DNA from: Sphingomonas arvum
GTDB taxonomy: Bacteria; Pseudomonadota; Alphaproteobacteria; Sphingomonadales; Sphingomonadaceae
DNA length: 64,000 bases
Reading direction: 5' to 3'
NCBI RefSeq assembly: GCF_026013565.1
Contig: NZ_JAPDOB010000001.1
Location: 992,001-1,056,000 of the forward strand
Part shown: positions 1-64,000 of the stretch, piece by piece
Layout of the letters: every line of letters starts with the position of its first letter
How positions within the stretch are numbered: the first letter of the stretch is position 1
Position numbers and translations under genes: made by a program
Notes under the pieces: generated by a model
The model's input: the letters and a program-made list of their open reading frames with translations, nothing else
Told to the model about the DNA's origin: nothing
The model's database searches: none

Positions 1-390
1 GGTGCGGCCCGCAAGGTCGATGAAGAAGCTGCGTGCAATTGCCTCATCGAAGGCCAGGCGCGGTGGAAGCTGGACTAGCAGGAGGGCGAGCTTGTCGCCG
101 AGTAGCGCAACTTGATCCAGGAAAGGGGACAGGAGGTCCGCGCAGCCCGCAAGTTGGCGCTCGTGGGTGATGATCTTCGGCAGCTTAACGGAAAAGCGGA
201 AGTCGTCCGGCACGCTGTTCCCCCACTTCTCCCATGTGGATTGCCGGTGGGGCCGGTGAAAGCTGCTGTTGATCTCGGCACAGCGGAATACCGTTCCGTA
301 ACGCTCCAGCCCCGAGCCGTCTGCTGGAAACGCGTCGGCGCGATCCTTGGCGATGCTCCAGCCGGCAGTGCCGATGCGGAGGTCGGCCAC
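1..390 (-). CDS. DUF72 (YecE-like) family protein, 3' part cut by window edge
   Basis: Reading leftward from a GTG at 390 gives 130 uninterrupted codons that run off the window, so the C-terminal half is missing. The N-terminus reads VADLRIGTAGWSI, and later segments include EINSSFHR, a tryptophan-rich WEKWGNSVP stretch, and FSVKLPKIITHE followed by LLVQLPP. These are typical strand ends of the DUF72/YecE TIM-barrel family, usually 240-300 residues. The biochemical function of the family is not established. The start lies 3 nt beyond the stop of the MaoC gene upstream, so the two are probably co-transcribed. The GTG start is preferred because the family consensus begins directly after it. Confidence 0.85.
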   Translation of the reverse strand, partial: MADLRIGTAGWSIAKDRADAFPADGSGLERYGTVFRCAEINSSFHRPHRQSTWEKWGNSVPDDFRFSVKLPKIITHERQLAGCADLLSPFLDQVALLGDKLALLLVQLPPRLAFDEAIARSFFIDLAGRT

Positions 391-393
391 CGG

Positions 394-843
394 TCAGATC
401 CTCGGGCGACGGCGGATCAGGACGATGCTGGTGAAGGTAAGGACATCGACGCCGCCCTGGTTTGTCACGCGGGTGCGAGTGCGGAAGCTGCCGAGATCGG
501 GCTTGGAACGGGAAGGGGTCTTGTCGAGGATCGTTGACCGTACGGTTAGGGTATCCCCCGGATACACCGGCTTCAGCCAGCGCAGCTCGTCAAGCCCCGG
601 GGAGCCGAGGCCCGCCTGCTCCTCATGGACGACCGCGCGGGCGATCACGCCCATTGCAAGGGCGCAGGTGTGCCAGCCACTTGCAGCGAGGCGACCGAAG
701 TGCGTCCGTGCGGCGGCTTCGTCGGAGAGGTGGAAGGGCTGGGGATCATACTTGCGCGCGAAGTCGATCACCTCGTCGCGGGTGACAGTGACGCTGCCGT
801 AGGTGCGTTCCTCGCCGAGCGGCAAGTCTTCGAAGTAGATCAT
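394..843 (-). CDS. MaoC-like (R)-hydratase family protein
   Basis: 149 residues, full length for a single hot-dog-fold MaoC hydratase. The sequence begins MIYFEDLPLGEE and contains the block YDPQPFHLSDEAA with FGRLAASGWHT shortly after. This carries the Asp/His catalytic pair of enoyl-CoA hydratase 2-like enzymes (around residues 39-44) and the substrate-tunnel segment. Such proteins hydrate enoyl-CoA or related thioesters in the cytoplasm; the substrate cannot be read here. A longer in-frame reading exists upstream, but it has no family similarity and would overlap ychF, so the ATG at 843 is chosen. It follows ychF on the same strand and precedes the DUF72 gene by 3 nt. Confidence 0.9.
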   Translation of the reverse strand: MIYFEDLPLGEERTYGSVTVTRDEVIDFARKYDPQPFHLSDEAAARTHFGRLAASGWHTCALAMGVIARAVVHEEQAGLGSPGLDELRWLKPVYPGDTLTVRSTILDKTPSRSKPDLGSFRTRTRVTNQGGVDVLTFTSIVLIRRRPRI

Positions 844-955
844 GGAGCGACCATGCGAGCGGCTGTCACGGGAGTAAATCCCATGACGTTGGTCGCAGTG
901 AAGCAGGCGACCCGGTGTTCCGCATCTCTCGCCAAACGCCGTTCCGCCCGGTGCT

Positions 956-2056
956 TCAGACGTTGAACTTGAAGTGCATGACGTCACCGTCCTGCACGAC
1001 ATATTCCTTACCCTCCTGGCGGAGCTTGCCGGCATCACGAGCGCCGCTTTCGCCATTCAGCGCAACATAATCATCGAAGGCGATGGTCTCGGCGCGGATG
1101 AACCCGCGTTCGAAGTCGGAGTGGATGGCGCCTGCCGCCTGTGGCGCCTTGGCGCCTTTCTCCACCGTCCAGGCGCGGGCTTCCTTTGGACCGACCGTGA
1201 AGAAGGTGATGAGGTGCAGCAGGTCGTAGCCCGCGCGGATGACGCGAGCGAGACCGGTCTCGTGCAGGCCCATCTCCTCTAGGAAGGCGAGCCGTTCGTC
1301 CATGTCCATGCCGATGAGGTCGGCTTCAATGGCCGCGGACACCACCACCGCGTTGGCGCCTTCGGCCTTGGCCTTATTGAAGACGGCGTTCGATAGCTCA
1401 TTGCCGTTCGCCGCGTCGTCCTCGTTGACGTTGCAGACGTAGAGGATTGGCTTGGCGGTGATCAGCTGCGCCTGGGAGAAGACGCGGGCTTCCTCGTCGT
1501 CCTTGGGCTGGGTCAGGCGGGCGGGCTTGCCCTCACGCAGCAGTTCCAGCGCCTGGCCGAGGACTGAAGCCGCAATCTTGCTTTCCTTGTCGCCCTGCTG
1601 GCCGCGCTTGACGAGGTTAGGGACCCGCTTCTCGAGACTCTCTAGATCCGCGAGCAGCAGCTCGGTCTCGACCGTCTCGGCGTCGGCCAGCGGGTCGACC
1701 TTGTTGGCGACGTGCTGAATGTCGTCGTTCTCGAAGCAGCGCAGCACGTGGACAATGGCGTCCACCTCGCGGATATTCCCGAGGAACTGGTTGCCGAGGC
1801 CTTCGCCCTGGCTGGCGCCCTTCACCAGTCCGGCGATGTCGACGAAGCCCAGCTGTGTGGCGATGATCTTGGCCGAGCCGGCGATAGCCGCGAGCTGATC
1901 AAGGCGCGGATCGGGCACTGCCACCTGGCCGACGTTCGGCTCGATGGTGCAGAAAGGGTAGTTGGCCGCCTGCGCGGCCTGCGTTTCGGTCAGCGCATTG
2001 AAGAGGGTCGATTTGCCGACGTTCGGCAAGCCGACGATGCCGCAGCGGAAGCCCAT
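956..2056 (-). CDS. ychF: Redox-regulated ATPase YchF (OBG-like)
   Basis: 366 residues, the normal length. The P-loop GLPNVGKS is at residues 9-16, a [10 protein letters not shown] switch segment lies near 73, and the usual NKxD specificity motif is replaced by NVNE at 209-212. That substitution is the known hallmark by which YchF prefers ATP over GTP. The C-terminal 80 residues match a TGS-type domain ending [11 protein letters not shown]. YchF binds ribosomes and is linked to translation quality and oxidative-stress responses. Orthologues often sit beside pth and rplY. Here those genes are on the same strand about 3 kb upstream, separated by three unrelated genes. Confidence 0.97.
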
Positions 2057-2099
2057 GGATCGTCCTTGGTTTGGGGAGTTCGCGGCGCTCTAGCAGGGA

Positions 2100-2690
2100 T
2101 CAGGCGAAATTGAAGCTGACGGACAGCCGTTCTGCCCTGCCACTGCCAGGCAGGACTTCGTGGCGGAGCCAGCTTTCCCAAAACAGGAGCGTTCCGGCGG
2201 TCGGCTGGATCGTCACGAAGGAACGGAGCGGTTCGGGAGCGTCGGGCAAGCGGGTTGGAGCGGCCATCATCATCGGCAGGCGTGGATCCTCGAAGCGGAT
2301 GGGCCCACTGCCCGTCGGGACTTCGACATAGAGGGTGCCCGACAAGATGCTATGCGGGTGAATATGCGCGCTATGGTGCCCGCCGCAGCGTAGCAGGTTG
2401 ACCCACAAGCTATCGAGCCGCGGCTTCACGTCCCAGGCGAGCTCGCGCGCGAAGGTGGCGGCGTTGCGGGCCAGGGTGCGGGCGAGCGCCGCAAAGACGG
2501 GATCGCGGCGAGGAAGGTCGTCCAGGGAGGCATAGCTTGTATAGCCCTTATAACCATGCTCCCGGCACCAGCGGCGGCCAGCGGCGTCGTCCTCGGCCAA
2601 CGTGCGGATCGAATGGGCGAGTTGGTCGAGCGGGACCGCCGCGTTCAGATCGGACTCGTACAAGGGCGTGACGAACAGGCTGCGGGACAT
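2100..2690 (-). CDS. Putative 2OG-Fe(II) oxygenase (TIGR02466-like)
   Basis: 196 residues with the expected features of the small TIGR02466 group of cupin-like 2-oxoglutarate/iron oxygenases. A HIHPHS cluster (H109, H111, H113) is followed by SGTLYVEVP, then a distal H177 in WLRHEVLPG and R188 in ERLSVSFNF. These would supply the two-histidine iron site and the 2-oxoglutarate-binding arginine. The acidic iron ligand is not obvious, so activity is inferred from family resemblance only and the substrate is unknown. The gene sits 43 nt upstream of ychF in the same direction and could read through into it. Confidence 0.75.
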   Translation of the reverse strand: MSRSLFVTPLYESDLNAAVPLDQLAHSIRTLAEDDAAGRRWCREHGYKGYTSYASLDDLPRRDPVFAALARTLARNAATFARELAWDVKPRLDSLWVNLLRCGGHHSAHIHPHSILSGTLYVEVPTGSGPIRFEDPRLPMMMAAPTRLPDAPEPLRSFVTIQPTAGTLLFWESWLRHEVLPGSGRAERLSVSFNFA

Positions 2691-2711
2691 GCGTCTGCGC
2701 TTACCGAGCGC

Positions 2712-4151
2712 TCAGCGGCGGCGCCACACCTGGATGTCGCCGGTGCGGGTGACCGGGCGGTAATCGCGCATGACGGCGTGGATCGTCGGCTCGCCCAGCA
2801 GCCAAGCGCGCTCGGTGGTCTCGACCAGCACGATGTCCGGACGTTCGCGGCGAACGTCGGCGGCGAACAAGGCGAGGTCCTGATCATACCAGCGGCGGAC
2901 GCCAGGTCGATCCACCCCCACGAAGCGGGCGCCCGCGGCAGTAAAGAGCGCAGCGCGGCTGCCGACCCAGCGGCCGTCCACGTGACGCACGGCCGGATGG
3001 CCGGTGACTAGCTGGCAGCCAAGCGTGATCAGCGTCGGACGGGGAGGGCCGACCCTGCGGATTGCTTCGGCAAGGCCGGGTTGTGGCAGGATGGTGGCGG
3101 TCTGGGAGACCATCGCGGCGGCAAGAACGCCGACGCCTGCACCGATCAAGCGGCGCCGGCTGCGCTCGCCCCGACGGTCGGCCAGCAGGACGATGACGGC
3201 GGCAAAGGCGAGGCCGTAGCCGGGCAACGAATGGTTGGCGTAGACCTTCCATTGGAGCAGGCCGGCAAAGGCAAAGCCGACGCCGCCAAGCAGCCAGGCC
3301 GGCGCAAGGCCGTTGCCGCCATCGGTCCGAAGCAGGATCGCGCTGACGACCAGCACTGCCGGGACGGTCAGCAGCGGGCTGATCAGGAAGTCGGTCCATG
3401 GCGCGTGCATCGGCAGGTAGGTCGCCGACAACATCGGCAGCAGATCGACGAACCCGGGAGCCCACAGGAGAGTGGCGCCCGCATATAGCAAAGGCGGCAC
3501 GCCGGCGGCAGCAAGCGATGGAAAGATTGCTGCCGGCGAGCGCAGGCGGCGGCTGGCCCAGAGTGTGGGCAGGAGCAGGGCAAGCAAGAAGTGCGGCTTG
3601 ATGCAGACGATGAGGCCGGCGCCAAGGCCCGCGAGGATCGCGGTGCGTGGCGCCAAGCGCCCGCGATCCCCGAGCAACGCGATCGCGGCAAGCGTCGGCA
3701 AGGCGATCAGCAGGGCAATGTGCTCCCGCTGGGCGAACAGGCCGCCTGGCAGAATCAGCCCGGTGAAGCCGATCGCGGCGGCAACCGTGACCGGCTGCGG
3801 CGGCTGCGGCAGGCGCGCGGTAATTGCCAGGGTCGCCCGGAGCGACAGCAGCGCGCCGGCGCACATGGCGGCGGCAATAACTGCCTCCGGCCGCACCTTC
3901 AGGAGCTGCGCCAGTCCAACCCAGGGCAGGTAGAGCCAGACGGACGCGGGCGGGTTCACCTCGACGATGTCGACGTACAGGCGCTTGCCGGACAGCACGG
4001 CCTCGCAGACGGTGATCAGCCAGCTGACGTCCGCGTCGAGAGGAATGAACAGGGATTGCAGCATTGCCGCGAAGAGGGCGCAGCCGAGCGCCAGCAGCCA
4101 AGCCGGGCCGCCGCGCGCTTCTTGCCAGGTGGCGTTACCGACCGGAAACAT
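2712..4151 (-). CDS. Polytopic membrane protein, glycosyltransferase-like architecture
   Basis: 479 residues from the ATG at 4151 (MFPVGNATWQ). A signal-anchor-like helix is followed by VSWLITVCEAVLSGKRLYVD, and about ten more hydrophobic segments run to residue 380. A soluble tail of roughly 110 residues rich in Arg, Asp and Val follows. The segment with a luminal D-x-D between the first helices and KRLYVDIVEVNPP recalls lipid-linked-sugar-dependent GT-C glycosyltransferases (PMT/DUF2029-like), but no diagnostic motif settles the family. The longer reading frame upstream of 4151 lacks a plausible start and would run into the divergent gene at 4220. It is 21 nt upstream of the oxygenase-like gene. 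Confidence 0.7.
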   Translation of the reverse strand: MFPVGNATWQEARGGPAWLLALGCALFAAMLQSLFIPLDADVSWLITVCEAVLSGKRLYVDIVEVNPPASVWLYLPWVGLAQLLKVRPEAVIAAAMCAGALLSLRATLAITARLPQPPQPVTVAAAIGFTGLILPGGLFAQREHIALLIALPTLAAIALLGDRGRLAPRTAILAGLGAGLIVCIKPHFLLALLLPTLWASRRLRSPAAIFPSLAAAGVPPLLYAGATLLWAPGFVDLLPMLSATYLPMHAPWTDFLISPLLTVPAVLVVSAILLRTDGGNGLAPAWLLGGVGFAFAGLLQWKVYANHSLPGYGLAFAAVIVLLADRRGERSRRRLIGAGVGVLAAAMVSQTATILPQPGLAEAIRRVGPPRPTLITLGCQLVTGHPAVRHVDGRWVGSRAALFTAAGARFVGVDRPGVRRWYDQDLALFAADVRRERPDIVLVETTERAWLLGEPTIHAVMRDYRPVTRTGDIQVWRRR

Positions 4152-4219
4152 ACGCCCGGCATGCCGAACAAGGTTAAAGAAGCAGTGAAGATTGTCGGTG
4201 GCCCGGCCGTTGGTGCGCG

Positions 4220-5110
4220 ATGACGGACTGGACGACACGTTCGGTGGCATGGGCCAGCGGCGGCCTGCTGGCGCTCAATCCGGCCGACTTCCTGGAGCCA
4301 GCGGGAGAACCGGGCATCGCGGCTCCCAATTCCATGAGCTGGCGGGTCTTCGGCAATCCGGTCAGCATGGCGGTGGGTGGCGTTGCCGCGGTGCTGCTGG
4401 AATTGGGCGAACCGCGGGTGCGGGCAGGCGTTTGGGACCATAGCAGCTTCCGCACCGATCCGGCCGGGCGCATCCGGCGGACGGCGTACGGAGCAATGCT
4501 GACGGTGTTCGCAGCTGAGAGCCGCTTTGCGGCTTATGCCAGCCGCGTGAACGCCATCCATGCTGCCGTGGCGGGAGCAGCAGACGACGGCCGCCGCTAT
4601 CGGGCGAGCGAACCGGACCTGCTTCGCTGGGTTCAGACAACGGCCGCATTCGGCTTCGTCGAGGCTTACGAGCAGCTGGTGGAGCCGCTCGGCCCGGGTC
4701 AACGCGATCAGTTTTGCGCCGAGGCGGCGGTCGGCGCCCGTTACTATGGCGTGACGGAGCCACCGGAAACCGCGGCGAGCATGCGGGCGCTGATCGCGAC
4801 TTCCGTGCCGCAGCTGACGCCGTCGCCAGTGCTGGGCGAGTTCCTGGCCATAATGCGCAACGCGCCAATCTTGCCAAGCGCCGTGCGGCGCCTGCAACCG
4901 GCGCTGGTGCGGGCCGCGCTCGGACTGGTCGGGCCGGAGGCGCTGGCGGCGATGACGCTGGACGGGGAGGCGCAGTGGACAGCGGGCGAGCGGCGATGGT
5001 GGCGGAGGCTGGCGCGGGTGGCGGAAGTCGTGCCGCGACCGGGCGACCCGCGACGGATGGCCCGGCGGCGGCTCAGTCGTCCTGCAGTCGCCGGGCGACC
5101 TCGCTCATGA
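4220..5110 (+). CDS. Oxygenase MpaB-like (DUF2236) family protein
   Basis: 296 residues. The block DHSSFRTDPAGRIRRTAYGAM near residues 73-93 and the preceding WRVFGNPVSMAVGG match the DUF2236 / latex-clearing-protein / MpaB fold, a b-type-haem or metal-dependent oxygenase family. Members cleave C=C bonds or act on lipids; the substrate here is unknown. The gene is divergent from the membrane protein (69 nt apart) and its 3' end overlaps the 3' end of pth by 38 nt, tail to tail. The C-terminal 25 residues are very Arg-rich and may simply be read through the overlap. I am confident of the family, not of the activity. Confidence 0.8.
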   Translation: MTDWTTRSVAWASGGLLALNPADFLEPAGEPGIAAPNSMSWRVFGNPVSMAVGGVAAVLLELGEPRVRAGVWDHSSFRTDPAGRIRRTAYGAMLTVFAAESRFAAYASRVNAIHAAVAGAADDGRRYRASEPDLLRWVQTTAAFGFVEAYEQLVEPLGPGQRDQFCAEAAVGARYYGVTEPPETAASMRALIATSVPQLTPSPVLGEFLAIMRNAPILPSAVRRLQPALVRAALGLVGPEALAAMTLDGEAQWTAGERRWWRRLARVAEVVPRPGDPRRMARRRLSRPAVAGRPRS

Positions 5111-5645
5111 AGCGGACGTCGTCGCCGTCGGCCAGCCATTCGGCCTCGGCCGAAAGTGCACCGAGGAGGTCGGACAACGGCTCCATCTCGCTCTTGGCGT
5201 AGTTGCCCAGCACGTGCGGGGTGACCTTGTCCTTGTGGCCGGGGTGGCCGATCCCGATGCGAACGCGGCGAAAGTCGGGACCGAGGGCGGCATTGATTGA
5301 CCGAAGGCCGTTGTGGCCGGCGAGGCCGCCACCGACCCGCACCTTGACCTTGAACGGCGCAAGGTCGAGCTCGTCATGGAAGACCGTGAGTGCTTCTTCG
5401 TCGAGCTTGAAGAAGCGCAGCGCCTGCTGAACCGCGTCGCCGCTGTCGTTCATGAAGGTCTGCGGTTTGACCAGCAGCAAGCGGTTGCGGCCGATGCGGC
5501 CTTCGCTGACCAGGCTGCGAAATTTCTTCTGCCAAGGGCCGAAGCGATGAACTTCCGCCAGCGCGTCCATTGCCATGAACCCGACATTGTGCCGGTGCAG
5601 CGCATATTGCGCGCCGGGATTACCGAGGCCGGTCCAAATCTGCAT
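5073..5645 (-). CDS. pth: Peptidyl-tRNA hydrolase
   Basis: 190 residues, full length. The N-terminus WTGLGNPGAQY is followed by HRHNVGF, with H19 equivalent to the catalytic histidine of bacterial Pth. FMNDSG carries the substrate-binding Asn, and FHDELDL the Asp that orients the histidine. The enzyme frees tRNA from prematurely released peptidyl-tRNA in the cytosol and is normally essential. It lies 42 nt downstream of rplY, the usual bacterial order, with a strong hairpin between the two. Its 3' end overlaps the convergent MpaB-like gene by 38 nt. Confidence 0.97.
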   Translation of the reverse strand: MQIWTGLGNPGAQYALHRHNVGFMAMDALAEVHRFGPWQKKFRSLVSEGRIGRNRLLLVKPQTFMNDSGDAVQQALRFFKLDEEALTVFHDELDLAPFKVKVRVGGGLAGHNGLRSINAALGPDFRRVRIGIGHPGHKDKVTPHVLGNYAKSEMEPLSDLLGALSAEAEWLADGDDVRFMSEVARRLQDD

Positions 5646-5651
5646 GGGAAG

Positions 5652-5677
5652 CTCCCCTCCCGCGAACGGGAGGGGAG
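5652..5677 (-). terminator. Perfect 11-bp hairpin with UUCG loop between rplY and pth
   Basis: Two 11-base arms (5652-5662 and 5667-5677) are perfectly complementary around a four-base loop. On the transcribed (minus) strand the loop reads TTCG, an exceptionally stable tetraloop. It lies 10 nt after the rplY stop and 6 nt before the pth start region. No T-run follows, so it may act as an RNA-processing or attenuating element rather than a full intrinsic terminator, letting pth be expressed below rplY. Confidence 0.6.
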
Positions 5678-5687
5678 GGCAAGGTCG

Positions 5688-6320
5688 TTATTCGTCGCCG
5701 ACGGTCGGGACGTCGCCCGCCGCGGTGTCCGTGTCGCCCTCGTCGCTCTTGAGCGCGCTGGGAGCAACCACGGTGGCAATGGTGAAGTCGCGATCGGTGA
5801 TCGCGCTTTCCACGCCCTGCGGCAGCTGGACGGCCGAAATGTGCAGGCTGTCGCCGATGTCGAGGCCGGCCAGGCTGATGTGGATCTCGTCCGGAATCTC
5901 GGCCGCGTCGCAGGTCAGCTCGAGCTCGTGACGGACGACGTTGAGCACGCCACCGCGCGAAAGGCCGGGGCTGTCGTCCTCGCCGTCGAAGCGAACGGGC
6001 ACGGCCACCGTAACCTTGCTGTGCTCACCGATGCGAAGGAAGTCCACATGGCTCGGTCGGCTGGTGACCGGGTGGAATTGCACGTCCTTGGGCAAGGTCC
6101 GGACCTGCTGGCCGCCGGCGTCGATCATGACCACGGAGTTCATGAAGTGACCCGTCGACAGCATCTTGGCGAGAAGCTTCTCCTCCACATGGATGCTCAG
6201 CGGTTCCTGGTTGTTGCCGTAGACCACGGCGGGCACCCGACCTTCGTTGCGCAGTGCCCGGGAGGCTCCCTTGCCAGCCCGGTCACGCGTCTCGGCGGGC
6301 AGCGTCAGCTGTTCGCTCAT
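5688..6320 (-). CDS. rplY: 50S ribosomal protein L25 / general stress protein Ctc
   Basis: 210 residues, matching the long two-domain Ctc form rather than the 94-residue E. coli L25. The N-terminal domain contains [20 protein letters not shown], the 5S-rRNA-binding signature. The C-terminal beta domain (residues 100-185) contains [19 protein letters not shown]. An acidic tail ends the protein. It binds 5S rRNA in the large subunit. It is first in the rplY-pth unit, and the 120 nt upstream up to the TraB-like gene presumably hold its promoter, although no clear -35/-10 pair could be picked out. Confidence 0.95.
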
Positions 6321-6440
6321 GCGTGCAATTCCTTAGAATAAGAGTGTGTCTTGCGCCCCACGCCTCCAGGGATGACCATGAGGAGCGGCCGCGCGCATAG
6401 CGGACGGTGCGGGCGAAAGCAAATAAGCGGCAGTGCCCTG

Positions 6441-7307
6441 TCAGTTAATCCGGGCAGTGCGGATGCCGGCGGCGGCGAGCTGCGCCTGAACGCTGTCGCT
6501 GCCGACGAGGTGGCCGGTGCCGACCGCGACGAAGACGGTGCCGGGCTGCTTCAGCCGTTCCCTGATCCAGTGGGCCCAGTTGGCGTTCCGCTCCCGGAAC
6601 AGGATGCGGTAGGTGCGTGGGCTCTGCGCGTTCATGGCGCCGACCACTGCCTCGAAGGTGCGCGGGTCGCCGCTGGTCCAGGCAGTCAGCATCTGGCGCA
6701 TCAGGGCGGTGACGGCAGGGTCGGCCCGCTGTGTATCGGCGCTGGTGCCGGGCGGCGGTCCGGGCAGGCGATCGTACATCGCCAGCTGCTCCTCGAACTG
6801 TTCAAGCCCGACGACCGGCTTGCCGGCAGCATTGGCGGCGCGCTGGAGCACGGAGTCGGCGCCGTCCGCCGTGGACAGGCCTGCACTGCGGGCGGCGGTC
6901 ATGCCGACGCGGGCGCCGGTTAGTCCGGTGCTGACCGGCTGCGCCGGTTGGTGCGTCTGGCGGAAGCGCAGGAGGGCCGCGCGGATCGCCTCCGGGCTGT
7001 CGGGAATGACGGTTTCGAGGACCAGTTCGTCTGAGCGGTCGAAGGCGGTTTTCACGGCCTGGCCGAACCACGGTGTTTGACGGCTCAGCGCGTGGAACGT
7101 GCCGAACAGGTAGATGAGGGTGTCGCCGTCGCCGACCACCCACAGGGCGGGGCGAGCGGGTGCTGCGGCCGCCGAGAGTGGCAGTGTGGGAGCGCTGGTC
7201 GCGCCCACCGGAGCCACTGCCAGGCTGGCCGCAAGGCTAGCCGCAAGACCGAACTTACCAGTTCTCCGGACGCGGTCGCGCCGGAGGCTCCACAAGCCCA
7301 TCGCCAT
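6441..7307 (-). CDS. TraB/GumN family protein (copy 1)
   Basis: 288 residues. After an N-terminal hydrophobic segment (about residues 20-38, a probable signal peptide) comes LWVVGDGDTLIYLFGTFHAL. The C-terminus has VFVAVGTGHLVGSDSVQ followed by the typical last helix-strand. These two glycine/histidine blocks define the TraB/PrgY/GumN superfamily, predicted metal-dependent proteases or hydrolases. GumN itself is in the xanthan cluster but has no proven role. It is immediately downstream (85 nt) of a second, homologous gene in the same orientation, indicating tandem duplication. A twin-arginine-like start is absent, so Sec export is assumed. Confidence 0.85.
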   Translation of the reverse strand: MAMGLWSLRRDRVRRTGKFGLAASLAASLAVAPVGATSAPTLPLSAAAAPARPALWVVGDGDTLIYLFGTFHALSRQTPWFGQAVKTAFDRSDELVLETVIPDSPEAIRAALLRFRQTHQPAQPVSTGLTGARVGMTAARSAGLSTADGADSVLQRAANAAGKPVVGLEQFEEQLAMYDRLPGPPPGTSADTQRADPAVTALMRQMLTAWTSGDPRTFEAVVGAMNAQSPRTYRILFRERNANWAHWIRERLKQPGTVFVAVGTGHLVGSDSVQAQLAAAGIRTARIN

Positions 7308-7392
7308 GTATGCGACCCCCCAGCCGCGTTGTCAGGAGGGGAGTGTCCGTGCGCTGGGGAGGCCTGTCAAGCGGCTGAAAAGCGGCAGTGAA

Positions 7393-8307
7393 TTATTGAA
7401 CTCGAGTGACCTTCAGGCCGCGCTTTTCGAGCAGGTCGAGGACCGAGCCGGAACCGGCAAGGTGGCCGGCGCCGACCGCTACCATGACGGTCCCGGGCTG
7501 GGCCATGCGGCGCTCGATCCACCCGGCCCAGTTGCGGTTACGCTGGGTCAGCAGCGCGTCCTTGAGCGGCGGCGAGCTCGCCATCTCCTCGTTGAAGCTG
7601 CGCGCGATGGCGCCCACGTCCCCGCGCGACCAGCTGGCCAGCATGGCGTCGAACTGCTTGCGCGCACCGGCCGGGTCATCGAGCGCAGACAGCAGCAGGT
7701 CGCGCTGCGCTTGCTCGGGCAGGCGGTCGAAGAAGCCGAGCTGCTCGGCGTTGGTTTCCAGTTGTCCGATCGGCTTGCCGGAACCCTTGAAGCTGTTCCG
7801 CAGCGTGGTTTCCACACCCTCCTCACCTTCGAGGCCGAACGACTTGAATTGGGTGCCCAGCAGGGTCACGGCCGCGGCCCAAGTCTCCATCCGGTCGAAC
7901 ACGGCGGCGGGGTAGCCGGAGGTGCGGATCGCGGCGTCCAGCGCAGCGCGCTTCTCGGCGGGCACCCGGCTGGCGAGGGGGGGCAGGTTGGCGCCCAGAC
8001 CAAGCTGCGCCATCGCCTGCGCGAGCGGAGCGGGGTTCGCCGGATCGATGATGGTCTCCACCACTAGGCCGTTCGCCCGATTAACGGCGTCGTCGAACTT
8101 GGCGGTGCGCCACTGATATTGCTGGGGCAGCAGGTGAATGGTGCCGAACAGGTAAATGGTCGTGTCCTTGTCGGCCACCTGCCACAGGGCCGGGCGGGGC
8201 GCGGGGCCGGACGAAGCGGCGGTGGTCGCTGCCGAGCTGCACCCAGCGGCGGTGGTGGCGATGCCGAGCGCAACGGCGGCGCGGCGAAGGATATTGAGCA
8301 GACGCAT
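7393..8307 (-). CDS. TraB/GumN family lipoprotein (copy 2)
   Basis: 304 residues from the ATG at 8307. The N-terminus has a signal peptide ending TAAGCSS, a lipobox with Cys22 as acylation site, so it is probably a membrane-anchored periplasmic lipoprotein. Family blocks are [13 protein letters not shown] near residue 50 and [15 protein letters not shown] near the C-terminus. The open frame continues far upstream on this strand through the opposite-strand glyQ gene, but that extension has no coding signature. It is paralogous to the next gene downstream and divergent from glyQ, with 87 nt between starts. Confidence 0.87.
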
Positions 8308-8394
8308 GCATGTCTCCGTGGCCCGGGGGCTGTTAACGAAGCATGTAGGGGCGGCTTGGCAATCGGGGAAGCGGGTGCCAAAGCCCGCGCCGAT

Positions 8395-9258
8395 ATGAGC
8401 GCGCTGAGCTTCCAGGACCTGATCCTCACCTTGCACCGCTACTGGTCGGACCGCGGCTGCCTGATCCTGCAGCCGTACGACATGGAGATGGGGGCGGGGA
8501 CCTTCCATCCGGCCACCGTGCTGCGGGCGCTGGGGCCGGAGCCGTGGAAGGCGGCATTCGTGCAGCCGTGCCGGCGGCCGACGGACGGGCGCTATGGCGA
8601 CAACCCGAACAGACTGGGGCATTATTACCAGTATCAGGTGATCCTGAAGCCGAGCCCGGCCGACCTCCAGCAATTGTACCTCGACAGCCTTCAGGCGATC
8701 GGGGTGGACCTGCTCAAGCACGACATCCGCTTCGTCGAAGACGATTGGGAAAGCCCGACGCTGGGTGCCTGGGGCCTCGGCTGGGAAGTGTGGTGCGACG
8801 GGATGGAGGTGACCCAGTTCACCTACTTCCAGCAGGTCGGCGGGTTCGACTGCCTGCCGGTTGCGGGCGAGCTGACCTACGGGCTGGAGCGGCTGGCCAT
8901 GTACATCCAGGGCGTCGACAACGTGTACGACCTCCGGTTCAACGATGCGGGCGTCAGCTATGGCGACGTATTCCTGGAGAACGAGCGGCAGATGAGCCGC
9001 TGGAACTTCGAAGTGGCGAACACGGACGCACTGTTCGACGCCTTTCGCAAGGCCGCCGCGGAGTGCGAGAACTGCTTGGCGAACGGGCTGGCGATCCCGG
9101 CCTATGAGCAGGCGATCAAGGCGAGCCACATCTTCAATACGCTGCAAGCGCGCGGGGTGATCTCGGTGGCGGAGCGGCAGGCCTATATCGGGCGGGTGCG
9201 CGACCTGGCCAAGGGCGCGTGCGCCAAATGGCTGGAGTGCCGGGAGGTGGCAGCATGA
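8395..9258 (+). CDS. glyQ: Glycine--tRNA ligase alpha subunit
   Basis: 287 residues, the normal length. It begins [13 protein letters not shown] and contains [24 protein letters not shown] split across residues 15-40, plus [22 protein letters not shown], a class II synthetase motif 2 region. With the beta subunit it forms the bacterial alpha2beta2 glycyl-tRNA synthetase that charges tRNA-Gly with glycine and ATP. Its stop overlaps the start of glyS (ATGA, 9255-9258), implying translational coupling. An open extension upstream to 8119 is rejected because homology begins exactly at this ATG. Confidence 0.97.
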
Positions 9259-11399
9259 GCGGGACGGCTGACTTCCTGCTGGAGCTGCTCAGCGAGGAAA
9301 TTCCCGCGCGGATGCAGGCGCGGGCGCGGAACGACCTGGCGCGGCTGTTCGCCGAGGAACTGGACAAGGCGGGGCTTGCGGCGGAGGCGATTGAGACGTT
9401 CGCCACTCCGCGCCGGCTGGGGCTGATCGCGCGGGGGCTGCCGCTCGCGACGCAGGGCTCAAGCGAGGAGACCAAGGGTCCCCGTTCCTCGGCGCCGCCG
9501 CAGGCGCTGGAGGGGTTCCTGCGCAAGACCGGGCTGACTCGGGAGCAGCTCGTCGAGCGCGACGGCGTGCTGTTCGCGGTGGTCGAGCGGCCCGGGCAGG
9601 CAACCAGCAGCGTGCTGGGGGCGGCGATCGAGCGGATCATCCGTGGGTTCCCCTGGCCCAAGTCGATGCGCTGGGGCACGGCGAGTTCCAGCACAGCCAG
9701 CCTGCGCTGGGTGCGGCCGCTGCACGGGATCGTGGCGCTGCTCGGCGACGAGATCGTGCCGGTGGACGTGGACGGGGTCGTCAGCGGGGCGTCGACGGTC
9801 GGACACCGCTTCCACCACCCGGGGCCGATCACGCTCGGCGGGGCGGGGGACTATGCCGAGAAGCTGAAAGCGTGCCACGTCATCGTCGATCCGGAAGAGC
9901 GGGCGGCGATCATCCGCGAGGGCGCGCAGGCGCTGGCGGCGGAAGCCGGCCTGGAGCTGGTCGCAGACGAGGGGCTGGTGGCGGAGAATGCGGGCCTGAC
10001 CGAGTGGCCGGTGCCGCTGCTCGGGCGGTTCGACGCCGATTACCTCGACGTGCCGCCGGAGGTGATCCAGCTGACCGCGCGGGTGAACCAGAAGTATTTC
10101 GTGTTGCGCGGGGCCGAGGGCGCGCTGGCTAACGCGTTCATCTGCACGGCGAACATTGAGGCGTCGGATGGCGGCGCGGCGATCGTCGCCGGCAACCAGC
10201 GGGTGCTCGCCGCGCGGCTGAGCGACGCGCGCTTCTTCTGGGAACAGGACCTCAAGGTCCCGCTGGAGGGGCAGGCGAGGAAGCTGTCCGGAATCATCTT
10301 CCACGAGAAGCTCGGCACGGTCGCGGACAAGGTCGAGCGGGTGGCTAAGCTCGCACGCTGGTTGGTTGAGGAAGGCGTGCTCAAGGGAGCCGATCCGGAC
10401 CAGGCGGAACGCGCCGCGCGGCTGGCCAAGGCCGATCTGGTCACCGGCATGGTTGGCGAGTTCCCGGAGTTGCAGGGCCTGATCGGTGGCTACTTGGCGG
10501 ACGCGCAGGGCGAGCCGAAGGCGGTCGCTGACGCGGTGCGCGACCACTACAAGCCGGTCGGGCAGGCCGACGAGGTTCCGACCGCACCGGTTACGGTGGC
10601 GGTGAGTTTAGCTGACAAGTTGGACTCCATCGTGTCCTTCTTCGCGGTCGACGAGCGCCCAACTGGTTCGAAAGACCCGTTTGCTCTTCGCCGCGCAGCC
10701 ATTGGCCTCATCCAACTCGTTGTGGTGAATGGGCTGAAGGCCGCGTTGCACAGCGTCCTTGCCTCCGCGGAGATCGGCGTCGTTGAGCAGCACCTTTCCG
10801 CTCTGAAAACTTTCGAAGAAGCAGGCGTGCTGAAGCACCCTGGATATAAATCTCCGATCTCGAAAACTCAGGATGTTGATGTCGGAGAAGCGATCCTCGG
10901 ATTCTTGGCTGAGCGCCTGAAGGTTCAGCAGCGGGAAGCCGGCGTAAGGCACGATCTGATCGATGCGGTGTTCGCGCTGGGTGGGGAGGACGACCTCGTC
11001 CGATTACTGGCGCGGGTAACGGCGCTGCAGGTGTTTGTGGAGACGGAGGACGGGCGCAACCTGCTGGCCGGGTACAAGCGGGCGGCCAATATCCTGAAGA
11101 AGGAAGAGGGCAGCTGGACCGCGGATCAGGTCCGGGGCGACGATGTGCCTGCGGAGGAGCAGGCGCTGACGACGGCGGTGGATGCGGCGGAGCCGCGGGC
11201 TCGGGCGGCGGTCGAGGCGGAGGACTTCGCCGGAGCGATGACTGCGCTGGCGTCCCTGCGAGGGCCGATCGACGCCTTCTTCGACAAGGTGACGGTCAAT
11301 GCCGAGGACGCCGGGGTGCGGGCGCGGCGCTTGGCGCTGCTCACCAGGTTCCGCGATTCGGTGCACGCCGTGGCGGATTTCTCGAAGATCGAGGGCTAG
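9255..11399 (+). CDS. glyS: Glycine--tRNA ligase beta subunit
   Basis: 714 residues starting at the ATG that overlaps the glyQ stop. The N-terminus [16 protein letters not shown] and the HD-like middle region ([30 protein letters not shown]) are diagnostic. [16 protein letters not shown] and a C-terminal anticodon-binding-like domain ending [11 protein letters not shown] complete it. It provides tRNA recognition for the heterotetramer. Roughly bases 10,596-10,970 (residues about 448-572) have noticeably more A/T at third codon positions than flanking sequence, while the protein remains alignable. This suggests a local recombination patch. No frameshift was seen. Confidence 0.97.
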
Positions 11400-11440
11400 T
11401 CCAAGCGCGTATCGCTCGAAGGCCGCTGACCGCACCAGCG

Positions 11441-11486
11441 CCCTTCGACTTCGCTTCGCTCCGCTCAGAACGAGCGATCTTACGGG
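11441..11486. repeat. Dispersed intergenic palindromic repeat, copy 1
   Basis: This short element begins CCTTCGACTTCGCT, contains a CGCTC/GAGCG hairpin and ends TCTTACGGG. A second, closely similar copy is at 23,523-23,559. It sits between the glyS stop and the convergent stop of the Asp-rich protein, where a bidirectional terminator would be expected. Short CTTCGACTTCGCTC-type repeats scattered between genes are common in sphingomonad genomes, to my knowledge. Two copies in one window support a multi-copy REP-like element. Confidence 0.65.
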
Positions 11487-11497
11487 ACCAAGTCGGC

Positions 11498-11959
11498 TTA
11501 GAAGCGCCGGTCGTCCGCCGGGTGCCGATCCCCGCGGTTGGGGACGCCGTCGCCGTCCACGTCACCAGGGCGACGTCCGCCGCCCACCAGCGGCCGGTCG
11601 CGATAACCATCGCCGTCGCGGTCGCCGATCGGGCGGTCACGGAAACCGTCGCGATCGCGGTCGTCGTACGGGCCGCTGCCGACCGGACGGTCCGCCACTG
11701 GCGCACCAGCGGCCGCGCCGCGGCTGCGCGTTGCGGAGTGGTGCAGTGCGTCGGCCTCGCGCAGGTCCTTGTCACGCTGCGCGATCACGGTGTCACGCTC
11801 CTTGAGGTCGCGTTCCAGCGTGCGACGCTTCTCCTGCTCCTCGGTGTAGCGGTTCTTCCACTTGCGGCGGCCGCCGCTGGTCGCCCACATGCCGACCAGC
11901 AGGCCGAGCACGAACACTAGTCCGAGGATCACCCATTGATCGGGTGTGAAGTTCGTCAT
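11498..11959 (-). CDS. Membrane-anchored coiled-coil protein with Asp-rich (TSP3-like) repeats
   Basis: 153 residues from the ATG at 11959. Residues 8-27 form one transmembrane helix (WVILGLVFVLGLLVGMWATS). Residues 32-75 are highly charged with heptad character (RRTLERDLKERDTVIAQRDK), a likely coiled coil. The last 55 residues contain three consecutive loops of the D-x-D-x-D-G type: DRDRDGFRD, DRDGDGYRD and DVDGDGVPN. Loops of this kind bind calcium in thrombospondin type 3 and EF-hand/dockerin proteins. No known family is recognised. It lies just past the terminator of Tad locus 1 on the same strand, and an envelope role is only a guess. Confidence 0.7.
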   Translation of the reverse strand: MTNFTPDQWVILGLVFVLGLLVGMWATSGGRRKWKNRYTEEQEKRRTLERDLKERDTVIAQRDKDLREADALHHSATRSRGAAAGAPVADRPVGSGPYDDRDRDGFRDRPIGDRDGDGYRDRPLVGGGRRPGDVDGDGVPNRGDRHPADDRRF

Positions 11960-12034
11960 GGGGCCAAGCTCCCTTGTGCCAAGTCCGTAACGACTAAGCG
12001 CTGGGAAGCTGGCGAGGTTCCCGGCGAACAACGA

Positions 12035-12067
12035 AGCGGGGTCCTGCGCCAGGCGCGGGACCCCGCT
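12035..12067 (-). terminator. Predicted intrinsic terminator/hairpin after tadC of Tad locus 1
   Basis: On the minus strand a 10-base arm AGCGGGGTCC and its complement flank an inner GCGC-CTG-GCGC hairpin, separated by a single mismatch. The result is one long GC-rich stem of about 14 pairs. It begins 17 nt downstream of the tadC stop. The following bases contain a few scattered T residues but no long T-run, so termination strength is uncertain. Confidence 0.6.
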
Positions 12068-12083
12068 GTTGTGCCTGCCCGCG

Positions 12084-13079
12084 CTATCCTCGGTTCAGGA
12101 AGTTGTCGCGGATCGAGCAGGCCGCCGGACCCAGGATACACACGAAGAGGGTCGGCAGAATGAACAGGATCAGCGGAACGGTCATGATCGCCGGCAACCG
12201 CGCGGCTTTCTCCTCCGCCCGCATCATGCGTTCGTTGCGGAACTCGGCCGACAGGACGCGCAGTGCGCTGGCCAGCGGAGTGCCGTACTTCTCCGTCTGG
12301 ATCATGGTGGTGACCACACCACGCACGGCTTCGAGGTCGACGCGGGTGGCGAGGTTCTCGAACGCCTGGCGGCGCTCGTTGAGAAAGCCCAGTTCGATGG
12401 AGGTGAGGCCGAATTCATCGCCGAGCTCCGGATAGGCCTTGCCCAATTCCTTGGCGACGCGGGCGAAGGCGGCGTCCACGGTTAGGCCAGCCTCGGCGCA
12501 GATGACGAGCAGATCGAGCGCGTCGGGCAGACCCTTGCGGATCGCGTCGCTGCGCTTCTTGACCTTGTTGCCGAGCCACAGGTCGGGCGCCTTGTAGCTG
12601 AGCACCAGGGTGCCGGCGACAAGGGCATACTTCTTGATCGGACCCCATTCGGGGAATGCCTCGAACACGTACACCGACAGGACCGCGATGGTGCCCAGGA
12701 CCAGCGGCGCCATGAAGCGCGCCAAAATGACGAAGAAGGCGAGGTCCTTGGTCCGGATGCCGGCCTGCAGCAAGCGCTGCTGCGTCTTCTGAATCTGGTC
12801 GTCCTGCAGCATCTTAAGGCTGCCCAGCACGCTGCGGACCCTGTCGGCGGCGGCGTTCTTGTTGGTCAGCTTCTTGCGTCTATTGGTGGACGCGACGATG
12901 CCGGCCTTCAGCTGCTCGCGCCGCTCGTTGAGCGCCTTGACGCGGCGCGCCATCGGATCGCGCACCGTGGTTGCGGCATAGATGGCGAGCAGCACGGCCA
13001 TGGTGGCGATGCCGGACAGGATGGTCGCCACAAAGACGACGTCGATGCCGAGGAGGGTGGGCCCAGTCGCGGGTTGCAT
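12084..13079 (-). CDS. tadC: Tad pilus inner-membrane platform protein TadC (locus 1)
   Basis: 331 residues, a type II secretion system F-domain protein. There is an N-terminal helix at about residues 12-35, a cytoplasmic stretch, two helices near 110-160, the T2SSF domain with LPDALDLLVICAEAGLTVDAAF, and a final helix pair (LPAIMTVPLILFILPTLFVCIL). Members pair with TadB to form the platform that the CpaF/TadA ATPase drives during Flp pilus assembly. It lies 15 nt downstream of tadB and ends the operon before a hairpin. No CpaF gene is present in this locus. Confidence 0.93.
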   Translation of the reverse strand: MQPATGPTLLGIDVVFVATILSGIATMAVLLAIYAATTVRDPMARRVKALNERREQLKAGIVASTNRRKKLTNKNAAADRVRSVLGSLKMLQDDQIQKTQQRLLQAGIRTKDLAFFVILARFMAPLVLGTIAVLSVYVFEAFPEWGPIKKYALVAGTLVLSYKAPDLWLGNKVKKRSDAIRKGLPDALDLLVICAEAGLTVDAAFARVAKELGKAYPELGDEFGLTSIELGFLNERRQAFENLATRVDLEAVRGVVTTMIQTEKYGTPLASALRVLSAEFRNERMMRAEEKAARLPAIMTVPLILFILPTLFVCILGPAACSIRDNFLNRG

Positions 13080-13094
13080 GACGATAGTGCCCCT

Positions 13095-14066
13095 TTAGAT
13101 CTCGAAGTTGATCATCTTGGCCATGATGAACACGCCGATGCCCATCCAGATGAGGCCGCCGATGCCGGCCACCATGAGGCGCGGGTCGGTGAAAAAGCCG
13201 CCCATGTACTTCGGGTTCATCATACTCACGAGCGCGAAGACGATGAAGGGAAGCGAGCCGACGATCATGGCGGATGCCTTGGACTCGGAGCTCATCGCTT
13301 TGATCTTGAGCTTCATCTGCGCGCGCTTGCGCAGCACGTCGGCAAGGTTGCTGAGCGTTTCCGCCAGGTTACCGCCGGTCTCGCGCTGAATGGCGAGAGT
13401 GATGACGAAGAACTGGAATTCCGGCGTACCGAGGCGATCGGCGGTTTCTTGCAAGGCCGCATCCATGGTGCGGCCGATCTTCATCTTGTCCGACACTGCC
13501 CTGAATTCGACCCCGACGGGTCCACCAATTTCGCCAGAAACGATCCCCAGCGTTTCGGTGATGGGAAGGCCCGACCGAAGGCCGCGGACCATCAACTCGA
13601 TCGCATCCGGGAAATTGACGTTGAAGGCGGCGAGGCGCTTCTTGATCAGATAATTGATCGTCATGTGCGGCAGCCCGGTTGCGACAAACAGGCCGAGCAT
13701 CAAAGCCAGGAGGATAGGCGCGCCCTTCAGGGTGAGCAGCAGGAACACGATCATCAGGATGCCGGCCGAGACCATCCCGTACTGACCCAGCGTCCAGGCT
13801 TTTCCCGTGCGCTCAAGCCGGAGCCGAAGCAGGGCAGGGCGGGGCATCAGCGAGGAAAAGGCATTCTCCATCCGGCCCTGGCGCTGCGCCATGAGCTTGC
13901 GGATCTGCGCCTGAGCGGAGGCCTTCAGCGGGCTGTCGGCGTGGCGCTCCTTGAGAAGCTCAAGGCGGCGCTTGACCGCCTTGGACGGCGATGGCCCATT
14001 GAAGGCAAGCGCCAGCAGGAGCAAAGTCGCCCCGGCGGCACCAGCAAGCATCAACAACATCAGCAT
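13095..14066 (-). CDS. tadB: Tad pilus inner-membrane platform protein TadB (locus 1)
   Basis: 323 residues. An N-terminal transmembrane helix (residues 1-20) and two more near 85-125 precede the T2SSF domain, with FPDAIELMVRGLRSGLPITETL and QRETGGNLAETLSNLADVLRKR. A C-terminal helix pair (FIVFALVSMMNPKYMGGFF, GGLIWMGIGVFIMAKMINF) closes it. It is the partner of TadC in the pilus platform. It follows cpaE by 47 nt; in most Tad operons the ATPase gene cpaF occupies this position, and here it is absent. Confidence 0.93.
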   Translation of the reverse strand: MLMLLMLAGAAGATLLLLALAFNGPSPSKAVKRRLELLKERHADSPLKASAQAQIRKLMAQRQGRMENAFSSLMPRPALLRLRLERTGKAWTLGQYGMVSAGILMIVFLLLTLKGAPILLALMLGLFVATGLPHMTINYLIKKRLAAFNVNFPDAIELMVRGLRSGLPITETLGIVSGEIGGPVGVEFRAVSDKMKIGRTMDAALQETADRLGTPEFQFFVITLAIQRETGGNLAETLSNLADVLRKRAQMKLKIKAMSSESKASAMIVGSLPFIVFALVSMMNPKYMGGFFTDPRLMVAGIGGLIWMGIGVFIMAKMINFEI

Positions 14067-14113
14067 CGGCTCGTCCTCGTTCGTCGTTCAGCGTCCCGGA
14101 TGATGAAGGGGCG

Positions 14114-15379
14114 TCAGGCCGCCTTCTTCGCCAGCATAGACTTGAGGCCGCCGACCAGCGACTTGCCCGCGTCCGCCTTGGCGGACTTGGCGGCCGTCTC
14201 GGCACCTTCCTCAGTGGCATGGCTGAGCACCATGTTGCACAAGGTGAGATAGGGCTGAGCCGCCTTGCCCGTGGCGACCGCCGCCACCGGCTTGCCGAGC
14301 TTGGCCGCCTGGGCTGCCAATTTGCCGTCTTCGTTGATGACGATGTCGATCGCTCGCTCCACCGACTGCTCGAAGTCCTTACGGCTGATCTCCAAGGCGC
14401 CGCCCGAGGGCAGGCGATTGGACACCAGGATCACCTTGGTCTGCGGAGCATTGGCCTTGAGCCAGGCGAGCAGGCGAATGGTATCGCGGGTCGCCGCCAA
14501 AGTCAGTTCGCTGACCACCACCGCGACATGGGCGTCGTGCACCATGTGCGGATATTGGATCAGCATCTGTCGCGGCAGGTCGACAACGGTCGATTCGAAC
14601 GCGTTCTTCATTTCCTCCTGGAGCTGGAAGAAAGCCGTGCCGTCGGTGATCAGCGGCTGGTTGATCGGCGCTTCCGCCGACAGCACGCTGAGGCGCTCGT
14701 TGGCGCGGACCATGGCGCGTTCGATGAACAGACCGTCGATGCGGCTCGGGTTCTCGATCGCGTCAGTCAGGCCGCGGCCCGGCTCCAGGTCGAGGGCGAG
14801 GGCGCCGGTTCCGAAGTGGATGTCGAGGTCGAGCAACGCCGTCGAGCGATGCGCCTTCTCACCCAGCAGCCACGCGAGCGAGGTGGCGATTGTCGAAGCG
14901 CCGACGCCGCCGCGAACGCCAATGACCGTGGTCATGACGTGGGGACGGTCTACCTGTGCTTCGCCCCGCGGGCCCGACAGCATGGCCTGGGCGTGCGTAA
15001 ACGTGTCACGCAGCTGGTCCACGCTGAAGGGCTTGAGCAGATAATCGTGGATGCCGCTGGCGACCAGGTCGCGGTACAGGCGCACGTCGTTGACCTGGCC
15101 GGCAGCGATCACCACCGTGCCGGGCTCGCAGACCTCGGCCAAGGCGTTGATGTCGTTCAGCGGATCGGCCGACTCAGACAGGTCCACGAACAGGATGTTG
15201 GGCGAGGCCGAGACCGACAACGACTGAACCGCGTTGCGCAGCCCGCCCTTGTTGACCTTCTCCGGGCTCCAGCCATGCTCCACCGCGATTGGACGGAGCA
15301 TGTCGGCTGTGGCGTCGTCGCAGACGAACGCCTGGAACGGATCGCGCAGACCCGCGCGGGCATGGAATGGCGCGTTCAT
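14114..15379 (-). CDS. cpaE: Tad pilus localisation ATPase CpaE/TadZ (locus 1)
   Basis: 421 residues. Residues 15-130 form a receiver-like domain (ILFVDLSES, GIHDYLLKPFS). A MinD/ParA-type domain follows with the atypical P-loop GVRGGVGAST at 154-163, where the two lysines of the deviant Walker A box are Arg and Ala, as in TadZ proteins. DLDIHFGTGALALDLEPG is the Walker A' region. A basic tail (KSMLAKKAA) may contact membrane. CpaE/TadZ places the pilus machine at a pole. It is 3 nt downstream of cpaD. Confidence 0.93.
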   Translation of the reverse strand: MNAPFHARAGLRDPFQAFVCDDATADMLRPIAVEHGWSPEKVNKGGLRNAVQSLSVSASPNILFVDLSESADPLNDINALAEVCEPGTVVIAAGQVNDVRLYRDLVASGIHDYLLKPFSVDQLRDTFTHAQAMLSGPRGEAQVDRPHVMTTVIGVRGGVGASTIATSLAWLLGEKAHRSTALLDLDIHFGTGALALDLEPGRGLTDAIENPSRIDGLFIERAMVRANERLSVLSAEAPINQPLITDGTAFFQLQEEMKNAFESTVVDLPRQMLIQYPHMVHDAHVAVVVSELTLAATRDTIRLLAWLKANAPQTKVILVSNRLPSGGALEISRKDFEQSVERAIDIVINEDGKLAAQAAKLGKPVAAVATGKAAQPYLTLCNMVLSHATEEGAETAAKSAKADAGKSLVGGLKSMLAKKAA

Positions 15380-15382
15380 CGA

Positions 15383-16018
15383 TTAACCTCCGCTCTTGGT
15401 GCTGACGGACTGCAAGCCGCCCTTGCCGGTCGGGGCCTGCGTCCGGTACGCGTCGATTGCCCGCGTTGCGGTGGCCGGGTCGGTGACGCCGTCGGGATCG
15501 CGGCCGTGGACCAGGTCCTCGGGGTTGGCGACCATGGCGGCCATGTTGCTGTTCACGCCGCAGCCGAAGTTCGACAGCATGCGGTTTTGATAGTTGGGAA
15601 GCGCCGGCTCGCTCCAGTTGGGGCAGCCGGGCACCTGGGCCCGGGAGCGCGTGACGACCACCCGCACGGCGCCGTCAGAGAGGGCGCCAGCGGTGACGGG
15701 AGCTCCATTTGAAACCAGCATGCCGTAGCGGCCTGCGACCTCCGCGACTTCCGGGCGGATCGAGCCGGCCATCGGGCCGTCGATGTAGATGGCATCGCCG
15801 TAGCCGAGCTGCAGCCCGCGGAACCAGCCGTCGAGCCGGCCAGCCTCCGACGGCCCGAGCGAGCCGGTCGAGGCCGCCAGGTCAATCACATAGTCCGAGC
15901 GGGAGACCACCGGAACGTTGACCGGGAGGACACCGCGCTGCGGCTGGTCCTTGGGCGTGTAGCCGCAAGCACCGGTTGATGCGGCGGCAAGGGCGAGCAG
16001 GGCGAATTTCTTGATCAT
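15383..16018 (-). CDS. cpaD: Tad pilus assembly lipoprotein CpaD (locus 1)
   Basis: 211 residues. The signal peptide ends STGACGYTPKDQ, giving a lipobox with Cys18. The rest contains SDYVIDLAASTG, VTRSRAQVPGCPNWS and FGCGVNSNMAAMVANPEDLVHGR, the characteristic CpaD end region with paired cysteines. CpaD is an outer-membrane-associated lipoprotein thought to help the CpaC secretin. It sits between cpaC (26 nt) and cpaE (3 nt). The second Tad locus in this window has no recognisable equivalent. Confidence 0.92.
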   Translation of the reverse strand: MIKKFALLALAAASTGACGYTPKDQPQRGVLPVNVPVVSRSDYVIDLAASTGSLGPSEAGRLDGWFRGLQLGYGDAIYIDGPMAGSIRPEVAEVAGRYGMLVSNGAPVTAGALSDGAVRVVVTRSRAQVPGCPNWSEPALPNYQNRMLSNFGCGVNSNMAAMVANPEDLVHGRDPDGVTDPATATRAIDAYRTQAPTGKGGLQSVSTKSGG

Positions 16019-16044
16019 GGATCGATCCTCTCGTGCGGCGCTGC

Positions 16045-17550
16045 TCAGAGCTTGAAACCGGGGGTGGGAGCGGTCGCGGCGGGCGCTGCGGCGGCGCTGA
16101 CGCCCGGGCCAGGCACCGGGCCGGTCGGCCGAGGCCCCGACACACCCTTGAAGGTCTGGCCTTCCAGGTTGAGTTCGGGATCGCTCGGCGCGCGATAACC
16201 ATCCGCCGGGCTGGCGAGCTGACCGGAAACCGGGCGCACCAGGTAGGGCGTAACGATGATCACCAGCTCGGTCTCCTGGCGACGGAAGCTGGTCGAGCGG
16301 AACAGGGCGCCAAGCACCGGCAGGTCGCCCAGGAAAGGCGCCTTGCTGACGTCGTTGGTGTTGGTGTTGCGCAGCAGGCCAGCGATCATGAAGGACTGGC
16401 CAGAGCCCAGTTCCACCGTGGTCTCGGCCCGACGCGTGGTGAGCGCCGGAACGACGTAGCCGTTCAACCGCACGGACCCTTCGTTGCTGAGTTCGCTGAC
16501 TTCAGGGCGGACGCGCATGGAGATGCGGCCGTCGGCCAGCACGACGGGCGTGAAGGCTAGGCCGACGCCGTACTGCTTGTACTCGATGCTGAGGGTGCCG
16601 AGCGACTGTGACACGGGGATCGGGAACTCGCCGCCCGCCAGGAAGCTGGCGGTTTCGCCGGACAGTGCAGTCAGCGTCGGCTCGGCCAGCAGGGTGACCA
16701 GGCCATCCTTGGCGGCGAGGTCGAGCGTGCTCAGTACGTCCAGACCGAACAGCTTGCCGGCCGCGCCCAAGGTGGTTCCAAGGCTGCCGATGTTGAAGCT
16801 TTTCGGCACGGCGGGGGTGTTCTGCGTCGCCGGAGTCCCGAAGGTTCCCGGGCTGCCCTGACCGATCCCGAACTGAAAGCCGCTGGTGGCATCACGGGAC
16901 AGCAGGTTGACGCCGATGCTCTTCAGCAGCGATCGGTTGACCTCGGCAACGCGCACCTTGAGCGCCACCTGCAGCGGCGTGGCGGTACGCAGTCGATTGA
17001 CGACGCAGATCTTGCACAGGGCACCCGGCTGCGACATGTCGACGCCTGGGTTGAGCTCCGACGTGGCGAGGCGCGCCGCCAGGCTTGCATCCTCGGGGGA
17101 GGCCACCGTTCCCGACAGAATGGCGGTCTGGCCAATCGTGGTCACCCGGACGTCGGATTCGGGCATGACCGCTTTCAGCACGTCGTTGACGGTCGGCAGG
17201 TTCTGGCTCACCCGGACCTGGGCCCCGTACACCACCGATCCATTGGCGCTGGTCGCGATCACCGTGGCTTCGCCGAAGTCCTTGCCGAACAGGTTCAGCT
17301 GCCGCGGCGAGTTGACGAGCACGTCGGCGACCTTCGGGTTGGAGGTCCAGACATTCGCCACATTGCTCGGCAGCGTGATCATCTGCCCTTCACCAACGGA
17401 CAGCTGCACCTGGCTGGTCGGGCGATAGGTGCCCGAATAGCCGCCCGACTGGGCGTTGGCGGGAGCGGCGCCGGTGAAAGCGACGCCAAGGGAAATCGCG
17501 GCGGCGGCCGTGCCGAGCGAGGCTCGGCGCATGAGATTACGAGCGATCAT
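16045..17550 (-). CDS. cpaC: Tad pilus outer-membrane secretin CpaC/RcpA (locus 1)
   Basis: 501 residues from ATG 17550, with a Sec signal peptide ending ANAQSGG. The N-terminal pilus/BON-type domains (VTTIGQTAILSGTVASPEDA) are followed by the secretin domain: EPTLTALSGETASFLAGGEFPIPV, then GQSFMIAGLLRN and the closing block LGDLPVLGALFRS, ELVIIVTPYLVRP. A Pro/Ala-rich tail of about 50 residues follows. It forms the outer-membrane pore for the pilus. Its start lies 1 nt beyond the cpaB stop, so translation is likely coupled. The longer upstream start at 17592 would sit inside cpaB and is rejected. Confidence 0.95.
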   Translation of the reverse strand: MIARNLMRRASLGTAAAAISLGVAFTGAAPANAQSGGYSGTYRPTSQVQLSVGEGQMITLPSNVANVWTSNPKVADVLVNSPRQLNLFGKDFGEATVIATSANGSVVYGAQVRVSQNLPTVNDVLKAVMPESDVRVTTIGQTAILSGTVASPEDASLAARLATSELNPGVDMSQPGALCKICVVNRLRTATPLQVALKVRVAEVNRSLLKSIGVNLLSRDATSGFQFGIGQGSPGTFGTPATQNTPAVPKSFNIGSLGTTLGAAGKLFGLDVLSTLDLAAKDGLVTLLAEPTLTALSGETASFLAGGEFPIPVSQSLGTLSIEYKQYGVGLAFTPVVLADGRISMRVRPEVSELSNEGSVRLNGYVVPALTTRRAETTVELGSGQSFMIAGLLRNTNTNDVSKAPFLGDLPVLGALFRSTSFRRQETELVIIVTPYLVRPVSGQLASPADGYRAPSDPELNLEGQTFKGVSGPRPTGPVPGPGVSAAAAPAATAPTPGFKL

Positions 17551-17551
17551 C

Positions 17552-18616
17552 TTAGCGGGCTCCCACGGGAACAATGGAGACGTCGTTGCCACGAGCGATC
17601 CGGACGACGGGGCCGGCCGGAGCGGCGGTTTCGCCGCCGGCCGGCGCGCCGCCGCCGGCGCGATTGATGGCCCCGCTCATGCGGTCGAGAGCGCCGATGG
17701 CACGGTCGAACTTCTGATCTTCGGTGCTGGTCTTGGCCGGAACGGTGCGGCGCTGGAAGCGAGACACGTCGCCGCCGGTCGTATAGGTGCTGCCAGCGTC
17801 GATCGGCTGGCTGGCGAAGCTGAGCATCAGCTTGCGCTCGTCGGCCGGGGTGGCGTTGGCGGGCAGCTTGACCTGGCCCTCGGCGATTGCTCGCTGGAAA
17901 TCAGCGGTATTGTCGGCAATCGAGCGGAGCGACAGGGAGATGGTGCCCAAGCTCTGTGCCACGGCGATCTTCTCGGCCAGGCGCGGGGTGGCCTCCACGG
18001 TGACCGTGTCGGGCTTCATGATCTGCGGCTTGCCGTCGTCGCCGTTGGCGCTGACCTTCTGGTCGATGGCCAGGATCCGCAGGTTGCGCATGATGGTTTC
18101 GGAGACCTTGAGCGGCGGGCCGTCGCCGCCGCCGGCAACCGTCTGCGTCAGGACGAGGTCGACCCGGTCGCCCGGAAAGACAAAGCCGGCGACGCCACCG
18201 GTGCGCCCGTCGAGCGGCAGGGTGACGGCGCGCATGCCGGGGGCCAGGGCGGCGGCGAGAAAGCCACGATCCTGCGGGCCGACCAGGTTGCCGCGGGTCA
18301 GCGGCTGGCCGGCGGTGATCGGATTGCGCACCACGGTGCCGATCAGCTTGGCCATCGTCGAGTCCGGCTGCCCTTCCTGGTAATAAGCGTTCTGGACGAG
18401 TTCGGCCGGCCAGGGCTGGAAGGTGAAGGACTCCGCGTCGACGATCGTACCAACGGCCATTGCCTTCTTGGCGACGAGGATCTTGGGACCCTGCGGCACG
18501 GGCGCGGCATGCGCCTCGGGCGCGGATGCGCCGGTGAACATGTTCTTGGCCATGACCGCGGTGACCGCCGCGACCAGCAGCGCACCGATCAGGAGCGCAA
18601 TCTTCTTCACATCCAT
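17552..18616 (-). CDS. cpaB: Tad pilus assembly protein CpaB/RcpC (locus 1)
   Basis: 354 residues. One N-terminal transmembrane helix (KIALLIGALLVAAVTAVMA) precedes a SAF/antifreeze-like domain (LVAKKAMAVGTIVDAESF). The RcpC block MRAVTLPLDGRTGGVAGFVFPGDRVDLVLT follows in the middle. The C-terminus is extended by a low-complexity Gly/Ala region. CpaB is a periplasmic/inner-membrane component that helps secretin stability. It is 51 nt downstream of cpaA. A homologue (300 residues) heads Tad locus 2. Confidence 0.94.
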   Translation of the reverse strand: MDVKKIALLIGALLVAAVTAVMAKNMFTGASAPEAHAAPVPQGPKILVAKKAMAVGTIVDAESFTFQPWPAELVQNAYYQEGQPDSTMAKLIGTVVRNPITAGQPLTRGNLVGPQDRGFLAAALAPGMRAVTLPLDGRTGGVAGFVFPGDRVDLVLTQTVAGGGDGPPLKVSETIMRNLRILAIDQKVSANGDDGKPQIMKPDTVTVEATPRLAEKIAVAQSLGTISLSLRSIADNTADFQRAIAEGQVKLPANATPADERKLMLSFASQPIDAGSTYTTGGDVSRFQRRTVPAKTSTEDQKFDRAIGALDRMSGAINRAGGGAPAGGETAAPAGPVVRIARGNDVSIVPVGAR

Positions 18617-18667
18617 GGCGAACCCGCCTCCACTGTCGAGGACTTGCCCCGGAAACAGCGTCAGGGA

Positions 18668-19150
18668 TCAGCCAAATTGGTTAAGATATCGTTGGGCGAG
18701 AATCGCGGCCGCCGCGATGGCGATGGCGATGCCATATGGCACCTCAACACGGCCGGCTTTCGCAGCGCGGCGATGGTCAGCCCAGGCAGCCAGGGTCACG
18801 GGCGCACCGATGATGGACATGAGAAGAACCAGCCGAAGCATCTCCGGCGGTGCGAACCAGAGGGCAAGTGCCGCCGCCAGCTTGACGTCGCCGCCGCCCA
18901 TGCCGCCGAGGTAGAACAGGCTGGCGAAGACCAGGAACACGCCGAGCGCCAGGCCGAGCTGCACGGCGGCGCCGGGCCAGGCAGGCAAGCCGACCGACCA
19001 CCAGTAGAAGGGCGCGAGCGCGGCGATCGTGAGGTTCAGCCGGTTGGCGATGATCCGGGCCCGAAAGTCCGACACGGCGGCCAGCACTAGGAGAACGCCG
19101 AGCACGGCGGTGAGCGCAAGGGACGCGACACTGGCGAAAGAGGCGGTCAT
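18668..19150 (-). CDS. cpaA: Prepilin peptidase CpaA/TadV (locus 1)
   Basis: 160 residues with about five hydrophobic segments. It has the aspartate pair of A24 prepilin peptidases: AAVSDFRARIIANRLN near residue 27, and GGMGGGDVKLAAALALWF near 84-101. It would cleave the leader of Flp-type prepilins at the inner membrane. It is the first gene of Tad locus 1 and is divergent from the FAD oxidoreductase gene, with 54 nt between starts, so the locus 1 promoter must be within or just before that gap. No pilin gene accompanies it. Confidence 0.93.
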   Translation of the reverse strand: MTASFASVASLALTAVLGVLLVLAAVSDFRARIIANRLNLTIAALAPFYWWSVGLPAWPGAAVQLGLALGVFLVFASLFYLGGMGGGDVKLAAALALWFAPPEMLRLVLLMSIIGAPVTLAAWADHRRAAKAGRVEVPYGIAIAIAAAAILAQRYLNQFG

Positions 19151-19204
19151 AAGCGGGAGAGAGCCCTAGACGGAGCCACTTAGCAAACCGTAAGCGCTTG
19201 AGCC

Positions 19205-20305
19205 GTGACGTATGACGTTATCATCGTCGGTGGCGGCATCGCCGGGGCAAGTCTGGGCGCGCAGCTCGCCGCGGACATGAAGGTCCTGATCATTGAGGCG
19301 GAGGACCTCTGCGGCCGCCATTCCACCGGCCGGTCGGCCGCCTTCTGGCAGGCGAGCCTGGGCGGCGGCAATCCCGCGGTCGGCCTGAGCCTGCTATCCA
19401 AGCCGATGTTCGATGCTGGCTGGCCGGGCGCCGAGACTCCGCTCCTCAAACCCCGGGGGGCTCTTCACCTGACAAGCGCCCGGCGGCACGGGTTCGATCA
19501 TCTGGACGAGCTTGCACCCGAGTATCGCCCGACCCGGGTCGACCGGGCCAAGGCCGAGCAACACCTGCCCGGGCTACGGGAGCAATGGACCGGCGCCTGG
19601 TGGGAACCCACCTGCGCAGACATCGACGTCGCCGCCTTCCACTCGGCCTGCCTGACCGCGGTCCGGCGAGGTGGCGGTGAGGTACTCAATGGGGCGGAAT
19701 TGCTAGCGGCAAGGAAGCTGGGGGACGGCTGGAGGGTGGAAATCACGGGCGGCGCGCTGTCGTGCGGCCTGCTGGTGAACGCCGCCGGAGCATGGGCGGA
19801 CGAGGTGGCCCGGAGGGCCGAAGTTGCACCAATCGGCCTCCAGCCACGGCGCCGGACGGTGGTGCAGCTGCGTGTCGGGCGACGGGGGCTCAAGGCCATC
19901 CCGTTCGTCACGGACCTTCACCAAAGTTTCTACTTCAAGGGCGAGGCGGACAACAGCGTGTGGGTCTGTCCACTGGATGAAACCCCCGTCGACCCCTGCG
20001 ATGCCGCTCCGGAAGAGCTGGATGTCGCCGTCGCCATCGAGCGGTTCCAAGGCGCGGTCGACTGGCCCGTCGAAGCGGTAGAGCGAAAATGGGCAGGCCT
20101 CAGGACCTTTGCGCCCGACCGAGTCATGGTGTTCGGTGCTGATCCAGAGCAAGACGGCTTCTTCTGGTGCGCAGGACAGGGCGGAATGGGCATTCAGACC
20201 GCGCCTGCGGCCTCGCTACTGTGCGCGGAGCTGATCCGGGGTGAGCCGGAGACGGTGGTGGATGCCCTGCCGTTCTCGCCCGCGCGTTTCCATCAACCCC
20301 GCTGA
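19205..20305 (+). CDS. FAD-dependent oxidoreductase (DAO/glycine oxidase family)
   Basis: 366 residues from GTG 19205. The dinucleotide-binding motif [15 protein letters not shown] is at residues 6-20, followed by [13 protein letters not shown], and the C-terminus has [16 protein letters not shown], the flavin-contacting loop of the D-amino-acid oxidase fold. Members oxidise amines or amino acids, giving imino acids and H2O2 or reducing a quinone; the substrate is unknown. The last 13 nt overlap the convergent end of rnhA. GTG is chosen because the strand-helix-strand of the Rossmann fold begins right after it. Confidence 0.9.
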
Positions 20306-20751
20306 GCGTCAGCGGCCGCGCAGGCCAACTGGTCGACCCGCTCGTTCTCCGGATGGCCGGCGTGGCCCTTGACCCACTTCCAGTCGATCCGGTGCGGCTC
20401 CGCGGCGGCGCACAGTTCCTGCCACAATTCGGCGTTCTTGACCGGCTTCTTGTCGGAGGTGCGCCAGCCGTTGCGACGCCAGTTGTGGATCCATTTGGTG
20501 ATCCCGTCGCGCACGTACATGCTGTCGGTGTGCAGCACGACCCTAGCGGGCCGCGTGAGCGCCTGAAGGCCGCGGATGGCGGCGAGCAGTTCCATCCGGT
20601 TGTTGGTGGTCAGCTTCTCGCCGCCCGACAGCTCCTTTTCGCGCGCGCCCATGCGCAGCAGCGCGCCCCAGCCGCCCGGTCCCGGATTGCCCTTGCACGC
20701 GCCGTCCGTGAACAGGTCGACGCTCGGCAGTTCGTTGAGCGGCTCAGGCAA
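20293..20751 (-). CDS. rnhA: Ribonuclease HI
   Basis: 152 residues. All catalytic residues are present with E. coli spacing shifted by six: D16 ([15 protein letters not shown]), E54 (NRMELLAAI), D76 (LHTDSMYV), H130 (WVKGHAGH) and D140 (NERVDQLA). It removes RNA from RNA:DNA hybrids such as R-loops and primers. The start overlaps the 3' end of ispH by 8 nt on the same strand, so the two are translationally coupled. Confidence 0.97.
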
Positions 20752-21697
20752 CGAGTTCGCGCGGCAGCTTGAAGGTCAGGCCCTCGGGCACGTGCTCGGC
20801 CTCTTCGACGGACAGGATGAAGCGTTCGGAGAGCGCTTCCAGGACTTCCTGGACCAACAGTTCGGGGGCGGAGGCGCCGGCGGTGATGCCGAGCGCGGCC
20901 GGCCTGCCGAGCCAATCCCAGTCAATCTCGGGCGCCCGCTGAATTAGGCGTGCGGGCACGCCCTCCCGATCCGCGACCTCGACCAGCCGAACCGAGTTGC
21001 TGCTGTTCGGCGCGCCGATCACCAGCATCCGCTCGACCCTTGGCGCGATCGCCTTGACCGCGGCCTGCCGGTTGGAGGTGGCGTAGCAGATGTCCTCGCC
21101 GCGCGGCGCCCGGATGGTCGGGAAGCGCGCCTGCATGGCGGCGACGATCTGGGCTGTGTCGTCCACCGACAGGGTGGTCTGCGTGAGGAAGGCAAGGTTG
21201 TCCGGGTCGGCCACCTGGAGCTCGGCTACGTCCTCGACCGACTCGACCAGGCTCATGCTGCCGGGCGGGACCTGACCAAAGGTGCCGATGACCTCCGGAT
21301 GGCCTGCATGGCCAATGAAGATGATGTGCCGCCCGGCCTCGATCATGCGCTGAGCCTGGCGATGGACCTTGCTGACCAGCGGGCAGGTGGCGTCGAGGTA
21401 GTCGAGCCCGCGGCCTTGTGCCTCTGCCGGCACCGACTTGGGCACGCCGTGGGCAGAAAAGACCACTGGGACACCATCGGGCACCTCGTTCAATTCCTCT
21501 ACAAAGATGGCGCCGAGGGCCTTGAGGCGGTCGACCACGAACTTGTTATGGACGATCTCGTGCCGAACGTAGACCGGCTTGCCGTAGCGCTCGAGCGCCA
21601 ACTCCACGATCTTGATCGCACGGTCGACGCCGGCGCAGAAACCACGGGGCGCGGCAATGATCACCTGGAGCGGAGGTAGCTGTTCGGGAAGTGCCAT
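20744..21697 (-). CDS. ispH: 4-hydroxy-3-methylbut-2-enyl diphosphate reductase
   Basis: 317 residues from ATG 21697. The three cysteines that hold the [4Fe-4S] cluster are visible: C21 in [12 protein letters not shown]105 in DATCPLVSK and C204 in [12 protein letters not shown]50 and H83 (SAHGV) line the substrate pocket. It performs the last MEP-pathway step, converting HMBPP to IPP and DMAPP for isoprenoids. The reading frame stays open for another 220 codons upstream, but those are antisense to the lipoprotein gene and lack homology. It is followed by rnhA with an 8-nt overlap. Confidence 0.97.
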
Positions 21698-21781
21698 GAC
21701 GAGGCGCGATGTAGGCGATCGCTTGCGGGCTTGAAAGGCGCTTCCTATGGAGGCGTTCCCTTTGACCGTGAAAGTTCGCCC

Positions 21782-22417
21782 GTGAGACTGGCTCTTGTTC
21801 CCCTTGCCCTGGTTGCCCTGACGCTCGCCGGCTGCGGCGGCGACCGGCAGCTGGTGCCCGGCGGCGTCTACCTGAAGCGCACGGGCTGCCCACAGGTGGC
21901 AATTCCCGGGGCGACGGGCGACATCACCCTGTTCGATCCGGCGGGCAGCATCGCGGCGTCGGCCATCGACGTGTCGGCGACCATCACCAACCTGCGGTCG
22001 ACCTGCACGCAGGACGCCCAGTATGTCGTGTCCACTGCCACATTCGACGTGGTCGCCACTCGCCGTGATGTGGCCCAGCCTCGTCAGGTGGTGCTGCCGT
22101 TCTACTCGGCGGCGGTACAGGGCGGTGCGGCTATCGCGGCCAAGCGGGTCGGTGCAGTGGCGCTGGATTTCGCGGCCGGCTCCTACCGGGCGCAAGGCCG
22201 CGGTCAGGCGACGATCCGGGTTGCCCGTTCGGCCGTGACCCTCCCGGCGGACGTCGTCCGCGAGCTCACGCGCGAGCGCAAGCCCGGAGACGCAGACGCG
22301 GCGATCGACCCATTGTCCGATCCCAAGATCCGGGATGCGGTGGCCCGCTCGACCTTCGAGCACCTGGTTGGTTTTCAGTTGAGCGAGCAGCAGCTTCGGT
22401 ACAACGCGACCCGTTAG
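21782..22417 (+). CDS. Conserved-looking putative lipoprotein of unknown function
   Basis: 211 residues from GTG 21782. The start gives a clean signal peptide ([20 protein letters not shown]) with lipobox LAGC and acylated Cys18. The mature part is about 190 residues, mostly predicted beta with repeated short Val/Ala/Thr strands ([34 protein letters not shown]). It ends in an alpha segment, [16 protein letters not shown]. No catalytic motif was recognised. It is divergent from ispH (84 nt apart) and ends 58 nt before the stop of the small CxxC protein. Confidence 0.75.
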
Positions 22418-22475
22418 ACGATCTCGGCGGCACCCGGCACGTTGTACGAACCATGACCGGGTCAGCGCGGGGCGC

Positions 22476-22676
22476 TCAGGACTGGAGCTGACCTGCAGTA
22501 ACGACCACCGGGCGGGGAGTGCGCTTGCCCTTTCGGCGGCTGGTGAGATGAATGCGGGCGCAGCGGTCGCAGCGATAGGCGCGCAGGTCGAGGCCAGCCA
22601 CCGCGGCTGCGGCGAGGGCCTGCCCGGGTGAAGAATAGGCGACTTTCCGGCGGCAGATGCTGAGGCGGGTGCGCAT
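22476..22676 (-). CDS. Small basic CxxC protein, unknown function
   Basis: 66 residues. It contains [20 protein letters not shown], a single CxxC followed by a histidine and a strongly basic stretch, plus an earlier lone Cys (SICRRK). This could be half of a zinc ribbon or a nucleic-acid-binding peptide. There is no recognised family. Codon use has the high third-position GC of its neighbours, which favours a real gene, but the short length keeps confidence modest. It lies between the lipoprotein and flgH. Confidence 0.55.
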
Positions 22677-22732
22677 GGTCGTGACTGCAGCTCCTGCTAC
22701 GCGTGGGGCGGAGCAGGACTAGCGCGGCGCCG

Positions 22733-23503
22733 TCAGAACGGGAACAGGGCGTCGTAGATCTGCTGGCCCCAGCGGGCCTGCTGCGCGGAGGTGAGCTGGC
22801 CGCGGCCGCCGTAGAGGACCCGCGCTTCGGCGATCTGCGTGTGCTGGATCGAGTTGTCGCGGGCGACGTCCTGTGGGCGGATCAGGCCGGTGACGACCAG
22901 CTCGCGCAGCTCGTTGTTGACGCGCATTTCCTGGCGAGCGCGGATCAGGAGGTTACCGTTGGGGCCGACGTCGGTGACCACGGCGGAAAGGGTGAGGTTG
23001 AGCTTTTCCGCGCGGTTGATGCTGCCCGAACCATTGCTGCCAGACTTGCTGTCGCCGCCCACGGACGCGCTGGGCGCCTTGCCGGGGAGGACCCGGTCGA
23101 TCAATTTGTCGACGCCGAGCAGGGAAGCGAGGCTGGCGATCTCGTTGCCGGTGCGGGTGCGGACGGTGGTGTTGGACAGGCTGGCGCTGTCGTTGACGGC
23201 GACCCGCACGATCAGGATGTCGCCTTTCTGATAGGCGCGGTTGTCGCGGAACAGGCCGGAGGCGCCAGCGCGGAAGAGGGAGGCGGTGGGCTCCAGCGCG
23301 GCCTCGGTCACAGCTTCGCGCGGAACCGACGGGGCAGGCGCCTGGTCGCTGCGGCCGCTGCTGGCAATACTGGGTTCCAGCGCCGGGGCGGGCACTTCGG
23401 TGGGTTTGCTGAAGCGGGGGGCGCGGCCAACGCTGGTGACGGTGTTGGCGACGGCGCAGCCGGTCAGGGCGAGGGCGGCGGCAATGACGAGGAGGTGGCG
23501 CAT
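22733..23503 (-). CDS. flgH: Flagellar L-ring protein FlgH
   Basis: 256 residues from ATG 23503. The lipobox LALTGCAV places an acylated Cys at residue 16. The FlgH domain (about residues 85-256) includes YQKGDILIVRVAVNDSASLSN, AEKLNLTLSAVVTDVGPNGN and ELVVTGLIRPQDVARDNSI, ending in a characteristic aromatic tail. It forms the outer-membrane ring around the flagellar rod. It is 49 nt downstream of flgA, with a palindromic repeat in the gap. flgI and flgJ, which often follow, are absent here. Confidence 0.95.
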   Translation of the reverse strand: MRHLLVIAAALALTGCAVANTVTSVGRAPRFSKPTEVPAPALEPSIASSGRSDQAPAPSVPREAVTEAALEPTASLFRAGASGLFRDNRAYQKGDILIVRVAVNDSASLSNTTVRTRTGNEIASLASLLGVDKLIDRVLPGKAPSASVGGDSKSGSNGSGSINRAEKLNLTLSAVVTDVGPNGNLLIRARQEMRVNNELRELVVTGLIRPQDVARDNSIQHTQIAEARVLYGGRGQLTSAQQARWGQQIYDALFPF

Positions 23504-23522
23504 GGGTGACTCCTGTGGGTGT

Positions 23523-23559
23523 CCCTCGACTTCGCTCGGGACGAGCGGGTTCTTACGGG
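23523..23559. repeat. Dispersed intergenic palindromic repeat, copy 2
   Basis: Like the copy at 11,441-11,486, it starts CCTCGACTTCGCTC and ends TCTTACGGG, with a CGCTCG/CGAGCG six-pair hairpin in between. It lies between flgA and flgH and its end supplies the flgA stop codon (TAA at 23,553-23,555 on the minus strand). This suggests the insertion trimmed or replaced the natural end of flgA. Confidence 0.65.
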
Positions 23560-23954
23560 GTCGCCAGGGTGACGGTGCCGACGGCAATAACGGTGCCGTC
23601 GAGGGTGCGCGTGGTGGCGCTGGCTACGACCCGGACGGAGTCTCCGCTGCGGCCGTCGCCAAGCGCGCGGCCGGCGGCGGTGATGCGCAGGTTGCCGCTG
23701 GCGATCACCAACGTCACCGGCTCGCCGCGTTTTACCAGGCGGGGCTCGGCGACGTCGTTGGCGCGGACCAGGGTGCCGGCGGGCAGGCGGCGGAGCGCTT
23801 CCTGGCCGAGAATCTGATCCGGCCGGGCGAGCGGCGGCAGCGGGCCAGCGCGCTCCTCCAGCACGAAGTCGGCGGCGCTAAGGATGTCGCCGCGCTGTAC
23901 GTCGTGGGCAAGGACCGGGATTTCGGCCAGGGCGAGCAGGGCGAGCGCCAGCAT
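23553..23954 (-). CDS. flgA: Flagellar basal-body P-ring formation protein FlgA (short)
   Basis: 133 residues, shorter than the roughly 220 of enterobacterial FlgA but containing the core SAF-like C-terminal domain: VQRGDILSAADF, GQEALRRLPAGTLVRANDV and KRGEPVTLVIASGNLRITAAGRALGDG. A short hydrophobic N-terminus (MLALALLALAEIPVLA) can act as signal peptide. It chaperones FlgI assembly in the periplasm. The ATG shares one base with the flgG stop. The stop codon falls inside the dispersed repeat, so the C-terminus may have been altered. Confidence 0.88.
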   Translation of the reverse strand: MLALALLALAEIPVLAHDVQRGDILSAADFVLEERAGPLPPLARPDQILGQEALRRLPAGTLVRANDVAEPRLVKRGEPVTLVIASGNLRITAAGRALGDGRSGDSVRVVASATTRTLDGTVIAVGTVTLATP

Positions 23955-24736
23955 CAGCGCAGCTGCGTCGAGGTGGCGAGCATCTCGTCCACTGTCTTCA
24001 CCACGCGGCTATTCATCTCGTAGGCGCGCTGGGCGGTGATGAGGGAGGTGATCTCCGCCACCGGATTGACGTTGGACGCTTCGAGGAAACCCTGCTTCAG
24101 GGTGCCGAGACCGGGGTCGCCCGGGGCGGCGACGTTGGGCTGGCCGGAGGCGGAGGTGGCGAGGAACAGATTGCCGCCCTGCGCCTCCAGCCCGGCATCG
24201 TTGACGAAGGTGGCGAGCTGGAGCTGGCCGACGTCCTGCATGTCGGCCTGGCCGTCGAGCTTGACCTGAACCTGACCGGTCGGGCTGATCGTCACGTCCA
24301 CGGCTTCGGGCGGGATCGTAATGCCGGGCTGGACCGGATAGCCGTCGGCAGTGACCAGCTCGCCCTGGTCGGAGAGCTGGAAGGAGCCGGCACGGGTGTA
24401 CCCGGTCTCGCCGCTCGGCATGGTGACCTGGAACCAGCCCTGGCCCTGGATAGCCACGTCGTAGCGGTTGGAGGTAGTGGTGAGCGCGCCCTGTTCGGCG
24501 ATGCGGTAAACGCCGCCGGTCTTCACGCCGGCGCCGATCTGGATACCGGACGGGGACTTGGCCTCTCCGCCCGTGTTGGCGCCCGGCCGCTGCACCTGCT
24601 GGTAGAGCAGGTCCTGGAATTCGGCCCGCTGGCGGCGGTAGGCCGTTGTGTTCATGTTGGCGATGTTGTTGGAGATGACGTCGACGTTGGTCTGCTGGGC
24701 AAGCATTCCGGTGGCGGCGATGGACAGGCTGCGCAT
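23954..24736 (-). CDS. flgG: Flagellar distal rod protein FlgG
   Basis: 260 residues, full length. The N-terminal MRSLSIAATGMLAQQTNVDVISNNIANMNT and C-terminal GFLEASNVNPVAEITSLITAQRAYEMNSR, each broken here only for description, are the coiled rod/hook signatures. The central YDVAIQGQGWFQVTMPSGE distinguishes FlgG. It builds the distal rod. It starts 18 nt after the MCP-like gene, and flgF, normally upstream, is missing from this place. Confidence 0.96.
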   Translation of the reverse strand: MRSLSIAATGMLAQQTNVDVISNNIANMNTTAYRRQRAEFQDLLYQQVQRPGANTGGEAKSPSGIQIGAGVKTGGVYRIAEQGALTTTSNRYDVAIQGQGWFQVTMPSGETGYTRAGSFQLSDQGELVTADGYPVQPGITIPPEAVDVTISPTGQVQVKLDGQADMQDVGQLQLATFVNDAGLEAQGGNLFLATSASGQPNVAAPGDPGLGTLKQGFLEASNVNPVAEITSLITAQRAYEMNSRVVKTVDEMLATSTQLR

Positions 24737-24754
24737 GGTGCGGGACTCCTGGGG

Positions 24755-25330
24755 TTAGTTGCGGAAAGAGCCGAGGCGGTCGATGGCGCGCTTGCGCAGG
24801 TCGGCGATGTCGGCGCTCAATTTCTGGCTAGTCTGGTATGCAGCCATGACCTTGGACAGCTCGTGGCTGGCCTCATTTCCCTGGGCGAGCAGGCGCAGGC
24901 CTTCCTCGCGCCGTCCGGCATTGATATCCGCCAGCCCTTCCCGGAGCAGCCCGTATACTTCGTTGATCCGGGTCGTGAGATTGGCGGTATGCTGCGTGAT
25001 GGTCTGGTCGAGCTTGGCGGCACTGGCGAGCGCATCGATCGCACCATCGCGGGACTGGGTAACCTCCAGCGATGCTTCCCGCATCTCGCCCGGCGAAGTG
25101 TAGAGCGCGGCGGCATAAGCGCTCTGCACCATCTCGGTAACGAAGCGATTGCTGCGCACCAGCCGGACGGTCGAGGGAAACTCCACGTTCGTCAGTTGGC
25201 TATATTCGTCGTCGATCTGGCTGGTCTTGTAGGCGTAGTAACCCGACACGCCCAGCGCGACTAAGCCCAGCGCAAGGATGGCGGACAGGATCTTCGGCAT
25301 GATCCTGGTGTTCTCCAATAATCTCTTCAT
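24755..25330 (-). CDS. Stand-alone four-helix-bundle MCP sensor domain, no signalling domain
   Basis: 191 residues. There is one transmembrane helix near residues 13-33 (ILSAILALGLVALGVSGYYA), then about 155 residues of amphipathic helices typical of the 4HB_MCP ligand-binding domain (VRLVRSNRFVTEMVQSAYAA, TITQHTANLTTRINEVYGLL). The protein ends DRLGSFRN without the second transmembrane helix, HAMP or methyl-accepting domain of a chemoreceptor. The next gene starts 18 nt later, so no hidden remainder follows in any frame. It is either a truncated receptor or a dedicated periplasmic sensor. The association with flgG suggests motility control. Confidence 0.78.
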   Translation of the reverse strand: MKRLLENTRIMPKILSAILALGLVALGVSGYYAYKTSQIDDEYSQLTNVEFPSTVRLVRSNRFVTEMVQSAYAAALYTSPGEMREASLEVTQSRDGAIDALASAAKLDQTITQHTANLTTRINEVYGLLREGLADINAGRREEGLRLLAQGNEASHELSKVMAAYQTSQKLSADIADLRKRAIDRLGSFRN

Positions 25331-25433
25331 CGCTCCTGCCCTTGTTGCATGAGGGTGGCGCGCGGGCCCTAAGCGCGCCGCGACGTCGTCAGCATTATAG
25401 GAGAGGGCGGACCGGCTCCGGTCCGGAGAGTGG

Positions 25434-25703
25434 CTAAGTGGCGCCGACGGTGGGGCTGGCGAGCAAGTCGCGGTCGAGGAATTGCCCGCCTGCCTCGTTG
25501 CCGAGACTCCATTGAATGCGGGCGTGGACGGTCCGCCCCTTGTCCAAGCGAAGGGTCACGAGATCGCCGGCCTGGAGGTCGTCGGAATGCTCGATCCGGA
25601 ACCCGGACGCGGACAAGTCACGGATGACCACCTGGGTCTCGTGCCCGTCCGCCGCGATAAGCATCACGAGGAACTCGACGTCGACTCGCGGTGCCCGACT
25701 CAT
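25434..25703 (-). CDS. PilZ domain protein (c-di-GMP binding)
   Basis: 89 residues from ATG 25703, essentially a single PilZ domain. The RxxxR motif is seen in SRAPRVDVEF at the N-terminus, and RDLSASGFRIEHSDDL carries the D/NxSxxG motif. Both contact cyclic di-GMP. It may couple the second messenger to motility or pilus function, both encoded nearby, but no partner is shown by sequence. It is 103 nt upstream of the MCP-like gene and 27 nt past the sugar dehydrogenase stop. Confidence 0.88.
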   Translation of the reverse strand: MSRAPRVDVEFLVMLIAADGHETQVVIRDLSASGFRIEHSDDLQAGDLVTLRLDKGRTVHARIQWSLGNEAGGQFLDRDLLASPTVGAT

Positions 25704-25730
25704 GCAGCTTCGCAACTACTCAACAACGGG

Positions 25731-27101
25731 TTAACCATTCTCGGGTTGATGGCGAGTTGCCGGTATCGACGCAACCCTGGCGGGCGCTGCCGGCGCGGGT
25801 CGACCGGCCGGGGCCACACGCCAAATGACGTTCGCGAGATCGTCAGCAACGATCAGGGCGCCGCGCGGATCGAGCGTCACGCCGACTGGGCGACCAAAGG
25901 TCTTGCCGTCGCCCCCCTGAAAGCCGGTGACGAAGTCTATGGGCGGGCCGGACGGCCGACCGCCGCTAAACGGCACGAATACAACCTTGTAGCCGGCCGG
26001 GGTGCGGCGGTTCCAGCTGCCGTGCTCGCCAACGAAGACTCCGTTGGCGAAGCGCGCGCCCATGACTCCGCTGGAGAAGGTCAGACCGAGCGCGGCGACG
26101 TGGGAGCCGAGGGCGTAGTCGGGGGCGACGGCCTTGGCGAGCATGTCCTCGCGGTACGGCTGGACGCGACGGTCGGGATGGCGGCCCCAATAAGCGTAGG
26201 GCCAGCCGTAGAAGGCGCCTTCCCGGATGGAGGTCAGGTAGTCGGGCACCAGGTTGGGGCCGATCTCGTCACGCTCCTGGACAACCGCGAACAGCTGGCC
26301 GGTTCCAGGCTGGAAGGCGAGCGCGGTCGGGTTGCGCGTGCCGGTCGCGAACGGTCGGCTGGCGCCGGTTTGCGCGTCGATCTGCCAGATCATCGCCCGG
26401 TTCTCCTCTGCCTCCATGCCGGCCTCGCCGATGTTGCTGTTGGAGCCGATACCCACATAGAGGAAGCGCCCATCGGGGCTGGCCGCCAGCGACTTGGTCC
26501 AATGATGATTGAGCTTGGATGGTAGCGCGGTAACAACCGCCGGCGGGCCGCTCGCGCGGGTCTGTCCTGGTTGGTAGTCGAAGCGCACCAGGGCGTCCTG
26601 GTTGGCAACGAACAAGCGGTTGCCGATTAGTGCAAGGCCGTAGGGCGCATTGAGATGGTCGGCAAAGACGGTCCGCCCCTCGTAGACTCCATCGCCATCG
26701 GCATCGCGCAGCAGCGTCAGGCGGTTGCCAGCCTTGGCCGAACTGGTGCCACGCTCCTTGAGCACGCCGGCAAAGAAATCCTTGGGCCGCATAATGTGCC
26801 CATCCTGGCCACCTTTGCCCTCTGCAATCAGGATGTCGCCATTAGGCAGGACCAAGGTCTGGCGCGGGATGCCGAGGCCTGTGGCGATAGCCGTCACGGT
26901 GTAGCCCTGCGGCACTGTCGGGCGATTGGCGCCCCAGCCGTTCTTGGCCGGATCAGCAATCTTCATGGTGGGCAGCAGTCCGCGGTGCGGTTCGGGTAGG
27001 GTCGGGCTGGGCCCGGTCTGCGGCAAGGTCGGGTCCTGACCTCCGCAGGCGGTGAGCAGCGCGCAGGACAGCAGCATGGTGGCAAGGTGGGCGCGGGTCA
27101 T
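25731..27101 (-). CDS. PQQ-dependent sugar dehydrogenase-like lipoprotein (sorbosone dehydrogenase family)
   Basis: 456 residues. The signal peptide ends LLTACGG (lipobox Cys19). The rest is a six-bladed beta propeller with typical turns: GYTVTAIATGLGIPRQ, LPNGDILIAEG, LNAPYGLALIGNRLFV, LYVGIGSNSN, GTRNPTALAFQPG, FVGEHGSWNRR and LDPRGALIVADD. Quinoprotein glucose/sorbosone dehydrogenases of this fold oxidise sugars in the periplasm using PQQ and pass electrons to the respiratory chain. Its start overlaps the stop of the DUF2231 membrane protein by 4 nt, so that protein is a likely electron-transfer or membrane partner. Confidence 0.88.
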   Translation of the reverse strand: MTRAHLATMLLSCALLTACGGQDPTLPQTGPSPTLPEPHRGLLPTMKIADPAKNGWGANRPTVPQGYTVTAIATGLGIPRQTLVLPNGDILIAEGKGGQDGHIMRPKDFFAGVLKERGTSSAKAGNRLTLLRDADGDGVYEGRTVFADHLNAPYGLALIGNRLFVANQDALVRFDYQPGQTRASGPPAVVTALPSKLNHHWTKSLAASPDGRFLYVGIGSNSNIGEAGMEAEENRAMIWQIDAQTGASRPFATGTRNPTALAFQPGTGQLFAVVQERDEIGPNLVPDYLTSIREGAFYGWPYAYWGRHPDRRVQPYREDMLAKAVAPDYALGSHVAALGLTFSSGVMGARFANGVFVGEHGSWNRRTPAGYKVVFVPFSGGRPSGPPIDFVTGFQGGDGKTFGRPVGVTLDPRGALIVADDLANVIWRVAPAGRPAPAAPARVASIPATRHQPENG

Positions 27102-27523
27102 CGGGCAGCTCCCGAACGAATGGTGGAGAAGCCGAGCCAGGTTGCGGCCAGCACGAGCAGGAAAACGATCACGTCGAGCACCAGCGCCTCGGGCATCGGC
27201 GCGTTTGCGTCCTTGGTGTGCACGAAGGCGGCGATCAGCCCCAGGATGAAGGCGACCAGGAGGAGCAGCACGAACAGCGCGGACCCGCGATCGCGAGGGA
27301 CGTCAGCGCGGAAAATGTCGATCAGCGCCCATAGGGTAGCGAACCCGAGGAACACCATTCCGCCGGCATTCAGCCAGGCCGCGAAGTTGATCCACTGGAC
27401 GTAGAAGGATTTGGCGTAAGTCCAGTCGCTGAGCCAGGCGCCGAGAAACAGCGACAGGCTGCAGGCGAGCAGGACAGCGGGAACGGGATGGAGTGTCCGG
27501 CGGACCGGCAGGGTAGTGGCCAA
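27098..27523 (-). CDS. DUF2231 membrane protein
   Basis: 141 residues with four predicted transmembrane helices (around residues 15-35, 46-68, 82-104 and 115-135). The N-terminal HPVPAVLLACSLSLFLGAWL matches the DUF2231 opening, in which a conserved His-Pro begins the first helix. Histidines between helices could ligate haem, but this is not demonstrated. It is the first gene of a two-gene operon with the PQQ dehydrogenase (ATGA overlap). Confidence 0.82.
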   Translation of the reverse strand: MATTLPVRRTLHPVPAVLLACSLSLFLGAWLSDWTYAKSFYVQWINFAAWLNAGGMVFLGFATLWALIDIFRADVPRDRGSALFVLLLLVAFILGLIAAFVHTKDANAPMPEALVLDVIVFLLVLAATWLGFSTIRSGAAR

Positions 27524-27663
27524 GAGCGGTCCCCTTTTGCTGGGAGGCGCGGGAAGTCGCCCGCGGTTAACGGGAGCAATGCCGCAGCGGCAGGTCGGTT
27601 CCCCGGCCCGGAACGGTGGCCGCCTGTCCCGGGTTAATCGAGCGGGAAGCGAGGAGATTGGAA

Positions 27664-27849
27664 ATGCCAGCCAAGTCGAACGCCCAGCAGCAGGCGGCCG
27701 GCATCGCCCTGTCCGTCAAGGAAGGCGAGGCGCCAAGGAGCAGCCTCAAGGGCGCGAGCAAGAGCATGTTCGAGTCAATGTCGGAGGCCGAGCTGAAGAA
27801 GATGGCGTCGACCAGCAGAAAGGGTAAACCGAGCCACGTGGGCGACTAG
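27664..27849 (+). CDS. DUF3008 family small protein
   Basis: 61 residues starting MPAKSNAQQQAAGIAL and ending KKMASTSRKGKPSHVGD, which matches the short, conserved DUF3008 family found widely in proteobacteria. It is hydrophilic and basic with a Ser/Lys-rich tail. The function is unknown; a stress-induced role has been suggested for relatives. The purine-rich GAGGAGATT lies 5-13 nt before this ATG, which decides the start against the longer upstream option. Its stop overlaps the convergent GT87 gene by 4 nt. Confidence 0.85.
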   Translation: MPAKSNAQQQAAGIALSVKEGEAPRSSLKGASKSMFESMSEAELKKMASTSRKGKPSHVGD

Positions 27850-28985
27850 TCTGCGACCCTCATCCAGCGGTCGTGCAGCAGCCCACCAAGCGCAACCAGT
27901 ACCGCGAGTGGGATCGTGTTGGGACCCGAATACATGGCGAGGAAGTGGCCGATCGGCAGCCAGCAGCCGAGCCACACGATTAGAATCAGGCTGGTACGCC
28001 GGCCCTGGCCGATCCACCAGGCGGCGGGCACCAGCAGTAACAGGCTGTCGTAGGTCAGGAGATAGGGTGAGACCAGCAGGGTGGCGGCCGCGAGCACCGG
28101 CACCTTCTCCCGCCAGTCCTGCGCCCAAGCGAGCGCGGTAACGCCCACCGCGAAGGCAGCGAAGGCAAGCTGCACGGCCATGCCGGCCGCCAGTGATCCG
28201 CCGAAATAGCGGACAAACGCGTAGGGCGTGGCAAACTCATCCCACGGCCAGCCATTCCCGCGCAACCACCCGGTGTAGACCGGCATCAGTTGGAGAAAGC
28301 CGCGGTAGGTGGCGGTGCCGAACACCACCCAGGCCGCCAGCAGCGCGACGCCCGCGCTGAGCAGGGCACCCGGAATCGCGGCCCATCGCCGACCCGCCAG
28401 CACCGCCACCGGCAGCAGAAGCGCGAGTTGCGGCTTGATCACCATCAGGCCCAAGATCAGGCCGCCGACAAATGGTCGCTCAGACAAGCGGCGCAGGCCG
28501 GCGAGCAGGATGGCGGCAACCACGAACGAGCTCTGCCCTAGCAGGTAGGTCATCAGCACGGCGGGCTGGGACATGACAAAGGGCGTAGGCGCGTACGACT
28601 TGGCAACCCGCCAGTAGAGAATGGCGGTGACCGCCACCCACAAGGCGAACGCCGGGACGTACGGGGCTAGGCTGAAGGGGGTGACTGCGAACAGGAAGGG
28701 CGGCGGATAGGGGAATGGCATATTGCCGTCGAGCGGGCCGACCAGCGATTCCTGCAAGGCGCGGTGCTGCCACAGGTCGTAGGCGAGCGGGGCCTTGCCG
28801 CCGAGCACGAAGTGGCCCGCCGCCCAGAAGCTCAGATAATCGCTGAGGAAGTTCTCCCGGGCGTTCCAGCTGAGCGCGAGCAGGCCGATGCCGACGAACA
28901 GCAGGGCGAACCCGACCGCCGCGGTGCGGAGCAGCGGCGGCCGCCGCTCCGTCAGCGCCGGGCTTGCAACTTGTGCGGCCTCCAT
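27846..28985 (-). CDS. Glycosyltransferase family 87 (DUF2029) membrane protein
   Basis: 379 residues from ATG 28985, with about nine transmembrane helices. FLSDYLSFWAAGHFVLGGKA after the first helix, MPFPYPPPFLFAVTPFSL, and GGLILGLMVIKPQLALLLPV are typical of the GT87 polyprenol-phosphate-mannose-dependent transferases (DUF2029). Its acceptor is unknown; envelope glycan or lipid modification is likely. It stands alone on the minus strand and is divergent from the DUF2569-like gene (164 nt between starts). Confidence 0.85.
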   Translation of the reverse strand: MEAAQVASPALTERRPPLLRTAAVGFALLFVGIGLLALSWNARENFLSDYLSFWAAGHFVLGGKAPLAYDLWQHRALQESLVGPLDGNMPFPYPPPFLFAVTPFSLAPYVPAFALWVAVTAILYWRVAKSYAPTPFVMSQPAVLMTYLLGQSSFVVAAILLAGLRRLSERPFVGGLILGLMVIKPQLALLLPVAVLAGRRWAAIPGALLSAGVALLAAWVVFGTATYRGFLQLMPVYTGWLRGNGWPWDEFATPYAFVRYFGGSLAAGMAVQLAFAAFAVGVTALAWAQDWREKVPVLAAATLLVSPYLLTYDSLLLLVPAAWWIGQGRRTSLILIVWLGCWLPIGHFLAMYSGPNTIPLAVLVALGGLLHDRWMRVAD

Positions 28986-29149
28986 CTGCGTCCCCCCAGC
29001 CCCGTTGTGACGCGCCCGGCGACCAGCTGCAAGCGGCTCGTTACGCAACCGCAATTCTGGGAACGCAAGCCGCCGCCGTCCGGTTTACGATGCAGTAAGC
29101 AGTAGCGAACTAGGGAGGGCGACGAGCAGAGGAAGGCAGCGGAAAAGCG

Positions 29150-29923
29150 ATGATCTGGAGCCGTCTCAGCCAGCGTTACGAAGCGAAGGCGGCGGCCGTC
29201 CTGGCGACGCTGGAAACCCGCTTCGACCGCTTCCTGATCGGCTGGCTCTTGCTGGCCGGACTTGCCGCCACCGCCCGCGTCGCCACCAGCCCGCCAATCC
29301 ATGGCCCGGTGCTGGGCAGCGTGCTTCCCTACATCCTGCTGGTGTTCGCGCCGGTTGTTTCCGTTCTGCTGGCACGGCGCTGGTTCGCGGACGGCGATCG
29401 GCAGCCGCAGCCCGAGCATCGCCTGGCGCGCGTCGGGCAGTGGCGTGACGTTGGGCGGGCCGAGGCGCGCTGCCATCCGCTGTACGGGACCAAGGGCATC
29501 ATGGTCTCGCTGCTGGTCGGCATCCTGCTCAACATCCCGGTGCGGGCGATGGAATATCTGGGCTCGATCCCGGCCATTTCCGGCCCAGTGCCCACCTGGC
29601 TGCTGGTGCTGCATACGACCATGAGCCTCGACGTGGTGCTGCTGACCAGCCTTTATGCGGTGGCGTTCGTCGCCGCGCTGCACCGGGTGCCGCTGTTCCC
29701 GCGGCTGCTGGCGGCGATCTGGGGGGTCGACCTGCTGATGCAGCTGGTCGCCGCCAGGCTGATCGGAGCCACCCCAGGGCTGCCGGCAACGGTGGCCGCG
29801 CCGCTGCACGACATGTTGCACGGCAATGTGACCAAGGTCCTGATCAGCATCGGCGTGTGGCTGCCCTACCTGCTGCTGTCGAAGCGGGTGAACGTCACCT
29901 ACCGGAGCCGAGTCGCGGCCTGA
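29150..29923 (+). CDS. DUF2569-like membrane protein
   Basis: 257 residues with five to six hydrophobic helices (near 30-45, 58-75, 115-135, 145-170, 172-190 and 235-250). The C-terminus LPYLLLSKRVNVTYRS strongly recalls the end of DUF2569 proteins, in which a helix is followed by S-K-R-V-x-x-T-F/Y. No function is known for the family. The first 25 residues are cytoplasmic and charged. It precedes the long gap in front of Tad locus 2. Confidence 0.65.
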   Translation: MIWSRLSQRYEAKAAAVLATLETRFDRFLIGWLLLAGLAATARVATSPPIHGPVLGSVLPYILLVFAPVVSVLLARRWFADGDRQPQPEHRLARVGQWRDVGRAEARCHPLYGTKGIMVSLLVGILLNIPVRAMEYLGSIPAISGPVPTWLLVLHTTMSLDVVLLTSLYAVAFVAALHRVPLFPRLLAAIWGVDLLMQLVAARLIGATPGLPATVAAPLHDMLHGNVTKVLISIGVWLPYLLLSKRVNVTYRSRVAA

Positions 29924-30311
29924 CGGCCCGAGTCGCAGTCCGGGCGCCCTGATTCGCGTTCAGAATGTTGAGAAAACGACCGTTTTCCCGCCACACGGAC
30001 GCAAAAACGTCCGGTAATGAGACAATTCCAAAGTACTAGACCCTTGCTCGCTCGCGCGCGAAAACGCTGCTGAGACAGGAACTTACGGCCAATTTCCGCC
30101 AACCCGTCGTATAACGCGGATTTAATCCGATTGGTTGACAGTCCATTAACATGGCAGCAGCTTTCCCCCAGCTGAGTGGCTTGGGGGCTCACCCAACGGT
30201 GGCCGTAACCTGCTGAATTCGCGGGCGGTCGAAGTTGTTCCCTGATCCTCACGGCGCTCACTGGCCAACCCGGACTGGGCCGGCGGCCGAGCTGAACAAA
30301 GGGGTAGGAAC
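29924..30311. promoter_or_regulatory. 388-bp leader region upstream of the Flp pilin genes
   Basis: No coding signature was found in any frame. The region is clearly more A/T-rich than its flanks, as expected for the control region of a strongly expressed pilin operon. A TTGACA occurs at 30,135-30,140, but the hexamer 17 nt downstream is not TATAAT-like. A CCCCCA/TGGGGG dyad (30,165-30,170 and 30,182-30,187) could form a leader hairpin. AAAGGGGTAGG just before the flp1 ATG holds the ribosome-binding site. Confidence 0.5.
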
Positions 30312-30515
30312 ATGAACACTTTCATCTCGATGCTGAAGGACGAGTCGGGCGCGTCGGCGGCCGAATATGCGCTGATCCTGGCGATCGTCGGCACCGGCAT
30401 CGCCGTTGCCTCCGTGGCGCTGGGCGGTTCGATCAAGAACGCCATGACCAAGGCTGCGGACTGCATCGCCAACCCGCCAGCTGCCAGCGCGACGACCTGC
30501 GGCGCCGTCAAGTAA
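30312..30515 (+). CDS. flp: Flp family type IVb pilin (copy 1)
   Basis: 67 residues. The prepilin peptidase site is DESG|ASAAEYALIL, cleaving after G13 with the invariant Glu at +5 (E18) and Tyr next to it. A 20-residue hydrophobic helix follows. The C-terminus carries two cysteines, C51 and C63, around a Pro/Ala-rich loop, which is more elaborate than the bare Flp helix. It is the structural subunit of the Tad pilus. It is followed after 24 nt by a nearly identical second gene. Co-located CpaA (42,708-43,187) is the probable processing enzyme. Confidence 0.96.
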   Translation: MNTFISMLKDESGASAAEYALILAIVGTGIAVASVALGGSIKNAMTKAADCIANPPAASATTCGAVK

Positions 30516-30539
30516 GCCAGTCGGGACGAGGAGATCGAC

Positions 30540-30749
30540 ATGAACACCTTCATCAACATGCTGCGTGACGAGAGCGGCGCTTCGGCGGCCGAATATGCGC
30601 TGATCCTCGCGATCGTGGGTACCGGCATCGCCGTTGCCTCCGTGGCGCTGGGCGGTTCGATCAAGAACGCCATGACCAAGGCCGCAGACTGCATCGCCAA
30701 CCCGCCGACGGCGACTGCTGCCGGCACCACCTGCGGCGAGATCAAGTAA
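30540..30749 (+). CDS. flp: Flp family type IVb pilin (copy 2)
   Basis: 69 residues. From residue 10 to 56 it is identical to copy 1 at protein level, and over roughly 60 consecutive bases in the helix region it is identical at DNA level. It differs by two N-terminal substitutions and a two-residue-longer loop (C51 to C65). This points to a recent tandem duplication or gene conversion. Both copies keep the G13/E18/Y19 processing motif, so both are probably made and assembled. It is followed immediately by a strong hairpin. Confidence 0.96.
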   Translation: MNTFINMLRDESGASAAEYALILAIVGTGIAVASVALGGSIKNAMTKAADCIANPPTATAAGTTCGEIK

Positions 30750-30755
30750 GCTTGA

Positions 30756-30789
30756 ATGGCGGGGTCGCCACGCTAGGCGGCCCCGCCAT
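30756..30789 (+). terminator. Strong hairpin between the flp pair and cpaB
   Basis: ATGGCGGGGTCGCC and GGCGGCCCCGCCAT form a 14-pair stem (one G:U) with a short loop, beginning 6 nt after the second flp stop. Only a mixed CTTGATT follows, so it probably terminates part of the transcripts. That would give abundant pilin mRNA and less mRNA for the assembly machine downstream. Confidence 0.7.
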
Positions 30790-30853
30790 CTTGATTAATC
30801 GTTACGAGTAAGTCACATTCTCGCGGGGTAAATCGCGGAAGGGGGGGCGCGTC

Positions 30854-31756
30854 ATGAGACGGCAGACGCTTATCGCACTGGGGATCGCGATCTTCGCGGG
30901 TCTGATCGCCGTCTACTTGGCCAATACTTTCCTGACCGCCACCGAAGAGCGGAACAATAAGAAGATGACGCCCGTGGCCGTAGCCGCGGTGCCGTTGCAG
31001 TACGGGGCGCAGCTGACGCCCGACAAGATCAAGTTCGTCGAATATCCGGCGTCGGCCATTCCGGCCGGAAGCTTCACGAACGCGGCCGAGTTGATCCCGG
31101 CCAATGCGCGCCGGGTCGCACTGCGGCCGATGGCGATCAACGAACCCATCATGGCCGACAAGGTCACCGGCAAGGGGCAGGGCGCCTCCATCGCCGCGCT
31201 GCTGGCCGACGGCAAGCGCGCGGTGTCCGTGCGGATCGACGATGTGTCGGGCGTGGCCGGCTTCGTCCAGCCCAACGATGCGGTGGACGTGCTGATCACC
31301 CGCTCGCTGCCGAGCGCCAACAATGGCCAGGTCACCGACGTGCTGCTGCAGAACGTCCGGGTGCTGGCGACCGACCAGCAGGCCGACAATCCGGAGGGCA
31401 AGCCAAGCGTGGCGCGGACCGCCACGCTGGAGGTCGATCCGCTCGACGCCCAGAAGCTCGCGCTGGCCCAGCAGGCCGGCTCGCTGAGCCTGGTGCTGCG
31501 CAAGCCCGGCGCCGAGCAGCAGCTGACCGCGGTGCAGACGGTCAACCTCAATGACCTGCGTTACGGCTACACCCATGCGCCCGGCTGGCAGCCCGTGGCG
31601 CAGGCCCGGCCCGTGCGCCGGGTGTCGGCGCCGGTGCGCCGGCCCGCGCCGCGCCCGGTCGCGGCCGCAACGCCGGCGCCGCCGCTTGGCACCAATGTCG
31701 AAGTCGTCCGGGGGACGAAGGGCGACACTTACACAGTGGGGGATTATGCTGGCTAA
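30854..31756 (+). CDS. cpaB: Tad pilus assembly protein CpaB/RcpC (locus 2)
   Basis: 300 residues. The N-terminal transmembrane helix (LIALGIAIFAGLIAVYLANTF) is followed by the SAF-like domain (AVPLQYGAQLTPDKIKFVEY) and the RcpC domain (RAVSVRIDDVSGVAGFVQ, NDAVDVLITRS). A Pro/Arg/Ala-rich stretch precedes a short conserved end, NVEVVRGTKGDTYTV. It is the first machine gene of locus 2, after the pilin hairpin. Its end overlaps cpaC by 11 nt. It is only distantly similar to the locus 1 CpaB. Confidence 0.94.
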   Translation: MRRQTLIALGIAIFAGLIAVYLANTFLTATEERNNKKMTPVAVAAVPLQYGAQLTPDKIKFVEYPASAIPAGSFTNAAELIPANARRVALRPMAINEPIMADKVTGKGQGASIAALLADGKRAVSVRIDDVSGVAGFVQPNDAVDVLITRSLPSANNGQVTDVLLQNVRVLATDQQADNPEGKPSVARTATLEVDPLDAQKLALAQQAGSLSLVLRKPGAEQQLTAVQTVNLNDLRYGYTHAPGWQPVAQARPVRRVSAPVRRPAPRPVAAATPAPPLGTNVEVVRGTKGDTYTVGDYAG

Positions 31757-33305
31757 TTTCAGGAGCGGGGCGGCCGTACTGGCCGCAGCCTTGGCCGCCA
31801 CGGCGGTTCCCACGAGCGCGGCCGCGCAGGCCGGGGCAGTCAGCGTCGCTGACGGGGTCCATGCCGGCGAGCTGGCAGTGCCCGTCAACAAGAGCCAGGT
31901 GATCCGGTCGGACCGGGCCTACAGCCGGGCACTGATCGGTAATCCGGAGGTGGCCGACGTGCTGCCGCTGACCGACCGGTCGCTGTACGTGCTGGGCAAG
32001 AAGACCGGCACCACCAGCCTCACGCTTTACGACCGCGCCAACGGCCTGATCGCCGTCATGGACGTAGTTGTCGGGCCCGACGTGACCGGCCTCAAGCGCC
32101 AGCTGTCGGAAGTGATGCCGAGCGACCAGATCGGCGCGCGGATGAGCAACGACAGCATCGTGCTTGACGGCGTGGTGTCGAGCGCCGCCGCTGCGGACCG
32201 CGCGGTGCAGCTGGCCGAGACCTACGCGCCGGGCAAGGTCGTCAACATGATGTCGCTGGGATCGGCCCAGCAGGTCATGCTGGAAGTCCGCTTCTCCGAA
32301 GTGAAGCGGTCGGCGCTGAAGCAGATTGGCGTCGGCACCTTTATCCAGGGCGGCGGCAACAACGGCTTCGCCGGCGCGATCGGCGGCGGGGCCAGCCTGA
32401 CGCCGGGAGCGCCGACCACCATCAATGTTGGTGGTGTGACGACCACCGTGCCGGGCGCGCCGCTGCTGCAGCTCGGCTCCATTGTCGACAGCTTCGGCAT
32501 CCTGTCGCGCACGTTCCGGATCCTGGGCGGCAACTTCGAAGCGACGCTCGACGCGCTGGAGCGCAAGGGGGCGATCACCACGCTGGCCGAGCCGACGCTG
32601 GTCAGCCTGTCGGGCGAGACCGCAAGCTTCCTGGCGGGCGGCGAGTTCCCCGTGCCGGTGGTGCAGAACAGCGGCGGCAACGGCGGCGGTGGCAACACCG
32701 GCACCTTCACGGTGGAATGGAAGCCGTTCGGCGTGAGCCTGGCGTTCACGCCGACCGTGCTGGCGGACGGGGTCATCAACCTGGTGGTCGCGCCGGAAGT
32801 GAGCTCCATCGACCCGACCGCGTCCATCGTCATCAACAACCTGCGCATCCCCGGGCTGCAGACCCGGCGGGCGCGGACCACGGTGGAGCTGCGCGACGGC
32901 GAGAGCTTCGCCATGGCCGGGCTGCTTCGGCAGGACTTCCAGAGCACGGTGCGGCAGTTCCCGGGGCTTGGGTCGATCCCGATCATCGGCGCGCTGTTCC
33001 GCTCGAACGGCTTCCAGAAGGACGAGACGGAGCTGGTGATCATCGTCACGCCGCGCCTGGTGCGTCCGGTGCGCGCGGGAGCGTTGAAGCTGCCGACCGA
33101 CACGGCCAAGCAGCCGAACGACGCCGACTTCTTCCTGAACGGCCGGACGGACACGGGCGTACCGCTGGTGCCGGGCCTGTCCCGCGGCGCGCCGCGCGCA
33201 GCACCGCCACCGCCGCCACCGCCGACCACTCCGGTTGGAGCGGCGACGGGATCGGCCGCGCGCGGTCCCATCGGTCTCGAGAAGGAGTATGGGCATGTCC
33301 TCTAA
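31746..33305 (+). CDS. cpaC: Tad pilus outer-membrane secretin CpaC/RcpA (locus 2)
   Basis: 519 residues from ATG 31746, signal peptide ending SAAAQAG. N-terminal domain: KSQVIRSDRAYSRALIGNPE, ADVLPLTDRSLYVLGKKTGT. Secretin domain: ITTLAEPTLVSLSGETASFL, GGEFPVPVVQNSGG with a Gly/Asn-rich insert, GESFAMAGLLRQ, LGSIPIIGALFRS and ELVIIVTPRLVRP. It makes the outer-membrane channel of the pilus. A poly-proline run (about residues 490-500) lies near the C-terminus. It overlaps the small lipoprotein gene by 11 nt. Confidence 0.95.
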   Translation: MLANFRSGAAVLAAALAATAVPTSAAAQAGAVSVADGVHAGELAVPVNKSQVIRSDRAYSRALIGNPEVADVLPLTDRSLYVLGKKTGTTSLTLYDRANGLIAVMDVVVGPDVTGLKRQLSEVMPSDQIGARMSNDSIVLDGVVSSAAAADRAVQLAETYAPGKVVNMMSLGSAQQVMLEVRFSEVKRSALKQIGVGTFIQGGGNNGFAGAIGGGASLTPGAPTTINVGGVTTTVPGAPLLQLGSIVDSFGILSRTFRILGGNFEATLDALERKGAITTLAEPTLVSLSGETASFLAGGEFPVPVVQNSGGNGGGGNTGTFTVEWKPFGVSLAFTPTVLADGVINLVVAPEVSSIDPTASIVINNLRIPGLQTRRARTTVELRDGESFAMAGLLRQDFQSTVRQFPGLGSIPIIGALFRSNGFQKDETELVIIVTPRLVRPVRAGALKLPTDTAKQPNDADFFLNGRTDTGVPLVPGLSRGAPRAAPPPPPPPTTPVGAATGSAARGPIGLEKEYGHVL

Positions 33306-33579
33306 GCTGCGGGTCGCCCTGCTCTGTGCGGTTGCCGGAATGCCGGCAGCCTGCGCCACGCCGAACGAGGCGGCGCCGAACATCGGCGCCGACTTCGGCG
33401 AAGCGACCAAATACAATGCCGCGCTCCAGACGATCGATCCGGATCCGGTCTATCCTGCGGACGCAAGCCAGCCGGGCACCCGCGCCGACACGGGCACGGC
33501 CGCGGTGAAGCGCATGCGCACCGATAACGTGAAGCAGCCGCAAATCATGACCACCGGGTCGAGCTCGGGGCCGCGCTAG
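33295..33579 (+). CDS. Small Tad-locus lipoprotein, in the position of cpaD
   Basis: 94 residues. The signal peptide ends MPAACATPN with a lipobox Cys at residue 20. The mature part is only 75 residues, with DFGEATKYNAALQTIDPDPV, YPADASQPGTRAD, and a C-terminal AVKRMRTDNVKQPQIM. No CpaD signature is visible. The gene occupies the slot between cpaC and the TadG/TadE genes where CpaD usually lies. It may be a minimal pilotin-like or secretin-associated lipoprotein; this is inference from position. Confidence 0.8.
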   Translation: MSSKLRVALLCAVAGMPAACATPNEAAPNIGADFGEATKYNAALQTIDPDPVYPADASQPGTRADTGTAAVKRMRTDNVKQPQIMTTGSSSGPR

Positions 33580-33595
33580 GGAATGGAGGTGAGCC

Positions 33596-35221
33596 GTGAC
33601 GCGCTGGGGATCACTCGTTCGTAACCAGGACGGAGCCGTCGCACCGACGGTTGCCATGTCCTTGTTCGCGTTGATCGCAGCCGGCGGCATCGCCTTCGAC
33701 TATGCGCGGTTGGCGGCGCTCGACACGGAGTTGCAGCAGGCCGCGGATCAGGCGGCGCTGGCCGCAGCGACGCAGCTGGACGGAAGCGATGGCTCCACAA
33801 CGCGGGCGGTTGCCGCGGCGCAGAAGCTACTGTCGAACGAGACCCGCTTCGCCAACGATTCCGGCGGAATTGCGGTCGCGACCGGTGAGGATGGGAGCAA
33901 GGGCGGCAAGGCCTTCGCTCGGGTAACCTTTTATACCACCAAGGCCAACGCCGAGGCCGATAGCAGCGGTTACGGTGCGGGCACCGCTGCGGATGCCACT
34001 GCCAAATTCGTGAAGGTGGAAGTGACAGGGCGTGAAGCGGTTTACGCGTTCACGCCGATCGTGGGCGCCTTCCGGTCCGGGATCATCGACGCGGCGGCAA
34101 CCGCGGGCATGGGTTCGGCGATCTGCAAAGTCCCGCCGTTGATGATCTGCAATCCCAAGCCGGGTACCACGTTCGATCCTGACTCGTACAAGGGCGTCGG
34201 GATCCAGGTCACCGGCCACGGCAACGACAAGAGCGGAACGGGGGCGGCGAACGTGGCCTGGGGACCGGGCGATTTCGGCTTCCTGGATGTGGGCGCGGGA
34301 TCGAACGCAGAGCTGGTCCAGGCGCTCGCCTTTCAGGATCTGAACCTGGATTGCTACCAGACCGATACCGGTCAGGTAACCACGGGCAATCCGCAGGCGC
34401 TTTACGATGCGATCAACACGCGGTTCGACCTTTACGATTTCGCAGGGGGCAAGGGGACCACGTTGGGCGATTGCTTCAACGGGAAGTGTCCGGCGGCCCT
34501 CAATACCGTCAAGGACGTGTTCAAGGACGATACGACCACCACCGGCAATAGCTGCAAGATCACCACCAATAATCAGGGATGGTATCTGCTGTCGCCTCCG
34601 AACGATTTCGCGCCGATCGCCTACGATCCGGGACAAACGGACGACACCCGCCTTGATACGGTCATCAAGGGCATGGGGCTGCCGAAGGATAATTGCCATT
34701 ATCTGAGCTACAGCCGCTCGTGCGCCAACGTGAACGGAACGCTGGGCAAGGCCAACGAGACCAACAAGATCGGGGACGGCAAGTGGGCCCGGAAGGATTA
34801 TTTCGATACCTACCACCCGTCCTTGGTGCCAACTAACTGGAAGACGATCACGCGGTACGAGACGTACCTGTGGGAACTCACCAACAAGAACATGCCATAC
34901 GGGTCGGCAACGACTGTGGGTAACGCCAAACAATATGGCAAGCCGCTGTGCTCATCGGGAACCATTACGCCGGGCACCGACCGCCGCGTGTTGTCCGTGG
35001 CTGTGGTGGAGAACTGCTCGGCCCTGAGCGGCTCGTCGCGCAAGGTGACGATCGGCGCCTGGGCCGACATGTTTCTAGTCGAACCCACAATCGAGGGACG
35101 CGGCAACGGTTCGCTGAAGGACTCCATTTACATGGAGGTGATCGGCAAGACCAAGGGAACGGGGACGGCGTCGCAGACCGCACAGACGGTGCGCCGCGAC
35201 GTGCCCTACCTGGTGCGCTGA
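33596..35221 (+). CDS. tadG: TadG-like pilus-locus protein with large Cys-rich exported domain
   Basis: 541 residues from GTG 33596. The N-terminus has the TadG/TadE-type anchor NQDGAVAPTVAMSLFALIAAGG, then DYARLAALDTELQQAADQAA. Residues 60-541 form an exported domain with many cysteines in close pairs (ICKVPPLMIC, CFNGKC, CHYLSYSRSC), suggesting disulfide bonds. TadG proteins are pilus- or surface-associated in Tad systems and are often large; the precise role is unclear. The stop shares one base with the start of the first tadE. Confidence 0.87.
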   Translation: MTRWGSLVRNQDGAVAPTVAMSLFALIAAGGIAFDYARLAALDTELQQAADQAALAAATQLDGSDGSTTRAVAAAQKLLSNETRFANDSGGIAVATGEDGSKGGKAFARVTFYTTKANAEADSSGYGAGTAADATAKFVKVEVTGREAVYAFTPIVGAFRSGIIDAAATAGMGSAICKVPPLMICNPKPGTTFDPDSYKGVGIQVTGHGNDKSGTGAANVAWGPGDFGFLDVGAGSNAELVQALAFQDLNLDCYQTDTGQVTTGNPQALYDAINTRFDLYDFAGGKGTTLGDCFNGKCPAALNTVKDVFKDDTTTTGNSCKITTNNQGWYLLSPPNDFAPIAYDPGQTDDTRLDTVIKGMGLPKDNCHYLSYSRSCANVNGTLGKANETNKIGDGKWARKDYFDTYHPSLVPTNWKTITRYETYLWELTNKNMPYGSATTVGNAKQYGKPLCSSGTITPGTDRRVLSVAVVENCSALSGSSRKVTIGAWADMFLVEPTIEGRGNGSLKDSIYMEVIGKTKGTGTASQTAQTVRRDVPYLVR

Positions 35222-35754
35222 TGCAGCTCCGCGCGATCATCCCCGACCGACGCGGCGGCGCAGCCGTCGAGTTCGCTTTATGCGTTCCAATCCTGTCCGC
35301 CATCCTGTTCGGTTCGATCGAACTCGGCAGCTATTTCTACAACGAGCATATTCTGGTGAAGGCCGTGCGGGACGGCGCCCGGTTCGCGGCGCGGCAGGAC
35401 ATCTCGACCTATTCGGCGAAGTGCGGCAGCACCACGGCGTCGGACCTCGGCACGATCTACACCAATACCAGAACCATCGTGCAGAAGGGTGTACTCAGCG
35501 GCGGGGCAGAGCGGATGCCCGGCTGGACCGACGACGGTTTTTCCATGTCGGTCGACTGCACGAAGATGGCCGGCAGCACCACCCTCGGGGGCTTCTACGG
35601 GAACGTGAAGGACACCGCCGGCAACGTGGTCGGCGCCCCGCGCGTAACCGTGGCGGCAACGGTCAACTACCCGACCATCTTCGCCACATTGGGCCTGGCG
35701 GGCGGTTCCTATTCGCTCAAGGCACAGCAGCAGGCAGCGGTGATCGGATGGTGA
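35221..35754 (+). CDS. tadE: TadE-family pseudopilin-like protein (first copy)
   Basis: 177 residues from ATG 35221, which overlaps the tadG stop by 1 nt. The N-terminus RRGGAAVEFALCVPILSAIL carries the TadE-like motif, with Glu at the +5-type position before a long hydrophobic helix. The exported part includes two cysteines and ends in a beta segment. TadE/TadF proteins are minor prepilins processed by CpaA. It overlaps the next tadE-like gene by 7 nt. Confidence 0.88.
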   Translation: MQLRAIIPDRRGGAAVEFALCVPILSAILFGSIELGSYFYNEHILVKAVRDGARFAARQDISTYSAKCGSTTASDLGTIYTNTRTIVQKGVLSGGAERMPGWTDDGFSMSVDCTKMAGSTTLGGFYGNVKDTAGNVVGAPRVTVAATVNYPTIFATLGLAGGSYSLKAQQQAAVIGW

Positions 35755-36395
35755 CGCTCCTCAACTTTCTTCGCGACGAGCAGGGCGCGAGTGCCGCCGA
35801 GTTCGCGCTGGTGCTGACGCCCTTGCTCATCTTCATCTTCGGCATCATCGACGCCGGGCGCTACGTGTGGACCGTCAATCAATCGGAGAAGGCCACCCAG
35901 GTGGGCGCGCGCATGTTGGCGGTGACCAACCCATTGGCGAAGGAGCTCACAAGCACGTCGTACGTCGGCAAGACGGTGGGTGGTGTTGTCCTCACACAGG
36001 GCGACCGCATACCGGCGGCGGCGCTCGGCGTAATCCGCTGCACGTCCACCGCGTGCACGTGCAAGACGGCCCCTTGTCCGGCGGATCCTTTGACCTTCGA
36101 AGATACCGAGTTGTTCAGCAAAGTCCTGATGCCGCGCATGCAGTCGATCCGGCCCGAAATCACCGCCTCGAATGTAGTGGTGGAATATCGCGGCTCCGGC
36201 CTGGGCTTCGCCGGCGATCCGAACGGCACGGACATCGAGCCGCTGGTCACAGTGAAGCTGGTTGCCGACAGCAGCAAGCAGGACAATGGCATGGCGTTTC
36301 CGCTGCTCACGACGATGGCTTTCGCGAGCCTGAAATTGCCGCAAGTCTCAACCACTCTCCCGGCAGAAGATCTGTCGGGCACCACCAGCTTCTGA
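35748..36395 (+). CDS. tadE: TadE-family pseudopilin-like protein (second copy)
   Basis: 215 residues from ATG 35748. RDEQGASAAEFALVLTPLLI is a canonical TadE start, with a G|ASAAEF processing-like site and a hydrophobic helix. The exported domain has a cluster of cysteines (RCTSTACTCKTAPCPADP, around residues 90-107), unusual for TadE. It is likely the TadF counterpart of the preceding gene. It ends 10 nt before cpaE. Confidence 0.88.
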   Translation: MVTLLNFLRDEQGASAAEFALVLTPLLIFIFGIIDAGRYVWTVNQSEKATQVGARMLAVTNPLAKELTSTSYVGKTVGGVVLTQGDRIPAAALGVIRCTSTACTCKTAPCPADPLTFEDTELFSKVLMPRMQSIRPEITASNVVVEYRGSGLGFAGDPNGTDIEPLVTVKLVADSSKQDNGMAFPLLTTMAFASLKLPQVSTTLPAEDLSGTTSF

Positions 36396-36405
36396 GGGAC
36401 GAGCA

Positions 36406-37626
36406 GTGAGCGTCATGGATCAGCCTAATGTCGGCTCCACCTTCCGCCCGCAGGGTATCGAGGCAGGAGTGCACCTCTATCTCAGCAGTGCCGAGGGCGA
36501 TATCGGTGCGCTGTTCGGGCAGCGGGTGTGCGGGCTGCCGATCACCTTGTCGCTGTGCCCGGTGACAGAGTGGATAGACGCGGCCGACGTGGCGGCCTCG
36601 GCAGTGGCGGTGGTGCAGGTGGACGCGGACAGTCCGGCGTCGATCAAGCGGTTCGAAAAATTGGCTGAGATGAGCCGGACGCCGCTGATCGCCGCGACCT
36701 ACGAGCCGCCGTTGGCGCTGGTCCGGTCGTTGCTGAAGAGCGGGGCGCACGATGTGGTGCCGCTGCCACTCACGTTGGAAGAGCTGGAAGCCTCCGTGAC
36801 CCAGGTCAGGGCCGAACCGGAGGTGCAGGCTGCGACTACTACGCCGGCGCGAACCGCGCACGGAAAGCTGGTGCTGTTCATCAAGAGCCGGGGCGGTATC
36901 GGTGCAACCGCAATCGCCAGCCAGCTCGCCTGCCGCTACGCCGCCGCCGAAGCGCGGGCTCACCGCGAAGCTTGCCTGATCGACCTGGACATCCAGTTTG
37001 GCGATGCGGCGTTCCAGTTGGGCCTGCACCCGCGCCTGTCGGTGTGCGACCTGGTGGAAGCGGGCGCGCGCCTGGACGGGCAACTGCTGCGGTCCGTGGC
37101 CGCGGTCCACCCGAGCGGCCTAAATGTTGTCGCCGCGCCTGGTCAGCTGATGCCGCTGGATGCGGTGAGCAGCGACCAGGTGATCGCCGTGATCGACCGT
37201 GCCACCCGCGAGTTCGGGACCGTGTTCGTGGACTTGCCGGCGAACTGGACCAACTGGTCGCTGTCGCTGATCGCGCGAGCCGACAAGATTTTGCTGGTGA
37301 CCGAGCTGAGCGTCGCTGCCCTGAACCGCGCGCGGCGCCAACTGGACCTGCTGAGTGAGCAGGACCTTGGCAAAGTGCCCTTGCAGCTGGTGGTCAATCG
37401 GAACGTCCGCAAGCTGTTGGGCGGAGGGTCGGCGATCAAGCTGGCCGACGTCGAGCAGGCGCTGGGCCGGGCGGTGGATTTCACCGTGACGGACGACCCC
37501 GAGGTGCTGGCCGCGGCGATCGAGCGCGGCGTGCCGCTCGACGAGATCCGCCGCAAGAGCGCGATCGGCAAGGACCTGGACACCATCAGTGCGGCGCTGG
37601 CCGCTGACTTCGGATTGGAGCGCTAA
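36406..37626 (+). CDS. cpaE: Tad pilus localisation ATPase CpaE/TadZ (locus 2)
   Basis: 406 residues from GTG 36406 (an ATG three codons later is an alternative). A degenerate receiver-like N-terminal domain is followed by the MinD-like domain with P-loop SRGGIGATAI at 161-170. Both usual lysines are replaced (R162, A167), as in TadZ. LIDLDIQFGDAAFQLGLHP is the A' region and VFVDLPANWTNWS the Walker-B-like stretch. It positions the pilus machine. It is followed 3 nt later by cpaF. Confidence 0.92.
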   Translation: MSVMDQPNVGSTFRPQGIEAGVHLYLSSAEGDIGALFGQRVCGLPITLSLCPVTEWIDAADVAASAVAVVQVDADSPASIKRFEKLAEMSRTPLIAATYEPPLALVRSLLKSGAHDVVPLPLTLEELEASVTQVRAEPEVQAATTTPARTAHGKLVLFIKSRGGIGATAIASQLACRYAAAEARAHREACLIDLDIQFGDAAFQLGLHPRLSVCDLVEAGARLDGQLLRSVAAVHPSGLNVVAAPGQLMPLDAVSSDQVIAVIDRATREFGTVFVDLPANWTNWSLSLIARADKILLVTELSVAALNRARRQLDLLSEQDLGKVPLQLVVNRNVRKLLGGGSAIKLADVEQALGRAVDFTVTDDPEVLAAAIERGVPLDEIRRKSAIGKDLDTISAALAADFGLER

Positions 37627-37629
37627 GCC

Positions 37630-39021
37630 ATGTGGCAATTCCGCAAGCCCGACACGAATGAGGCCACCGAAGTACGGCCGCAGGCGGTGAGTTTCGAAGA
37701 ACGGCGGCTGATGACCCTCGGCGACGCCGGGGCCTTTGCGCAGCGCGACGTCAACACGGAGCTGAAGGTCGAGCTGCACCAGCGGCTGCTTAGCCTGATC
37801 AACCTGTCGGCGCTGGACACGCTCAGCCGCGAACAGATCGAGGATGAGATCGGGGACATCATCCGCGAGGAGCTGGACAAGCAGGACCGTGCGCTGAACC
37901 AGCAAGAGCGCAAGCAGCTGGTCGCGGACGTGCTTGACGAGCTGCTCGGGCTTGGGCCGATCGAGCCGCTGCTCAAGGACCCGACCATCACCGACATCCT
38001 GGTCAACGGCGCGACGCGGGTGTTCGTGGAGCGCTACGGTGTGCTGGAGCCCACGGCGGTGCGGTTCAAGGATGACAAGCACCTGCTGCGGATCATCCAG
38101 AAGATCGTGTCGAGCGTCGGTCGCCGGGTGGACGAGAGCGCGCCACTGGTCGATGCGCGCCTGGCGGACGGAAGCCGCGTCAATGCGGTGGTGCCGCCAC
38201 TGGCGATCGATGGTCCGCTGCTGTCCATCCGCAAGTTCGCAAAGGTGCCGATCAGCCTCGACCGCCTGGTCGAGATCGGGTCGGTGCCGCCGGCCATTGC
38301 CGAGGTTCTCAAAGCGGTGGTCGCGTCGCGGCGCAACGTGTTGATTTCCGGTGGCACGGGTTCGGGCAAGACGACCATGCTGAACGCCATGTCGGCGTTC
38401 ATTGACTCCCGCGAGCGGATCGTCACCATCGAGGACTCGGCCGAGCTGCAGCTGCAGCAGACGCATGTGGCCAGGCTGGAGACGCGGCCGTCGAACATCG
38501 AGGGCAAGGGCGAGATCACCCAGCGTGACCTGGTCAAAAACGCACTGCGCATGCGGCCGGACCGGATCATCGTCGGCGAGGTGCGCGCCGGCGAGGCGTT
38601 CGACATGCTGCAGGCGATGAACACGGGTCACGAAGGCTCCATGACCACCGTTCACGCCAATACACCGCGCGACGCCCTGTCACGCATCGAGCAGATGATC
38701 GGCATGAGCGGCATCGACATGCCGGCACGCGCCGCTCGAGCGCAGGTCGCCTCGGCCATCCACATCGTCATTCAGGTCGCCCGCCTGTCCGACGGACGGC
38801 GGCGGCTGGTCAGCGTGGCCGAGATCACCGGCATGGAAGGCGAGATCATCACCATGCAGGAGATCTTCCGCTTCCGGCAGACCGGCATGAGCGGAGACAA
38901 CCAGGTGCTCGGGCGTTTTGAGGCAACGGGCATTCGGCCGCGGTTCCTCGATTATCTGTCGACGCACGGGATCAGCCTGTCGACCGACCTGTTCCGCCCC
39001 GACATGAAGTTCGAAGCATGA
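37630..39021 (+). CDS. cpaF: Tad pilus assembly/retraction ATPase CpaF/TadA
   Basis: 463 residues. The N-terminal domain (residues 40-110) is followed by the secretion ATPase core: Walker A GGTGSGKTT at 241-249, an Asp box (TIEDSAELQL), Walker B (RPDRIIVGEVRAGEAFDML) and the His box (GHEGSMTTVHANTPRDAL). It powers pilus polymerisation, and probably retraction, at the TadB/TadC platform. It is the only such ATPase in the window and could serve both Tad loci. Its stop overlaps the tadB start by 4 nt. Confidence 0.97.
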   Translation: MWQFRKPDTNEATEVRPQAVSFEERRLMTLGDAGAFAQRDVNTELKVELHQRLLSLINLSALDTLSREQIEDEIGDIIREELDKQDRALNQQERKQLVADVLDELLGLGPIEPLLKDPTITDILVNGATRVFVERYGVLEPTAVRFKDDKHLLRIIQKIVSSVGRRVDESAPLVDARLADGSRVNAVVPPLAIDGPLLSIRKFAKVPISLDRLVEIGSVPPAIAEVLKAVVASRRNVLISGGTGSGKTTMLNAMSAFIDSRERIVTIEDSAELQLQQTHVARLETRPSNIEGKGEITQRDLVKNALRMRPDRIIVGEVRAGEAFDMLQAMNTGHEGSMTTVHANTPRDALSRIEQMIGMSGIDMPARAARAQVASAIHIVIQVARLSDGRRRLVSVAEITGMEGEIITMQEIFRFRQTGMSGDNQVLGRFEATGIRPRFLDYLSTHGISLSTDLFRPDMKFEA

Positions 39022-40019
39022 ATCCCGCGTGGCTGAAAGCGCTGGTGCTGGTCTGCATTTTCGCGACCGTGCTGCTGATCGTCGAAACGGTGGTATCCGC
39101 CATCGCCCGCGACCGGGCGGAGGGCAAGGCAGTCAACCTACGCTTGCGGCTGATCGGGCGAGGCCACAGCAACGCGGAGACCATGCAGCTGTTGCGCCGG
39201 CAAGGCAGCGTCGTATCCGAGCGGCTGCCGCCGCTGGTTCGCGGCCTGGCACTGCGGTTGGAACGATTGCTGGTCGCAGCGCAGCTGACGATGCCTCTGG
39301 GCCGGCTGATGCTGGGTGTCGTGCTGGCGCCGGCCGTGCTGTTCTTGCTGCTTCTGGTGGTCGCCGCCGCAACCGGCACCGCACTTGGGTTCGGGCGCCT
39401 CCTGATGCTGGCGACGCTCGCCCTGCTGATCGGCGGCATGATCCCGATCATGTACCTGCAGGTACGGGCGACCCGGACCCGCAAGAAGATGCAGGACCAG
39501 TTCCCAGTCGCATTGGACGTATTCATCCGCGGCCTGCGTGCCGGCCATCCGATTGCGGCAGCGCTGGACCTGTTGACAGTCGAAATGCCTGACCCGATCG
39601 GCAGCGAGTTCGGACTGGTGGTCGACGAGGTGACCTACGGCGCCGACCTGCGCGACGCGCTGCAGGCGATGGCCGAACGGTGGGATTCCGATGACATGCG
39701 GATGTTTGTGACGTCCCTGTCGGTCCAGGCGGAAACGGGTGGCAACCTCGCCGAAGTGCTGGAGAACCTTTCCACCGTGATCCGCGAACGCCACTCCATG
39801 ATGCTGAAGGTGCGGGCGCTATCCAGCGAAGGGCGGATGACGGCGGTGATGCTGACCGCCTTGCCGGTTCTGGCGTTCACCGGCCTGTTCCTGATGAATC
39901 CAGGCTTCTACCTGGATGTGGCGGATGATCCGGCCTTTGTGCCCGGATTCACCGGTCTGCTGCTGTTCTATGTCGTCGGATTCATATGGATCCGCAAGCT
40001 CGTCAATCTCAAGGTGTAG
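39018..40019 (+). CDS. tadB: Tad pilus inner-membrane platform protein TadB (locus 2)
   Basis: 333 residues with an N-terminal transmembrane helix, two central helices (LMLGVVLAPAVLFLLLLVVA, LLMLATLALLIGGMIPIMYL) and the T2SSF domain (DQFPVALDVFIRGLRAGHPI, VQAETGGNLAEVLENLSTVI). Two C-terminal helices close it. Partner of TadC. It starts inside the cpaF stop (ATGA) and ends 4 nt before tadC. Confidence 0.94.
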   Translation: MNPAWLKALVLVCIFATVLLIVETVVSAIARDRAEGKAVNLRLRLIGRGHSNAETMQLLRRQGSVVSERLPPLVRGLALRLERLLVAAQLTMPLGRLMLGVVLAPAVLFLLLLVVAAATGTALGFGRLLMLATLALLIGGMIPIMYLQVRATRTRKKMQDQFPVALDVFIRGLRAGHPIAAALDLLTVEMPDPIGSEFGLVVDEVTYGADLRDALQAMAERWDSDDMRMFVTSLSVQAETGGNLAEVLENLSTVIRERHSMMLKVRALSSEGRMTAVMLTALPVLAFTGLFLMNPGFYLDVADDPAFVPGFTGLLLFYVVGFIWIRKLVNLKV

Positions 40020-40023
40020 CGTC

Positions 40024-40998
40024 ATGGTCGAGCTATTCAGCCAATTTCCCCTCGTGCGAGTGTTGGTGCTTGGCCTGCTGTTCGTAGCGGTCGTTGCGGT
40101 GAGCTTCGCCGGAGCAAGCGCCTTGGCCGCTCGCGAGGTAACCCGCCGCCGCGTGGCCGAAGCGGGCGTTGCAACTGGGCGGTTCGGAGCGGAAGGCACT
40201 TCGCTGCGCGCAGATACGGGCGAAAGCGCCTGGGCGCGGCTGGTGGAAACGATCGAAAAGCGCGGTTTGTCGCTGGTCGATAGCAAGGATGAGAGCCTAC
40301 GAGCCAAGCTGGTCGCCGCGGGCTTCACCGCGCCCTATGCGCCCCGGCTTTATACGCTGATCCGGCTGGCGCTGGTGATCGGGCTGCCGCTGCTTTCGTT
40401 CGGCATGTTGCTGCTGAGCGGTTCATCGCCGGGTCTGGTCAAGCTGTACTTCATGCTGGTGATCTCCGCGGCATTCGGGCTCTACATGCCGGCCTTGTTC
40501 GTCCAGGCCAAGGCGGAGCGCCGGCGCGAGGCGCTGGTCCATGCCTTCCCGGACGCGCTGGACCTCCTGCTGGTGTGCGTGGAGGGCGGGCTCGGTCTGG
40601 AAGCCGCGTTCGCGCGAGTGGGCATGGAGCTGACCCATGCCCATCCGTTGTTGGCGGAACAGTTCGGCGAAGTTGTGCTCGAGTTGCGCGCGGGCCGCAG
40701 CCGGGAAGATGCGCTGCGACGGATGGCCGACCGAGCGGGAGTGGACGAGATCAGGGCCTTCGCGACCCTGCTGATCCAGTCGACGAAGCTTGGCTCCTCC
40801 ATTGGACAGACGCTGCGTACTTATGCCGCGGAAATGCGTGAGAAGCGGCGCATGCGGGCGGAGGAGAAAGCTCACCGCTTGCCGGTGCTGTTGTCTGTGC
40901 CGCTGGTCGCCTGCATGCTGCCAACGATGATCGGCGTATTGATGCTGCCGGCGGCGATCCGTGTGGTTCGGTCGCTGGTGCCGGCCTTGGGAGGGTAG
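40024..40998 (+). CDS. tadC: Tad pilus inner-membrane platform protein TadC (locus 2)
   Basis: 324 residues from ATG 40024. The N-terminal helix is VRVLVLGLLFVAVVAVSFAG. Two central helices (LIRLALVIGLPLLSFGMLLL, LYFMLVISAAFGLYMPALFV) are followed by the T2SSF core with FPDALDLLLVCVEGGLGLEA and REKRRMRAEEKAHRLPVLLS. It completes the membrane platform. It is close to locus 1 TadC in layout but clearly diverged. It ends 7 nt before the TPR lipoprotein gene. Confidence 0.94.
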   Translation: MVELFSQFPLVRVLVLGLLFVAVVAVSFAGASALAAREVTRRRVAEAGVATGRFGAEGTSLRADTGESAWARLVETIEKRGLSLVDSKDESLRAKLVAAGFTAPYAPRLYTLIRLALVIGLPLLSFGMLLLSGSSPGLVKLYFMLVISAAFGLYMPALFVQAKAERRREALVHAFPDALDLLLVCVEGGLGLEAAFARVGMELTHAHPLLAEQFGEVVLELRAGRSREDALRRMADRAGVDEIRAFATLLIQSTKLGSSIGQTLRTYAAEMREKRRMRAEEKAHRLPVLLSVPLVACMLPTMIGVLMLPAAIRVVRSLVPALGG

Positions 40999-41005
40999 GG
41001 GAACG

Positions 41006-41908
41006 ATGCGTATTGCGGGGGTTCTGATTGGCGCCGTGGCGCTCACCGCCACGGGCTGTGCGACGCAGAAAGTTGCTATCCGCGCGGTCGGCGGTTTGCC
41101 GGCAAGCGCGGCGGCGGACCGGATCGGTTATGCGCATGGGCAACTGGCGCTGGGCAACGTGGCGCTGGCGCTGGAGTCCTACCGCCGCGCGGCGCGCGAA
41201 GACCCGGCGAGCGTGGCGGCTCTGGTCGGTATGGCCGACTGCTACGACCGGATGGGCCGCTTCGACCTGTCCCGACGCAATTACGAAGCGGCGCTGGCGC
41301 TGGCGCCGACCGATGGTGCGGTGCTGGCCCGCATGGCAACGTCGCTCGATCTGGCCGGTTCGCGGGACGAGGCGGCGGCCGTGCGGAAGGAAATCGCCGC
41401 AGTCGCGAGCGCCTCAGTGACGGTTGCGCTACCGACCGCGGCCCCGGTCAAAGCGGCGGCCCCGAAGGTGGCCGAGGTGGTCACCGTAACTTTGCCGACT
41501 GAGCCGATTGTCGAGCATAGTGCCAGCGGTCCTCGACTGGAGCGGCTGTCGTTCGGTGAGGTGGCGCTTGTTACAAGCGCCAAGCCTCGTTGGCGGGTGC
41601 CGCAATCTGCCGCGCCGGTCCAGTTCGCCGCCCCATCGATCCGGCTGCTCAATGCCGCTCGTGCGCAGGGTCTCGCCGCGCGTACCCGCGCTTACCTGAG
41701 CGAGCAGGGCTGGCGGCGGCTGGCAATCGGCAACGCACCTGCCCCGCTGGCGCGCAGTGTAATCCTTTATCCAACGACGCGGCGGGTGGCTGCCGAGCGG
41801 CTTGGGCGGGAACTGGGGGTAACGGTGCTGCGGCCGAACCGCGCACCGGAGATCGTGATGTTGCTGGGGCGTGACATGTCTGGTCGCCGCGCCGCCGGGA
41901 TGCCGTGA
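41006..41908 (+). CDS. tadD: TadD-like TPR lipoprotein with LytR_C-like domain
   Basis: 300 residues from ATG 41006. Lipobox TATGCATQ (Cys18). TPR-type helices run over residues 40-130 (GYAHGQLALGNVALALESYR, LVGMADCYDRMGRFDLSRRN, YEAALALAPTDG). An Ala/Pro/Val-rich linker leads to a C-terminal 90-residue domain, IRLLNAARAQGLAARTRAYL ... EIVMLLGRDM, which resembles the LytR C-terminal domain. TadD proteins are TPR lipoproteins of pilus assembly; the extra LytR_C-like domain may bind envelope polymer. It overlaps the next TPR gene by 4 nt. Confidence 0.82.
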   Translation: MRIAGVLIGAVALTATGCATQKVAIRAVGGLPASAAADRIGYAHGQLALGNVALALESYRRAAREDPASVAALVGMADCYDRMGRFDLSRRNYEAALALAPTDGAVLARMATSLDLAGSRDEAAAVRKEIAAVASASVTVALPTAAPVKAAAPKVAEVVTVTLPTEPIVEHSASGPRLERLSFGEVALVTSAKPRWRVPQSAAPVQFAAPSIRLLNAARAQGLAARTRAYLSEQGWRRLAIGNAPAPLARSVILYPTTRRVAAERLGRELGVTVLRPNRAPEIVMLLGRDMSGRRAAGMP

Positions 41909-42711
41909 TCGCGCTGTTGCTGGCGGCCGAGCTAGCCTTGGCCGGCCCACCTGCCAGCGTGTCACCAGCCATGGTGCAGGCGGCGCACGCGCTGGACGCC
42001 GGCCGGACGGAGCAGGCTCGGCGGATGATCGCAGCTGCCGTCGGACAAGGAGCTGCCGAAGCCGAGGTCGATCCCCTGCTGGCTCGCCTGGCCCTGGCGG
42101 AAGGGCGCAACGGCGAAGCGCTGGCGCGGCTGCGCGAGGTGCTGCGGAAAGCGCCGGACGACACGGCCCTGCTGGTCGATGCCGCCACGGCTGCGGCGCG
42201 GCTCGGCGCGAATGACGAAGCCGAGGGCTTCGCCCAGCGGGCAGCCGCGCGGCCCGACGCCGGTTGGCAGGCATTCAACCTCCTGGGAGTGCTGGCGGAT
42301 CGCCGCCGCGATTGGGCCGCGGCCGAGGCAGCCTATGCCGCAGCGCTGCGGCGGACCCCGGGCACTGCCGCCGTGCTCAGCAACCAAGGGTGGTCGAGGT
42401 TGATGCAAGGGCAGTGGCGCGAGGCGGAGCAGTCGTTCGCTAAGGCCGCCGCGCTGGAGCCCGGCAACAGGCTGATCGCCGACAATCTGGAGCTGGCGCG
42501 GGACGCCCTGACGGACGACCTGCCACGTCGCCGGGCAGGTGAGAACGACCGGGACTATGCGGCACGGTTGAACGATGCGGGAATTGGGGCCAGGCTGCTT
42601 GGCGACGAAGCGCGGGCAACCGCGGCCTTCACCAGGGCCGTGGAGGTCCGCGGCGAGTGGTACGAGCGGGCGTACAACAATCTTCGGGTGGGGCAGACGA
42701 CGACAAGATGA
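41905..42711 (+). CDS. TPR protein of Tad locus 2
   Basis: 268 residues from GTG 41905 (GTGA overlap with tadD). The first 15 residues are a short hydrophobic leader (MIALLLAAELALAGPP), so export is likely. Several TPR units follow (residues 35-200: AHALDAGRTEQARRMIAAAV, LGVLADRRRDWAAAEAAYAA, LSNQGWSRLMQGQWREAEQS). It is probably a scaffold working with TadD. Its stop overlaps the cpaA start by 4 nt, which ties it to the pilus operon. Confidence 0.85.
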   Translation: MIALLLAAELALAGPPASVSPAMVQAAHALDAGRTEQARRMIAAAVGQGAAEAEVDPLLARLALAEGRNGEALARLREVLRKAPDDTALLVDAATAAARLGANDEAEGFAQRAAARPDAGWQAFNLLGVLADRRRDWAAAEAAYAAALRRTPGTAAVLSNQGWSRLMQGQWREAEQSFAKAAALEPGNRLIADNLELARDALTDDLPRRRAGENDRDYAARLNDAGIGARLLGDEARATAAFTRAVEVRGEWYERAYNNLRVGQTTTR

Positions 42712-43187
42712 ACCTATTGAACACAGTGCCGGCGTGGCTTGCGATCCTTCTTTCAGCCCTGTTGGTGGCGGCGGCGGTCCAGGACATCCTGGTCCGCAAG
42801 ATCTCCAACCTGCTCGTGCTAGCCGTACTGGCCGCCGGCATCGCCGCGATGGTGATGGTGGGACCCCAGGTTCGGCTGTGGCAGAATTTTCTCGTCTTTG
42901 CCGTGCTGCTCGGACTTGGCGTGTTTGCCTATGCTGGCAACAAGCTGGGCGCGGGCGACGTGAAGCTGTTCGCGGCCACTGCCCTGTGGGTCGACCTGAA
43001 AGGGGCGCCTTGGCTGATCGCCGCCATCCTGATCTCCGGCGGCGTGCTCGCGCTCCTGATGCTAGCCAAGGTGTTGATCGGGCCCGCTGCGCAATCAGAA
43101 GGCATGCGCAAACGGCGCAGCGTGCCGTATGGCGTGGCGATTGCAGCGGGCGCGCTGCTGATCTTGTGGTACGGGCGCGTCGGCTGA
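42708..43187 (+). CDS. cpaA: Prepilin peptidase CpaA/TadV (locus 2)
   Basis: 159 residues from ATG 42708. The two catalytic aspartates of the A24 family are in AAVQDILVRKISNLLVL (near residue 24) and KLGAGDVKLFAATALWV (near residue 84). There are about five membrane helices. It cleaves and likely methylates the Flp and TadE prepilins. It is the last gene of the operon; the convergent M15 peptidase gene ends 4 nt later, so no room remains for a conventional terminator. Confidence 0.94.
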   Translation: MNLLNTVPAWLAILLSALLVAAAVQDILVRKISNLLVLAVLAAGIAAMVMVGPQVRLWQNFLVFAVLLGLGVFAYAGNKLGAGDVKLFAATALWVDLKGAPWLIAAILISGGVLALLMLAKVLIGPAAQSEGMRKRRSVPYGVAIAAGALLILWYGRVG

Positions 43188-43191
43188 AGCT

Positions 43192-43755
43192 TTAGCGAGT
43201 GCGCGGCGCGTAGACCCATTTCCAGTTGGTGCCGGCGTTTTCGGCGACCGCGGTGGCGGTCCGGGCCGCCGTGGTGGTCTGCAACGGCCGCCATTGCGTG
43301 CCGCTCCAGGCGAACGCCAGGTGGCTATGGTCGCCTTCGTCGAGTGACTCTACCAGGCGGAAGCCAGCGGAGCGGAACGCCGCGACGATCTGATAATGGT
43401 GCACGCCGGGCGCGCGGACGATGTCGATCGCCCGGCCGCTCAGGTGAAAGCTGTTAGGCACGCCGCCCACCGCGCGGTTGTGTTCGGGCGACCGGTAGGT
43501 GCTCGATACGTGTCCCCAGCGCTTCGCGAACAGCACCGCTTGCGAGAGCGACAGCGCGCCCGTGACCGGCAAAGCCGCCGGCGAGCGGTCGCTGGTGAGC
43601 GGCACCAGCGTCTTGCCCATGGAAGGAAGGGTGCCGGGAACGAGCGTCATCGGTGCCGCCGCCGCACCCGGCACGACCCGTTCGCCGAAGTTCGTGTCCG
43701 CTTGCGCTGCCGAAGCGATCGCCAGGAGCGCGCTAGCAAAAACGAAACGACCCAT
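43192..43755 (-). CDS. Exported M15-like D-Ala-D-Ala carboxypeptidase/endopeptidase
   Basis: 187 residues from ATG 43755, with a signal peptide ending AAQADTN. The zinc-site motif of the M15 family is visible: SFHLSGRAIDIV gives H104 and D111 (SxHxxGxAxD), and GDHSHLAF gives H145. STYRSPEHNRAVGG precedes it, as usual. Such enzymes trim peptidoglycan stem peptides in the periplasm, and a link to making room for the neighbouring pilus machine is possible. An ATG at 43779 is an alternative start. Confidence 0.85.
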   Translation of the reverse strand: MGRFVFASALLAIASAAQADTNFGERVVPGAAAAPMTLVPGTLPSMGKTLVPLTSDRSPAALPVTGALSLSQAVLFAKRWGHVSSTYRSPEHNRAVGGVPNSFHLSGRAIDIVRAPGVHHYQIVAAFRSAGFRLVESLDEGDHSHLAFAWSGTQWRPLQTTTAARTATAVAENAGTNWKWVYAPRTR

Positions 43756-44291
43756 CGTCCCGCCCCCTGTTCTGCCCATTTCACGACTGCCGCTCAGGCT
43801 CAGCCGTAAACGGGAGTTAAACGCTTGCGGCGCAGGAGAGTCAAGCAACACAGAGGATTGGTGACGCGCGCAGTCGCGAGCGAACCGGTCTCCGCCGAAA
43901 TACACGGAATATCTCCGCACCCGCCGGCGATTGACAACCTGGATTTCGGCAGAGATCCGGCGAAAACACACTTGGTCCGCCTAAGTTCGGGCGGAGCAAA
44001 CACGGAATAGTCGCCTGTAAAACAGCGAAGCAGCACCCGGTTATCAGGTCCAGGTGCAACGCTTTCCGCGAGCTCTCTTGGCAGATGCGGCCTCCTTTCA
44101 CGGGGCGACTTGACGCTGAGTCTGCAAGGATTCATAAACAATCGATTCCGGCGCAACGCGTCGTTCAGAGCGCAGCACAATGTGCTGGCAACGCACTCCG
44201 GCAATGCCGGCCTGGCCAATGGCCTTCCCGCAACAGCGCAGAAGCGCTGGTTTCACAAATCGAACGGCAGTTTGCTGCCGCGGAGGCGTTC
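43756..44291. other. 536-bp intergenic region, junction between core and accessory DNA
   Basis: No gene is supported in either strand; open frames here have atypical codon use and no motif. Composition changes visibly from very GC-rich to mixed over this stretch. A 10-bp direct repeat ACACGGAATA occurs at 43,902-43,911 and 44,000-44,009, and no tRNA fragment or convincing attachment site is seen. The promoter of the methyltransferase islet should lie in its right half. Confidence 0.5.
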
Positions 44292-45641
44292 ATGCCAAAA
44301 TCAGAACTGAAGATTGTGCAGCTCCCTATCGACGTAATCAGGGAGCGTCCCGGAAACGTAAGAGTTCACAGCGCCAAGCAGATCACGAAGCTAGCCCAGG
44401 CAATCGCCACCTACGGTTTTGTGGTGCCCTGTCTAGTCGACCAAGACCACGTACTCATCGCAGGACACGCCCGTTGGGCGGCTGCGAAACGCCAAGGCCT
44501 AAGTCGCATCCCGGTGATCAAGCTAGAGCATCTTTCGCCTGAGCAGGTGCGGGCGCTTGTGCTTGCAGACAATCGCATGTCGGAGCTCGGCAGCTACGAC
44601 AAGAAGCTGCTTGCCAAAGAGCTGGCAGAGTTGGTCGAGCTGCTTCCGATGCCCGAGCTGTTGGCGACCGGTTATGAGCTTGATCAGATTGAGCTGTTGC
44701 AAGATGCCGCAAACTCGCAGGTGAAAGTGAAAGAGGAGCCAGAACCCTGCGCCGTTGATCGATCCGTGCCGGCCATTACCGAGCTTGGTGACTGTTGGCT
44801 CATAGGCGATCACCGGCTCATATGTTCAGATGCTCTCAAAGCCGAAACGTATGATCGTTTGCTCGGCAGAGAGCGGGCTGATCTGGTCATCACCGACCCT
44901 CCATACAATCGCAAAGTTAACGGCGAGATTTCAGGTTTGGGATCAACGAAGCACGCCGAATTCGTTGCTGGCTCAGGTGAACTTAGCCGACCTGAGTTTC
45001 AGCAATTTCTCTCCGATATGTGCAGAAACCTCGCTGCATTCAGTCGCTCCGGGTCCTTGCACTACATCTTCATGGACTGGCGCTCCATCGGCGATCTCCT
45101 CCAGGCTGGGGAGGGCCACTACGACGGGCTACAAAACGTGATCGTTTGGATGAAAACGAATGGCGGAGGGATGGGCAGCTTCTACCGCTCACAGCACGAG
45201 CTTGTAACGCTGTTCAAGAAAGGGAAGCGTGCCCACAAGAACAACGTTGCCTTGGGAGTAAATGGGCGAAACCGCACTAACGTCTGGCAGTTCCCCGGTG
45301 CGAATAGCAGCAGCAGGAGAGCCGACCTCAAGCTCCATCCAACGGTGAAGAACGCGGATATGATCGCCGAGGCAATCCGCGACGCAAGTGACCGCGGGGA
45401 CCTAGTCATGGATGGTTTCGCGGGATCGGGAACGTTGCTCATCGCGGCAGAGCAGACCGGGCGTCGTGCTCGAATGGTGGAGCTTGATCCGTACTATTGC
45501 GACTTGATCCTTACGCGGGCGGCGCACGTAGGCCTATTCGTTTCTCTTGAGAGCACGGGGCAGTCTCCGAGCGAAGTTGCCGCAGAACGCCAAGAGCGGC
45601 GCTCAGTGCTGCCGGAGGTGCACCGGGATGAGCCGTCGTAA
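44292..45641 (+). CDS. ParB-domain / beta-class DNA methyltransferase fusion
   Basis: 449 residues from ATG 44292. Residues 8-100 form a ParB/Srx-type nuclease-like domain (IDVIRERPGNVRVHSAKQI, LIAGHARWAAAKRQGL, VLADNRMSELGSYD). Residues 165-420 are an N4-cytosine/N6-adenine methyltransferase with motif IV TDPPYN at 201-206 and motif I DGFAGSGT at 374-381. This order (IV before I) defines the beta class that includes CcrM. It would methylate a base in a specific DNA site; the site is unknown and no partner endonuclease is nearby. Codon use is less GC-rich than in the pilus genes, suggesting transfer. It overlaps the next gene by 14 nt. Confidence 0.9.
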   Translation: MPKSELKIVQLPIDVIRERPGNVRVHSAKQITKLAQAIATYGFVVPCLVDQDHVLIAGHARWAAAKRQGLSRIPVIKLEHLSPEQVRALVLADNRMSELGSYDKKLLAKELAELVELLPMPELLATGYELDQIELLQDAANSQVKVKEEPEPCAVDRSVPAITELGDCWLIGDHRLICSDALKAETYDRLLGRERADLVITDPPYNRKVNGEISGLGSTKHAEFVAGSGELSRPEFQQFLSDMCRNLAAFSRSGSLHYIFMDWRSIGDLLQAGEGHYDGLQNVIVWMKTNGGGMGSFYRSQHELVTLFKKGKRAHKNNVALGVNGRNRTNVWQFPGANSSSRRADLKLHPTVKNADMIAEAIRDASDRGDLVMDGFAGSGTLLIAAEQTGRRARMVELDPYYCDLILTRAAHVGLFVSLESTGQSPSEVAAERQERRSVLPEVHRDEPS

Positions 45642-46029
45642 GAGGAACGTGCTGCTGCAGGTTGACGTAAGGAAGATCCTCGAGAGCCCCGTCGGCCGTG
45701 GTGCGGAGGGGCGCAAGCCCATCGGCGCTTACGAGACTGGCATGTTGCGGGAAGCAGCCAAAGCTTGCGGCGGTGACATGGCGGCAGCCAGTCGTCTGCT
45801 CCGCGAGTTCATGCGCTATGGGCTAATCGGGCAGGCAGGGAAGCCAGATAATCACTCTTACGTTCAAGTCATCCCCAGGGAATGGAGTAGCGAAGCCTGG
45901 TCCGCGATGTACGATCTTTACGGCCCACCTCCCTGGGCAGGACTGCATGATGGCTTAGTCCCTGAAGAGCGATGGAAACCGCACTATGGCCCAAGACCCA
46001 AGCGACGAGCCGCTAAACGAAGATCCTGA
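45628..46029 (+). CDS. Unknown 133-residue protein of the methyltransferase islet
   Basis: 133 residues from ATG 45628. Residues 30-70 (YETGMLREAAKACGGDMAAA, SRLLREFMRYGLIGQAGK) look like a small helical, possibly winged-helix, unit. YVQVIPREWSSEAWSAMYDL and a Trp/Pro-rich segment (YGPPPWAGLHDG) follow, and the tail is very basic (RPKRRAAKRRS), which suggests nucleic-acid contact. I do not recognise the family. Overlaps with the genes on both sides (14 and 44 nt) show it is part of one operon with the methyltransferase and the DUF5681 protein. Confidence 0.75.
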   Translation: MSRRKRNVLLQVDVRKILESPVGRGAEGRKPIGAYETGMLREAAKACGGDMAAASRLLREFMRYGLIGQAGKPDNHSYVQVIPREWSSEAWSAMYDLYGPPPWAGLHDGLVPEERWKPHYGPRPKRRAAKRRS

Positions 46030-46432
46030 GGAGTACGTCGGCTACTGCCACCCGCCGGCGCGTCACAAGTGGGCGAAGGGGTACTGTCCTAATCCTGCCG
46101 GTCGGCCAAAAAGTGCGCAGGGCAGAAGGCCCATTCTCCAGCGCTTAGCCATGGAGCTCATTGAGGTGCGGGTGGGTGGTTCAGTGCGTAGGATGCCCAG
46201 ACTGGAAGTACTGCTTTTGGCGGTGCGGAATGCGACGGCAAACGGAGACCCTATGGGTCAGAAGCTATATAACAAGCTCCTTGGCGAAGTTCCGGATGAC
46301 GAACGGGATGTCGCAAAAGGGGTTCTCATTCTTCCCGAAAAGCTGAGCCAGGAGATGTGGGAGATCCAGTACAGGTACACGGATGGCCGACCTCTCGGAA
46401 TGCCTCCAGCGTGGAGGGTATGTCCGCGCTAA
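45986..46432 (+). CDS. DUF5681 domain protein
   Basis: 148 residues. The N-terminal block YCHPPARHKWAKGYCPNPAG followed by RPKSAQGRRP matches DUF5681, with its pattern of aromatic-PP, a lone W/F before K/G, and N-P-x-G-R-P-K. The middle part (MELIEVRVGGSVRRMPRLEV, LLLAVRNATANGDPMGQKLY) is helical. DUF5681 proteins have no proven function; they recur in phage-like and integrated elements of alphaproteobacteria, often near methyltransferases (from memory, not searched). It is the last gene of the islet, and a terminator-like hairpin follows. Confidence 0.82.
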   Translation: MAQDPSDEPLNEDPEEYVGYCHPPARHKWAKGYCPNPAGRPKSAQGRRPILQRLAMELIEVRVGGSVRRMPRLEVLLLAVRNATANGDPMGQKLYNKLLGEVPDDERDVAKGVLILPEKLSQEMWEIQYRYTDGRPLGMPPAWRVCPR

Positions 46433-46468
46433 TGCTCACCGTCTTGCGTAGACTCACTGTGTAAGGCG

Positions 46469-46513
46469 GCCCAGTCTCGTGATCTCTCCGGGGTGCAGAA
46501 CTGGGCTGTTTTT
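46469..46513 (+). terminator. Intrinsic terminator candidate closing the methyltransferase islet
   Basis: GCCCAGT (46,469-46,475) and ACTGGGC (46,500-46,506) pair around a 24-nt loop and are followed by TGTTTTT. The stem is short but the T-run is the clearest in the window. It lies 37 nt after the DUF5681 stop. Confidence 0.6.
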
Positions 46514-46601
46514 GGTGATATTGATCTATCACGCGCTTACGAGTGAGGGGCTCGCGCGGCAATAGTAGGCGGATTTGCACATGCTCTATTGAACCGTCCT
46601 T

Positions 46602-47495
46602 TCAGCAAGGACCCGCTAGTCCGCTGCCGTACGGAGAACCCCGCTCAAGTACAGGTGTCGTGTTCCTTCGTTCGAGCACGTACCTTGCTATGTCGTCCTT
46701 GCGGGCAAACCACACATCCGGCTTGCCGGTGACGTAGGAAAGAAAGCGCTCAAGCGATCTGACGCGGGCAGGATGCCCCGACACTCGGTCATGAAGACTA
46801 ATCACCATCATGCGCCGGCGTACAGAGCCCTCATCATAGAGCTGATCGAATTCGTCGCGTAGCGCTTGCTCGTAGGCCGCTGCGTTCCAGCCCGCCTCTG
46901 GAAAGGCTACGATATCGTTCATGTGAAACGTGTAGGGGACTGTCACGAAATCGCGGGAGTTCAATCTCGTGATGAAGGGCTCATCACGGCTCGGCTCATC
47001 GATTTGGTAAAGGAATCCGAGCTCCTGCAGGGTCTCGAGGATGTGAACGGAACTTCGCATCCAGTAGGCGTTCCAACCGATAGCAGTCTGCCCAGTTGCT
47101 CGGGCTATGGACTCCACGCTGTCTGCGATGAAGCGCTTTTCTTCTTCTCGGGAGAGCTGATAGCTGTTTGCCCAGACTCGGCCATGTGCGGCCGCCTCGT
47201 GCCCCCGCCGAACGATCTCCCGCGCAATATCAGGATTGGCGTCCACGGCCTGACCCACCATGAATGAGCTCATTTTGACCCGATACTTGTCGAATAGGTC
47301 AAGCAGCCTCGGAATGCCCTCGTAATAGCCATAGGCGAAGTAGGCATTGGTCGGCAGGTCGATCGTGCCCGGCGCGATCGGCTCCGGTATGATGCCTTCG
47401 GCGCCGGACAAAGGCTGGCCACCTGCTTCGAACATCAACGAGAAACTCACGGCCAGTCGCGCGCCGTTCGGCCAGAAATCCGCATCCGTCATCAT
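46602..47495 (-). CDS. Polysaccharide deacetylase family protein (NodB-like)
   Basis: 297 residues. The NodB-type metal-binding histidines are in RRGHEAAAHGRVW (H99 and H104). The segment RLAVSFSLMFEAGG has Glu where classical NodB proteins have the D-D pair, as in the group related to cyclic imidase/allantoinase-like and PgdA-type enzymes. MMVISLHDRVSGHPARVRSL holds the C-terminal motif with the catalytic-site His. It could hydrolyse an N-acetyl sugar or a cyclic amide; the substrate is unknown. No secretion signal is seen, so it is probably cytoplasmic, which favours a small-molecule amidase role. Confidence 0.8.
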   Translation of the reverse strand: MMTDADFWPNGARLAVSFSLMFEAGGQPLSGAEGIIPEPIAPGTIDLPTNAYFAYGYYEGIPRLLDLFDKYRVKMSSFMVGQAVDANPDIAREIVRRGHEAAAHGRVWANSYQLSREEEKRFIADSVESIARATGQTAIGWNAYWMRSSVHILETLQELGFLYQIDEPSRDEPFITRLNSRDFVTVPYTFHMNDIVAFPEAGWNAAAYEQALRDEFDQLYDEGSVRRRMMVISLHDRVSGHPARVRSLERFLSYVTGKPDVWFARKDDIARYVLERRNTTPVLERGSPYGSGLAGPC

Positions 47496-47573
47496 GCCGA
47501 ACCCCTCTTAAAGAAAGCTGGGCTACCCGCGACCTTGGAAGGTGGCTTTCCGAATCGCACAGCACTTTCGAGT

Positions 47574-47922
47574 TCAAGGCTCGACGAAGGTAAAAGTACG
47601 CTTATCGGAGTTGGCGTCCCACCCGCCTACCAAATTCGGAGGATTGGGTCCGGCAAGAAGATAGCCGCGGCCTGGCACGGTCTTGATCAGGTCACCTGCG
47701 CTTCCCAGGGCCTTGCGAACAGCGGCCACCTGCAATCGAAAACTCGCATCCTCGACGATCGTGTCGAACCAGACGATGTCCATCAGCGTCGCTCTCGGCA
47801 CGATCCGGCCGCCTTTTAACAAGGTCGAAGGCGCGGCTTCCAATCTTCACCGGTCGGCCCAGGTGAAGGAGCGTTCGAAAGGAAGGCAGGACTTCAAACT
47901 CATCAAGTGTGCCAGGGGACGA
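47574..47922 (-). pseudogene. Frameshifted stand-alone winged-helix (OmpR/PhoB-type) regulator
   Basis: Two halves of one domain lie in different frames. Upstream (47,922 to about 47,815), reading leftward, is DEFEVLPSFRTLLHLGRPVK then IGSRAFDLV. After a deletion of about 10 nt, the next frame continues LLKGGRIVPRATLMDIVW, DASFRLQVAAVRKALG, DLIKTVPGRGYLLAG. Compared with the intact homologue at 62,507-62,812, three to four residues and the frame are lost in the helix after SRAFDL. The first half has no ATG and is preceded by a stop, so this is a dead gene. Confidence 0.7.
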
Positions 47923-48032
47923 TCACCCGGGCCGTAATCGTGGTCCAAGCGGGAGGAAGCCATTGTTGAGGACGGCGGCGGGAACCACCAAGTTCATCAG
48001 CCTGATCCTTGCTGTTCGAAGGTCTTGCCTGA

Positions 48033-48332
48033 TCGTATCTTCATCCGCGCCGGCAAGTCGGCAGAAGTGAGCTCCGGGTTGAAGTCATGGATGACGGGAC
48101 CGGCTTCCCGGTTAAAATGCTCGAGCGCGGGCAACGCGACGGTCATTTCGGCCTGCCCGGGATGCGCGAGCGGGCGAGCGCTATCAGCGGCCAGCTGGAG
48201 TTTGCCAGTCGTCCGACCCGAGGTGCTTCGTTGAACCTGGTCGTGCCGGCCAGATCAGCTTATGCTTCCCGGGCGGTGCCCTGGTGGCAGTCACTGTTCC
48301 GGTCAGCCACTGCAGCGGAGAGCATGCAGTGA
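48033..48332 (+). pseudogene. Histidine-kinase C-terminal fragment (HATPase_c stub)
   Basis: Reading from just after an in-frame stop at 48,030, the sequence gives SELRVEVMDDGTGFP, then ERGQRDGHFGLPGMRERASA, and GASLNLVVPARSAY. These are the G1 and G2 ATP-binding boxes of a NarL/UhpB-type sensor kinase catalytic domain. The dimerisation/phosphoacceptor His domain, the N-box and all sensor regions are missing. The stop overlaps the start of the response-regulator gene (GTGA at 48,329-48,332), preserving the operon structure of the former two-component system. Confidence 0.75.
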
Positions 48333-48952
48333 CGCAGGCGAGCATCAAAATCCTGCTGGTCGATGATCATCCGATCATCCGAGAAGGGGTAACCTTCATG
48401 ATCCAGAGCCAACCCGACCTCGCGGTGATTGGCGAAGCCGAGGACGGGGAAGCCGCAGTCGAGGCTTATGGGCGATTGCGACCTGACATCACGCTCATGG
48501 ATCTGCAAATGCCGAAGCTCGATGGAGTAGAAGCCATTCGCAAGATACGGGCCATGGACCCCGAGGCGCAGATCCTGGTGCTCACAACCTATGCTGGCGA
48601 CGCGAAGGCGCTCAGCGCGTTAAAGGCAGGAGCCGTCGGCTACCTTCTCAAGAGCGCCATCCGAAATGAAATGGTAGAGGCAATCCGCGCAGCGCACCGA
48701 GGGGAGCGACATCTGCCCGCCTCCGTAGCCAAGGACATTGCCCTCACGCGGTCGGAAACATGCTGAGTGAGCGGGAAACACAGGTATTGCTGCTCGTAGC
48801 CGCAGGACGAGCGAACAGCAGATTGCCTGGGAGCTCTCTCTCGCCGAGGAAACGGTAAAAGCCTACCTCAAGAACATCTTTCTCAAGCTCGGCGTCTCCG
48901 ATCGCACCATGCGGTGACGGTTGCGGCCCGACGCGGAACGATAGATCTCTGA
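48329..48952 (+). pseudogene. NarL/FixJ-type response regulator broken by three frameshifts
   Basis: The receiver domain is intact (IKILLVDDHPIIREGVTFMI; phosphoacceptor Asp in DITLMDLQMPKLDG; GAVGYLLKSA). It ends ALTRSETC at a premature stop at about 48,764. The LuxR-type HTH follows in other frames: MLSERETQVLLLVAAGRAN, then EQQIAWELSLAEETVKAYLK with NIFLKLGVSDRT, then AVTVAARRGTIDL to a stop at 48,952. Frame changes fall near 48,755, 48,805 and 48,908. A truncated receiver-only protein could still be made, but DNA binding is lost. Confidence 0.82.
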
Positions 48953-49050
48953 TCGCCGGCCCTCCGGCGGCAGCTTAGTGTGCGACCGGAGCTTCTTCCA
49001 GCAGCGTGGAGGTCACTCTTTGCTCCAAGCTGACTACATGTTCGTAGCAT

Positions 49051-49332
49051 TCAGATCGTGCCGCGCTCGCCCCTCTGTCGGGCCTGCGGTAGCTTCGTTG
49101 ACGATCTGTCGTGGCTGCTCTTGTCGTTGAAGAAGGCGGCAGCGAATAGACCGCAGCCAAGAACGACGGAGATGAAGACGCCACCGATGACAGCAACGAC
49201 CATGTGGACGTAAAGCTCGCCCGTGGCCCCGAGGTAGGTGATCGCCGCGATCGTAAAGCCAATCGTGATCGCAACAATGACCTTGAGGATACGGCGGAAC
49301 TCGGCAGCTGCCTGTTGACGTTGATCACTCAT
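49051..49332 (-). CDS. Small two-helix membrane protein of unknown function
   Basis: 93 residues from ATG 49332. The N-terminus is charged (MSDQRQQAAAEFRRILK), followed by two transmembrane helices (VIVAITIGFTIAAITYLGA and VVAVIGGVFISVVLGCGLFA). A polar Ser/Lys/Arg-rich tail of about 25 residues ends it. No motif was recognised. It is separated by 54 nt from the VOC gene on the same strand and could be the last member of that operon. Confidence 0.6.
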   Translation of the reverse strand: MSDQRQQAAAEFRRILKVIVAITIGFTIAAITYLGATGELYVHMVVAVIGGVFISVVLGCGLFAAAFFNDKSSHDRSSTKLPQARQRGERGTI

Positions 49333-49386
49333 CGATGGTGTCCGTTGTTGCAGGCCGGTGAGATGACCGTCCAGCACCAGCACTGC

Positions 49387-49845
49387 TCAGCTGAGCCAGC
49401 GCTCGTTCTCATCCGGTACCAATTCCGGGCCGTGAGCCTCCTGCGTGTAGAACCGCAGTCGTAGTTCGTCGGGATCTTCGACAATGAGCAGCCAGCCAAG
49501 CAGGCCCGTAAGGATCGGTGAGCAGGCAAGATCGAGCGACGAAAAGCGCCCAGCAAGGAGGATCAGCGCCTTGCGATCAGCCACTGCGAGCGTGAGCGGA
49601 TCAAATCCGCGATGCTGAACTGCTTGGCGCTCGTTGAGGCGAAGTTCGAGTAGGCACCGGAGACCGGGCACGCTCAAGATGTACGCGTAGGGTGTACCAT
49701 CTTCGAGCAAGTGGTCGTACTTCGGAATCCGCTCAGCACCCAGCACGGCCTCGTAGAAGGCGAGTGAACGATCGAGATCGCTGACGGCAACCTTGAGATG
49801 ATGGATGCCGAGTATGAGCCGAGGGCTCTCGAGCCCCTGCGTCAC
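49387..49845 (-). CDS. VOC (glyoxalase/extradiol dioxygenase-fold) family protein
   Basis: 152 residues covering one vicinal-oxygen-chelate unit: IHHLKVAVSDLDRSLAFYEA, VLGAERIPKYDH and LRCLLELRLNERQ. The C-terminal strand is DPDELRLRFYTQE, where the last metal ligand, normally Glu in x-E-F/Y, appears to be Arg. Metal catalysis is therefore uncertain and a binding role is possible. It overlaps the FAH-family gene by 4 nt and is the penultimate or last gene of the divergent catabolic operon. Confidence 0.85.
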   Translation of the reverse strand: MTQGLESPRLILGIHHLKVAVSDLDRSLAFYEAVLGAERIPKYDHLLEDGTPYAYILSVPGLRCLLELRLNERQAVQHRGFDPLTLAVADRKALILLAGRFSSLDLACSPILTGLLGWLLIVEDPDELRLRFYTQEAHGPELVPDENERWLS

Positions 49846-50777
49846 GCTGCAGCCTGAACGGTTGCGGGTGCAAGCTGTTCAAGGCAAGTGACCTCAAAGG
49901 TGCCCAACGAACCGATCTCCGCTCGCATTCGGTCGCCCGGTTTCAACCAGGCATTACCGTGGACGCCGGCCGAACCAGGAGGCGAGCCCGTCATGATCAT
50001 GTCGCCCGGTTCGAGCGTGAGATATTGGCTGATGGTAGCGATCATCTCATCGACCTTGAAGAGCATCTGGCTGGTCGAGCCGTCCATCATCAAGGCATCG
50101 TTGACCCACAGCCTGATCGGCAGCGCATCCACATCGCCGGCATGAGGTGTCGGCACGAAGTAAGGGCCGCAAGGCGCCATTGTGTCCTGAGCTTTCCCGC
50201 GCAGGAGATCGATCTGCAGGTCGTTGTGCGCCGGGATTAGGTCGCGGCAGGACAGGTCAAGGCCAATCGTGTAGCCAGCTACCGACCTCGCTGCCTCGTG
50301 CCGATCAACCTTGGTGAGCCGTCGCCCGATGACGATGGTCAGCTCGCACTCCCAATCGAACTGCTTTGTAGAGGGCGGGATCACGACAGTGACTCCGGGT
50401 CCGACCATCGTGGTGGTCGGCGGCCGAATGAAGAAGGGCATGGAAGCCCATTTCTGAGCTTCGAGCCCCATCTCGGCGAGGTGGCCGGGATAATTCGCCC
50501 CGACAGCGATGAGCTTATTCGGATAGCGGACCGGGGTAAGCAGCTCGATGCCGTTCCGAGGCAACGGCGCCAATCCCGTCAAGCCGCGTTCGCCGATGTC
50601 GTCAGCGATGCTTTGCAGGAGAACCGCCGAGCGCTCCCAGGACGAGAGGATATCCATGACCGTAATACCGGGATCGAAGGGGAAAACCTCGCTGAGTGCA
50701 AAGTGGTCCTCGCCAATCACCATGGCGGCGAGTTCCCGTTCATCGTGCTTGAGTGTCGCAAGGCGGTAGGGAGTCAT
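49842..50777 (-). CDS. Fumarylacetoacetase-family hydrolase
   Basis: 311 residues. The metal triad of the family is visible as E143 and E145 in FDWECELTIVIGRR and D174 in TIGLDLSCRDL. The C-terminus has GDMIMTGSPPGSAG and LKPGDRMRAEIGSLGTFEV, the signature closing the active site. Members hydrolyse, decarboxylate or hydrate 2-oxo/acylpyruvate-type acids (for example 2-keto-4-pentenoate hydratase, oxaloacetate decarboxylase). The exact substrate is unknown. It is 3 nt downstream of the ThDP enzyme gene, so a 2-oxo acid intermediate may pass between them. Confidence 0.9.
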   Translation of the reverse strand: MTPYRLATLKHDERELAAMVIGEDHFALSEVFPFDPGITVMDILSSWERSAVLLQSIADDIGERGLTGLAPLPRNGIELLTPVRYPNKLIAVGANYPGHLAEMGLEAQKWASMPFFIRPPTTTMVGPGVTVVIPPSTKQFDWECELTIVIGRRLTKVDRHEAARSVAGYTIGLDLSCRDLIPAHNDLQIDLLRGKAQDTMAPCGPYFVPTPHAGDVDALPIRLWVNDALMMDGSTSQMLFKVDEMIATISQYLTLEPGDMIMTGSPPGSAGVHGNAWLKPGDRMRAEIGSLGTFEVTCLEQLAPATVQAAA

Positions 50778-50780
50778 GGG

Positions 50781-52529
50781 TTAGCTCTCCTGCTTGATCT
50801 GAGTCCGGGGGGCAGGCCGCGCCACGGGTAGGTTGTGAGTGATCAGCCGTGCCGCTTCACGCCCTTCGCCGGCGAGAAGAGCTTTGGCAGCGTAGAGTGC
50901 GGTCCCGCCGACATTGCCTGCGCTGACATGTGGCGGGACGACCAATTCGTAGCCATCGACAACGACATCGAGGAGCGCGGGGCCGTCCTGCTCGAGCAGG
51001 CGGGTGATCGCGCCGGGCAAATCCGCGGCCTCCTCAACCCTTTCGCCCCATAGGCCCATCGCGCGCGCCAGTGCGCCAAAGTCTGGGTTGCGAAGATCGG
51101 TGTAGGTATTGAGCAGGCCCTCGACCTTCTGCTCCAGATCGACAAAGGCCAGCGAGCCGTTGTTGAAGACCACCACCTTGATGTTGAGCTCCTCCTGCAC
51201 GGCAGTCAGGAGGTCTCCAAGGAGCATGGTCAGACCGCCATCTCCCGAAAGGCAGATCACCTGGCAGTCTGGCCTCGCAGCTGCCGCCCCAAGAGCGTAG
51301 GGCAGGGCATTCGCCATCGAGCCATGCGTGAGGCTGAGGAGCGTGCGGTTGCGGCCTGTCGCTGACACATGGCGCAGCAGCCAGACCATCGGTGTACCGC
51401 CATCTGCAGTCCAGATTGCATCTTCGTTGGCGGCTTCAGCGAGGCACGTCGTGACATATTGCGGGTGGATGGCCTCGGTGCTCGCCACAGCCCGCTTCTC
51501 GAGCTGATGGTAGGTCTCGAAGCGCTGCTTGCCAGCCTTCTCGAGAAAGCCGGTGTCCGCGCGTTCTACGAGGCCTGGCAGCAGCAGTTGGAGCGTGGGC
51601 CCAACATCGCCAGCCAGGCCGAGGTCGATCGGGTGACGCCGTCCAAGATGCGTCGGCTCAGTATCGATTTGGATGATTGTCGCCTTGCCCGGGTAGAACT
51701 GACGCCAGGCAAAGTCGCATCCGAGCAGGATGAGAGTGTCGCACTCCATCAGCGCATCGAAGCCGCTCTTGACCCCGAAGATGCCGGTCATTCCCACTGC
51801 GAAGGGATTGTTGGGCTCAAGGAAGTCCTTGGCTCGCGAGGTGTAGGCTACAGGCGCTTTGAGCTTTGCCGCGAGCGCGATCACTTCCTCATGCGCGTGC
51901 TGACAACCTGAACCACCGTAGATGGCGATCTTCCGGCCGCGGGAGATGATCTCGACGGCTTTGGCGATCTCATCGAGGACAGGGGTCAGGACTGAGGTTG
52001 CACGGTGTATCTGGCGTGGAGCCTCGTCAGTGGAGAGACTGGCGACATCAGCTGGGAGGATCACGACGGCGACGCCTCTCTTGTTGAGCGCCGCCTGCAC
52101 GGCCATGGCGATAATCCGGCCGGCCGCTTCTGCAGTCCTTACCTCCTGGCAGAAGACGCTTGCCTGCTGATACAATGGCTTGAAATCGACCTCCTGAGGG
52201 AAGTCGGTCCCGAGTTCATCACGCCCGAGCTGGCTGGCGATAAGGACGACGGGTGCGCGGTTCCGGTGCGCATCGAAAAGCCCATTGATGAAGTGCAGGC
52301 TGCCCGGGCCACACGAGCCAGCGCAGACGACTAGTTCGTCGCTAACAAGTGCGTCAGCGCCAGCAGCGAAGCCACCAGCCTCTTCGTGACGCACGTGGAT
52401 GAAGCGGATCGTGCTGCGACGGATGGCGTCCGTCACAAGGTTCAAGGTGTCGCCAGGCAAGCCGTAACAACGCTTGGCGCCGGCATGCTCAAGCGTCGCG
52501 ATGATGAGTTCGGCGACATTCCTGGACAC
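50781..52529 (-). CDS. Thiamine-diphosphate enzyme, pyruvate oxidase/acetolactate synthase family (PoxB-like)
   Basis: 582 residues, full length for the family. E49/E50 in HVRHEEAGGFAAGADAL supplies the cofactor-activating Glu. The central domain (residues 185-320) includes GGSGCQHAHEEVIALA, and the ThDP-Mg motif runs from GDG (429-431) to NN (456-457). Such enzymes decarboxylate 2-oxo acids and transfer or oxidise the resulting aldehyde. The C-terminus lacks the amphipathic membrane helix known for E. coli PoxB, though the last 20 residues are basic. It is separated by 117 nt from the SDR gene, with a dyad symmetry in that gap. Confidence 0.9.
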   Translation of the reverse strand: MSRNVAELIIATLEHAGAKRCYGLPGDTLNLVTDAIRRSTIRFIHVRHEEAGGFAAGADALVSDELVVCAGSCGPGSLHFINGLFDAHRNRAPVVLIASQLGRDELGTDFPQEVDFKPLYQQASVFCQEVRTAEAAGRIIAMAVQAALNKRGVAVVILPADVASLSTDEAPRQIHRATSVLTPVLDEIAKAVEIISRGRKIAIYGGSGCQHAHEEVIALAAKLKAPVAYTSRAKDFLEPNNPFAVGMTGIFGVKSGFDALMECDTLILLGCDFAWRQFYPGKATIIQIDTEPTHLGRRHPIDLGLAGDVGPTLQLLLPGLVERADTGFLEKAGKQRFETYHQLEKRAVASTEAIHPQYVTTCLAEAANEDAIWTADGGTPMVWLLRHVSATGRNRTLLSLTHGSMANALPYALGAAAARPDCQVICLSGDGGLTMLLGDLLTAVQEELNIKVVVFNNGSLAFVDLEQKVEGLLNTYTDLRNPDFGALARAMGLWGERVEEAADLPGAITRLLEQDGPALLDVVVDGYELVVPPHVSAGNVGGTALYAAKALLAGEGREAARLITHNLPVARPAPRTQIKQES

Positions 52530-52593
52530 AGCGGTTGGCTCCTCGATGCGTGGCAGGAGCCCTGTACGATCATCGGCGACGCCGAGATTTCAT

Positions 52594-52635
52594 GCTTGCA
52601 CGCCACTTCTCGATTGCCACTGCAAGCGTGCAAGC
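52594..52635. promoter_or_regulatory. 10-bp inverted repeat between SDR and ThDP-enzyme genes
   Basis: GCTTGCACGC (52,594-52,603) and GCGTGCAAGC (52,626-52,635) are perfect complements with a 22-nt spacer. It lies downstream of the SDR stop (52,647) and upstream of the ThDP-enzyme start (52,529) on the minus strand. It may be a regulator-binding dyad for an internal promoter or an RNA hairpin limiting read-through; there is no T-run. Confidence 0.5.
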
Positions 52636-52646
52636 CATGGCGACGA

Positions 52647-53360
52647 TCAGGCGATCGTCGCACCGCCGTCGACAGTTACGGTGCTGCCGCTGACGAAAGG
52701 GTTGGTGGCAACAAACATGATTGCCTTGGCAACATCTTCCGCCATGCCGACCCTTCTCACCGGCAGCCGGTCGGCCGCCCTGGCGAACATTGCCGACCGA
52801 TCGGCTTCAGCCATGCCCGACCAGATGGGTGTCGCGATAAGGCCAGGTGACACCGTGTTCACCCGAACGGGCGCAAGCTCGAGCGCCAGACCGCGCCCAA
52901 GCGCCTCCAGTGCTGCATTGATGGCGCCCTGCAGCACTGCGCCGCCGCTTGGCCGCCTTGAGAGAAATCCGGACACCATGGTCAACGAGCCCCCGTCACT
53001 GATGCGTGCCGACCGAGCAACGTTATATGCTCCCCAGAATTTGCTCTCGAGGGCTGCACGGGCGTCGGCGGGCGGAAGTGACCGTACCGAGCCGCTCTTG
53101 GTCTGTGCCGCGCTTGCAATCACGTGGTCAAAGGCATGTTCTTCGAAATATCGCTGAACGGCCTTATCGTCGGTTGCATCGAGGGCTGCCCAATCAACCC
53201 CGATCTCCTTGGCGACGTTTGCGAGCTTGCCGGGCGTTCGAGAGGCAATCACCACATCAGCGTTCGCCGCGGCAAACAGCGTGGCTGTGGCTCGACCGAT
53301 GCCGCTGCTGCCACCGATCACGAGAACCCGGGAACCCGAGAGTTCTGTTGTGCTGGTCAT
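52647..53360 (-). CDS. SDR-family protein lacking the catalytic Tyr and Lys
   Basis: 237 residues from ATG 53360. The cofactor motif VIGGSSGIGRATA (residues 14-26) and the NTVSPG block are normal for short-chain dehydrogenases. At the YxxxK site the sequence is Q144-GAI-N148, so both catalytic residues are missing, although S130 is present. A known divergent SDR subgroup shares this, and activity may be altered or absent. It lies 2 nt downstream of the periplasmic binding protein gene. The open frame upstream of 53360 overlaps that gene and is not used. Confidence 0.87.
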   Translation of the reverse strand: MTSTTELSGSRVLVIGGSSGIGRATATLFAAANADVVIASRTPGKLANVAKEIGVDWAALDATDDKAVQRYFEEHAFDHVIASAAQTKSGSVRSLPPADARAALESKFWGAYNVARSARISDGGSLTMVSGFLSRRPSGGAVLQGAINAALEALGRGLALELAPVRVNTVSPGLIATPIWSGMAEADRSAMFARAADRLPVRRVGMAEDVAKAIMFVATNPFVSGSTVTVDGGATIA

Positions 53361-53362
53361 AC

Positions 53363-54361
53363 TTATCGCCCCTGAGCCTTTGCGAGAGCAGAGCCGGTCG
53401 GAGAAGCCGATGCAGCGGCCGGGGGTGCCTGGAAGCCGAACGTAGCTAGGAGGCTGGAAGCCTTGGGTGACATGATGAACTTCAGCCAAGCCCGAGCTGC
53501 GTCGGGGTGACGTGCCGACTTGACCATCGCTCCGGCGTAGGTGCCGCTTACGTTTTGGTCGGGAGGGATAGCGACCTGCTCGATCGAATTTCCGACTTGC
53601 TGCTGAAAGCGAGCTTCCGACTGCCAAGTGACCCCAGCATCGACCTTGCCTTGCATAAGGAACAGCGGGGTTTGCCGATGATGAATTTGGGTGAGGATGG
53701 TGCTGCCCTGCTGGACCTTGGTCGCGTAGATCGCGGTCTCCAGCGCCTTGCCACCGGCTTTTGTAAGCGCCTGCTGGATCTGCTTGGCTACACCTTCGAA
53801 CTGCGGGTTCGGCATTGCGAGGCGAACCTCGGGCCGGGCGAGATCGGTAAGACCGCGAATGCCAGCAGGGTTCCCTTTGGGCACCATGATCGTGAGATCA
53901 TTGACGGCGAAGATGGAGGGCGGACCTGCCAGATGATCCGAGGCGATCAGCGAGTTCACGTCGCCAAGTCCGGCAAGGTATACGTCCGGCTTGATGGTCC
54001 AGGTCATATTGCCGACCGTGATCGTCCCCCCGGCCTTGATCTGTTCCGCCAGGATGCCCGGTGGCAATGTTTCCCAGAAGAGCTTGCCCTTATATTCCGG
54101 ATGCATCTGCTCGAACGCGTCGACCAGCGGTGCCATGGCGAAGAAGTAATTGCCTCCGACGTACAGCACGAGCCGAGCGCCTTCGGGGTCGCCGTGGAAA
54201 TCCGGAAGGTTGTCGATCTCGGGCACTGTGAATTCTACCCCGCGTTGGCGGACATCGTTGTTCCGCCCCTCCTGCCAGGGAGGGTAGATAGACGGAGGGG
54301 CAGCAGCGGCAGTGGCGGTCATCACCAGCACTCCCAGGCCTAGCGCCAAGCGTTCAAACAT
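53363..54361 (-). CDS. Periplasmic substrate-binding protein (type 2 fold), orphan 2
   Basis: 332 residues from ATG 54361, with a signal peptide ending TAAAAPPSIYP. ARLVLYVGGNYFFAMAPLVD begins the first lobe, KPDVYLAGLGDVNSLIASDH reports ligand-pocket residues, and PDAARAWLKFIMSPKASSLL is the typical final helix of ModA/SBP_bac_11-like proteins. No permease or ATPase gene is nearby. It follows the DsrE-like gene by 7 nt. The ligand is unknown; oxyanions such as molybdate or sulfate, or other small acids, are common for this fold. Confidence 0.82.
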   Translation of the reverse strand: MFERLALGLGVLVMTATAAAAPPSIYPPWQEGRNNDVRQRGVEFTVPEIDNLPDFHGDPEGARLVLYVGGNYFFAMAPLVDAFEQMHPEYKGKLFWETLPPGILAEQIKAGGTITVGNMTWTIKPDVYLAGLGDVNSLIASDHLAGPPSIFAVNDLTIMVPKGNPAGIRGLTDLARPEVRLAMPNPQFEGVAKQIQQALTKAGGKALETAIYATKVQQGSTILTQIHHRQTPLFLMQGKVDAGVTWQSEARFQQQVGNSIEQVAIPPDQNVSGTYAGAMVKSARHPDAARAWLKFIMSPKASSLLATFGFQAPPAAASASPTGSALAKAQGR

Positions 54362-54368
54362 GGTGACC

Positions 54369-55163
54369 TCACGTTGCGTAGTGGAAGCCGGCGGCTTGCA
54401 GGACCGGGAGGGTTCCAACGGCGCCGGGGGTCAGGATGACGCCGGGCGCGAGCCGATTGGTAAGGTCGGCGGCAAGCGCCTCGACGCTCAGCTTGTCGGG
54501 ATTCACACCATCCTTGATCAGTGCGACGGCGGTCTCCCAGATGGCATTGTGACATGAGCCAAACACCACGCCTCGTCGCATGAGGGCTGGGATGCTGTTG
54601 TTCTCGAGCGAGAATACGCCTTGGGGGTTCTGGAAGTCGGAAGGATCAGCAGCGGCCGCCGGCGTGTCCAGGATCAGCTTGTTGGAACTGAAGGCTCCAC
54701 CGGTTCGGCTCGCCAGCTGATATTTATCCCATGCGCTCTGGTCGAAGAGGGCAAGTTGCGCGGTACCGTGGGTCATCGACGCAGCAAGGAAGTCGGGCTG
54801 CCTGAATGACCATATCTGGCAGTTCACCGCGTTGCGCATCAGGTTCAGCCATGGGCCACCGATGTCCTTGCTGTCCCACACCTGTTTGGCAGCGGGCCGG
54901 TAGGCGATGACCTCGGACAGCGCCTCGTGGTCCCAGAGCTCGGGATGATCGAGGATCATCGGCACTGTCTTGAAGTTGCGTCGGCGGGGTGCCTTGGCCA
55001 AGCGCTTGGCCAGCTCGCGCAGGCTCGCTGCACCACTTGGCAGTAGTTCCTGAGGGACGGCGGTGCCCTGTGCTGGTAACAGACCCATGGATGCAGCTCC
55101 GCTAAGGGCTAGGCTTCCGCCCAGCATTTTGAGGGCGGTTCGGCGGCCATGAAAGCCGATCAT
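54369..55163 (-). CDS. Tat-type exported protein with DsrE-like C-terminal region
   Basis: 264 residues from ATG 55163. The N-terminus GFHGRRTALKMLGGSLALSG has a twin-arginine followed by a hydrophobic stretch, typical of Tat signals. The middle part is unusual (PMILDHPELWDHEALSEVIA, FSSNKLILDTPAAAADPSDF). The end, FGSCHNAIWETAVALIKDGV ... GVILTPGAVGTLPVLQAAGFHYA, resembles DsrE/DsrF-fold sulfur-relay proteins in its Cys, P-G-A/G-V-G and Q-x-x-G-F/Y positions. The match is by eye and tentative. It is wedged between the two binding-protein genes, overlapping the first by 4 nt. Confidence 0.65.
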   Translation of the reverse strand: MIGFHGRRTALKMLGGSLALSGAASMGLLPAQGTAVPQELLPSGAASLRELAKRLAKAPRRRNFKTVPMILDHPELWDHEALSEVIAYRPAAKQVWDSKDIGGPWLNLMRNAVNCQIWSFRQPDFLAASMTHGTAQLALFDQSAWDKYQLASRTGGAFSSNKLILDTPAAAADPSDFQNPQGVFSLENNSIPALMRRGVVFGSCHNAIWETAVALIKDGVNPDKLSVEALAADLTNRLAPGVILTPGAVGTLPVLQAAGFHYAT

Positions 55164-55951
55164 TTTGCAGTTTCCTGCTTGCTGACCGGGAATTCGCGCG
55201 CCCAACCCCATTTCCGGAAGATCTGGTCGCCTGTCGGAGAGCTGAGGAATTTGACGAAGGCCACTGCTTCGGGCCGCTGCTTGCCGGTCGGGGTCAGCAC
55301 AACTCCGATATCTCGGTAGATCCGATACTCAGCCTCTAGTGGGACCTCGTCTGCTAATTGCGGGTTCGCAACCTGCCAGATGTTCCAGATCAGCCAGGCA
55401 TCGAGTGTCGGGTCTGCAGTCCAGGCCTGCTTGGCGACGGCGCTATTAGGCGCGAAGGTCTTCACGTTCGCGCGGAACGCCTTGACGGAACTGATACTGC
55501 CAAGCCGTCCGGCGACATCTTCCCAAAGGCCGTTTTGACCTGAGCCGGTCACGACCAGTATCTTGCGGCCCGCCGTCAAAAGGTCTCGGAAACCGCTAAT
55601 GCGATGAGGATTGCCGGGTCTGACCAGGATAGCAGCCGGACGGAGGTAGAGTGGGATGACGTCCTGCACCTGAAGCTCGCCGTCCATGCCGACCATGAAG
55701 CTGGTCATCATGTCTTCGGAGCCACTGTAGAGGAGGTCGGCATCGCCCTTGGCGGCGGCAATCCAGTTAGCCGTGGGACCGGCGACGACCTCAACCTTGA
55801 TGCCATGCTGTTCCTGGAAAGTCGCTGCAGCCTCCTGCATCGCGGGCAGGGGACCGCCTGGGCCGTAAACCTTAAGGGGCGGCTGAGCGGATGCCGGAGC
55901 CGAAGCGGCGATCGCAGCGGCCAGCAACAATGGAGTGAACATCACCTGCAT
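55160..55951 (-). CDS. Periplasmic substrate-binding protein (ModA-like), orphan 1
   Basis: 263 residues from ATG 55951 (ATG 55942 is an alternative). The signal peptide ends ASAQPPLKVYG. LPAMQEAAATFQEQHGIKVE and DADLLYSGSEDMMTSFMVGM form the first lobe, PLYLRPAAILVRPGNPHRIS the hinge, and AVAFVKFLSSPTGDQIFRKW the closing helix, as in ModA-type proteins. It is the first gene of the minus-strand catabolic operon, facing the nitrile-hydratase-like operon. No ABC permease or ATPase accompanies it. Confidence 0.85.
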   Translation of the reverse strand: MQVMFTPLLLAAAIAASAPASAQPPLKVYGPGGPLPAMQEAAATFQEQHGIKVEVVAGPTANWIAAAKGDADLLYSGSEDMMTSFMVGMDGELQVQDVIPLYLRPAAILVRPGNPHRISGFRDLLTAGRKILVVTGSGQNGLWEDVAGRLGSISSVKAFRANVKTFAPNSAVAKQAWTADPTLDAWLIWNIWQVANPQLADEVPLEAEYRIYRDIGVVLTPTGKQRPEAVAFVKFLSSPTGDQIFRKWGWAREFPVSKQETAK

Positions 55952-56138
55952 CTCCCGTCTCGTAATTAGAGCAGGCCGTAACCCTAGGTGAGGGAGGGCG
56001 ACCGTGGCTTTCACCTTCGCATTGCGACCGGGGATTGCGCAGCATGGCCCGGCCGGCAGCGTGCGGATCGGCAAGCCGCGTTCACGCCCGTAAGAACGGC
56101 TGCTGCATCTCCGCTACGCCGATCCTCCTGGAGGATTC
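55952..56138. promoter_or_regulatory. Divergent control region between the two catabolic operons
   Basis: 187 bp separate the ModA-like start from the beta-C subunit start, so promoters for both operons must be here. The plus-strand ribosome-binding site CTGGAGG lies 6-12 nt before ATG 56139. No clear -35/-10 pair or strong operator palindrome was found by eye, and there is no regulator gene adjacent. Confidence 0.55.
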
Positions 56139-56468
56139 ATGCAGACCTTGAGTAAAGTGGTGCATGCTGACCGCGAGGACCCGGTCTTCGAACCGGGCGA
56201 CCGCGTGCAGATCGATGACCGGCAGCCGATCGGGCATTACCGGGTCCCCACTTACATGCGCGGCAAGCCCGCCACGGTTATCGCCGCAATACGACCGACC
56301 ATGGTCGACAACGAAGCTGAAAGCTTCGGCCGTAACGCGGGATCCCGGCGTCATTACTACCGTGTCTTCGTGCCCATGACGGAGCTTTGGAGCGACTATC
56401 GGGGCACCGACAACGACGGGCTCTACATCGAGATCTTCGAAACTTGGTTGAAGAGAGCAGAGCCGTGA
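56139..56468 (+). CDS. Nitrile hydratase/thiocyanate hydrolase-type beta C-terminal domain subunit
   Basis: 109 residues equal to only the SH3-like C-terminal half of a nitrile hydratase beta subunit. FEPGDRVQIDDRQPIGHYRV, then PTYMRGKPATVI, gives the conserved R35 and R41 of the GHxRxPxYxRG motif. Those arginines hydrogen-bond the modified cysteine claw in known enzymes. HYYRVFVPMTELW and YIEIFETWL complete the barrel. Thiocyanate hydrolase and toyocamycin nitrile hydratase have a comparable separate chain. The stop overlaps the alpha GTG by 4 nt. Confidence 0.88.
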   Translation: MQTLSKVVHADREDPVFEPGDRVQIDDRQPIGHYRVPTYMRGKPATVIAAIRPTMVDNEAESFGRNAGSRRHYYRVFVPMTELWSDYRGTDNDGLYIEIFETWLKRAEP

Positions 56469-57133
56469 CTGGAGAAACAACGACCCATGCCGACCATGAC
56501 CATGATCATGACCATTCTCATGCCGGCATGGCGCGCGATGCAGAGCGGGACGGCATTTTCGAGGTCATGGAGACTGCTGTCCGCGAGCTGCTCACGGATA
56601 AGGGCCTGATCGCGGCTACCGACATTCGCCGCCAGATCGAGGTTCTGGACTCGCGCTCCCCAGCTCTCGGCGCGGCGGTGGTGGCGAGGGCGTGGACAGA
56701 CCCAGCCTTCAAGCAACGTCTACTAGAAAACGGTAGGATGGCTTGCGAGGAGCTGGGGATCACCTTCTACGATGATACTCAGCTGATCGTTCTCGAGAAC
56801 ACCAACGAGGTCCATAACCTCGTCGTTTGCACTCTATGCTCCTGCTACCCGCGGCCGGTGCTCGGGCTTCCGCCCGACTGGTACAAGCTCAAGCCTTACC
56901 GGGCGCGCGCAGTCTATGAACCGCGACAGCTGCTTGCAGAATTCGGCACCGTTATCCCTGATGATGTCGAGATCCGGGTGAGTGACTCAACGGCGATGGT
57001 GCGTTTTCTGATTCTTCCGCAGCGCCCGGCAGGCATAGATGATCTGACGACCGACCAGCTCGCCGCCCTTGTCACCCGCGATGCAATGATCGGGGTGGTG
57101 CGTGACCTGGTCCCATCGGGAGCAGTCATGTGA
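56465..57133 (+). CDS. Cobalt-type nitrile hydratase/thiocyanate hydrolase catalytic (alpha/gamma) subunit with His-Asp-rich N-terminus
   Basis: 222 residues from GTG 56465. The metal claw VCTLCSC is at 121-127 (C122, C125, C127); Thr in the third place marks the non-corrin cobalt type, whereas iron enzymes have Ser. YPRPVLGLPPDWYK and YRARAVYEPRQLL follow as in the family. Residues 8-19 read HADHDHDHDHSH, six histidines alternating with aspartate, absent from ordinary alpha subunits and likely a metal-binding tail. It converts nitriles to amides or thiocyanate to carbonyl sulfide plus ammonia; which one cannot be told. It overlaps both neighbouring subunit genes by 4 nt. Confidence 0.92.
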   Translation: MTGETTTHADHDHDHDHSHAGMARDAERDGIFEVMETAVRELLTDKGLIAATDIRRQIEVLDSRSPALGAAVVARAWTDPAFKQRLLENGRMACEELGITFYDDTQLIVLENTNEVHNLVVCTLCSCYPRPVLGLPPDWYKLKPYRARAVYEPRQLLAEFGTVIPDDVEIRVSDSTAMVRFLILPQRPAGIDDLTTDQLAALVTRDAMIGVVRDLVPSGAVM

Positions 57134-57462
57134 ACGACCTTTCGACCCTCATCACCCGCTTGCCCAACGACGTCGGCGGTCAACCTGCCGGTCCGCTGGA
57201 CCGCAGCGAACATGAGCTGCTTCCGTGGGAAAAGAGATGTCACGCGCTCGCCGACGTGCTCGACTTCCGCAAGATCATCAACACGGAGGAGAAGCGGCGC
57301 GGGGTCGAGGCTCTTGGCTCCGAGCAGATTGGCAAGCTCGGTTACTACGAGCGTTGGATAGTCGCGTTTGCCAATATCCTCTTTCAGAAGGGCCTGCTTA
57401 CCCCGGCGGAGCTTGCAGTACGGATGCAGGCCGTTGAGGAGCGGCAGCGCTCGTCCGAATGA
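57130..57462 (+). CDS. Nitrile hydratase/thiocyanate hydrolase-type beta N-terminal domain subunit
   Basis: 110 residues matching the helical N-terminal half of a nitrile hydratase beta chain. NDVGGQPAGPLDRSEHELLP, WEKRCHALADVL and YYERWIVAFANILFQKGLLT (72-91) align in order, with DVGG at 14-17. The activator proteins (P14K/P15K) that insert cobalt are relatives of this domain, so an activator role is the main alternative. The DVGG...GPL opening favours a structural subunit. It overlaps the alpha stop and the transporter start by 4 nt each. Confidence 0.85.
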   Translation: MNDLSTLITRLPNDVGGQPAGPLDRSEHELLPWEKRCHALADVLDFRKIINTEEKRRGVEALGSEQIGKLGYYERWIVAFANILFQKGLLTPAELAVRMQAVEERQRSSE

Positions 57463-58541
57463 TGAGGGCGGCGAGCTTCCAAAGCCGCCTCTTCTTGGTT
57501 GTAAGCGCAGTACTGCTCCTGAACGCAGGATCATGGGTGGCTGCATTCATTGCGTTCTCGGGCAGCCCGGTGCTGCTAGGCATAGCCCTGCTCATCTACG
57601 GGCTCGGCATGCGACATGGCTTCGATGCCGATCACATCGCTGCGATCGATAACGTCACTCGAAAACTGATGAGCGACGGCCAGCAACCGGTCGCGATTGG
57701 CTTCTTCTTCGCCGTTGGTCACTCGGGCTTGGTCATCGTGGTGACGCTGGCCATCGCTCATGCGGCAAGTTCCGCAGCGTGGTTCGAGCACTACAGGGCC
57801 GCTGGAGCAGCGATCAGCCAGGCAATCTCCGGCACGTTCCTCATCGCGGTCGCTATCGCAAACATCTTCGCTTTGCGAACGGCGATGCAAAAGAGCCTGT
57901 CGCCGTCGGCTGCCATCCCGTCCTTTGCTGCTCGCTTGGTGCGCGCCATGCGCTCGAGTTGGCACATGCTGGTGCTTGGCGTCCTCTTCGGACTGAGCTT
58001 CGATACGGCGAGTGAAATAGCCATGTTCAGCCTCTCGGCGGGGCAGGCCTCGAATGGCATGCCGCTCCACGAGATCGCGATCTTGCCGCTGCTATTCACT
58101 GCAGGCATGACGCTGGTCGATACTATCGACGGTCTCCTGGTGGTCGGCGCATATCGATTGGCGGTCGAGCAGCCAGAACGACGCCGCACCTACAATCTGG
58201 TGGTCACGTCCCTTTCGATCGCGCTGGCTCTCTCGACCGGGATGCTTCAGTTGCTTCCGACTGTCGACCCGCGCTTTATGTCGAGACCCGATGCCCTGGC
58301 CCTGCTGGCCACCGTCTCTGAGCACTCCAGTCTGATTGGCGCCTCGGTGCTGGCCTTTATTCTCATCGCCTGGGCAGGAACCTTGGTCTTGGCGCGGCGA
58401 CGTCAAACGAGTGACGAGGCGACGAAAGCGGCCACGGCCGCAACCACCAACAACCAGGCTACGCCTTTCAGCAAGGGTAGGGGAGTGCCCTTTCCACGCT
58501 CCAATCCGCTGATCCGCCGTTCACATGATACCGCCGCGTAG
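57459..58541 (+). CDS. NiCoT family nickel/cobalt transporter (HoxN/NixA-like)
   Basis: 360 residues with eight helices. All four family signatures are visible: RHGFDADHIAAID (H53, D56, H59), FFFAVGHSGLVIV, LGVLFGLSFDTASEIAM, and LFTAGMTLVDTIDGLL. It imports Ni2+ or Co2+ across the inner membrane. Placement after a cobalt-type hydratase implies Co2+ supply, as NhlF does in Rhodococcus. Its ATG overlaps the beta-N stop. The last 46 codons run antisense through the 3' end of the DUF202 gene, and the family fold ends before that, so the tail may be dispensable. Confidence 0.93.
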   Translation: MMRAASFQSRLFLVVSAVLLLNAGSWVAAFIAFSGSPVLLGIALLIYGLGMRHGFDADHIAAIDNVTRKLMSDGQQPVAIGFFFAVGHSGLVIVVTLAIAHAASSAAWFEHYRAAGAAISQAISGTFLIAVAIANIFALRTAMQKSLSPSAAIPSFAARLVRAMRSSWHMLVLGVLFGLSFDTASEIAMFSLSAGQASNGMPLHEIAILPLLFTAGMTLVDTIDGLLVVGAYRLAVEQPERRRTYNLVVTSLSIALALSTGMLQLLPTVDPRFMSRPDALALLATVSEHSSLIGASVLAFILIAWAGTLVLARRRQTSDEATKAATAATTNNQATPFSKGRGVPFPRSNPLIRRSHDTAA

Positions 58542-58747
58542 AAGCAGAAGGCGCCTACCAGCAGAAGGATTGTCGCCGCGGCGTGTAGGGCCCAACCCGG
58601 GACGTGATCCGCGAGCAGGGACCTGAAGCCTACCCCTGCGGCGAGTGCACCAAGGCCGGTCCGGACCCAGGAAGCATAGGTACGCTCGTAAGCTAGTCGG
58701 GTGCGGTCGGTGGCGAGCTCGTTCGTGGTCTCGGCTGGCTGCGTCAT
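58403..58747 (-). CDS. DUF202 (YidH-like) membrane protein
   Basis: 114 residues with three helices. NELATDRTRLAYERTYASWV followed by RTGLGALAAGVGF is the defining DUF202/YidH motif (x-L-A-x-x-R-T-x-L-A-x-E-R-T). The function is unknown. It is convergent with the NiCoT gene and overlaps its 3' end by 139 nt, an unusually long tail-to-tail overlap. The 232 nt on its right holds its promoter and that of the TonB receptor. Confidence 0.87.
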   Translation of the reverse strand: MTQPAETTNELATDRTRLAYERTYASWVRTGLGALAAGVGFRSLLADHVPGWALHAAATILLLVGAFCFYAAVSCERRISGLERGKGTPLPLLKGVAWLLVVAAVAAFVASSLV

Positions 58748-58979
58748 GTCGGCTCCGGGTTGTCAGCGATAATGTGCCGATCGCGACCGCTCTGGCCTAC
58801 CCAATTCGCACCCTCACTGACCCATTATCGTGCTTTCCCTTTCATCGCCGTGCGAAACGGCAAGAAGCCGAGCTTGCTTCCACTATCTTGTTCGAGCCCT
58901 AGGCTCATCGAGTTCAATCTAATCCCTCTTAACCCTGTTATGATCCCTCCGACTCCTTGGCGGAGGAAGGTTGGCGAGC

Positions 58980-61900
58980 ATGCAATTCTCAATAGTCACC
59001 ATGCTCCTGCCAGTATCTGCCCTTTTGCCGTCTGCGACGCATGCGGGGCCGAGCGATGTAGTAAATGTGGATGTCCGCGCCGGGCCACTGTCTGGAGCCT
59101 TGGGTGAATTCGCTCGGGAGACCGGGACTGGGCTCTTGTTCGACAAAACCATAACCGACCATCTGTCGGCGCCAGCCGTGCGTGGCACCTTCACGAGGGG
59201 AACTGCGCTGAGCCTGCTGCTCCGCGGCACGGACGTCAGCTATCGCGTTGTTGCCGGCAGCTTCGCCCTCTATCGCCTGCCTAAATCTGAGAACGCCGAT
59301 TTCCGTGACACGGCCAGGGACTTGCCCATCCCCGAGATCCTGGTGATGGGACGGCGCAGTCAGAACGTGGATATCCGTCGCTCGACCAACGATATCCGGC
59401 CCTACAAAGTTCTGGAGCGCTCCAAGTTTGCCGAGGCGACCCGCGATGATCTCAACGAAATCCTCCGGACCGAGCTTACCGCCAACGCAGCCTCTGCCGC
59501 ACCGGCGCAGATTCTTAGGAACGCTGGGGATTCCCGCTCTTCGATCGATCTTCGCGGCTTAGGTCCCGATCGAACACTGGTGCTGGTGGACGGTCGGCGT
59601 TTCCCAACGATTCCGACCTTCACCCTCGACAACCTGCAGCCCGACATCAACGCGATCCCGCTGATCGCGATCGAGCGCGTAGAGAGCATCACTTCCACCG
59701 CCGGGGGCACTTATGGCCCTGGTGCGCTTGGCGGGGCAGTGAATATCGTACTCCGCCAGAAGATGCGCGGAGTGGAAATGCGAGGCACGGCAGGGTTAAG
59801 CAGCCGCGGCGACGCCGGCACAACCTCTCTTGAGACTATGATCGGGCTGCGCAGTTCGGACGATCGCACCGGGATCATGCTGGTTGGCGGCCTACGCAAA
59901 GCGAACGGGCTGCTGCGGAAGAATCGCGACTATTCCGAAAGGCAACGCAAACTTCAGTTCAAGAACGATCCTGCCGGCTATTCTCCACTCCGCTATGCAG
60001 CGAATTCCGGAGGCTTCTATCGCTTCACCGACTCCGTGACTGTTTACAGCAGCTCAGGTGAGCCCCTCCGACTAAAGCCAGAGTATGGCGGTGCCAATCT
60101 CGGGTCGGCTTATTCCTATCTGCCAAGTTCGTTCTCAGGCTCACGAAACGAGGCCATCACGTTGCTGCAGGCCAACGCGGGCAAGCTGACATTCGACTCG
60201 GCGCCGGACCTTCGCGACGGCGAAGCGTCTCTGCTTCCGCGTGTCCAGTCGGAGGCCGCGCTGGTGAACCTGGACCATCGGTTCGGCGATGCTTTCGAGG
60301 TGTATGTCAGCGGAGCATGGTTGCAGAACAGGAGCCGGTACGACTTCGCTGATGGTGAGCAGACCGTGACTTACCCCTTTGCTCCCACTAACCCTTTTCA
60401 ACAATCCGTCGTTTTCACGCTTCCGCGTCCGGACCTCATCGGGCTCTACACGCAGAAGATCGTGACCACGCACATGACCACCGGCGTGACTGCCTCCTTG
60501 GGGGGGCACTGGCGCCTCAACATCGACGCGTCGCTTGGAAGAGTTCGGGTCAGTAATGCGAGCGTTAACAGCGTCGTCAGCTTTCCATTGCTCAATGCAC
60601 TGCTGACAGGAAAACCCGGTGGGCTCGACTTACCGGTCGTTGACCCGCTTGCGCCCGAAGCCGAGCGAAACGCAGCTTTACTGGCATACCGAGAGACTGG
60701 TCGGACCAGCCAGGTTCTGACCAATCACTTCTACGATGCTTCGCTGCGTCTCGCGGGACCTCTGGTGCACTTGCCGGGAGGGCCTTTGACGGCGACTGCA
60801 TCGGCTGAATGGCGACGCGAGACGGTTCCCGAAACGCAGCGCGTCAGTAACTTCCCAGCGAGCAAGCGCGTCCTCGACAACTCGCCGCGGCAAGTGCAAG
60901 TAGCTTCCGCTCTTCTGGAGCTTAGGGCGCCGATCACCGGGAGTGACCAAAGGCTCCCGTTTTTACGCAAGCTCGAAGTGCAACTGGCTCTTCGAGGTGA
61001 CAGTTCAAGAACGCTTTATCCGACAAGTTTTGGGTCCATTCTGCCGGGGCAGGAGCCGGAAACACGCTCGCACCGGCTCGCTCTCACTTACACTGCCGGC
61101 GTGCGCATACGTCCCCGGCACAACCTGCTGTTACGGCTCAGTTCTGCAACAGGTGAGCTTCCGCCCACGATCCGTAACCTTCAATCGACGTTCGGCTATT
61201 TCGTCAATTCCGACGCGCTGCTCGCAGACAGCAAGCGTGGAGGGCGGCCGGTCGGAAGTGAGCGCTCCTTCATCTTCCTTTACGGTGGTTCGCCGGACTC
61301 TCCTCCCGAACGAGCACGCGGCATCTCCGCTGGCTTGGTCCTAAACCCCGATCCGAGAAGATGGCCGCAGTTCTCGCTCGACTATTCACACATTCATCGG
61401 ACGCGTGAGCCCTACGTCCTCTCCTACATCTTCTTCGACGACGAGAATGCACTAGCGAGGGTTCCCGAAGTTCTGGCGCGCGAGGGAAGCGATCCTGGCA
61501 GGCTCAGGCGGCTGCCGCTGACCGACGCCGATGCGGCACTGGGCTTCACGGCTGGTATCGTTACTCACGTGGACGGCCGGGGCGTCAATGATGGCGAGAC
61601 CGTGTTGAAATCCCTAGATGCCGATCTGTCCTGGCAATTGCCCGCGACACGCTTTGGGATCTTCGACCTCAATGCTTCCGCGACCTGGACGAGCTCTTTG
61701 CGTCATAGGATATCCGGTACCAGGCTTTCGACGGAGCGGGCCGGCTATGCCGACGGCCCGGTGAAATGGCGCGGAGTGTTGTCTCTTGACTGGCATCTCG
61801 GCAGTAGTTCAGCAGGCTTACGAGCAAACTACACTGGCAGCTATCGACCGATCTATGGCAGCCCTGCCGACGCTCAATACAATCCGCAGATTCTGCGCTT

Positions 61901-62126
61901 TCAGGGCCGGCAGCGCATTCCTCAGCAAGTTACCTTCGACCTGCGTGTCGGGCAGACGTTGGCGGTTGGGGTAGGAGTTCTGAAGAGAGCTCAGGTCGAG
62001 CTGGTCATTGCCAACGTGTTCGATGCGTCCCCACCAATCACTGCTGACCCTCAGACTCTGGGTTATAGCACCTACGCCGACCCACGGCGGCGGCGTTTCT
62101 CGCTCGCGCTTGGCACGGCGTTTTGA
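58980..62126 (+). CDS. TonB-dependent receptor with N-terminal STN signalling domain
   Basis: 1048 residues from ATG 58980 (a TTG three codons earlier is possible). The signal peptide ends THAGPSD. The STN domain spans about 30-98 (VDVRAGPLSGALGEFARETG, RGTFTRGTALSLLL). A TonB box-like EILVMGRR is at 119-126. The plug (IDLRGLGPDRTLVLVDGRRF, GPGALGGAVNIVLRQK) and a long barrel end in the expected aromatic residue (ALGTAF). STN receptors both import a ligand and signal through FecR to a FecI sigma factor. The convergent FecR gene 0.9 kb downstream is the likely partner. The ligand is unknown. Confidence 0.93.
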   Translation: MQFSIVTMLLPVSALLPSATHAGPSDVVNVDVRAGPLSGALGEFARETGTGLLFDKTITDHLSAPAVRGTFTRGTALSLLLRGTDVSYRVVAGSFALYRLPKSENADFRDTARDLPIPEILVMGRRSQNVDIRRSTNDIRPYKVLERSKFAEATRDDLNEILRTELTANAASAAPAQILRNAGDSRSSIDLRGLGPDRTLVLVDGRRFPTIPTFTLDNLQPDINAIPLIAIERVESITSTAGGTYGPGALGGAVNIVLRQKMRGVEMRGTAGLSSRGDAGTTSLETMIGLRSSDDRTGIMLVGGLRKANGLLRKNRDYSERQRKLQFKNDPAGYSPLRYAANSGGFYRFTDSVTVYSSSGEPLRLKPEYGGANLGSAYSYLPSSFSGSRNEAITLLQANAGKLTFDSAPDLRDGEASLLPRVQSEAALVNLDHRFGDAFEVYVSGAWLQNRSRYDFADGEQTVTYPFAPTNPFQQSVVFTLPRPDLIGLYTQKIVTTHMTTGVTASLGGHWRLNIDASLGRVRVSNASVNSVVSFPLLNALLTGKPGGLDLPVVDPLAPEAERNAALLAYRETGRTSQVLTNHFYDASLRLAGPLVHLPGGPLTATASAEWRRETVPETQRVSNFPASKRVLDNSPRQVQVASALLELRAPITGSDQRLPFLRKLEVQLALRGDSSRTLYPTSFGSILPGQEPETRSHRLALTYTAGVRIRPRHNLLLRLSSATGELPPTIRNLQSTFGYFVNSDALLADSKRGGRPVGSERSFIFLYGGSPDSPPERARGISAGLVLNPDPRRWPQFSLDYSHIHRTREPYVLSYIFFDDENALARVPEVLAREGSDPGRLRRLPLTDADAALGFTAGIVTHVDGRGVNDGETVLKSLDADLSWQLPATRFGIFDLNASATWTSSLRHRISGTRLSTERAGYADGPVKWRGVLSLDWHLGSSSAGLRANYTGSYRPIYGSPADAQYNPQILRFQGRQRIPQQVTFDLRVGQTLAVGVGVLKRAQVELVIANVFDASPPITADPQTLGYSTYADPRRRRFSLALGTAF

Positions 62127-62246
62127 AGCGCTTGGGCACGCTCGCGCATGGCGTGCCGGGCGGAAGCGGGCCGAAAGAGGCGGAACCGAAAGAACTCGCC
62201 ATAGCCCGGATCTAAAAGCAGCTGAGCAAATTCAGCGGAGCTGCCC

Positions 62247-62534
62247 GTGCCTCGTCCTAACCCGAAGCCGAAACCCGAACATCATCTCTTCAGTCTCACT
62301 GCGGCCGGCATCTTCCTTGCCGTGTTGATCATTCTGGCAATCTTCGACAACGCTTCGAGGGTTACCAACCATCACGGCGAAACGCCGCAAGATCTCGCGC
62401 TTGATCGAGCTGATCGCACCGCTGGCTTTCCAACGGAGGGACCATCGATCCCGCCGGATGGACCCGGCCGGCGGGCCGACGCTGACAACGCCAGCTCGGA
62501 GACTGCTCAATCAAGCTCGTCGCAGAACAAGTAA
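62247..62534 (+). CDS. Small single-helix membrane protein, unknown function
   Basis: 95 residues from GTG 62247. Residues 17-36 (LTAAGIFLAVLIILAIFDNA) form one transmembrane helix. The rest is hydrophilic, Asp/Ser/Pro-rich and probably disordered. No family is recognised. CAGCGGAG just upstream may serve as ribosome-binding site. It lies 120 nt after the receptor and could be co-transcribed with it. The last 28 nt overlap the convergent winged-helix gene. Confidence 0.5.
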   Translation: MPRPNPKPKPEHHLFSLTAAGIFLAVLIILAIFDNASRVTNHHGETPQDLALDRADRTAGFPTEGPSIPPDGPGRRADADNASSETAQSSSSQNK

Positions 62535-62812
62535 CCTCGGCCGGCGATTGTCTTAATCAGGTGTCGATCTTCGCCAAGGACCTTACGCAATGTAGACAGC
62601 TGTATCCGAACATTGGTGTCATCGACGGTCGTCGTCGGCCAGACGAAAGAGATGATCTCGCGCACTGTTACGATCCTTCCGCGCCGGAGAAGCAGCAAGT
62701 GGAGAAGGTCGTAAGCGCGGCTTCCAATCGTGACGGGTAACTCATCGCGGAGCAGGACACGCGCGCTTGGGACAAGGCGCCACTCTCCAAAACGGAGTTC
62801 TTGCAAGCTCAT
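62507..62812 (-). CDS. Stand-alone winged-helix (OmpR/PhoB-type) DNA-binding protein
   Basis: 101 residues from ATG 62812, a bare effector domain: RFGEWRLVPSARVLLRDELP, IGSRAYDLLHLLLLRRGRIV, VDDTNVRIQLSTLRKVLG and LIKTIAGRGYLF. There is no receiver or sensor domain. An in-frame ATG at 62971 would add 53 residues without similarity to anything I recognise. Such isolated domains occur in CadC-like proteins and orphan regulators. It sits between the FecR and receptor genes and may regulate that locus. A frameshifted relative is at 47,574-47,922. Confidence 0.82.
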   Translation of the reverse strand: MSLQELRFGEWRLVPSARVLLRDELPVTIGSRAYDLLHLLLLRRGRIVTVREIISFVWPTTTVDDTNVRIQLSTLRKVLGEDRHLIKTIAGRGYLFCDELD

Positions 62813-63019
62813 TTCGGACAACACCGATACGCCGACGCTCGTGAAGTGCCCGCAAGAAGGCGTCGATCGGGGTACGGGCCCGTCAGCGGACCCGCTAACG
62901 ATTAGATTAGGCTTGAGAATAGCCCCTGACCAATGCATCGCCTGCTCCGCTTCGAGTGCCTCCATTCTCAAGACGCACGGTCAGCAGATTACCTCACGTG
63001 GCGGTGGAGCGATTTCGAT

Positions 63020-64000
63020 TCAGTTCAGACTCTTGAGCTCGATCACGTCCGGCCCCTGGCGATGAGCCCTAACGGGGTACACAACTCCCAGAGCTTCGGC
63101 AAAACCGTCGGGATCGCCGTTCCGGAACCTCCCTGTGATCCGCAGATCGCGTAAGCGCAGGTCAGCGATGATGAGCTTGCGATCCGAATAGCGGTTCAGC
63201 TCGGCGAGCGCTGACGACAATACTTCGTTGTCGAACGTCGTCATGCCCTGCTGCCAGTCCAGACTGGCGTGAGGAACAGGCGATATCGTCCGCTTCCCAT
63301 TCCCCCCATCCACCAGCCTTTGCCCGGGTTCAAGGATCTGAGCTAAACCAGCGGAGGTTTGGATGGCGACACGACCCTGAAACAGATCGATCCGTGCTTC
63401 TCCACTGCTGGCCTTCACGCTGAACCGCGTTCCAAGTGCCCGGATGGTGGTCGGGCCTGCCACCACGACAAAAGGTCGGGCAGGGTCATGTGCAACGTCA
63501 AAGAGCCCCTGGCCCTCAATCAATCGAAATTCCCGCTGATTTCGTCCTAGCCGCACATCGATCTTGGTCCTTGCATCAAGAACAAGCTCGCTGCCGTCGG
63601 AAAGACGTAAGGATCGTACCTGTCCGCCAGCTGATGCAAACCGAGCCCACTTCTGCTCGACTGCCGGTTGAGCAATCTGGGGGTGAGTTGTCCTCCCAGG
63701 ATCAAGGAGACCATAGAGCGCGGGTGCGGCGAAGAGCAAACAAATGGCAGCGGCTACAGCTGCGGCAAGCTGCAGGGAGCTGAAAAGGGGCCTGCGTTTC
63801 GCCTCTCGTGCCTGGCTTCGTAGTTCGGACAGAAGGTCGGTATCCTTACTCTCGTCCAGTACTGTCAGAACCCCGCACACGTGCTGCCAAGCCTCGCGGT
63901 GGCGATGATTGCCACGGAGCCACTCGTCCAAGAGCGCCCTCTCATGCACCGACAAGCCTTCGCTTTGGCGAGCGGCCCACATGGCAGCGGCGTGTTCCGG
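63020..64000 (-). CDS. FecR-family transmembrane anti-sigma/signal transducer, 5' end cut by window edge
   Basis: 327 codons are open to the window edge, so the true start is to the right. The N-terminal DUF4880-like part reads AAAMWAARQSEGLSVHERAL and LDEWLRGNHRHREAWQHV. A transmembrane helix (LQLAAAVAAAICLLFAAPAL) separates it from the FecR domain (VRSLRLSDGSELVLDARTKI, FDVAHDPARPFVVVAGPTTI) and a C-terminal DUF4974-like part (LSSALAELNRYSDRKLIIAD). FecR proteins relay ligand binding at an STN receptor to a FecI sigma factor, usually encoded just upstream, here outside the window. Confidence 0.92.
   Translation of the reverse strand, partial: PEHAAAMWAARQSEGLSVHERALLDEWLRGNHRHREAWQHVCGVLTVLDESKDTDLLSELRSQAREAKRRPLFSSLQLAAAVAAAICLLFAAPALYGLLDPGRTTHPQIAQPAVEQKWARFASAGGQVRSLRLSDGSELVLDARTKIDVRLGRNQREFRLIEGQGLFDVAHDPARPFVVVAGPTTIRALGTRFSVKASSGEARIDLFQGRVAIQTSAGLAQILEPGQRLVDGGNGKRTISPVPHASLDWQQGMTTFDNEVLSSALAELNRYSDRKLIIADLRLRDLRITGRFRNGDPDGFAEALGVVYPVRAHRQGPDVIELKSLN

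Follow-up and report, generated by a model that had tools for sequence, protein, structure and literature searches.

The analyzed stretch of the Sphingomonas arvum genome (64,000 nucleotides, hereafter the window) carries an operon for a nitrile hydratase (NHase)-type enzyme in which the two halves of the beta subunit are separate genes placed on either side of alpha, in the order beta-C, alpha, beta-N; its identity as a cobalt hydratase is well supported by sequence comparison. This gene order is apparently of one origin and occurs in several phyla, and its carriers look like a genuine branch of this known family of enzymes. NHases serve as catalysts in industry, and thiocyanate hydrolase (SCNase) is the usual three-chain example. 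With a probability of roughly 0.55, we read the operon as encoding an active cobalt hydratase of a small polar cyano compound that is distinct from SCNase; this reading counts thiocyanate among the candidate substrates and therefore overlaps with the odds of the SCNase alternative discussed below.

The operon consists of beta-C, alpha, beta-N and a transporter gene (Table 1), and every junction is a 4-nt overlap: GTGA between beta-C and alpha (56465-56468) and between alpha and beta-N (57130-57133), and ATGA (57459-57462), which couples beta-N to the NicO-type transporter gene. The coordinates, sizes and overlaps of the three chains in the initial annotation of this DNA, which did not extend to the transporter gene, were right, and its view of a cobalt-type hydratase split in three chains agrees with the Pfam matches, the predicted folds and the claw VCTLCSC. 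The S. arvum genome (2.75 Mb in 3 contigs) contains one alpha and one beta-N match, and profile searches of it found no second copy of either gene.

Table 1. Sequence features of the hydratase operon and its upstream flank
Feature	Position in window	Strand	Description	Pfam match
Second solute-binding protein (SBP_bac_11)	53363-54418	-		PF13531 2.3e-48
Extracellular solute-binding protein (SBP_bac_11)	55160-56074	-	divergent from operon	PF13531 4.8e-40
Shine-Dalgarno-like GGAGGA	56130-56135	+	just 5' of beta-C, from sequence	
beta-C chain	56139-56468	+	109 aa, ATG start	PF02211 (NHase_beta_C) 1.1e-15
R35 codon of beta-C	56241-56243	+		
alpha chain	56465-57133	+	222 aa from GTG	PF02979 (NHase_alpha) 8.5e-78
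Claw VCTLCSC	56825-56845	+	alpha residues 121-127	
Arg130 codon of alpha	56852-56854	+		
beta-N chain	57130-57462	+	110 aa from GTG	PF21006 (NHase_beta_N) 6.5e-16
K55 codon of beta-N	57292-57294	+		
R56 codon of beta-N	57295-57297	+	catalytic-type	
NicO/HoxN-type nickel/cobalt transporter	57459-58541	+	4th operon gene	PF03824 5e-55

The alpha chain passes neither the NHase nor the SCNase family model, since both cut-offs are missed: it scores 244.8 bits with TIGR01323 (NHase alpha; cut-off 249.85, short by 5 bits) and 214 bits with TIGR03887 (SCNase gamma; cut-off 291.45). The transporter likewise falls short of the NCBI HoxN model, with 229.9 bits where the cut-off is 333.05. The expectation that the 109- and 110-residue products would fit the two halves of a beta chain was borne out by AlphaFold2 models of beta-N (pLDDT 84.0, from an alignment of 64 relatives) and beta-C (pLDDT 85.8, 60 relatives), compared with the PDB by Foldseek. 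All 29 matches of beta-C with E <0.001 are NHase or SCNase chains, with NHase beta and SCNase chains at the top. For beta-N, the best 25 matches are all NHase or SCNase chains, none with E below 0.001, led by the SCNase chain 2dd4_H (E 2.7e-3, probability 1.00); by sequence, its top PDB match is SCNase beta (1.4e-10). Judged by these models, beta-C is the C-terminal half of NHase beta and the counterpart of SCNase alpha, and beta-N is the N-terminal half and the counterpart of SCNase beta.

A scan of the species-genome collection with a beta-N profile found 93 relatives, 80 of which were kept, and domain searches revealed the order beta-C/alpha/beta-N in 76 of these 80 genome loci; two of the other four are cut by a contig end and two (L114 and L118) have the order beta-N/beta-C/alpha. 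An identical three-gene order in 76 related loci makes the arrangement more than chance; as the 80 loci were picked by similarity, the ratio says how conserved the order is rather than how widespread. For 398 evenly drawn genomes of the phylum, the window's own beta-N-type match is the only one with this order among the 30 examined of the 49 listed. Among 58 further genomes sampled from this family, none matched the beta-N profile at 1e-6, so the operon looks acquired in S. arvum. The same order is found in plasmid records from Rhizobium, Agrobacterium, Microvirga and Polymorphobacter, where the three genes are annotated as SH3-like protein, NHase alpha and SH3-like protein, and is readable in an unannotated Azospirillum record. 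The order recurs across many soil and plant-associated bacteria.

For the comparisons below, the set of this order comprises 84 loci, many of them shortened by contig ends (the window, 5 plasmids, 76 genome loci and the 2 edge loci L043 and L105). In these last two, beta-C lies off the contig end and the clade's pocket Arg and Lys are present; they were counted apart. A total of 31 duplicate loci were removed before residues were counted. The two-chain set has 52 loci, 13 of which show only alpha and beta-C by profile, so that beta-N residues were read in 39. SCNase references above the cut-off came from 7 of 349 genomes in the taxonomic order of the Polynucleobacter genome and from none of the 398 phylum genomes. 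In the class of the Saccharopolyspora genome, the beta-N profile matched 20 of 394 genomes at 1e-12; beta is fused in 18 of them, and the other 2 have the order beta-N/beta-C/alpha. No toyocamycin-type clusters, sought as a control, were identified in that draw. One locus with an extra beta-like ORF upstream (L025) was assigned by hand to the order alpha/beta-N/beta-C.

The order beta-N/beta-C/gamma is found in all seven SCNase loci. The accessible part of a review (PMC7193024) gives the SCNase gene order as alpha, beta, gamma, activator, in contrast to these loci, where beta-N (SCNase beta) precedes beta-C (SCNase alpha); the window order matches neither. The same part gives six NHase-type organizations, none of them beta-C/alpha/beta-N, and we found no description of this order among the matches listed for three-chain enzymes and gene order in the open literature, most subscription papers being outside the scope of that search. 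The initial remark that no described system has this gene order agrees with these listings; other genomes share the order.

The phylogeny was reconstructed with joined beta-N, alpha and beta-C sequences (67 rows). Two-chain NHases and the alpha/beta-N/beta-C loci fall on one side of this careful tree (100/100), and the other split forms, the SCNases and the fused-beta, SCNase-like enzymes of actinobacteria fall on the other. There, the SCNases, their fused-beta relatives, the actinobacterial beta-N/beta-C/alpha loci and the 28 beta-C/alpha/beta-N rows form one clade (100/99), within which all 28 rows make up a single clade (100/94) that is joined by L114, an Acidimicrobiia locus, at 98/88 and by L037, L118 and L202 at 96/85, all four of the order beta-N/beta-C/alpha. 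This clade is the sister group of the SCNase clade and does not lie inside it. The window alpha chain, placed with NHase and SCNase references as the initial annotation had proposed, falls outside the sampled two-chain NHases in the alpha tree and in the joined trees.

Since the clade is nested among lineages with the SCNase-locus order, the beta-N gene was probably moved once from first to last place, a reading of the sequence tree that assumes a root on the two-chain NHases. A quick joined tree (114 rows, after four rows with no detectable beta-N were dropped) agrees with the careful tree, which omits 47 of these rows, among them the long branches L128, L129, L132 and L137; a quick tree of alpha alone, with a random 28 two-chain rows, needs two changes of gene order. 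Placement by beta splitting alone was rejected: the five alpha/beta-N/beta-C loci (L005, L020, L023, L025 and L129) group with two-chain NHases, and from these sequences we conclude that beta was split separately there.

The catalytic-type residues are retained throughout the group. The claw cysteines, the residues of the R56, Y72 and Y73 type in beta-N and those of the H33, R35 and R41 type in beta-C are conserved in 82/82 loci of the beta-C/alpha/beta-N order. In NHase, R52 and R157 salt-bridge the oxidized cysteines, according to the accessible part of PMC7193024; on our reading of the alignments, by which R157 is assigned to beta-C R35, their counterparts are beta-N R56 and beta-C R35, one per half. 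Of the two beta-C arginines initially singled out, R35 therefore keeps this role, and R41 is an additional conserved arginine.

Two further positions suggest the character of the pocket. Arg130 of alpha aligns with what we take to be Trp116 of NHase alpha and Arg136 of SCNase gamma. This place is occupied by Arg in all 82 loci and both edge loci, in 20/20 beta-N/beta-C/alpha loci and in 7/7 SCNase loci, versus Trp in 48 of 52 two-chain loci (His in 2, Phe in 2) and in all five alpha/beta-N/beta-C loci. The second position corresponds to Arg90 of SCNase beta, a number read off the sequence alignment with the PDB match. It is Lys (Lys55 in the window) in all 82 loci and both edge loci, Arg in 7/7 SCNase loci, and Leu or Asn in 17 of 20 beta-N/beta-C/alpha loci, the other three (L037, L118 and L114) having Lys. 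In two-chain NHases this place is mixed, mostly Ser (26/39) with no single hydrophobic type, which makes Lys55 less telling against those enzymes. The gamma-136 and beta-90 arginines of SCNase govern thiocyanate selectivity, a role for which we found no statement in the accessible literature. By alignment, the pocket seems to be of a more polar, cationic kind than that of two-chain NHases. Two residues of the NHase network are retained as well: the Glu56-type residue in 80/82 loci (Asn in 7/7 SCNases) and the His147-type residue in 82/82 (Tyr in 6/7 SCNases).

The neighboring genes add a partly conserved context. A HoxN-, CbtA- or CbiM-like gene is present somewhere in the locus in 49 of the 84 loci; as a HoxN-like gene also lies near 3/7 SCNase loci, cobalt import is not a group-specific mark. 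An aquaporin-like gene follows on the operon's strand, no more than 3 kb downstream, in 42/84 loci; it is absent from the window and, within the stretch covered, from half of the loci, and it is present in 0/7 SCNase, 0/11 other beta-N/beta-C/alpha and 0/2 fused-beta loci. An aquaporin-like and a HoxN-like gene accompany three of the four actinobacterial beta-N/beta-C/alpha loci (L037, L118 and L238); L114 lacks both. Of 31 aligned channels, 30 carry V, I or L at the position following the second NPA motif, and only that of L037 carries Arg; in other aquaporins, loss of this filter arginine broadens selectivity. A DUF302 match occurs within 7.5 kb in 37/84 loci. A His-rich alpha tail was considered as a built-in cobalt loader and rejected as not specific, two-chain NHase tails being of similar His content (median 6 in the 79/82 loci measured versus 5 in 34/52 two-chain loci).

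Upstream of the window operon, the opposite strand encodes a solute-binding protein, a TetH-like thiosulfate dehydrogenase that exceeds its NCBIfam cut-off (377 against 300 bits) and another solute-binding protein. Homologues of both binding proteins lie by the same operon in Dyella (L083; 51.5% identity for the protein nearer to the operon and 63% for the other) and Rhodanobacter (L102; 53% and 62%); no counterpart of the TetH-like gene was found in the related loci. The upstream genes, with three loci as the basis, hint at anion or sulfur metabolism, and a link of the binding proteins to the hydratase is uncertain.

The absence of an amidase had been taken as a functional clue. No PF01425 amidase is encoded within the window, as stated, but the S. 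arvum genome has two PF01425 proteins outside it, one of which is possibly GatA. A motif scan found no amidase-signature ORF beside the related loci either, save an unconvincing opposite-strand match in L114, which leaves the clue weak. That scan reads ORFs >250 aa and overlooked a truncated amidase at the edge of L038. Pfam searches covered 106 of 191 downstream neighbor ORFs, leaving out the aquaporin, HoxN, DUF302 and CbtA genes and some others, and gave the 25 most frequent of 76 families, so that the amidase absence rests on the motif scan.

In the favored scenario, the three chains would assemble as in SCNase, with the beta subunit made of two separate chains. The claw cysteines of alpha would hold cobalt(III), supplied by the NicO-type transporter of the operon; each half of beta would contribute one arginine (Arg56 in beta-N, Arg35 in beta-C) to bind the oxidized cysteines, and the metal would activate a C-N triple bond for attack by water. 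By analogy with AnhD of Streptomyces canus, whose NHase has three subunits, beta-N may double as a cobalt chaperone. As the pocket is predicted to be polar and cationic (Arg130 and Lys55), the enzyme probably acts on a small cyano compound that is polar or anionic, and not on a greasy nitrile, and the aquaporin-like channel found in half of the loci would fit the entry or exit of a small neutral solute. More tentatively, and at rather less than even odds, the clade and its actinobacterial relatives may be distinct in function from both NHase and SCNase and constitute a third class within the NHase superfamily: cobalt hydratases of a small polar or anionic cyano compound (candidates are thiocyanate, cyanide, cyanamide or a cyano-carboxylate). 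In many hosts they would work with a MIP channel of their own, in which the usual filter arginine is missing and through which the substrate or product passes, with no amidase needed.

Thiocyanate is a possible but doubtful natural substrate: the pocket, the SCNase sister clade and the genes upstream speak for it, and the score, the retained Glu and His and the channel speak against it. The corresponding alternative, in which rearranged genes encode a functional thiocyanate hydrolase (SCN- to COS and NH3) and no amidase is needed, was suggested by the initial annotation and has not become established. We consider it rather unlikely: the two cationic pocket positions, the 100/99 clade uniting SCNases with the window group, the SCNase chains that are the best PDB matches of beta-N by sequence and fold, and the TetH-like and binding protein genes upstream all speak for it, but the alpha chain falls below the SCNase-gamma cut-off, the clade is sister to the SCNases, Glu and His are retained where SCNases carry Asn and Tyr, the second pocket position is Lys and not Arg, the aquaporin-like gene sets the neighborhoods apart, and the TetH-like gene is unmatched in every related locus.

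An ordinary small-nitrile or neonicotinoid-type hydratase, similar to the three-subunit ScNHase (of S. canus) or toyocamycin NHase and serving detoxification or biosynthesis, is a second alternative, on which the gene order would be a neutral rearrangement; we regard it, too, as rather unlikely. According to the accessible part of PMC7329996, the S. canus enzyme AnhD/AnhE/AnhA acts as a hydratase on acetamiprid, thiacloprid and a nitrile abbreviated BN. These nitriles are neutral, so a cationic pocket, if present there too, is no proof of a polar substrate; this precedent, by analogy, and the channel would favor a neutral small cyano substrate. The alpha chain of L037, moreover, scores above the NHase-alpha cut-off (267.5 against 249.85 bits). 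Against this alternative, Arg130 and Lys55 differ from two-chain NHases, ScNHase and toyocamycin NHase being known here by description only, and no biosynthetic genes were recognized beside the window operon, which leaves the biosynthetic NHase of the initial annotation with no support from identified neighbors.

It is improbable that the 110-aa protein is an activator only (a P14K/P15K-like chaperone), with beta-C alone completing alpha and no third structural chain. The self-subunit-swapping chaperones of NHases bear a weak similarity to beta (PMC7329996, accessible part), and no separate activator-like gene was found in the 82 loci of this order, four extra matches lying inside the alpha ORF; the activator profile is a weak detector, which found such a gene in 2/52 two-chain loci (with ~1.5 kb of flank) and in 6/7 SCNase loci. 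However, Arg56, Tyr72 and Tyr73 of beta-N are retained in every one of the 82 loci, the second, activator-like beta-N copies of actinobacterial loci (12/18) are devoid of the YYxRW motif, and beta-N scores 16.7 against 46 for the accessory-protein model. An inactive or decaying remnant of an acquired cluster, consistent with the missing beta-N matches in the family and with an operon G+C of 0.608 versus 0.648 for the whole window, is very improbable given the intact catalytic-type residues, the open, overlapping frames and the included transporter.

The beta-C/alpha/beta-N operons represent a third arrangement, the beta chains of which are labeled in the public plasmid records seen as 'SH3-like domain' proteins only. 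They suggest that the catalytic-type residues can survive both the splitting of beta and the reshuffling of its genes. As some actinobacterial SCNase-like enzymes have a fused beta, the splitting also appears separate from the substrate class. The collected operons, many of which are accompanied by genes for a channel and for cobalt import, provide material for finding the determinants of nitrile versus thiocyanate specificity.

Among the known systems, SCNase shares with the window group the three chains matching beta-N, beta-C and alpha, the cobalt claw CTLCSC, Arg at the Trp116 place, a cationic residue at the Arg90 place, and membership in a sister clade. The differences include: i) the order beta-C/alpha/beta-N versus beta-N/beta-C/gamma; ii) the missed SCNase-gamma cut-off and the retained Glu56- and His147-type residues; iii) Lys instead of Arg at the Arg90 place; and iv) no visible activator-like gene and an aquaporin-like neighbor in half of the loci. 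The THI201 thiocyanate enzyme, listed as a solo-subunit NHase in PMC7193024, was rejected as a relative, since PMC8061750 places it near a thiocyanate desulfurase (both sources in their accessible parts).

The cobalt-containing three-subunit NHase of S. canus is described in the accessible parts of PMC7329996 and PMC13243292 as AnhD, AnhE and AnhA, which correspond to beta-N, beta-C and alpha with no activator; the former reports AnhD as the cobalt chaperone. The toyocamycin NHase ToyJKL is likewise described as having three subunits (PMC12648386, accessible part). Compared by these descriptions only, the window enzyme resembles the former in its separate beta chains and the latter in its number of subunits, and differs from the S. 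canus system, where AnhD lies upstream of AnhE and AnhA and the known substrates are neutral nitriles. Two-chain cobalt-type NHases share the fold, the claw and the conserved Arg and Tyr residues but have a single beta chain and mostly Trp at position 116, and form a separate clade (100/100). Near relatives outside the clade, though less near than L114, are the actinobacterial operons L037, L118 and L238 (L202 extended), which have the same pocket Lys and Arg and have aquaporin-like and NicO neighbors, with the filter arginine present in the L037 channel, the sole actinobacterial one aligned; in contrast to the window operon, their beta-N gene is the first and not the last.

The three genes upstream of the hydratase operon are a TetH-like thiosulfate dehydrogenase gene (NCBIfam NF052225 match) and the genes for two solute-binding proteins that flank it. 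The dehydrogenase has a twin-arginine-like start, as judged by eye, and no permease was found among the inspected genes. Homologues of both solute-binding proteins occur close to the same operon in Dyella (L083) and Rhodanobacter (L102). The Glacieibacterium locus L091 shares the operon with the window and gives tblastn matches to three further ORFs of the window (58403-63982). The gene row at 49387-52529 has a G+C content of 0.616 versus 0.648 for the whole window.

Features around the hydratase operon and in related loci
Location	Strand	Feature	Remark
Window 49387-52529	-	Glyoxalase-fold, fumarylacetoacetate-hydrolase-fold and pyruvate-oxidase-like ThDP genes	
Window 53363-56074	-	TetH-like and two solute-binding proteins	
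Window 58403-58747	-	Short ORF	Match in L091
Window 58971-62126		1051-aa ORF	Match in L091
Window 63020-63982	-	ORF	Match in L091
L042 9329-10096		MIP channel adjoining operon	Relatives in other loci
L038 7986-9239		beta-N/beta-C/alpha set	Planktothrix agardhii plasmid
L039 7359-8291		310-aa protein, internal beta-N-like domain	Sinorhizobium mexicanum plasmid; annotated type 1 glutamine amidotransferase

Of 31 aligned MIP channels encoded beside the operon, 30 have V, I or L directly following the second NPA motif, a position where arginine is usual; the single exception is the channel of the actinobacterial locus L037. The Planktothrix set looks biosynthetic by its neighbours, which include asparagine synthase, NADAR, TauD-type and aminotransferase genes, and an annotated amidase lies at the edge of the stretch. 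The Sinorhizobium protein is followed by DUF302, and no alpha chain was found in the 16-kb stretch.

The loci with split beta in the order alpha/beta-N/beta-C (L005, L020, L023, L025 and L129) group with the two-chain forms in the tree, carry Trp in the pocket, and represent a separate splitting of beta. The trees place amid the split forms a fused form, in which beta-N and beta-C make one chain, from 18 loci of the Saccharopolyspora class (L203-L220). These enzymes resemble thiocyanate hydrolase (SCNase): both SCNase pocket arginines are present, and the sole alpha chain scored, that of L203, reaches 390 bits with the SCNase model, whose cut-off is 291.
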